21,272 nucleotides of DNA from a virus. The DNA lies in the IMG/VR virus record IMGVR_UViG_3300028388_000146, positions 1 to 21,272 of that record. The stretch is one strand, 5' to 3'. The notes beneath the pieces are model-generated. The model saw only the letters and a program-made list of their open reading frames with translations, made no database searches and had not been told where the DNA came from. Below, one piece after another: positions 1 through 21,272 of this stretch; position 1 is the first letter of the stretch, and each line of letters opens with the position of its first letter. The position numbers and the translations under genes are program-made.

Positions 1-1517
1 GGCACGTAGCTGTTGCCTTGGAAGCGCATCATCTGCTCCTCGTCTACGTTCTGCGTCATGCACTGCAGCATCAGCTTGAACATCTGGCGCATTCCGCCCT
101 CTGCAAGGTTGCGCGCCATTACCTCTATCTGAGCCGCCTGAGCCTGTACAGTGGCGTTTACGGCCGTAGCGGTAGTTGACTGCAGGGCGTCAGGAGAAAG
201 CCCTGTAGAGGCCTTTGTAACGCCTGTCTTGTCCTCTACCTGCTGGTCGAAATACTGCAGAGCACCAAGGGTTTGGCCGGCCACAAACGGAACCGCCTGC
301 GGCTGTATGGCGCCTGCCTGCTTAACACGAATAACGCCACCAATCTCATTGTTTAGCAGGTCATCGATGTTGACCGCGCCGTCTACAATCTCAATACGTG
401 GGTTGTTGGTCAGTGCAACGTTATCCAGAACACCGCGAAGCATTGCTGTGGCGGCGTCTTGGTCGTTGATGATTAGGTCTGCAACAGACCGGCCGTAAAA
501 CGTATGCGGCTCAGGGTCTACCTCAAACACCGCAAACGGCAGGTGAGAGCAGGGCTCGTAGTCTAGAAGCTTGTACTTGTTGCCACCCAGAACAACCTTG
601 TGCATCTGAGCAACGCCAGTACCCTCGACGTCGATCTTCATGTACGCCTCGGTGATAGCAACTAGCCGCATTGAAGGGTCTTGCACGTCCTCTTCTGAGT
701 AGTCTGACTCATAACCGCGCCGCTCGTACTCCTCGACCTCTGAGAAGGTGTCAGAGTGCTGCAGGCCGCTTAGATCATGTACTTCCTCATAATCATAACC
801 CATAGCCACCAAGTCACTGACACGCATCTCGGTACGATGAGCAACACAGTAATAGTCATCGATAGAACGCGAGTTGCGATCAATGAAAAACTCTTCCGGG
901 GGGACGCTTTCAATGCACATCTTGCCGCGTTCAATTGTGCGAGAAATCTTAAGATCATGGACAGGGCTTTCAACCTCCATCCCAAACTCGTCGATCTCGA
1001 TAGTGCTACGGGCAGTGTGCTTGATGACTTCAACGGCGTCCTCGTTAACAAGAAGGGTGAACTCCATGTCGTTGAGGTCTTGGAAGTCATAAACCTCCTG
1101 CTCCTGATATGTGTCCCAATAGACTTTAACAACCCCGCACTTTTTGACCAAAGCATCGTGAAACGCATCATTAAGCACCCTGTACCCGTTAAGCTCGCTA
1201 AACTGGTAGTGCATGTACTTTGTAGCTTGCTCAGCAGCCTGAACGTCCTCTGTTCCACGTGGAACGTACTCAACAGGCTTGTCAGTAGATAGAAACACAC
1301 GCATCAAAGACGGCTTAATAGCGCGAATGGTGTCCCTTACCTTTGTGGCTACTACTTTTGATCGGCCATCTTCCTCGCCAATATCGACCTCGCCATCGAA
1401 GTATCTCTGGGCCTTGATGCGATCTTCGGCAATCTCAGACTCGCAGAAATCCACAGCGTCCTGCACAGCCTCGCGCGCGATGCCTTCGATCTCTAAGTCG
1501 GTCATTGGTTTCAACAT
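1..1517 (-). CDS. Portal protein, P22-like (3' end beyond window)
   Basis: The reading frame is open from an ATG at 1517 to base 1, giving 505 residues without a stop; the C-terminus is outside the window. The portal is the dodecameric ring at one capsid vertex through which DNA is packaged and ejected. The translation reads like the P22-type portal family: an acidic, helical N-terminus (MLKPMTDLEIEGI), then KVRDTIRAIKPSLMRVF around residues 59-75, the family-typical PPEEFFIDRN at about 206-215, and a helical stem and crown region rich in Gln and Ala (STTATAVNATVQAQAAQIEV) towards the window edge. The start lies one base after the upstream stop (TAATATG), implying coupling to the 707-residue gene. 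A second in-frame ATG at 1505 is possible. Overlapping open frames on both strands at about 770-1300 are shadows of this gene. Family assignment is strong; it rests on motif recognition. Confidence 0.9.
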   Translation of the reverse strand, partial: MLKPMTDLEIEGIAREAVQDAVDFCESEIAEDRIKAQRYFDGEVDIGEEDGRSKVVATKVRDTIRAIKPSLMRVFLSTDKPVEYVPRGTEDVQAAEQATKYMHYQFSELNGYRVLNDAFHDALVKKCGVVKVYWDTYQEQEVYDFQDLNDMEFTLLVNEDAVEVIKHTARSTIEIDEFGMEVESPVHDLKISRTIERGKMCIESVPPEEFFIDRNSRSIDDYYCVAHRTEMRVSDLVAMGYDYEEVHDLSGLQHSDTFSEVEEYERRGYESDYSEEDVQDPSMRLVAITEAYMKIDVEGTGVAQMHKVVLGGNKYKLLDYEPCSHLPFAVFEVDPEPHTFYGRSVADLIINDQDAATAMLRGVLDNVALTNNPRIEIVDGAVNIDDLLNNEIGGVIRVKQAGAIQPQAVPFVAGQTLGALQYFDQQVEDKTGVTKASTGLSPDALQSTTATAVNATVQAQAAQIEVMARNLAEGGMRQMFKLMLQCMTQNVDEEQMMRFQGNSYV

Positions 1518-1518
1518 A

Positions 1519-3642
1519 TTAAAGCCCCATGCCTGCGCGTACCTGCTCGCTCATCTCTACGCCCGCCGGCACCAGTGATCGCTGCAGAATTTGATTTACG
1601 TAATTCGCCTTGGCCTCTGTAATCCGGCCCTTTTGTATTGCTTCTGAAACGTATGACAAGGCAATTTCTGCCTCTCGGCCTCGCTTGGTTGTCAAGGCCT
1701 CGGCCACCTCTTTCAGTATGTCGTTTCGTCGCGCAACCATAGACTCGTCGGTCATTCCTGTAAGCGCTTGAATTACCTTTTGCCCTGCCTGTAATGGCTC
1801 GCCTCGGAGAGCGCTGCCGACCATACCTAGCCCGCTGATCTCTTCAATGTCTTTCATGATCTGCTGGCGTATGGCTGTCGCGCTGTTCGGCGCTACATTG
1901 GCCTGTAACTCTAGCGCTGCACGGATCTCATTAAGCTTGGTATTTAGCTGTCCGTATCTCTGAGGCGTTAGGATCATCTGCAGCTTCTGCCGGTTGGCCC
2001 CACTAGATAACTGGCGCAACAACTTGCGCGCCTCTTCAATTGCACCCTGATCGCCTGCAGATATAGAGGTTTTGACGTTTGCCATAATCTCATCGATCTG
2101 GTTTCTCACTCCCAACCGAAGAGCGTCCATCTCGGTCTTAGAGGCGCCTCTGACGGCCTCTGTTAGCTCGTCACGAGTAACCCGGTCATTGAGTAAAACA
2201 TTGCCTAGCTCGCCAGCCTGACGCTCTCGTATGGCATTGCCGCCCATAGAGACAGCCCGGTCATAAGACGGAACAGCGCGCCCCAAGGCGTCACGTAACT
2301 TGCCTGCTACGATGTTTAAGTCTGCGCCTTTGCCAGTAGGTCGGCCAAACTTGTCTGTGTACTGGTCAGAGTATGCAATTCTCTGCATGGCGCGCTTTAG
2401 AAAATCGAGCTGAATAACGTTCGGCATCTCTTCGTAATCGATGCTGCCGTCGTCGTTAATCGTCGCCCTAATTTGCTGATTCTGTATGCCCTGTAGCTGC
2501 ATGACGTCGTTGGCTTCTTTAAAAGCCGCCCGTAGCTCGTCTGCCGGCACTCGCTTGATCAACTCTTCGATCTCTAGACCTGCTGCGCTGGTGTAGTTGA
2601 TAGGTGATGCGTAAGCCTCTGCATATGAAAGGCGAGTCATTGGCGCGTATCGTGCTGCCGCTTGCTCTGCTGCAGTCCTCGCTCCTACAGGCTCGGCACC
2701 CAAGGCACGAGTCATAGCGCCACTGAGCTGCTCAGACTGCTCTGCAGCGCGTTCTGTTACAGCGCCCCGACCGACAGTAGCTGCCTCGCCACCTGATGCG
2801 ATTACAGCATCGAGTAACTTAGCCGTAGCAATGTCTGCGTCAGCGATCATACCCTGATCGCCAGCACGTCGAATATTTTGTAGCGCATCCTCAAGTGAGC
2901 TGCCTTCGCGCGACAGCGTTTGGCCTATAACCATCGCTGCTTCTTTAGAAATTCCTAGCTCACTTGCGACTTTCCGAGCCGCTGCGTCTAGCCCTGCAGT
3001 GCCGGTACGTCCTTTTGTAATCAAGCTGATAAGGGCGGCCATGCCGCCGCCCAAGCCAGCACCGATAACGCCAGTAGGTATAGCTTCTCGGCCTCTTTCG
3101 AAGACATCGCCTTCTGCCGCGCCAAACCCGCTTACAGCAGCCTCAGAGCCACCAAAAAGCGCTCCTCGACCTAAAGCGCCGGTCACTGTTGAAGGCACCG
3201 TACCGGGCGCTAGAAGACCTGTTACTGCCGCCGATCCCATGCGGCCTGCAGCGCTGAGAACGGGGTACTCCTCCTCTGTGGCTCTTTGTAAGCGCTCTAC
3301 GCGCTCTCTACCCATAGGGCTAACGGTTCCTATGGCTTCTGGTAAAAACTCGCCAACGTAAGGGATGCCTTGGCTTATTTTGGCTGCAGCAGCAGAGAAT
3401 GGCTGCGTGCTAACCATCTCCTGCCTAATTTCGGATTCAGCTAATTGCCGCGCTGTCTGCCCTTGCTCTGCTTGCGCAACAATCTCTGCGATTTTTGTAG
3501 GATCAGAGGTGCTATAACCGGGTGAGACAAAAAACTGTTTACCCTCACGCTCTACTAGACGACCACCGGCTAACTCTACAGAATCGGCCGCTGCTGGCTG
3601 TTTCTTTTTTCTTTCCTCGATGATCTCTAGCACGCTAGGCAT
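1519..3642 (-). CDS. Putative internal virion / DNA ejection protein (707 aa)
   Basis: A 707-residue protein starting at ATG 3642 in a TAATG overlap with the upstream gene. The N-terminus is basic and charged (EIIEERKKKQ). Residues about 130-210 are Gly/Ala-rich and hydrophobic with glycine-zipper character (GVIGAGLGGGMAALISLITK near 191-210), which could insert into a membrane. The remainder is long, polar, mostly helical sequence. This architecture, and the position just before the portal gene and after other Gln/Ala-rich proteins, fits the ejection proteins of podoviruses (P22 gp7/gp16/gp20 or T7 gp14-16 analogues), which leave the capsid first and form a channel across the envelope. I see no lysozyme or transglycosylase motif. 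The role is inferred from composition and context, since no single diagnostic motif is present. Confidence 0.6.
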   Translation of the reverse strand: MPSVLEIIEERKKKQPAAADSVELAGGRLVEREGKQFFVSPGYSTSDPTKIAEIVAQAEQGQTARQLAESEIRQEMVSTQPFSAAAAKISQGIPYVGEFLPEAIGTVSPMGRERVERLQRATEEEYPVLSAAGRMGSAAVTGLLAPGTVPSTVTGALGRGALFGGSEAAVSGFGAAEGDVFERGREAIPTGVIGAGLGGGMAALISLITKGRTGTAGLDAAARKVASELGISKEAAMVIGQTLSREGSSLEDALQNIRRAGDQGMIADADIATAKLLDAVIASGGEAATVGRGAVTERAAEQSEQLSGAMTRALGAEPVGARTAAEQAAARYAPMTRLSYAEAYASPINYTSAAGLEIEELIKRVPADELRAAFKEANDVMQLQGIQNQQIRATINDDGSIDYEEMPNVIQLDFLKRAMQRIAYSDQYTDKFGRPTGKGADLNIVAGKLRDALGRAVPSYDRAVSMGGNAIRERQAGELGNVLLNDRVTRDELTEAVRGASKTEMDALRLGVRNQIDEIMANVKTSISAGDQGAIEEARKLLRQLSSGANRQKLQMILTPQRYGQLNTKLNEIRAALELQANVAPNSATAIRQQIMKDIEEISGLGMVGSALRGEPLQAGQKVIQALTGMTDESMVARRNDILKEVAEALTTKRGREAEIALSYVSEAIQKGRITEAKANYVNQILQRSLVPAGVEMSEQVRAGMGL

Positions 3643-4928
3643 TACTGGGCACCTCTCATAGCAGCCGCGCCTCGTGGGTCATGCTCTGCATACCAGTCCA
3701 ATAGGATTTCTGAGTCAGACTTTCCTGCAGCCCTATTAGCAGAAACAAACTCTTCTAATGTGACAGGGTCGTCGCCCTTGTAGATTACAGAGCCTACCGT
3801 CTGGCGCATGATGTTTACATTGCGCATGACATTAACGTCATTGGCGTCAAAGCGCCTGTTTGTGCTTGCGTATGAACCAATCAGCGCATCTCTGAGGTTG
3901 CGAGAATTCATATAGCTGATAATCGCATCGTTAGCTGACTTTTGTTGACCTAAGCCCGGCAAGAACGTCTGAGTAAAGCGTGCGTCAAAATCAGTCTGTG
4001 GACCTTTGTTTTGTCTTAGCTCTGCAGCTACTAGCTGACTAGCAATGGCATCTACAGCCTGTAAGCGACCAAGCTCCTCGGTATCTATTTGGACGCCTAA
4101 CCTGTCAGCCAATCCAAGTAGATTCTTTTTGGTTTCTGCAAACTTGCCCGTCTCAACGCCCGACAAGGCGCGACCAAGCTGGCCTATGGCGTTCAACTGA
4201 GCGCGCGCATTCGCTCCGGTATCGGTAATTTCCTTGAAAGCCACTGGAAGCTGCTTCATAGCAGCCTCACCCGCTACATCAGGCGCAGGGATATTCACCG
4301 TAGTGCCTGATTCTTTCATTTGTAGAAACTGCTGATAAGTAAGCTCTGGATTTTGCGACCGTGCAAACATGTACTCTTGCAGGATAGAAGGCGCCGCTTT
4401 TGGCTGACGGAACATGGCCTTCAGAGCCTCATTCCCTACGCCGGGCACTTTCTCAATAAGTGACGCGATCTCTGGCTGGCCTTGCTGCCTGAAGTAGTTT
4501 GCAGTGAGATTTGCTTGTTGTGCCGCTTGACGGCTTGCCTGTATATCACCTGCACGCTGTAGCTGGTTTTGAATGAACGCCTGATTAGGGTTCAGTGTCA
4601 TAGACTGTAACCCGGCCGCTAAACGTGCGCGTACCGCTGGGTCTTGCAGGTAGTCCATAGCGCGACGGCCTAGCTTTGATAAGCCGCTAACAAATGGATT
4701 AGGTGGACGACTACCGGGCGCAGGGCCAACGGCCTGTAAAGGCTGCATCGCGGCCTCTCTTTCTGCAGAGAATCTTTGCTGGTCGGCTAAGCGCTTGTCC
4801 ACGCCTTGCTGTGCCAGTGCTGCCTGCATTGCCATGTTTTGCTCTGCGCCGGGTGTGGCTGACATCAGGCCGCTCTGAGCCTGCTGGTTACGCATCTGCT
4901 CTAGTAAATACATTTCTTCCGGTGTCAT
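3642..4928 (-). CDS. Putative internal virion / ejection protein (428 aa)
   Basis: A 428-residue protein starting at ATG 4928, overlapping the previous stop by ATGA. Residues 1-65 are Met/Gln-rich and helical. A Pro/Gly linker follows at about 68-80. Residues about 90-200 include a short 'DP.VRARLAAGLQSM' block and more Gln-rich helix. Residues about 225-330 hold a pattern I recognise from many phage internal proteins: LLGLADRLGVQIDTEELGRL (270-289), then ASQLVAAELRQNKGPQTDFD and FLPGLGQ. This C-terminal block recurs in phage proteins usually left as hypothetical and found next to ejection genes. Function is inferred from that resemblance and from its place between other probable ejection proteins and the portal. 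No enzymatic motif is seen. Confidence 0.55.
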   Translation of the reverse strand: MTPEEMYLLEQMRNQQAQSGLMSATPGAEQNMAMQAALAQQGVDKRLADQQRFSAEREAAMQPLQAVGPAPGSRPPNPFVSGLSKLGRRAMDYLQDPAVRARLAAGLQSMTLNPNQAFIQNQLQRAGDIQASRQAAQQANLTANYFRQQGQPEIASLIEKVPGVGNEALKAMFRQPKAAPSILQEYMFARSQNPELTYQQFLQMKESGTTVNIPAPDVAGEAAMKQLPVAFKEITDTGANARAQLNAIGQLGRALSGVETGKFAETKKNLLGLADRLGVQIDTEELGRLQAVDAIASQLVAAELRQNKGPQTDFDARFTQTFLPGLGQQKSANDAIISYMNSRNLRDALIGSYASTNRRFDANDVNVMRNVNIMRQTVGSVIYKGDDPVTLEEFVSANRAAGKSDSEILLDWYAEHDPRGAAAMRGAQ

Positions 4929-5206
4929 GCGCCCATCCCCATAAGCTTCATCATTTGCATGATCTTTGCCATCTTGTCCTCTTGGCTTGCGCTAGAGCCG
5001 CCCATGATTCCTGCTCCAGCTTGCATCTGCGGGACAGGAAGCTGCTGTAGGAGACCGCCACCCATCTGCACCGGCATAACCTGAGCGTTCATTTGCTGAC
5101 CAGACAAGCCTTTGGCTGCGTTGCCTAAGCGATCCTTGTCTGCAATGTGCTTAAGTAGCTCATCAAGCAGGCCGGTATCTTTTTTTTGCTGATCAGTTGC
5201 GACCAT
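4925..5206 (-). CDS. Small Met/Gln-rich structural protein (93 aa)
   Basis: A 93-residue protein of unknown function. The N-terminus is charged and helical (residues about 1-33), the middle is Gln/Met/Gly-rich with low complexity, and the C-terminus is a Met-rich amphipathic helix (KMAKIMQMMKLMGMGA). It starts at ATG 5206 just after the TGA of the previous gene; the GGAGG of that gene's last codons is its ribosome binding site. Its stop overlaps the next start as ATGA. Composition matches the neighbouring 165-, 253- and 428-residue proteins, so it is probably part of the same virion-internal assembly, but this is inference from context only. Confidence 0.5.
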   Translation of the reverse strand: MVATDQQKKDTGLLDELLKHIADKDRLGNAAKGLSGQQMNAQVMPVQMGGGLLQQLPVPQMQAGAGIMGGSSASQEDKMAKIMQMMKLMGMGA

Positions 5207-5207
5207 C

Positions 5208-5969
5208 TCAGCCTCCGAATGCTAGTGAGAGGTAATCGAACAAGCCCGGAGTTCTTGATGTGGTCTGTGTCTGCGGGACAGGCGCCGCACCAAGCGCAGA
5301 AGCCAAGAACCCAAGAGACCTTTCCGGGAATGACGAGTAGCCTTCAAACTGGCCGCGTGCCTGATCAAATATCTGCTGGTTAAGCAGTTGCTGCAGGTTA
5401 CCTTGCTGCATGAGGTCTTGCTGTAGGTTTCTACCCATACCAAACGCCTGCTGAGACAGGTTTCCTAGCTGACCTGCTGCCGCGAGTCTCTGGCCTGCGC
5501 CGGTTAGTCCCGCGCTCTGGTTGGCTAGGTCTGCACGCAAAGTATTGGCAATGTCCTGACCAGCCATCTGCTGTGCATTCTGGAAGCCACCCAGTCGAAG
5601 ATTAGCCGCCGTGCGTGCCGCCTGCTGCATAGCTGCTTCGTTAGCCTGCGACTCTAGAATCGCTGATCGAGAGCCACCAAACGCACCCGCGCGTTGAGCT
5701 TGAGAAGCCAACTGATTGGCTTGCATCTGACGCGCCTGCTCGATATCCCCCAGAGACTGCTGAACCACAGTTTGCTCAAACGGGTTGAAGTAGGGTGTTA
5801 AATTAGTCTGTCCGATCTGCCCTGCTTGTACTTGTGCAGGCTGGTAGCCCATGCCTGCCGCTGTGCCCATCATGGCGCCGGTTTGACCCATTTGAGCCTG
5901 CTGGAATACGTTGGGCTGTCCTGCGGCCTGTCCTGCGGGCTGCGCCCCGCCTTGTGCTGATCCCGCCAT
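5208..5969 (-). CDS. Putative DNA transfer / internal virion protein (253 aa)
   Basis: A Gln/Ala/Gly-rich protein of 253 residues. The first 55 residues are low complexity. A phage-typical block follows: YFNPFEQTVVQQSLGDIEQA at about residues 60-79, then a Gln-rich helix leading to QRAGAFGGSRSAILES at 92-107. This 'NP(Y/F)xxxVV...DI...AGAFGGSR' signature is common in phage proteins next to ejection genes and sometimes labelled DNA transfer or tail protein. The rest is a long Gln/Leu/Ala helix ending in an aromatic C-terminus (LFDYLSLAFGG). It starts at a TAATG junction with the 165-residue gene. The two neighbouring Gly/Gln-rich proteins may be partners. Family resemblance is clear to me; the exact role is inferred. 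Confidence 0.6.
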   Translation of the reverse strand: MAGSAQGGAQPAGQAAGQPNVFQQAQMGQTGAMMGTAAGMGYQPAQVQAGQIGQTNLTPYFNPFEQTVVQQSLGDIEQARQMQANQLASQAQRAGAFGGSRSAILESQANEAAMQQAARTAANLRLGGFQNAQQMAGQDIANTLRADLANQSAGLTGAGQRLAAAGQLGNLSQQAFGMGRNLQQDLMQQGNLQQLLNQQIFDQARGQFEGYSSFPERSLGFLASALGAAPVPQTQTTSRTPGLFDYLSLAFGG

Positions 5970-6466
5970 TATCGTGACCCCCCGCCTAAGTTTGGAGGTA
6001 GCATGCCGCCCATACCAAACGGCCCGTAACCGCCGAATGGCCCGTAACCACCGCCCGGACCCATTTGATTAAGCAAGCCACCTGCCCCGCCGGCCTGTGG
6101 GCCAGTGAACAATCGATTAAATGATGCCGCCTGTGCCGGCTGATTGGCAGCCAACTCAGATAGCGCCTGCTCGAACATCTGCCCGGTGCCATAACCCTGA
6201 ACGCCACCAAAGTCCTGCGCCTCTGGCATGCCAGCGGTAACGTCCATCTGCGGAGCTAAGCCAAAGGCCGCAGCAGCGTCTGCAGTAGACTGCATGGCTT
6301 GTGTCTGCATAGGGGTGAACGCCGCCACAGAAGGCCCGTAGTAGGGCATGTAACCGACCTGTGCAAGCTGTTCAGCGCGTTGCAAATTGCGAGAAGCCGG
6401 GCCTTGTATCCAGCTTGGAATCTCGACTTCCGTTTTTTGACTACCGCCTTTTCCACCACCTGACAT
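5969..6466 (-). CDS. Gly-rich phage structural protein (165 aa)
   Basis: A 165-residue protein. After a short Gly/Lys start, residues about 13-70 carry a recognisable phage block: EIPSWIQGPASRNLQRAEQL, then VGYMPYYGPSVAAFTPMQTQ and AMQSTADAAAAFGLAP. This block occurs in phage proteins that precede the 'AGAFGGSR' protein, as here. The C-terminal third (about 123-165) is almost entirely Gly, Pro, Phe, Tyr and Met with a repeated GGYGPFG element, so it is likely disordered. The gene follows the GNAT-like gene by one base and overlaps the next as TAATG. It may be a virion-internal protein or a chaperone for ejection proteins; the sequence does not show which. Confidence 0.55.
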   Translation of the reverse strand: MSGGGKGGSQKTEVEIPSWIQGPASRNLQRAEQLAQVGYMPYYGPSVAAFTPMQTQAMQSTADAAAAFGLAPQMDVTAGMPEAQDFGGVQGYGTGQMFEQALSELAANQPAQAASFNRLFTGPQAGGAGGLLNQMGPGGGYGPFGGYGPFGMGGMLPPNLGGGSR

Positions 6467-6467
6467 A

Positions 6468-6836
6468 TCAGATATCCTTTCCTAGAACTGTAAAGGTCTC
6501 TTCGTAACCCTTATCTTTTAAAACTCTTTTCCAGCCTCTGCGGCCGGCGATGCTCATTCCTGTGCATCCATTCATCTTTGCAAACTCGACAGCAGAGTCA
6601 TCCATGTCGATGATTTGCTCCATCTCGCCACCTGCAAGAAAAATGTGTAGCACCTTCTTGCGGGGGTAGTTGACGATCTCCGTTACTGCGCAACCTTTTG
6701 GCGCCGGCCAGAACTGCATCTCGCCTTTTATGATGGCCTGCACAACGTCGTCTAATGTGTGCGTGCCACCTGATAGCTCTAAAGCCGCCTCTAACCAAGG
6801 CTTACAACGGATTAATTCATCTACCACGTTTGCCAA
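6468..6836 (-). CDS. GNAT-fold-like phage protein (122 aa), TTG start
   Basis: A 122-residue protein in a compact family often found in podovirus structural clusters. It has a Trp/Pro strand (QFWPAPKGCAVTEIVNYP, about 41-58), a strand ending in a Gly-Gly turn (LHIFLAGGEM, 63-72), a helix (FAKMNGC, 85-91), and a terminal GRRGWKRVLKDKGYEET (98-114). The Cys/Gly strand followed by G-R-x-G-W and a final 'GYEE' is the layout of the N-acetyltransferase fold, as noted for some phage internal virion proteins. I see no clear acetyl-CoA loop (Q/RxxGxG/A), so catalysis is doubtful. The start is TTG at 6836, preceded by AGGTG at suitable distance; no ATG occurs before residue 40, so TTG is the only start that keeps the family N-terminus. 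Confidence 0.6.
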   Translation of the reverse strand: MANVVDELIRCKPWLEAALELSGGTHTLDDVVQAIIKGEMQFWPAPKGCAVTEIVNYPRKKVLHIFLAGGEMEQIIDMDDSAVEFAKMNGCTGMSIAGRRGWKRVLKDKGYEETFTVLGKDI

Positions 6837-6844
6837 TTATATCA
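6833..6844 (-). promoter_or_regulatory. TGATATAATTGG junction motif, possible extended -10 (copy 2)
   Basis: The second copy of the 12-base motif. Its TGA is the stop of the 217-codon gene and its TTG is the start of the GNAT-like gene. A promoter initiating here would make a transcript beginning inside the GNAT-like gene, so the motif would serve the ejection genes downstream. Confidence 0.25.
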
Positions 6845-7495
6845 CCTAAACACACGTATTATCGTAAGAGTAGTAGCAGGGCATGCAGGCTCGTCTGATA
6901 TGCCATTAGCTGCAAAAGCTTTCAGTGAACCACTGGTGCTGTCACACGCCGTAGCGACCTCTAAGTAGTCACCCGCAGAGGCCTGAATAATTGCAGCGCG
7001 ACTTACAACCGTAGTCTCTGCGTTACCATGCAGCGCGGCCCTCATAGTGCTGCCCGCTAAATTTGTGCCGTTTAGTTTCGGCCAGAATGCGAACTCTACT
7101 GTCGAAGCAGACGAGGAAAATATCTGCGCAGAGAAGCTAACAAGATAGTGCCCCGGCTCGTCGAATGCGATCTGAGAGCCTGTTTGCGTAAATCCGTGGT
7201 TTGCAGCGTCCCCAGTGTAAGTAATCTGATACGTTGTATTAGCGGCCGCATAAGTGAAGTCGGAGGCAACACCAAAATCACCATGCCCATCTGCGAGCAC
7301 CACCTGCTTGAAAACGCCGCCCTCACTAACAACAGGATATTTGTTTTCGTTGTCCCACAGCAGGATGCCGTCATCGCTTGCGCTGTCACCAGTTAGCTTC
7401 CATGCAAGACGTGAGCGTATACGGTTGAGGTGCTCTACAAGCCGCTCGCCCCAGTTCTTCCATTCTGGGCCTAGTGGTGGAGGCGCTAAGCTCAT
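6842..7495 (-). CDS. C1q/TNF-like jelly-roll structural protein (217 aa)
   Basis: A 217-residue protein. Residues 1-35 (PPPLGPEWKNWGERLVEHLN) form a short anchor-like helix. Residues 36-75 are a linker. Residues about 85-217 alternate beta strands in the pattern of C1q/TNF-like trimeric jelly rolls: TYQITYTGD, then QIAFDEPGHYLVSFSAQI, then EFAFWPKLNGT, then RAAIIQASAGDYLEVAT, and a closing strand TTLTIIRVF. The 'F..pG.Y.v.f...' and 'l.aGD.l.v' strands are the usual hallmarks. Such domains decorate virion surfaces and can bind glycans or proteins. It lies directly after the propeller gene with a 4-base overlap, so it may be a head-tail or tail-tip decoration. The fold call is from pattern reading. 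Confidence 0.6.
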   Translation of the reverse strand: MSLAPPPLGPEWKNWGERLVEHLNRIRSRLAWKLTGDSASDDGILLWDNENKYPVVSEGGVFKQVVLADGHGDFGVASDFTYAAANTTYQITYTGDAANHGFTQTGSQIAFDEPGHYLVSFSAQIFSSSASTVEFAFWPKLNGTNLAGSTMRAALHGNAETTVVSRAAIIQASAGDYLEVATACDSTSGSLKAFAANGISDEPACPATTLTIIRVFR

Positions 7496-8970
7496 CTATT
7501 GCCGCCCGGGATCACGTTCAGTCTCGGTATACCAAAACGCCAGTTATTAAACTCGGTGCCGTTTACTCTTAACCGTAGCTGCCTACCTGAGAAGCGAGCG
7601 CTAGTCGGGTTGCTCATCGTGTAAGGGCCGTGCGTAGACTCGCCGCCGTTTGGATAGAACCGCGTCTTAAATGTTAACGTAGCCTCTCCCTGAGTTTTCT
7701 CATCAGGGATAATCTCGTTTACCTTGACCACACTAGATCCAAAGACAACAGGTCCAGACTCTGCATGAGGCGCCACACCGCCGTGCGAGTATCCAATTTC
7801 GTGATCGTAGTGCTTGCCGCCATTACAAAACATAATAGGCTGCCTAAAGACGCCAGCGTCAAACCCGCTTGTACGTGCTAGTTCCCCGATATTCCAGTAG
7901 TTCTCTTTGTAGTTGTAGATTACGTAACGGTCGTTTTCGTTTGATCCGCCGCTAGGGTAGAACCACCACGCCTCGCCAAACTGCGAGTTATTCATTGCAA
8001 ACACTTTAGAACGTTGTGCTGTGTTCATATCGTTGAACACGTAATCAAGGACATCGCACTGCATTTCCTGTACTGAGGAGCCGTTGTACATGAAAAAGCC
8101 TTTCTGACCCATCCAGAATGCGCCCTCTGCATTAGGAACGCACGCATGACGCGATATAGCGCCACAAGAGGTGCCTACTCGCTCAAACTGGAACACAAGC
8201 TGCGGCCCAATATACGTCGCTGTATGGGCGTCTGTGGTCGTCAGAATAAGGGTCTTTCCTCGTAGTCTGTGCCCACTAAGGATCTCGCCATTTGTGCTGA
8301 GTTCAAAGTCACCGGCCTCGTTAGTCGCCGAGGGGGCCCAAGTGGTGTTGTCTTCTTTATCGCACCACTGGACCTTCCTCGGATTCCCGCCTGCCCCCAA
8401 AGCAAATAGGAATCTTTCTGCCGTTGTTACAAGGCCTAAGTTAGATGTCGGCGCGTTGCTGATCTGCGCAGCGACCACGCTAGTGTTTAGCTGCCACTCG
8501 TAAAGCTTGCCGTCGTCTACCGAGCACGCGACTAAGTATTCACCCCATGTATCGAGAGACCACGTCGTAGCCTCTTGGTATACACCGCTAGAAATACGTT
8601 GCGTACCGTAATAGTCCGTCCCGTAAAACCCGCCACCAAAGCCAATGTTTAAGGCTGCGTTTTCTGCGCCTGCCGTAAATCCAGCCGGGGTGATGTCTGT
8701 GACTGTCCCGGAGGGAGAGATATGAAAAAGCTTGTTGTACGTTCCCACGGCCATTTTTGTATCGAATGAGTTATCGACCCACCCAATTGAACCACGCACC
8801 GGCTTATCTAGCGTTGCCCCGCTCTTTTCGCGCTCCTGCCAGCCGCCTATTGGCCCTAAAGAGCCGCTACGCCAACGGACAAGGTTTACATCACGCCAGC
8901 GGTTAGCGCCTTCTAAATCCGTTCCGTGGCGGAATACGCCCGGCTGTATATCGAGAGCTTCAAATGCCAT
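7492..8970 (-). CDS. Beta-propeller tail protein, P22 gp10-like stabilization protein (492 aa)
   Basis: A 492-residue protein built of repeating beta blades. The N-terminus (IQPGVFRHGTDLEGANRWRD, about 8-27) followed by VNLVRWRSGSLGPIGGWQ is typical of the phage 'stabilization protein' family that includes P22 gp10, a component of the short tail hub or nozzle that closes the portal channel after packaging. Blade-like segments recur, for example WGEYLVACSVDDGKLYEWQL, FWMGQKGFFMYNGSSVQEM and RYVIYNYKENYWNIGEL. The C-terminus is also strand-rich (LRLRVNGTEFNNWRFGIPRL). It starts at a TAATG junction with the 176-residue gene. Its presence argues for a podovirus with a P22-like tail. The fold is clear; exact equivalence to gp10 is inferred. 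Confidence 0.75.
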   Translation of the reverse strand: MAFEALDIQPGVFRHGTDLEGANRWRDVNLVRWRSGSLGPIGGWQEREKSGATLDKPVRGSIGWVDNSFDTKMAVGTYNKLFHISPSGTVTDITPAGFTAGAENAALNIGFGGGFYGTDYYGTQRISSGVYQEATTWSLDTWGEYLVACSVDDGKLYEWQLNTSVVAAQISNAPTSNLGLVTTAERFLFALGAGGNPRKVQWCDKEDNTTWAPSATNEAGDFELSTNGEILSGHRLRGKTLILTTTDAHTATYIGPQLVFQFERVGTSCGAISRHACVPNAEGAFWMGQKGFFMYNGSSVQEMQCDVLDYVFNDMNTAQRSKVFAMNNSQFGEAWWFYPSGGSNENDRYVIYNYKENYWNIGELARTSGFDAGVFRQPIMFCNGGKHYDHEIGYSHGGVAPHAESGPVVFGSSVVKVNEIIPDEKTQGEATLTFKTRFYPNGGESTHGPYTMSNPTSARFSGRQLRLRVNGTEFNNWRFGIPRLNVIPGGNR

Positions 8971-9500
8971 TACACACCACCACTAACCGACATTGTGATT
9001 GTTGCCGTATCCTGCACTGTAGACGTTGCGACGTCTCGAACAGACACGGATAAAATGACTGACGCATCGGGACCAGTAGAACTTAAGGTCCAAGACTGCG
9101 CCGATGATATCGTTGTGTACGAATTTAGCGTCCCAGTCAGCGCGCCCGTGGCCCCCGTAGCCGTAACTCTTACCTGATAGTCTGAGCCGATCCCTGTAGT
9201 GGTTGGCTCGTACCAATTTGTATCGCTGTACGTCGTTGTGTTTCCGGTAGCGGTGATTGTGCCGTTAGTGTTTAGCCTAAAGGTGACCGATGACGAACCA
9301 ATGCCAAAGTCAGACAATGAGCCGTCGTCGATTGCGACGGTAATGTTAGACGTGCCATAGAAGTCAGTAATGGCGATCTCGCCCGAGGCAGGCACTCCGG
9401 TTGCTGCTGAGTAATACTCAGATATAGCAATAGGATTAGAGCCACCAAACTCCGTTTGGATTTCGCTGAGAGATATCGCACCACTACTCTGCAAAGCCAT
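8970..9500 (-). CDS. Tail-associated protein with Ig-like C-terminus (176 aa)
   Basis: A 176-residue protein with two parts. Residues about 1-50 match a small N-terminal domain common in phage tail and fibre proteins: LQSSGAISLSEIQTEFGGSN, then ISEYYSAATGVPASGEIAI and DFYG. Residues 51-176 are Thr/Ser/Gly-rich beta sequence resembling a bacterial-type immunoglobulin fold, with strands such as SSVTFRLNTNGTITATGN and DYQVRVTATGA and an ending in ATITMSVSGG. Ig-like domains on phage tails often bind host surface carbohydrate weakly. The gene starts at a TAATG junction and is followed by another. No enzymatic signature is present. Confidence 0.65.
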   Translation of the reverse strand: MALQSSGAISLSEIQTEFGGSNPIAISEYYSAATGVPASGEIAITDFYGTSNITVAIDDGSLSDFGIGSSSVTFRLNTNGTITATGNTTTYSDTNWYEPTTTGIGSDYQVRVTATGATGALTGTLNSYTTISSAQSWTLSSTGPDASVILSVSVRDVATSTVQDTATITMSVSGGV

Positions 9501-10159
9501 TAGATGGTACCAAATGCGGTTACGTCGTTAGCTGATGTTACTGCGCCGTTTGTTCCGACCTTAAAAACATCAGTGCCGTTATATTCAAAAACAAGCTCGT
9601 TTGTATCAAGCTTTATTGTCCAGTCGCCTAGAGCAAGAGTCGTCGCTTTGACCTCCCCGGCCGCGCTGTAAATCACGCCTTTGCTGTTTACTACCGTGCC
9701 TGCTAAAGCGCCGTCTAAGACGTTTATTTCTGTCGCTGATGCCGAGATAGCATTGAGCTTGTTAAGGTTGCCTGTGGTCGCCAGAGAGCCGTCTAAGACG
9801 TTTATCTCGGCCGCTGTAGCCGTGACACCATCCATGATGTTTAGCTCAGCAGTAGACGCCGTAATTCCGTCTAGTGCGTTAAGCTCGGCCGCTGTGGCGG
9901 TTATGCCGTCGAGAGCGTTTAACTCTGAGGCAGTTGCTGTGACGCCATCAAGGATGTTCAGCTCTGCAGCCGTAGCAGTTACTGCAGTGCCGCCGACCTG
10001 CCATGAGCCTTCGGTTAGGTTAGGCTGGATTGCTGTGGTCCCGTCCAAAAGATCGTCAATAGAGTCGAAGTTGGTGTTGATCTTCGTTCCCCACGTGTCC
10101 TCTGACGCGCCGACCTCTGGCTTCGTAAGCGAATAGGTTGTGGTTGTAGTATCTGCCAT
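9500..10159 (-). CDS. Fibre-like protein with seven 13-residue repeats (219 aa)
   Basis: A 219-residue protein. Residues about 6-40 ([20 protein letters not shown] followed by [15 protein letters not shown]) form an N-terminal attachment motif common in tail fibres. Residues 62-152 are seven tandem 13-residue units of consensus ATAAELNxLDGxT; unit six is the most divergent ([13 protein letters not shown]). Such xLDG repeats are frequent in phage fibres and are thought to form slender trimeric shafts. The C-terminus is a short beta domain ([20 protein letters not shown]). It starts six bases after the previous stop. It probably forms a small fibre or a connector next to the tailspike. Direct evidence is the repeat and the N-terminal motif. 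Confidence 0.7.
9704..9976 (-). repeat. Seven tandem 39-bp (13-codon) coding repeats
   Basis: Within the 219-residue fibre-like gene, seven in-frame units of 39 bases encode ATAAELNxLDGxT variants. Units 1-5 are close to each other, unit 6 is diverged, and unit 7 partly returns to the consensus. Phase is kept exactly at 39 bases, so copy number can change without frameshift. Confidence 0.85.
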
Positions 10160-10165
10160 GTCTAA

Positions 10166-10426
10166 TTACCCGAATGGATTAGCTGTAGTATAAATTTTTG
10201 TCCAACCGCCCTCTACCTCGGGGACGTCTGTCCACGTATCTGCTGGCTCATCAATATCGTCCCATATCCTTACGGAGATGAATGTAGAGCCCATAAAAAC
10301 GGCGCTCGTAGGAGGACGAATATCCTCTATGTATCCTTGTTCTGCGAACTCGTTGCCATCCAGCACATAACCATCGACCACGTAAGTTGCCGGGATAGTG
10401 ACTGCTGATGATAGGATTGTAGCCAC
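10166..10426 (-). CDS. Hypothetical small structural protein (86 aa)
   Basis: An 86-residue acidic protein I do not recognise. It is mostly short beta strands (TYVVDGYVLDGNEF, then TSAVFMGSTFISVRIWDDI) and ends with GGWTKIYTTANPFG, resembling the C-terminal ends of phage proteins with a 'W..iyt..npf' strand. It begins at ATG 10426, 13 bases after the previous stop, and is surrounded by tail genes, so a virion-associated or assembly role is likely. Nothing in the sequence identifies a catalytic function. Confidence 0.5.
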   Translation of the reverse strand: MATILSSAVTIPATYVVDGYVLDGNEFAEQGYIEDIRPPTSAVFMGSTFISVRIWDDIDEPADTWTDVPEVEGGWTKIYTTANPFG

Positions 10427-10439
10427 GTTTAACTCCTAA

Positions 10440-10763
10440 TTAAGTCCACGGGAGGCCAGACTCTACGTTTTCTGGATCAGGCTGCGGCAAGCTGCTCTGC
10501 AGCCCCGACTCAATCATCGCCTTATCTATTCCAGTCACACTGGTATCCCATACCCACGAAAGTACAACGTCTTCTGTCAGGTCGTTATAAGGGATAAAAT
10601 CGGCACTTGAGGCGTCGTATGTAAACTGGTTTTCGCCATACGCTTTTTCTGTGTACGGTGCGCCATCTACTGTAATTGGGTCGCTTTCGACCTCCCAACT
10701 AACAGCAATCACGCCTCCGTCCGTCGTTATGTGCTGCATTTGTGTTACTGTCCAATTAGCCAT
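10440..10763 (-). CDS. Conserved small phage protein, MANWTV family (107 aa)
   Basis: A 107-residue acidic protein beginning MANWTVTQMQHITTDGGV. The sequence 'ANWTV...DGGV..V.WEV' followed by a 'F.PY.DLTED.V..WVW' region (FIPYNDLTEDVVLSWVW, about 56-72) matches a family I associate with tail-fibre neighbourhoods of marine phages. The C-terminus is Pro-rich and ends in PW.T, probably flexible. The molecular role is unknown; the consistent position near fibre genes suggests a structural or assembly role. The start ATG overlaps the stop of the ParB-like gene by eight bases (ATGGCTAA). Confidence 0.55.
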   Translation of the reverse strand: MANWTVTQMQHITTDGGVIAVSWEVESDPITVDGAPYTEKAYGENQFTYDASSADFIPYNDLTEDVVLSWVWDTSVTGIDKAMIESGLQSSLPQPDPENVESGLPWT

Positions 10764-11067
10764 TATCTCTCCAATTTATTTCAATGTACTCTTCGGGTAA
10801 AAACGTGTATTCAAGCTCAGCTATTTCTCTCTGCAGTCGTGGTATTTGTGACAAGTCGTCTATGGTGATAGCTGGAATTTCTTCCCATCCATTTAGCACC
10901 GCGTACTGCAGCCGACATCCTCCAATAATTAAGTTGCCAGCACTATCTACGACAATAGGATTAATCATCCCGTGCTTGTCTATGTGCTCGTGGATCAAGC
11001 GCTGACGCTTAAAAATCGCCCAATGCCTTGGATCGCTCTCGCCAGTTTTTATTTCACTTACTTTCAA
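10756..11067 (-). CDS. ParB/sulfiredoxin-fold protein (103 aa), TTG start
   Basis: A 103-residue protein with a minimal ParB-like N-terminal (ParB/Srx) fold: DPRHWAIFKRQRLIHEHIDK (12-31), then GMINPIVVDSAGNLIIGGCR (33-52), LQYAVLNGWEEIPAITI (53-69), and a helical C-terminus (RLQREIAELEYTFL). 'G.I.PI.VD..G.LI.GG.R..A....W..IP' is the ParB box arrangement used for nucleotide or DNA binding. The motif reads GGCR at 49-52, and sulfiredoxins carry their catalytic Cys in GGCHR. There is no HTH domain, so this is not a plasmid-partition ParB. The start is TTG at 11067, inside the last codons of the tailspike gene (14-base overlap); the next ATG is at residue 34 and would cut the fold. Function next to fibre genes is unknown. 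Confidence 0.65.
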   Translation of the reverse strand: MKVSEIKTGESDPRHWAIFKRQRLIHEHIDKHGMINPIVVDSAGNLIIGGCRLQYAVLNGWEEIPAITIDDLSQIPRLQREIAELEYTFLPEEYIEINWRDNG

Positions 11068-14000
11068 GTTCTGCCACCCGAGCGCGAAGCTCTTGTATCT
11101 CCTTAACTAACATCGGGACAAGCTTTGAGTAATCCACACCCATCATGTCCTCTTCCGTGTCTCCTGTAGCGACAGCCTCTGGTGCAACCTGTTGCAGTTC
11201 CTGTGCAACCATTCCGAACTGCTGGTGCTCGCCGGATTCCTTCCAGTCAAATGATCTAACCTGAATTTGATCAATCAAGTTAGAAGCAGAAGGGGCGTCT
11301 ACGATATTTTCTTTTAACCGACGGTCTGAGGTTGTTGAGTAATTAACGCTGCCGCCGAGGACTTGAATAAATCCTTTCTCGGAACCGTTATATCTGAAGG
11401 TTTGAATCTTGCCGGTAGTGCTTGTGCGGTTTAACTGGACATTGTTGTTGTTTCTGGTGCAATTAAATAGCGCGTTAGACATCGTCAGCTGCCCAGTAAA
11501 GGTGTCCCCGGTCGTCCTTGCTACGCTAGAATCAACAGCTAAAGATACGCTGCCGCTTGTGCCGCCTCCACTTAACCCATCTCCTGCCGTAACATTCGTA
11601 ATATCTCCAGTATTCGACGTGTAGCCATTTGGGTTAGACGCCGGGTAGTAATATGATCCGTGCTGACCATCTAAAGTGTCAGCATCGAGACCACTCTGAG
11701 CGTTCATCCAGCTAACGAATGCGGTGTTTGTCATCGTTCTAATATAGTTATCAGATGACCCGTTATCATTTCTAAAGGCTATTCGTGCGCTTGTGGATGG
11801 CGCTGAGGTTTGTGATGGATAAGTAGAACGCAGCAAGCGAGTGAAAATATCAGCAGAACCGTTTCTCAGTACTACAGTGTTTGCTGTGGCCGACGCAGAA
11901 GACTGGTATCCGTCTAGCGTGTCTGCATCAGACGCTATTGGATTATTATTAGCAAGAGTAGCATCAACATTTTGAAATGCACTGGCCTCAAAAGATATTG
12001 TAGTTCCTGTTGCATAAGCATCAATATCTGCAGAGAATCCTATCGTCCAATCACGGCATGTGATTTGTGGATAACTCCAAGCTGTATTTAATTCGCCTAT
12101 GTAGATACAGTTATTTGTTCCATCATGACCAAAACGAACTGTAAAATTCCTATTAGAATTTGTCGTATGTACAATAGCAGTTTCATTTGCCCATTCATTT
12201 GAGCCATCACTTTGATATAGATAACCACCTATAAAAACAGAAACTGATTCTTTAGCACCATAATCAAAAATATCTACCCAACCGCACATCATGTCTGCAG
12301 CGCCATCTACTGGGAATGCTATTTTTATGGCGCCGGTAACGGAACCAGCGCTTGAGATATACTGAGCTAATACCGGAACATATCCACCTGATGCGCTTTT
12401 TTCATATATTAAACCGCTATTAGCACCAGTGATCTTAAGTACATTTGAAAGTGTATCGTTTGCGTCTGATCGCAAGAACTGTGAAGAATCAATGCCGTCT
12501 AGCGTCCCAGCCGACCCAGTAATGTTGATACCCCATGTACCACTAGCGTCTCCGCCCGTGCGAGTAGGCACATTCAAAGAAGACCGCATGCCAGTAGCGT
12601 TGTTCTTACGAACGTAGTCGTCTGTCGAACTATAGAAGACTGTATCTGAATTGCGCGTGGTAGCAGCGTGGGTCATGTTGAGATACGCAGCTCTAAGATA
12701 ACCAGAGCCATGAAGCTCGACGGCAGCGTCCTTAATCAGAGCACTGTCCCAACCAACCACGTCTCGCCAGCCTGAGGGTGCGTCAGTAGGTGTGGCTACG
12801 TTTAGTGTCACACTGCCGCTTGTGCCGCCTCCACTTAAGCTAGTTCCTGCTGTGACGTTTGTAATATCTCCAACATTAGACGTGTAACCGTTCGGGTTAG
12901 AGGCCGGGTAATAATATGACCCGTGCTGACCATCAAGCAGGTCAGCATCTAACCCAGAGCCAGAGCCATCGTTACCTGAGTGCCAATACGAGTTATTTGA
13001 GTCAAATTTTGTTGTGCCGCCCGCAACAAGCCTAACTCTGTCATCGGTAAATTGAAGGTATGTGTTGGTGTCACCCGCATGAGTCAAAAGCGACGGTATC
13101 TCAACAGACGTTGGCTCTACTTTTAACCCGGTGCTCAAGCTAACTGGAGTTCCGCTGGTCACTGCGGCAGAGGACACCTCTAAACTCATGGACCCAGCGC
13201 CGGTTGTGCTGTCTGTATTCACCTCTATTCGAGCAGACTGTCCGTCTTGCTCGGGCGTGCCAGATCTATGATTAAAGGTTACGTTAGCGTTTCCATAACC
13301 ATCGTTAACAGTTAACGCTACGCCTCCGCTACCAGATCCTGATTGCACAGTCCCCGCAGTAGTAAGACCTCCTACGGTAATACCTTGGTTTGTTGAGGTT
13401 CCACGGTCGCAGACGTTGTCTAATGTAAATGCAGAAAGAGCCTGACCACCAAGTGTGTCAGCATCTATCGTGCTTGAGCTTGTCAAATAGCCTGCAGTGC
13501 TGTGATCGCCCCAACCGTATGCTGTGTCCCAATTGGCTACGTTAGCGTCGGAAGCGCCTGTGATAGTTCCTCCGACGAAGTTACCAAACCCATTAATGCC
13601 TTTAGTATCGCCATCGACGAAGAACCCGCCATCCGCTCGGATGTAACGAGGAGTGTAGATGTTCTTGGCTGTGTGCTGGTTGATGCGTAGCCAAGTTGTA
13701 TCGTGACAGCCGATCTCACCCATAGCAGTGGTGTTGTGAAAAAACTGAAGGTGATCTGACGTTGAGTTACCTTTTTTGTAGATACGGATTTCGTCGTCCG
13801 CTCCTGAGCCGTCACCTACGTCCAATCTAGCGTTAACCTGAAGCTCCCCCGTCATGGTTCCGCCAGACTTAGGCAGCAAGGCCGAGACGTCAGTGTCAGG
13901 AGCTTCAAGAGCAAAGTAACCAGAGCTTCCTGCGCCCTTGATGAACGTCATGGTTTTGCCGGCCTTTATGGTGCCGATCGTAGCTCCGGTAAACCCCTCC

Positions 14001-15856
14001 GAATAGTTACGTATTCCAATGTCTCCGGTGCTTGAAGGATCGTTCTGTATTACAAATATACGCCCTTCAGGTACCCGACTACCGTCAGGCAGGAATATAG
14101 CCCTTGTCGACGCCATCTCGAAGTTAAAGAAAGTACCGATGTCGTCTTCGTCAATAGTGTAGGAGGAGTCAACTGCTGTAGCGCCTCCAAGACGGCCATA
14201 CCCGACGCTGCCTAATGAGTGTATAGCATTACGTGCGTCTATGTGGGCGGGAGGGCCGACGGCGATGTCTGGATCGTACTCTCGGTATAGCGTGTCAGCA
14301 GGATCTGTAGGCACAGTCTGGAAAAGACCGTTTTCCATATCAGACCACTGGTTACGTTCTAGTCTTGGAAGGATTCCGGTAAAGAGGTCAATGGACTGGT
14401 CAAGTGCTGTAAAGTCCGTAGAGTTTTTCAGATCGAAGAAGAAGGTGTTGTTCTCCGCTAGTCCGATGTCAGTCTGGTTTGAACGAGGCGCAGTCACATT
14501 AAGGAAAGCACCTACAGGACGGAAAACATAGTTACCATCGAGCTTAACAGTGTCGATTTCAGCAAGGTCGACACAGGCTCCAGAAATAAACTTTGCAGCC
14601 ACTCCAGCGCTAGACCTAGATCCGCTTAAAATGAAGCAATTCTTCATGTTTAGATTGCGCAGGCTGTCGGTGTCTGCCTTTACGTAATTGACGCCTATTT
14701 TCTTGGTGTTTTCAAAGTAAGCGTTGTCTAAGTAAAGCTGCCGTATGGTTCCGCCTTCGACATAAATTCCATATCGCAATGCGTTTTGTACGGTTGAATT
14801 TTGCAGTGCAACATTAACGAACTCGCCTTCCACATAATGAATACAATCCTGCCACGTATCGATTAAGCTGTTGCGTATAGTCCATTCGCCGGCCAAGGTA
14901 TAAGTTCCGCCTACAAGGCCCTTCCCAGTGCTGTTTGTTTTCGGGTCAAGATTCTCTTCGCCGACATCAGTTGGTCCAAATACGAAACAGCGCTCCATAT
15001 TGAAAAACCAGCTAGAACGAGCTACAACGCCATCGCCATTTATGCCTAACTGCTTAACCGAGCAGTAACTCATCGACATATCAGGGCAGGACATAGCTGT
15101 GATTACCGCGCCGGAGTTGTTGGCGATAAAGGTAATATGCTCGGCCTCCCACTTGCGTGCGGGGATGCCTCCTAGTTGCTCGTCGTCGTCCTCTGCGATG
15201 ATTATGCCGTCGCCTGTGGCGTCGAGCACCGTCCCGTAAAGTTTTTCTTTGGATGCGGCTGCCATTGATGTGCCGTTTGACTCAATGCGGCGCAAATTTG
15301 ACACGTTAATGCTTCCGGCGCCTAGAAGGCGGATACGGCCGCTCCGGCGGCTCTTACTGGTTATAATCACCTTCTGCCCTGCGGTAGCGGCTGTGGTAAG
15401 CGTGATAGTGCCACCCGCAATGTTCCCAGCGCCGGTAATTGTAAAGGCAGTAGTTACCGATCCGGCCACCTTAACTTCTAAATCATCCGCGTTATCAGCT
15501 TCGAAGTCATATGCAAAGGTGCTCTGAGTAGTGCTTTCTGGCACTTCATAGGCGTTTCTGTAGTTAAAGTATAGTTTAGTGAATACGTAGTGACCGTCAG
15601 GAAAGAATACAGTCCCTATGTCGTTCTTAGCCGCGTAGTTGATAGCCGACTGAATCTCATCGGTCTCATCCTGTGTGCCGTCACCCTTAGCGCCAAAGTC
15701 TTTGACGTTTAGGTAATCACCGCCAATACCTTTGATCTCGCCAGCATCATTGACATAAAGCCGCTGCGCTTCTGTATCTATAGCCACCTCGCCACTGACG
15801 AGGTCACTCGTAGTTGGTGTTGTAGTTCCGCGCTTTAGCTTAATTGTCTGACTCAT
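11054..15856 (-). CDS. Tailspike / long fibre with pectate-lyase-like beta-helix and S74 chaperone (1600 aa)
   Basis: A 1600-residue receptor-binding protein. Residues 1-45 (MSQTIKLKRGTT, then SGEVAIDTEAQRLYVND) form an Mtd-like N-terminal attachment domain. Residues about 49-480 begin with YLNVKDFGAKGDGTQDETD and continue through ring-like short strands, matching the pectate-lyase-type right-handed beta-helix of depolymerase tailspikes, so it may cut host polysaccharide. The middle (about 480-1500) is repetitive fibre sequence with TLDGQ/TLGGQ elements and one pair of long repeats. Residues 1510-1600 are the intramolecular chaperone (peptidase S74): SDRRLKENI carries the Ser1510-Lys1515 dyad known from endosialidases, where self-cleavage occurs next to the Ser. 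The C-terminus is a coiled-coil helix (KEIQELRARVAELES). It starts at a TAATG junction. Catalytic residues of the beta-helix cannot be assigned by eye. Confidence 0.85.
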   Translation of the reverse strand: MSQTIKLKRGTTTPTTSDLVSGEVAIDTEAQRLYVNDAGEIKGIGGDYLNVKDFGAKGDGTQDETDEIQSAINYAAKNDIGTVFFPDGHYVFTKLYFNYRNAYEVPESTTQSTFAYDFEADNADDLEVKVAGSVTTAFTITGAGNIAGGTITLTTAATAGQKVIITSKSRRSGRIRLLGAGSINVSNLRRIESNGTSMAAASKEKLYGTVLDATGDGIIIAEDDDEQLGGIPARKWEAEHITFIANNSGAVITAMSCPDMSMSYCSVKQLGINGDGVVARSSWFFNMERCFVFGPTDVGEENLDPKTNSTGKGLVGGTYTLAGEWTIRNSLIDTWQDCIHYVEGEFVNVALQNSTVQNALRYGIYVEGGTIRQLYLDNAYFENTKKIGVNYVKADTDSLRNLNMKNCFILSGSRSSAGVAAKFISGACVDLAEIDTVKLDGNYVFRPVGAFLNVTAPRSNQTDIGLAENNTFFFDLKNSTDFTALDQSIDLFTGILPRLERNQWSDMENGLFQTVPTDPADTLYREYDPDIAVGPPAHIDARNAIHSLGSVGYGRLGGATAVDSSYTIDEDDIGTFFNFEMASTRAIFLPDGSRVPEGRIFVIQNDPSSTGDIGIRNYSEGFTGATIGTIKAGKTMTFIKGAGSSGYFALEAPDTDVSALLPKSGGTMTGELQVNARLDVGDGSGADDEIRIYKKGNSTSDHLQFFHNTTAMGEIGCHDTTWLRINQHTAKNIYTPRYIRADGGFFVDGDTKGINGFGNFVGGTITGASDANVANWDTAYGWGDHSTAGYLTSSSTIDADTLGGQALSAFTLDNVCDRGTSTNQGITVGGLTTAGTVQSGSGSGGVALTVNDGYGNANVTFNHRSGTPEQDGQSARIEVNTDSTTGAGSMSLEVSSAAVTSGTPVSLSTGLKVEPTSVEIPSLLTHAGDTNTYLQFTDDRVRLVAGGTTKFDSNNSYWHSGNDGSGSGLDADLLDGQHGSYYYPASNPNGYTSNVGDITNVTAGTSLSGGGTSGSVTLNVATPTDAPSGWRDVVGWDSALIKDAAVELHGSGYLRAAYLNMTHAATTRNSDTVFYSSTDDYVRKNNATGMRSSLNVPTRTGGDASGTWGINITGSAGTLDGIDSSQFLRSDANDTLSNVLKITGANSGLIYEKSASGGYVPVLAQYISSAGSVTGAIKIAFPVDGAADMMCGWVDIFDYGAKESVSVFIGGYLYQSDGSNEWANETAIVHTTNSNRNFTVRFGHDGTNNCIYIGELNTAWSYPQITCRDWTIGFSADIDAYATGTTISFEASAFQNVDATLANNNPIASDADTLDGYQSSASATANTVVLRNGSADIFTRLLRSTYPSQTSAPSTSARIAFRNDNGSSDNYIRTMTNTAFVSWMNAQSGLDADTLDGQHGSYYYPASNPNGYTSNTGDITNVTAGDGLSGGGTSGSVSLAVDSSVARTTGDTFTGQLTMSNALFNCTRNNNNVQLNRTSTTGKIQTFRYNGSEKGFIQVLGGSVNYSTTSDRRLKENIVDAPSASNLIDQIQVRSFDWKESGEHQQFGMVAQELQQVAPEAVATGDTEEDMMGVDYSKLVPMLVKEIQELRARVAELESK
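11550..11694 (-). repeat. Intragenic repeat in tailspike gene, copy B
   Basis: About 145 bases resembling 12813-12957 in the same gene and frame. Both encode DGQHGSYYYPASNPNGYTSN followed by GDITNVTAG and SLSGGG/GLSGGGTSGSV. Differences are mostly at third codon positions, so selection on the protein has kept the copies alike after duplication. Confidence 0.8.
12813..12957 (-). repeat. Intragenic repeat in tailspike gene, copy A
   Basis: Partner of the repeat at 11550-11694. The two copies flank the 1.1-kb segment that includes the AT-rich insert at about 11940-12300, so recombination between them could remove or swap that segment in frame. Confidence 0.8.
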
Positions 15857-15863
15857 TAGTACG
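15831..15863 (-). repeat. Duplicated fibre-gene junction, copy 2
   Basis: A 33-base stretch spanning the stop of the 286-codon gene and the start of the tailspike. It matches 16691-16723 at 28 of 33 positions by hand alignment, including TACTAATGA and CAGACAATTAAG on the minus strand. It holds a TAATG stop-start overlap. Confidence 0.75.
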
Positions 15864-16716
15864 TTCCGCCGTCCACTGTTGCTACTTCAAGATCGAAAGA
15901 TGCCGCGCCTTGGGTGGTAGTCCCTAAGCCACTGATGCTGTTATCAGTCGAGGAAATCTGTATCGACGTGATATCGCCTTGATTGTTGGTGTATTCAGTT
16001 GATAAAGGAATATTGTAATAGGTACTGCCGTCGTTGGTGAACTCCCAGCGATCACTGGTCTCGTTCCATCGAAGAAGCACATTAGTGCTTGTACCGCGCT
16101 CGACCTCAACACCTGAGTTCTCGGTTGGCGTGCCGGTGACGTTGTTGTTTAAGACGATAATGTTGTCGTCAACGGTTACAGTTTCGGAGTTAACTGTAGT
16201 GGTAGTACCGTTAACAGTTAAATCGCCTGTGACTGTCAAAGCTCCAGCCATAGTGACTGTGACATCAGAGGCATCGCCGATGGTAGTGTTAGAGCTAATC
16301 TCACTCAATCGCGTCTGCAGATTGGCAACAGATACATCAACGTCGTCTGCTGACACCGATGCGAAGGTAATGTTGCCTGAGCCATCTGTCTGTAAAACCT
16401 GCAATGCAGTGCCGTCAGTAGTTGGCAATGTGAATGCGTCTACAAAACCTTGTAGGTTCGCGTCATAAGCAAGCATGTCCGTGCCAGCTTCTGTATCAAG
16501 CAATGAGCGTATCTCGCCTGCGGTAATACCAGTGGCTAACTGCGGTGTCCCTGCGTTGTTCTTAATTGCGCCACCAATAGCAATCGGAGTGTTTGCAGTT
16601 TGCGGGTCGCCAACATAAAAAGTGTCGCTACCTTTTGAATACGCCAGCTCGCCTTGCGCAAGGGTTGATGGGGCCGATGACCCCGTGGATCGTTTGATCT
16701 TAATTGTCTGAGTCAT
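15856..16716 (-). CDS. Tail fibre protein with Mtd-like N-terminal domain (286 aa)
   Basis: A 286-residue fibre-type protein. Residues 1-38 (MTQTIKIKRSTGSSAPSTLA, then QGELAYSKGSDTFYVGDP) closely resemble the N-terminus of the downstream 1600-residue tailspike and the Mtd N-terminal domain family. Residues about 130-250 contain fibre sequence common in phages: LTVTGDLTVNGTTTTVNSET, then VTVDDNIIVLNNNVTGTPTE and SGVEVERGTSTNVLLRWNE. The C-terminus ends in VDGGTY, echoing the LDGGSY end of the upstream gene. A ribosome binding site GGAGGT (16725-16730) lies in the upstream gene eight bases before its TAATG start. It may be a connector or a secondary fibre to which the tailspike binds. Confidence 0.7.
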   Translation of the reverse strand: MTQTIKIKRSTGSSAPSTLAQGELAYSKGSDTFYVGDPQTANTPIAIGGAIKNNAGTPQLATGITAGEIRSLLDTEAGTDMLAYDANLQGFVDAFTLPTTDGTALQVLQTDGSGNITFASVSADDVDVSVANLQTRLSEISSNTTIGDASDVTVTMAGALTVTGDLTVNGTTTTVNSETVTVDDNIIVLNNNVTGTPTENSGVEVERGTSTNVLLRWNETSDRWEFTNDGSTYYNIPLSTEYTNNQGDITSIQISSTDNSISGLGTTTQGAASFDLEVATVDGGTY

Positions 16717-16723
16717 TAGTAAG
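16691..16723 (-). repeat. Duplicated fibre-gene junction, copy 1
   Basis: Partner of 15831-15863 at the junction of the 120- and 286-codon genes. It encodes the terminal Tyr-stop of one gene and the Mtd-like MTQTIK start of the next. Confidence 0.75.
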
Positions 16724-17078
16724 AACCTCCATCGAGTGTATCTGAGTCAGTTGTCCCGGAAAGAAATAACACCCAGTTGTAAACATTGGTGCTTGTTTCT
16801 CGCCAAAAATAGATATTTTCTGTGTCTGTTTCGTACCACATATCGCCTTCTTTCAAGCCATCAGCGACAGCCTGCGGTGCCGAGCTTTGCCTGAAAAACT
16901 TTTGCCGCGTTGTGTCGCTAAGTATTGGCTCGTACCGGCCATCCGCTGCTGATTCCGTTAAATACCCAACTAAATCAGACGCCTCAAGCTTATCCGTATT
17001 CAGATTGGTAAAGTTGGCATCTAGCTCCGCATGTGTGAGCGCCGATCCTTTGCCTGTACGTGTTGTGATATCCGCCAT
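16716..17078 (-). CDS. Tail fibre-like protein (120 aa)
   Basis: A 120-residue protein beginning ITTRTGKGSALTHAELDANF then TNLNTDKLEASD, a motif frequent at the N-terminus or within tail fibres of marine phages. The second half (EGDMWYETDTENIYFWRETS) is a short beta unit seen in fibre heads ('GD.WyDt....ly.w'). It ends in LDGGSY, directly overlapping the 286-residue gene as TAATG. The gene may be a split piece of a longer fibre whose parts are expressed as separate coupled subunits; the matching 'DGG(S/T)Y' ends of this and the next gene support a modular origin. Confidence 0.6.
   Translation of the reverse strand: MADITTRTGKGSALTHAELDANFTNLNTDKLEASDLVGYLTESAADGRYEPILSDTTRQKFFRQSSAPQAVADGLKEGDMWYETDTENIYFWRETSTNVYNWVLFLSGTTDSDTLDGGSY
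16725..16730 (-). promoter_or_regulatory. Ribosome binding site of the 286-aa fibre gene
   Basis: GGAGGT on the minus strand lies eight bases before ATG 16716 and at the same time encodes the Gly-Gly of the upstream gene's LDGGSY end. Confidence 0.7.
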
Positions 17079-17087
17079 TTGCCCGCC

Positions 17088-17501
17088 TTAATCCAATCGA
17101 ATCTTTAAGTTGCCGGCTTCAATCTTGAAGATATCGGTTGTTTGTATTTCATGCGATTGCTCTGTGGAGAAGTCGCTAGGATCTGTTAATGTCGCCCACG
17201 CCAGCAAGTTGCCGCCTGTAAGCGCATCATAAACGCCTGCGTGCGTTACACGGCCAAACGGGCCCAATGCAGCAGGAAACTCTATATCTTCGTCATTTGT
17301 CGCCTCTGTGGGCGCTGTGCCTGAAACAGACATGACTACAGACTGCCTTGCGTAATTAAAGCCAGAAACCTCGGTGCCTCCACCGTCATCGCCGGGAGTA
17401 CCCTTAAACAGCGCAACATACAGAGCAGTAGGCGCAGTGTAATTTGTACCGCCAAATACGTGGTTTAGCACCCTACCTTCTAAGTAATCAGTGAAGCTCA
17501 T
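17088..17501 (-). CDS. Phage structural protein, SFTDYLE family (137 aa)
   Basis: A 137-residue protein beginning MSFTDYLEGRVLNHVFGGTN and continuing YTAPTALYVALFKGTPGDDG. This N-terminus, the central THAGVYDALTGGNLLAWATL block (about 87-106) and the final strand GNLKIRLD are the pattern of a widespread phage family usually named tail fibre protein or hypothetical virion protein. It is predicted to be all beta. It overlaps the adaptor gene stop as ATGA and precedes the fibre genes. The family identity is fairly sure; the precise place in the virion is not known to me. Confidence 0.65.
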   Translation of the reverse strand: MSFTDYLEGRVLNHVFGGTNYTAPTALYVALFKGTPGDDGGGTEVSGFNYARQSVVMSVSGTAPTEATNDEDIEFPAALGPFGRVTHAGVYDALTGGNLLAWATLTDPSDFSTEQSHEIQTTDIFKIEAGNLKIRLD

Positions 17502-18133
17502 CTAACGTCTATTCTCTTAGGCCCGCCTAATCCGCGCACCTTCATCTGCAACCCTGAGCCACTCATACGAGACCTCTCAGACGCCTCGTTAAGCTTTTGC
17601 ACCGCAGCACCGTAAAGCTGAGCCCATGTGCCCGCTCGGCCGTCTTCCTGCAGGTAAGGGCTGCTATGGATAAGTGACGCATACAGGTAGATATCAGGCG
17701 CATCTATTAAAAGCCAGTTTGAGGGCGTGCTGTCGCTTAGCGACTCGACTTTCTGAAAGTACAAAAGCTCGATGACGTAGTCAGCATCTGGCGTTGGGTA
17801 TAGCTCTAGCGATGAGTCTGCGTGGCAGTAATAACGTGGCCGCCCAGAGGTGTCGTTGTTGGCAGAGCGCTTGTCTGCGATAGTGTCCCGAGACGCAAGC
17901 GCAACCGGGTAAGTGCCGTCGCCTGTTACGTGAACCTGAATAGTCTCTAACCAGTCGGTAGGCAACAGGGAATACTCGCTGTTCAACGTGCCAGTAGCGC
18001 GCTGCTCCATCTTCCAGTGCCGGATGTCACGGTTGATCTGAGCCTCTGCAAGCGCAATAAACGTAGGAATAACCGAGGTTAAGTCATCCCGGTGCAGAAA
18101 GTCCGCAATCGTGCTTTTTAGCTCAGTGTGGTC
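17498..18133 (-). CDS. Head-tail adaptor protein, SU10-type (no standard start codon visible)
   Basis: The adaptor joins the portal ring to the tail hub. The strongest family signal is LYPTPDADYVIELLYFQKVE, then NWLLIDAPDIYLYASLIHSS and the helix TWAQLYGAAVQKLNEASERS, as in SU10-like adaptor proteins. The frame is open from 18133 (after a TAA at 18134-18136) to the stop at 17498. The first ATG is at 18010, but the 41 codons before it encode sequence that matches the usual family N-terminus (TELKSTIADFLHRDDLTSVI, then PTFIALAEAQINRDIRHW). That stretch contains no ATG, GTG or TTG. An ATT at 18109 and a CTG at 18097 are the only near-cognate candidates of note. The 49-codon upstream gene overlaps it in another frame. 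Coordinates give the maximal open frame; an assembly indel or unusual initiation is possible. Confidence 0.75.
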   Translation of the reverse strand, partial: DHTELKSTIADFLHRDDLTSVIPTFIALAEAQINRDIRHWKMEQRATGTLNSEYSLLPTDWLETIQVHVTGDGTYPVALASRDTIADKRSANNDTSGRPRYYCHADSSLELYPTPDADYVIELLYFQKVESLSDSTPSNWLLIDAPDIYLYASLIHSSPYLQEDGRAGTWAQLYGAAVQKLNEASERSRMSGSGLQMKVRGLGGPKRIDVR

Positions 18134-18267
18134 TTAGCCGCTTTTTTAAACGCTTTAGCAGTAGGCGCGCCTTTCTCGCCAGCCTTGCGCATCTTCTCGC
18201 CAGAGCCCGCCTTAATTCTCTTACGCTTTGCATGAATGTTCGCATAGAGTCCTCGCTTACTTGGCAT
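18118..18267 (-). CDS. Small basic phage protein, 'KRGLYANIHAKRKRI' family (49 aa)
   Basis: A 49-residue basic protein reading MPSKRGLYANIHAKRKRI and GSGEKMRKAGEKGAPTAKAF, a conserved small protein I recall from marine phages. The start is ATG 18267: it gives the family N-terminus and overlaps the stop of the 34-codon gene by 11 bases. A longer frame reaches 18339 but adds sequence in the coding region of the upstream microgene and is not supported. The protein is about one third Lys/Arg and probably binds nucleic acid; whether it enters the virion is unknown. Its end overlaps the start-less adaptor frame. Confidence 0.65.
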   Translation of the reverse strand: MPSKRGLYANIHAKRKRIKAGSGEKMRKAGEKGAPTAKAFKKAAKTTLS

Positions 18268-18361
18268 AGCCCTTGCCTCGCTTCTTGGCTCGGCACTTAC
18301 CAGCCGCCTTGCACAGCGATGGAGTCGGACAGCCTGCACATGGTTTGAATTTACTTGCCAC
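18257..18361 (-). CDS. Cys/Lys-rich microprotein (34 aa), GTG start
   Basis: A 34-codon gene starting at GTG 18361. The product (ASKFKPCAGCPTPSLCKAAG then KCRAKKRGKGYAK) carries four cysteines as C-x2-C-x5-C-x5-C followed by a basic tail, compatible with a small zinc-binding knuckle or a disulphide-linked peptide. It overlaps the 13-codon gene by 11 bases and the 49-codon gene by 11 bases. I recall similar 'KFKPC.GC.TP..C..AGKC' microproteins in marine phages. No strong ribosome binding site is visible, so translation probably depends on coupling. An alternative GTG 24 bases upstream would add an Arg-rich extension. Confidence 0.5.
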   Translation of the reverse strand: MASKFKPCAGCPTPSLCKAAGKCRAKKRGKGYAK

Positions 18362-18392
18362 GCTTCTTGCCCTTCTTCTTACCACAAGCCAT
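18351..18392 (-). CDS. Lys-rich micropeptide (13 aa)
   Basis: A 13-codon frame, MACGKKKGKKRGK, starting at ATG 18392 in a TAATG overlap with the stop of the 79-codon gene. A strong AAGGAG ribosome binding site lies six bases upstream (18399-18404), inside the 3' end of that gene, which argues that the ATG is used. The product is nine-thirteenths Lys/Arg or Gly-adjacent basic residues with one Cys. It could be a genuine peptide, or a leader whose translation couples expression of the following overlapping Cys-rich gene. Very short length limits confidence. Confidence 0.4.
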   Translation of the reverse strand: MACGKKKGKKRGK

Positions 18393-18631
18393 TAGCTTCT
18401 CCTTGATTTGGCACCGGAACACTTCCAGCGCTTTCTCGATAGGTTGTTAGGGGTGTTGGGATCATTCTGCTTCTTCTTCGAGAGTCGCTTCTTGGTTCCT
18501 AAAGAGCGCGCGCAGTTCGAGTCGCCCTTGGTTGTCCCCGGCTTTACCTTGGCGCCCTTCTGTCCATACGAGACCTTCTTACCGGACGCTGTGGTCTTTA
18601 CTCGTGCCTTTCCTTTTCTCGGCGTAGCCAT
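18392..18631 (-). CDS. Small basic protein, 'GDSNCARS...NLSRKRWKC' family (79 aa)
   Basis: A 79-residue, strongly basic protein with two cysteines. It reads MATPRKGKARVKTTASGKKV, then SYGQKGAKVKPGTTKGDSNC and DPNTPNNLSRKRWKCSGAKS. The paired blocks 'GDS.CARS' and 'DPN.PNNLSRK.WKC' are conserved in a small phage family of unknown function that I recall from marine phages. The two Cys may bind a metal or form a bond. It starts at ATG 18631 with GAGGT five bases upstream, eight bases after the ART-domain gene ends. Basic charge suggests contact with DNA. Confidence 0.65.
   Translation of the reverse strand: MATPRKGKARVKTTASGKKVSYGQKGAKVKPGTTKGDSNCARSLGTKKRLSKKKQNDPNTPNNLSRKRWKCSGAKSRRS
18399..18404 (-). 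promoter_or_regulatory. Ribosome binding site of the 13-codon microgene
   Basis: AAGGAG on the minus strand lies six bases before ATG 18392, inside the last codons of the 79-codon gene. It is the main evidence that the tiny frame is translated. Confidence 0.6.
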
Positions 18632-18639
18632 ATTATACC

Positions 18640-20901
18640 TCAGCGGCCCATTGCAGACAGCAAGCCATCTAGCCAGTATTGGTCCGGTATCTCAAAGACA
18701 GGGCTGTATTTGTCTGTACCGGTGATCACGGCGTTTTTAGCCTCATCTAATGAGAACGGTCGTGGAGGGTTTTTAACCGGGTCCTTGGGGTTTGTCATGC
18801 GCTGCATATTTTTGCTCACTGCGCGTGGATACATGACCTCCATCGGCACCGTTTGCTCTAGGTTTCCAAAAAACTGGCCGGGCATAGCAGTGTCATATGA
18901 CTTGTGCCCCTCAAAGGCAAAAATATCTCTGTCTAAATCTGGCGTGAATAGCGAGAAGCCTGACTGATATCTCTCATCACCGATTAGCTCTGGCTTTAAC
19001 ACGGCCTCAATTGCCTCGTTATAAACGGGGAATCCACGATCTCGGTAATCTGACTTAGCCATAATGGTCGTGAATGCAGTACGGCGCTTACCGATGTTTG
19101 GGAAGTCACCGCGACCCATTACCCAATCCATTGCTTCTGGCGAATCCAATCCCGGCCAATCTTCGTACTGCGACCTCAGCTCATCGTCAAACTTCTTCTT
19201 GTCTGCCTTTGCTATCTTTAATGACGGCATCTGCTGCATCATAATCTCAGCCGGGCCGGTCGCAAAATTAGACGAGTCATCCAGCATCTTTGCGTATGCA
19301 ACCAATGGCTGACGGCCGGTTAGGTTGGCGATATCTCGATACTTTTTAAACTGTGGCTTTGCAGCGCCCAAGTTAGAAGCCCAAGCAACACCTTCCGGCC
19401 CAGTGCCAAACTTTTGAGCAAAGTCTACACCGCCCTCAATTGCCACCTGATCAGCAAGCGGAACACCGCCCACCATATCTACTAAGCCAATAGCAGAAGG
19501 ATCGCCCATGACTGGCATCAGCACGTAATTTCCTTGCGAAATCTGCTCAGGAGTCACAATACTTGGCTCAAACTCATCTAGCTGACGCGCTGTAACTGCA
19601 TCGTTTTGCGCTGCAAGATTCTCCCTAAAAGCGAAGCCCTTGCTCTGCTTAAGGTTCTTTTCGTACTTGGTGATTGCGGATTTGACTGCGCTAGGATTCG
19701 TTGCGCTATCAGGGGTTAAATAGCCCAACTCTATTAGTCTCTCAGGATCACCCTGTCGAGCACGCATAGCGCCTAATGGTAGCGCGCCTTTTAACGCTGC
19801 GGCCGCGATGTCGCCACCTACTGGTATTGCCCCTAACAGGCCTAAACCACCTAGTAGTGCTGCCTCACCGTAGTTGCCTTGCTCAAATGCATCACGAGCT
19901 TCAGCAAAACCCTTTACATCGCCTACAATCGGCGTGAAGTCAGCCAAGTTAGACAGGCTCGAAGCCATCTGGTTGGCAGTGTAGTCAGACTCAGTGGCGC
20001 CAATGTCCTTTAAGAAGTCGGCCACGTTTTGTACAGCACTATCGATTAAGCCGGGCTCGTAAGGCTCTAGCTGTGGAAGGCTTGCTAAAAACTCTGGAGT
20101 CTTAGCCTCTGCCTCTTCTGGCGCCATCAATGCTGTTAGACCTAAAGCCCCTGCCGCTGTACCGCCAAGGATGTTAGAGCCTTTGTACTCAGGGTCGAAT
20201 GCGGCAAACAAGGAGCGGACGCGAGTAGGGTCAGACGTGACAATCGTATCAGTGAAAAAAGCGTCTAACGCCTCTTGATAGCCTTCATCGCCAACCTTTA
20301 AGCCGGTCATAGCCTCGAAGGCGGGATCGAAAGCTTTATAGTTAGGGCCAACATCTGAGACGTTTTGCACAATCAATCCGGGCGATCCAAACCTGCGCGC
20401 TGTTCTCGCTAACTCATCAGTGTCGAAATCCCTTACCACGTTTAAATCGAAGATACCCCGATCAGGCTCCATAGTTCCTCTGTAGCCGGGAAGCTCGCCA
20501 AACGTGGCTAATCGCTCGCCACCCAATAAGTAGTCGGGGTTTGTGATTCTATTCCAATCGTTAAACCCTGCGTTGACGACATCAAAACCGCGAGTATCAA
20601 CAGCGAGAGGCATAATATTACCGGCACGATCTGCATAACTAGCCGCATTAACAGGCGAGCTGGACATAAAAAAGCCAGTATTGGCAGTCTTGCCGCGAGT
20701 GATTCTGTTGGGGTCTACTACGCGAATATCATCGCCACCACCATGAAAGGCGGTTGTAGGATATAAGTCTTCTTGGCGCTCAATGATGGCCTCTGGACGC
20801 ATATCAAGATCGCCCTTAGCAATGCGCTCGGCCACCTGCTCGGGATACCCGGTAGCGATTAGTTCATCAAGAATACCGCGTAAGCGTTCGCGAATTGCCA
20901 T
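18640..20901 (-). CDS. Polyvalent protein with N-terminal ADP-ribosyltransferase-like domain (753 aa)
   Basis: Residues 1-240 look like an ADP-ribosyltransferase domain of the phage polyvalent type: YPTTAFHGGGDDIRVVDPNR (47-66), then GFFMSSSPVNAASYADR (76-92), then the closing VTSDPTRVRSLFAAFDPEYK (221-240). The family equivalents are 'YHGT', 'G.yFt..p..A..YA' and 'DPsQIRS.nAaFDP'. These enzymes transfer ADP-ribose from NAD to host targets. A hydrophobic stretch follows at 245-260. The C-terminal half (about 400-753) has a block VPLADQVAIEGGVDFAQKFG and WASNLG, seen in large phage polyvalent proteins. The start ATG 20901 is chosen because GGAGG (20906-20910) precedes it at four bases; an in-frame TTG at 20925 lacks one. 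It lies between terminase and structural genes, suggesting it is packaged and injected. Activity is inferred; the usual Gln of DPsQ is Arg here. Confidence 0.6.
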   Translation of the reverse strand: MAIRERLRGILDELIATGYPEQVAERIAKGDLDMRPEAIIERQEDLYPTTAFHGGGDDIRVVDPNRITRGKTANTGFFMSSSPVNAASYADRAGNIMPLAVDTRGFDVVNAGFNDWNRITNPDYLLGGERLATFGELPGYRGTMEPDRGIFDLNVVRDFDTDELARTARRFGSPGLIVQNVSDVGPNYKAFDPAFEAMTGLKVGDEGYQEALDAFFTDTIVTSDPTRVRSLFAAFDPEYKGSNILGGTAAGALGLTALMAPEEAEAKTPEFLASLPQLEPYEPGLIDSAVQNVADFLKDIGATESDYTANQMASSLSNLADFTPIVGDVKGFAEARDAFEQGNYGEAALLGGLGLLGAIPVGGDIAAAALKGALPLGAMRARQGDPERLIELGYLTPDSATNPSAVKSAITKYEKNLKQSKGFAFRENLAAQNDAVTARQLDEFEPSIVTPEQISQGNYVLMPVMGDPSAIGLVDMVGGVPLADQVAIEGGVDFAQKFGTGPEGVAWASNLGAAKPQFKKYRDIANLTGRQPLVAYAKMLDDSSNFATGPAEIMMQQMPSLKIAKADKKKFDDELRSQYEDWPGLDSPEAMDWVMGRGDFPNIGKRRTAFTTIMAKSDYRDRGFPVYNEAIEAVLKPELIGDERYQSGFSLFTPDLDRDIFAFEGHKSYDTAMPGQFFGNLEQTVPMEVMYPRAVSKNMQRMTNPKDPVKNPPRPFSLDEAKNAVITGTDKYSPVFEIPDQYWLDGLLSAMGR

Positions 20902-20905
20902 GAAG

Positions 20906-20910
20906 CCTCC
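20906..20910 (-). promoter_or_regulatory. Ribosome binding site of the ART-domain gene
   Basis: GGAGG on the minus strand lies four bases before ATG 20901. It decides the start against the in-frame TTG at 20925, which has no such site. Confidence 0.75.
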
Positions 20911-20921
20911 AGTGTGAAGCC

Positions 20922-20933
20922 CCAATTATATCA
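20922..20933 (-). promoter_or_regulatory. TGATATAATTGG junction motif, possible extended -10 (copy 1)
   Basis: The minus strand reads TGATATAATTGG from the terminase stop codon onwards. TGnTATAAT is a perfect extended -10 promoter element; no convincing -35 is seen. The identical 12 bases occur at 6833-6844. It could drive the ART-domain gene and genes downstream, but chance cannot be excluded. Confidence 0.3.
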
Positions 20934-21272
20934 GACAATGCCCTTTAGGTTACGTCGTATGGGTTCGCCCCAGTCTGAGGTCTTCCTGTACCCGATGGCA
21001 AGGTATCTGAATGCGTCCGCGCAGTGCGATGTCCAGTCGTGTAATGGCCTCTCGGCCCAGACCTGCATGGTCTCGTTGTACTGCCGGCGGTACTGTCTCA
21101 GGCAGTCGATGCCCTTCTCGCACTTGTCCTTGTCGAAGTAACAAAGATCAAGCATAGACCTTACAGCTTGGATGCCGTCGTCTACATTCAACTGCGGGGC
21201 GATCTGTACCGGTGTCACCCGAAGGTTATCCAATACCTCTAGTCGTGACCGTCCGCTGCCCAGCTCTCGCAC
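20931..21272 (-). CDS. Terminase large subunit, C-terminal part (5' end beyond window)
   Basis: The frame is open from the window edge to a TGA at 20931-20933, giving 113 residues of C-terminus. HDWTSHCADAFRYLAIGYRK is the conserved end of the RNase H-like nuclease domain of large terminases, where the Asp of 'H..SH.ADAFRY' belongs to the metal-binding site that cuts concatemeric DNA. The preceding CLRQYRRQYNETMQVWAERP fits the same family. The ATPase domain lies outside the window. The TGA is directly followed by TATAATTGG (see the repeat entry). Confidence 0.9.
   Translation of the reverse strand: MRELGSGRSRLEVLDNLRVTPVQIAPQLNVDDGIQAVRSMLDLCYFDKDKCEKGIDCLRQYRRQYNETMQVWAERPLHDWTSHCADAFRYLAIGYRKTSDWGEPIRRNLKGIV

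Follow-up and report, generated by a model that had tools for sequence, protein, structure and literature searches.

The DNA analyzed here is a window of 21,272 nt from an uncultured, marine-type phage. On its minus strand, one open reading frame with an ATG start occupies positions 18,640–20,901 (stop codon included) and encodes a modular effector of 753 aa, a polyvalent ADP-ribosyltransferase (ART) protein, while the plus-strand translation of the same region is full of stop codons. Coordinates and length had been given correctly in the initial annotation, which left the strand unstated. The start codon at 20,901 is preceded immediately by a Shine-Dalgarno-like TGGAGG. Directly upstream, at 20,931–21,272 (minus strand), an ORF encodes the C-terminal end (113 aa) of the terminase large subunit, whose gene is truncated by the window end and encodes 428 aa when complete in relatives. 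This ORF matched PHROG terminase profiles (to 3.3e-5) and is 51% identical to an annotated phage terminase, which bears out the earlier placement of the effector gene directly after the terminase gene. A portal is also encoded within the window. The effector slot opens the late gene block, flanked by the terminase on one side and the tail genes on the other, with structural genes downstream. The next gene after the effector gene (18,392–18,631, minus strand) codes for a Lys/Arg-rich protein of 79 aa with a weak match to DUF6321. The dN/dS values amounted to 0.04–0.11 for the ART part of the effector, 0.02–0.07 for its C-terminal part, and 0.03–0.04 for the terminase. With these low values, which are similar to those of the terminase, the effector gene is under purifying selection.

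Whole-protein sequence searches in PDB, NCBIfam, and PHROGs yielded nothing useful, and a megablast search with the structural region gave no match among phages. In bacterial genomes, the terminase query retrieved only one distant relative, a beta-proteobacterial MAG (46% identity). Among isolated phages whose terminases or portals are close to those of the window, some have marine alpha-proteobacteria or Methylophilales as hosts. Besides the effector, some further features were observed on the minus strand of the window. TATAAT-like sequences occur just 5′ of the effector gene (20,895–20,935) and of the small basic gene (18,625–18,645), a tail-fibre-like protein (9,500–10,159) contains tandem repeats of the type TAAELNxLDGVTAT, and a virion-region protein (5,969–6,466) has a low-complexity C-terminal stretch, GGGYGPFGGYGPFGMGG.

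The effector starts with a helical leader (aa 1–35, RGILDELIATGYPEQVAERIAKGDLDM; 20,797–20,901, minus strand), which is conserved across ART types and marks an exchange joint. For the region that follows, the initial annotation had proposed a polyvalent-type ART domain with three motifs, and these are indeed present at aa 52–56, 76–90, and 224–230. The AlphaFold2 model of aa 1–261, built with 39 aligned relatives, reached a pLDDT of 78 and a pTM of 0.74, and it predicts that aa 46–232 (20,206–20,766, minus strand) adopt an ART fold. In VIA-align, 50 of 50 among the matches listed were ART-fold chains (Z 5.0–6.3), including AcrIF11 (6KYF), tankyrases, PARPs, MbcT, and bacterial toxins, so that the structure prediction suggested earlier as a check came out in favor of an ART. 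The best match was AcrIF11 (Z 6.3, rmsd 4.9, 118 aligned), with a tankyrase tied within 1 Z unit. Foldseek returned only weak matches, none with E below 0.001, of which the first five were all ARTs. The Pfam profile ART-PolyVal (PF18760) matched aa 48–99 below its cut-off (E 0.0014; 19.8 versus 31.2 bits), and a related module from the same slot of another phage (L018) scored above it (32.2 bits). The Z-scores themselves are moderate (5–6.3), and the assignment is made because the match list is coherent and the motifs are present. A tblastn search for the ART module among 50,697 phage records gave no match; only relatives of the C-terminal domain were found there. Overall, motifs, sub-threshold Pfam match, and predicted fold support the N-terminal module as an ART of the polyvalent kind, probably of the H-Y-[EDQ] type, for which the use of NAD+ is predicted. 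With the PF18760 ARTs (Iyer et al., 2017; PMC5512222) it shares the strand-1 HG, the strand-2 motif, and the D-x-x-x-[VI]-RS..AFDP end motif, as well as the location in a multidomain protein of a phage with terminase-portal packaging. Unlike them, it scores below the Pfam cut-off, has Phe at the strand-2 Tyr position, and lies in a slot with whole-module exchange.

The initial annotation had also pointed to a separate C-terminal domain. The motif VPLADQVAIEGGVDFAQKFG is present in this part, and aa 376–753 (18,643–19,776, minus strand) were modeled with a pLDDT of 80.8 and a pTM of 0.79. In terms of the disparate domains that are characteristic of polyvalent proteins, the effector thus combines, as judged from models, an ART with a separately folding C-terminal domain. 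S509 is invariant within a near-invariant W507-A-S509 motif. The profile libraries of Pfam, PHROG, and NCBIfam gave the domain no name, and Foldseek alone found no convincing match for the model. In VIA-align, however, eight YTH chains ranked first (Z 5.8–7.2), followed by two EVE chains (Z 4.4–4.6), with the Lon N-terminal domain at Z 3.2 and all remaining entries at 2.6 or less. YTH and EVE domains are PUA-like readers of modified bases (PMC7641849). All Z values stay below 8. We regard a PUA-like (YTH/EVE) fold with a helical insertion as a lead that has about an even chance of being correct. The predicted resemblance is one of fold: the domain has no detectable sequence similarity to YTH or EVE proteins and carries a large helical insertion that distinguishes it from them.

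Alternatively, instead of reading bases, the C-terminal domain could serve in virion targeting or as a structural part, or it could be an enzyme of another fold; we give this explanation slightly below an even chance. A Pfam scan of 23 members gave no YTH/EVE match, hhalign of the domain against 22 bacterial EVE proteins performed no better than the control, and a Z of about 7 can arise without true relationship. Furthermore, the model matched 17 entries of a viral structure library with E below 0.001, but these homologs are uncharacterized and carry no informative function name; one structural match is named “Structural protein”, and the Flavobacterium phage paper checked for it contains no virion mass spectrometry. 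On the other hand, the ten best VIA-align entries all belong to the PUA-like superfamily and score above the next one (Z 3.2). Relatives of the C-terminal domain are found in the structural gene blocks of four other phages.

Within the ART module, the candidate active site, as deduced from the alignment, consists of H53, F78, and Y89 together with D218 or D224. H53 is the candidate catalytic His of the strand-1 motif FHGGG (aa 52–56; 20,734–20,748, minus strand) and is present in 28 of the 39 relatives. F78 and Y89 belong to GFFMSSSPVNAASYA (aa 76–90; 20,632–20,676, minus strand), where position 78 is aromatic in all 39 sequences and position 89 is Tyr in 35. The 11-residue spacing between F78 and Y89 equals that of the two tyrosines in PARP/diphtheria-type ARTs. 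The two candidate acids lie in the strand-5 region DTIVTSDPTRVRS (20,212–20,250, minus strand). D224 is found in 36 of the 39 relatives and, although nearly invariant, may be structural instead of catalytic. D218, which judged from the aligned ranges lies nearer the usual place of the catalytic acid, occurs in all six modules of the window's own ART type (A2); L117 and L118, the two closest relatives outside this type, have Asn at the position. For the DPTRVRS motif at aa 224–230, it had been proposed that Arg in place of Gln might alter substrate choice or activity. This idea did not hold, since among the 39 aligned relatives Arg is the commonest residue at position 227 (R 19, N 10, Q 0), and Arg227 thus carries no message. 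In the ART types A6, A9, A14, and A15 (L013, L046, L062, L080) the strand-1 His is changed to Thr, Ser, Lys, or Arg, and it is likewise replaced in L130, L136, L144, L173, L175, and L176. Judged by their residues, some of these modules may lack activity or rely on a different site, and therefore not every ART module of the slot needs to be active.

This raises the question of whether the module in the window might be degenerate, or might serve as a scaffold that lacks catalysis, e.g., for binding NAD or nucleic acid. The Phe at the canonical strand-2 Tyr position, the ambiguous acidic position, and the sister types lacking His would fit such a role. We consider it unlikely, since all A2 modules retain H53 and Y89 at the dN/dS of 0.04–0.11, and since AcrIF11, which likewise has Phe at the strand-2 position, is an active ART whose key residues were reported as H-F-H-D and not H-Y-Y-E (PMC12421852). 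AcrIF11 therefore resembles the effector both as top structural match and in the candidate H-F-..-D type active site. It differs in being a small, single-domain anti-CRISPR, whereas the ART of the effector is the N-terminal module of a 753-aa protein that adjoins the terminase.

Phage ARTs are also present in T4, namely Alt, ModA, and ModB. Of these, Alt is packaged into the head and injected. However, Alt falls into the R-S-E clade and the polyvalent ARTs into the H-Y-D group (PMC5512222). A T4 Alt-type (R-S-E) ART was ruled out for the effector since strand-1 position 53 is His and not Arg, and the likeness to Alt drawn by the initial annotation is not supported beyond the shared superfamily.

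In order to compare the slot among related phages, loci were gathered by searching first with the effector and afterwards with a relative's terminase, and the ORF after the terminase was read. Where the terminase was at least 87% identical, measured against the L020 terminase as query, nearly all loci of sufficient length had a member of the modular family in the slot. The 43 complete proteins comprise 15 ART types (clustered at 55% identity) and 9 C-terminal types in 28 combinations. A few proteins are without ART; L079 was scored as ART-less by the script because its junction differs, though its sequence has an A11-like ART. Four proteins (L003, L055, L058, L080) have two different ART modules in tandem, each followed by a hydrophobic linker. 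The slot of L020 encodes LPD23 and a zincin-like metallopeptidase, and sister slot proteins combine ART, LPD23, and zincin. At about 70% terminase identity, some slot proteins reach 1,350–1,520 aa. In these, the C-terminal domain forms the N terminus, and behind it come regions of ART, methyltransferase-like, LPD23, and zincin-like type in changing composition; other relatives at this distance have unrelated genes in the slot. Such an arrangement corresponds to the architecture that Iyer et al. (2017; PMC5512222) described for polyvalent proteins. In L010, L065, L113, L117, and L176, a tail of similar sequence (Y-G-..-P-I-K ... GLL ... NP.A...L) was observed at the C terminus, where it ends proteins with quite different C-terminal domains and might be a packaging signal.

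The terminase-adjacent position is consistent with packaging of the effector into the head. An effector that is synthesized during infection and works inside the same host cell, either in late takeover or in the exclusion of competing phages, would fit the position as well, since the start of the late block suits any late protein and the next gene encodes a small, basic product that is not structural. Nevertheless, it is improbable that the effector acts in this way instead of being packaged and ejected: the slot architecture with LPD23 and zincin and the relatives of the C-terminal domain in structural blocks favor virion carriage, and head packaging has been inferred for such proteins (PMC5512222, PMC9503650).

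When the window was compared with twelve relatives at the DNA level, identity was seen to stop and restart near aa 35, aa 222–246, and aa 365–376. The segments adjoining these three joints mostly show 77–92% DNA identity, with unrelated sequence between them. One of the shared segments is a hydrophobic hinge (aa 306–375, DYTANQMASSLSNLADFTPIVGDVKGF...IPVGGDIAA; 19,777–19,986, minus strand), which at 77–92% DNA identity is common to proteins that differ in both their ART and their C-terminal modules. In L018, L046, L070, L071, and L080, a gene for a PAPS-reductase-like protein of 246 aa is placed between terminase and effector at the same joint. Chimeric metagenome assemblies joined at conserved linkers are extremely improbable as the source of this combinatorial pattern, for although the joints fall within conserved DNA, in which assemblers are able to switch templates, and the window's own combination (A2 + C3) was seen once, without a second contig, identical multi-module genes (L020/L021/L022/L023 and L004/L005/L012) and near-identical pairs (L016/L017, L013/L014) recur in independent metagenomes, the frames are all intact, and the segments within one pair have dS values that differ as expected from recombination. 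The ART part, and often the rest too, is thus swapped wholesale among close relatives, and each module is under strong purifying selection. Overall, the slot appears to hold an exchangeable set of anti-host enzymes. Polymorphic toxin systems likewise join constant parts to effector modules that can be exchanged, but in the effector slot exchange affects the N-terminal or central part as well as the C-terminal one.

The ART module is followed by an inter-module linker, SNILGGTAAGALGLTALMAPEEAEA (aa 242–266; 20,104–20,178, minus strand). It consists of a hydrophobic stretch rich in Gly and Ala and, behind it, (S/P/G)(E/D)(E/D)A(E/D)A, in short form (S/P)EEAEA. With a pattern written after the sites had been seen, 53 sites were counted in 73 slot proteins compared with 0.3 in shuffled versions; these do not represent 53 independent events, since most sites are homologous. 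Among the other ORFs of the loci, the pattern identified only two further family members. The telling case is that of L084, L087, and L088, in which differing versions of the linker recur between unrelated domains of one protein. In sequence, the linker resembles either the A-x-A end of a signal peptide or a site for a head protease, [SP]-x-E↓A. A search of eight related records, which are possibly fragments, for an S78-family prohead protease (Peptidase_S78) as linker processor found none, and Iyer et al. (PMC5512222) make no mention of linkers or transmembrane segments. It might be that the linker is simply a hydrophobic joint used by recombination.

Taken together, the gene is best explained as coding for an effector that is packaged into the head and ejected. 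This reading relies on position, architecture, and published precedent, since head packaging has been proposed for polyvalent ARTs (PMC5512222, PMC9503650). We consider it reasonably probable that the protein is a polyvalent-type, probably head-packaged effector with swappable ART payloads. It would be made late, packed into the head, and ejected together with the DNA, whereupon the ART module with H53, F78, Y89, and D218 or D224 would use NAD+ to ADP-ribosylate a host macromolecule. The likeliest class of targets would be host defense or takeover machinery and not one fixed protein, since close relatives replace the whole ART and yet keep each version intact; the exchange of intact modules suggests changing targets, most simply host defense. 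The C-terminal domain, which is often retained when the ART is exchanged, would probably have a shared job such as nucleic-acid binding or virion targeting, and it may be a PUA/YTH-like reader of modified bases. In a more far-reaching scheme, which we regard as very doubtful, the slot would reassemble injected effectors by recombination at linker DNA and pair an exchangeable ART with a YTH-like reader, ADP-ribosylation would be aimed at modified nucleic acid or at defense complexes bound to it, and the (S/P)EEAEA linkers would be processing sites that free the modules in virion or host.

Module exchange at this locus, the recurring linker, and a C-terminal fold that is possibly PUA/YTH-like had not been part of the initial annotation. 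ARTs are common in polyvalent phage proteins, but about 15 interchangeable types in one slot, among phages whose terminases are almost alike, constitute a natural experiment. Modules that replace one another would be expected to act on different targets, and assigning them to hosts could point to the bacterial proteins that phages most need disabled. The linker provides a clue to the processing or membrane crossing of large injected proteins and, if the fold proves true, it would be unexpected to find a modified-base reader of the YTH-like kind in a phage protein that is injected.
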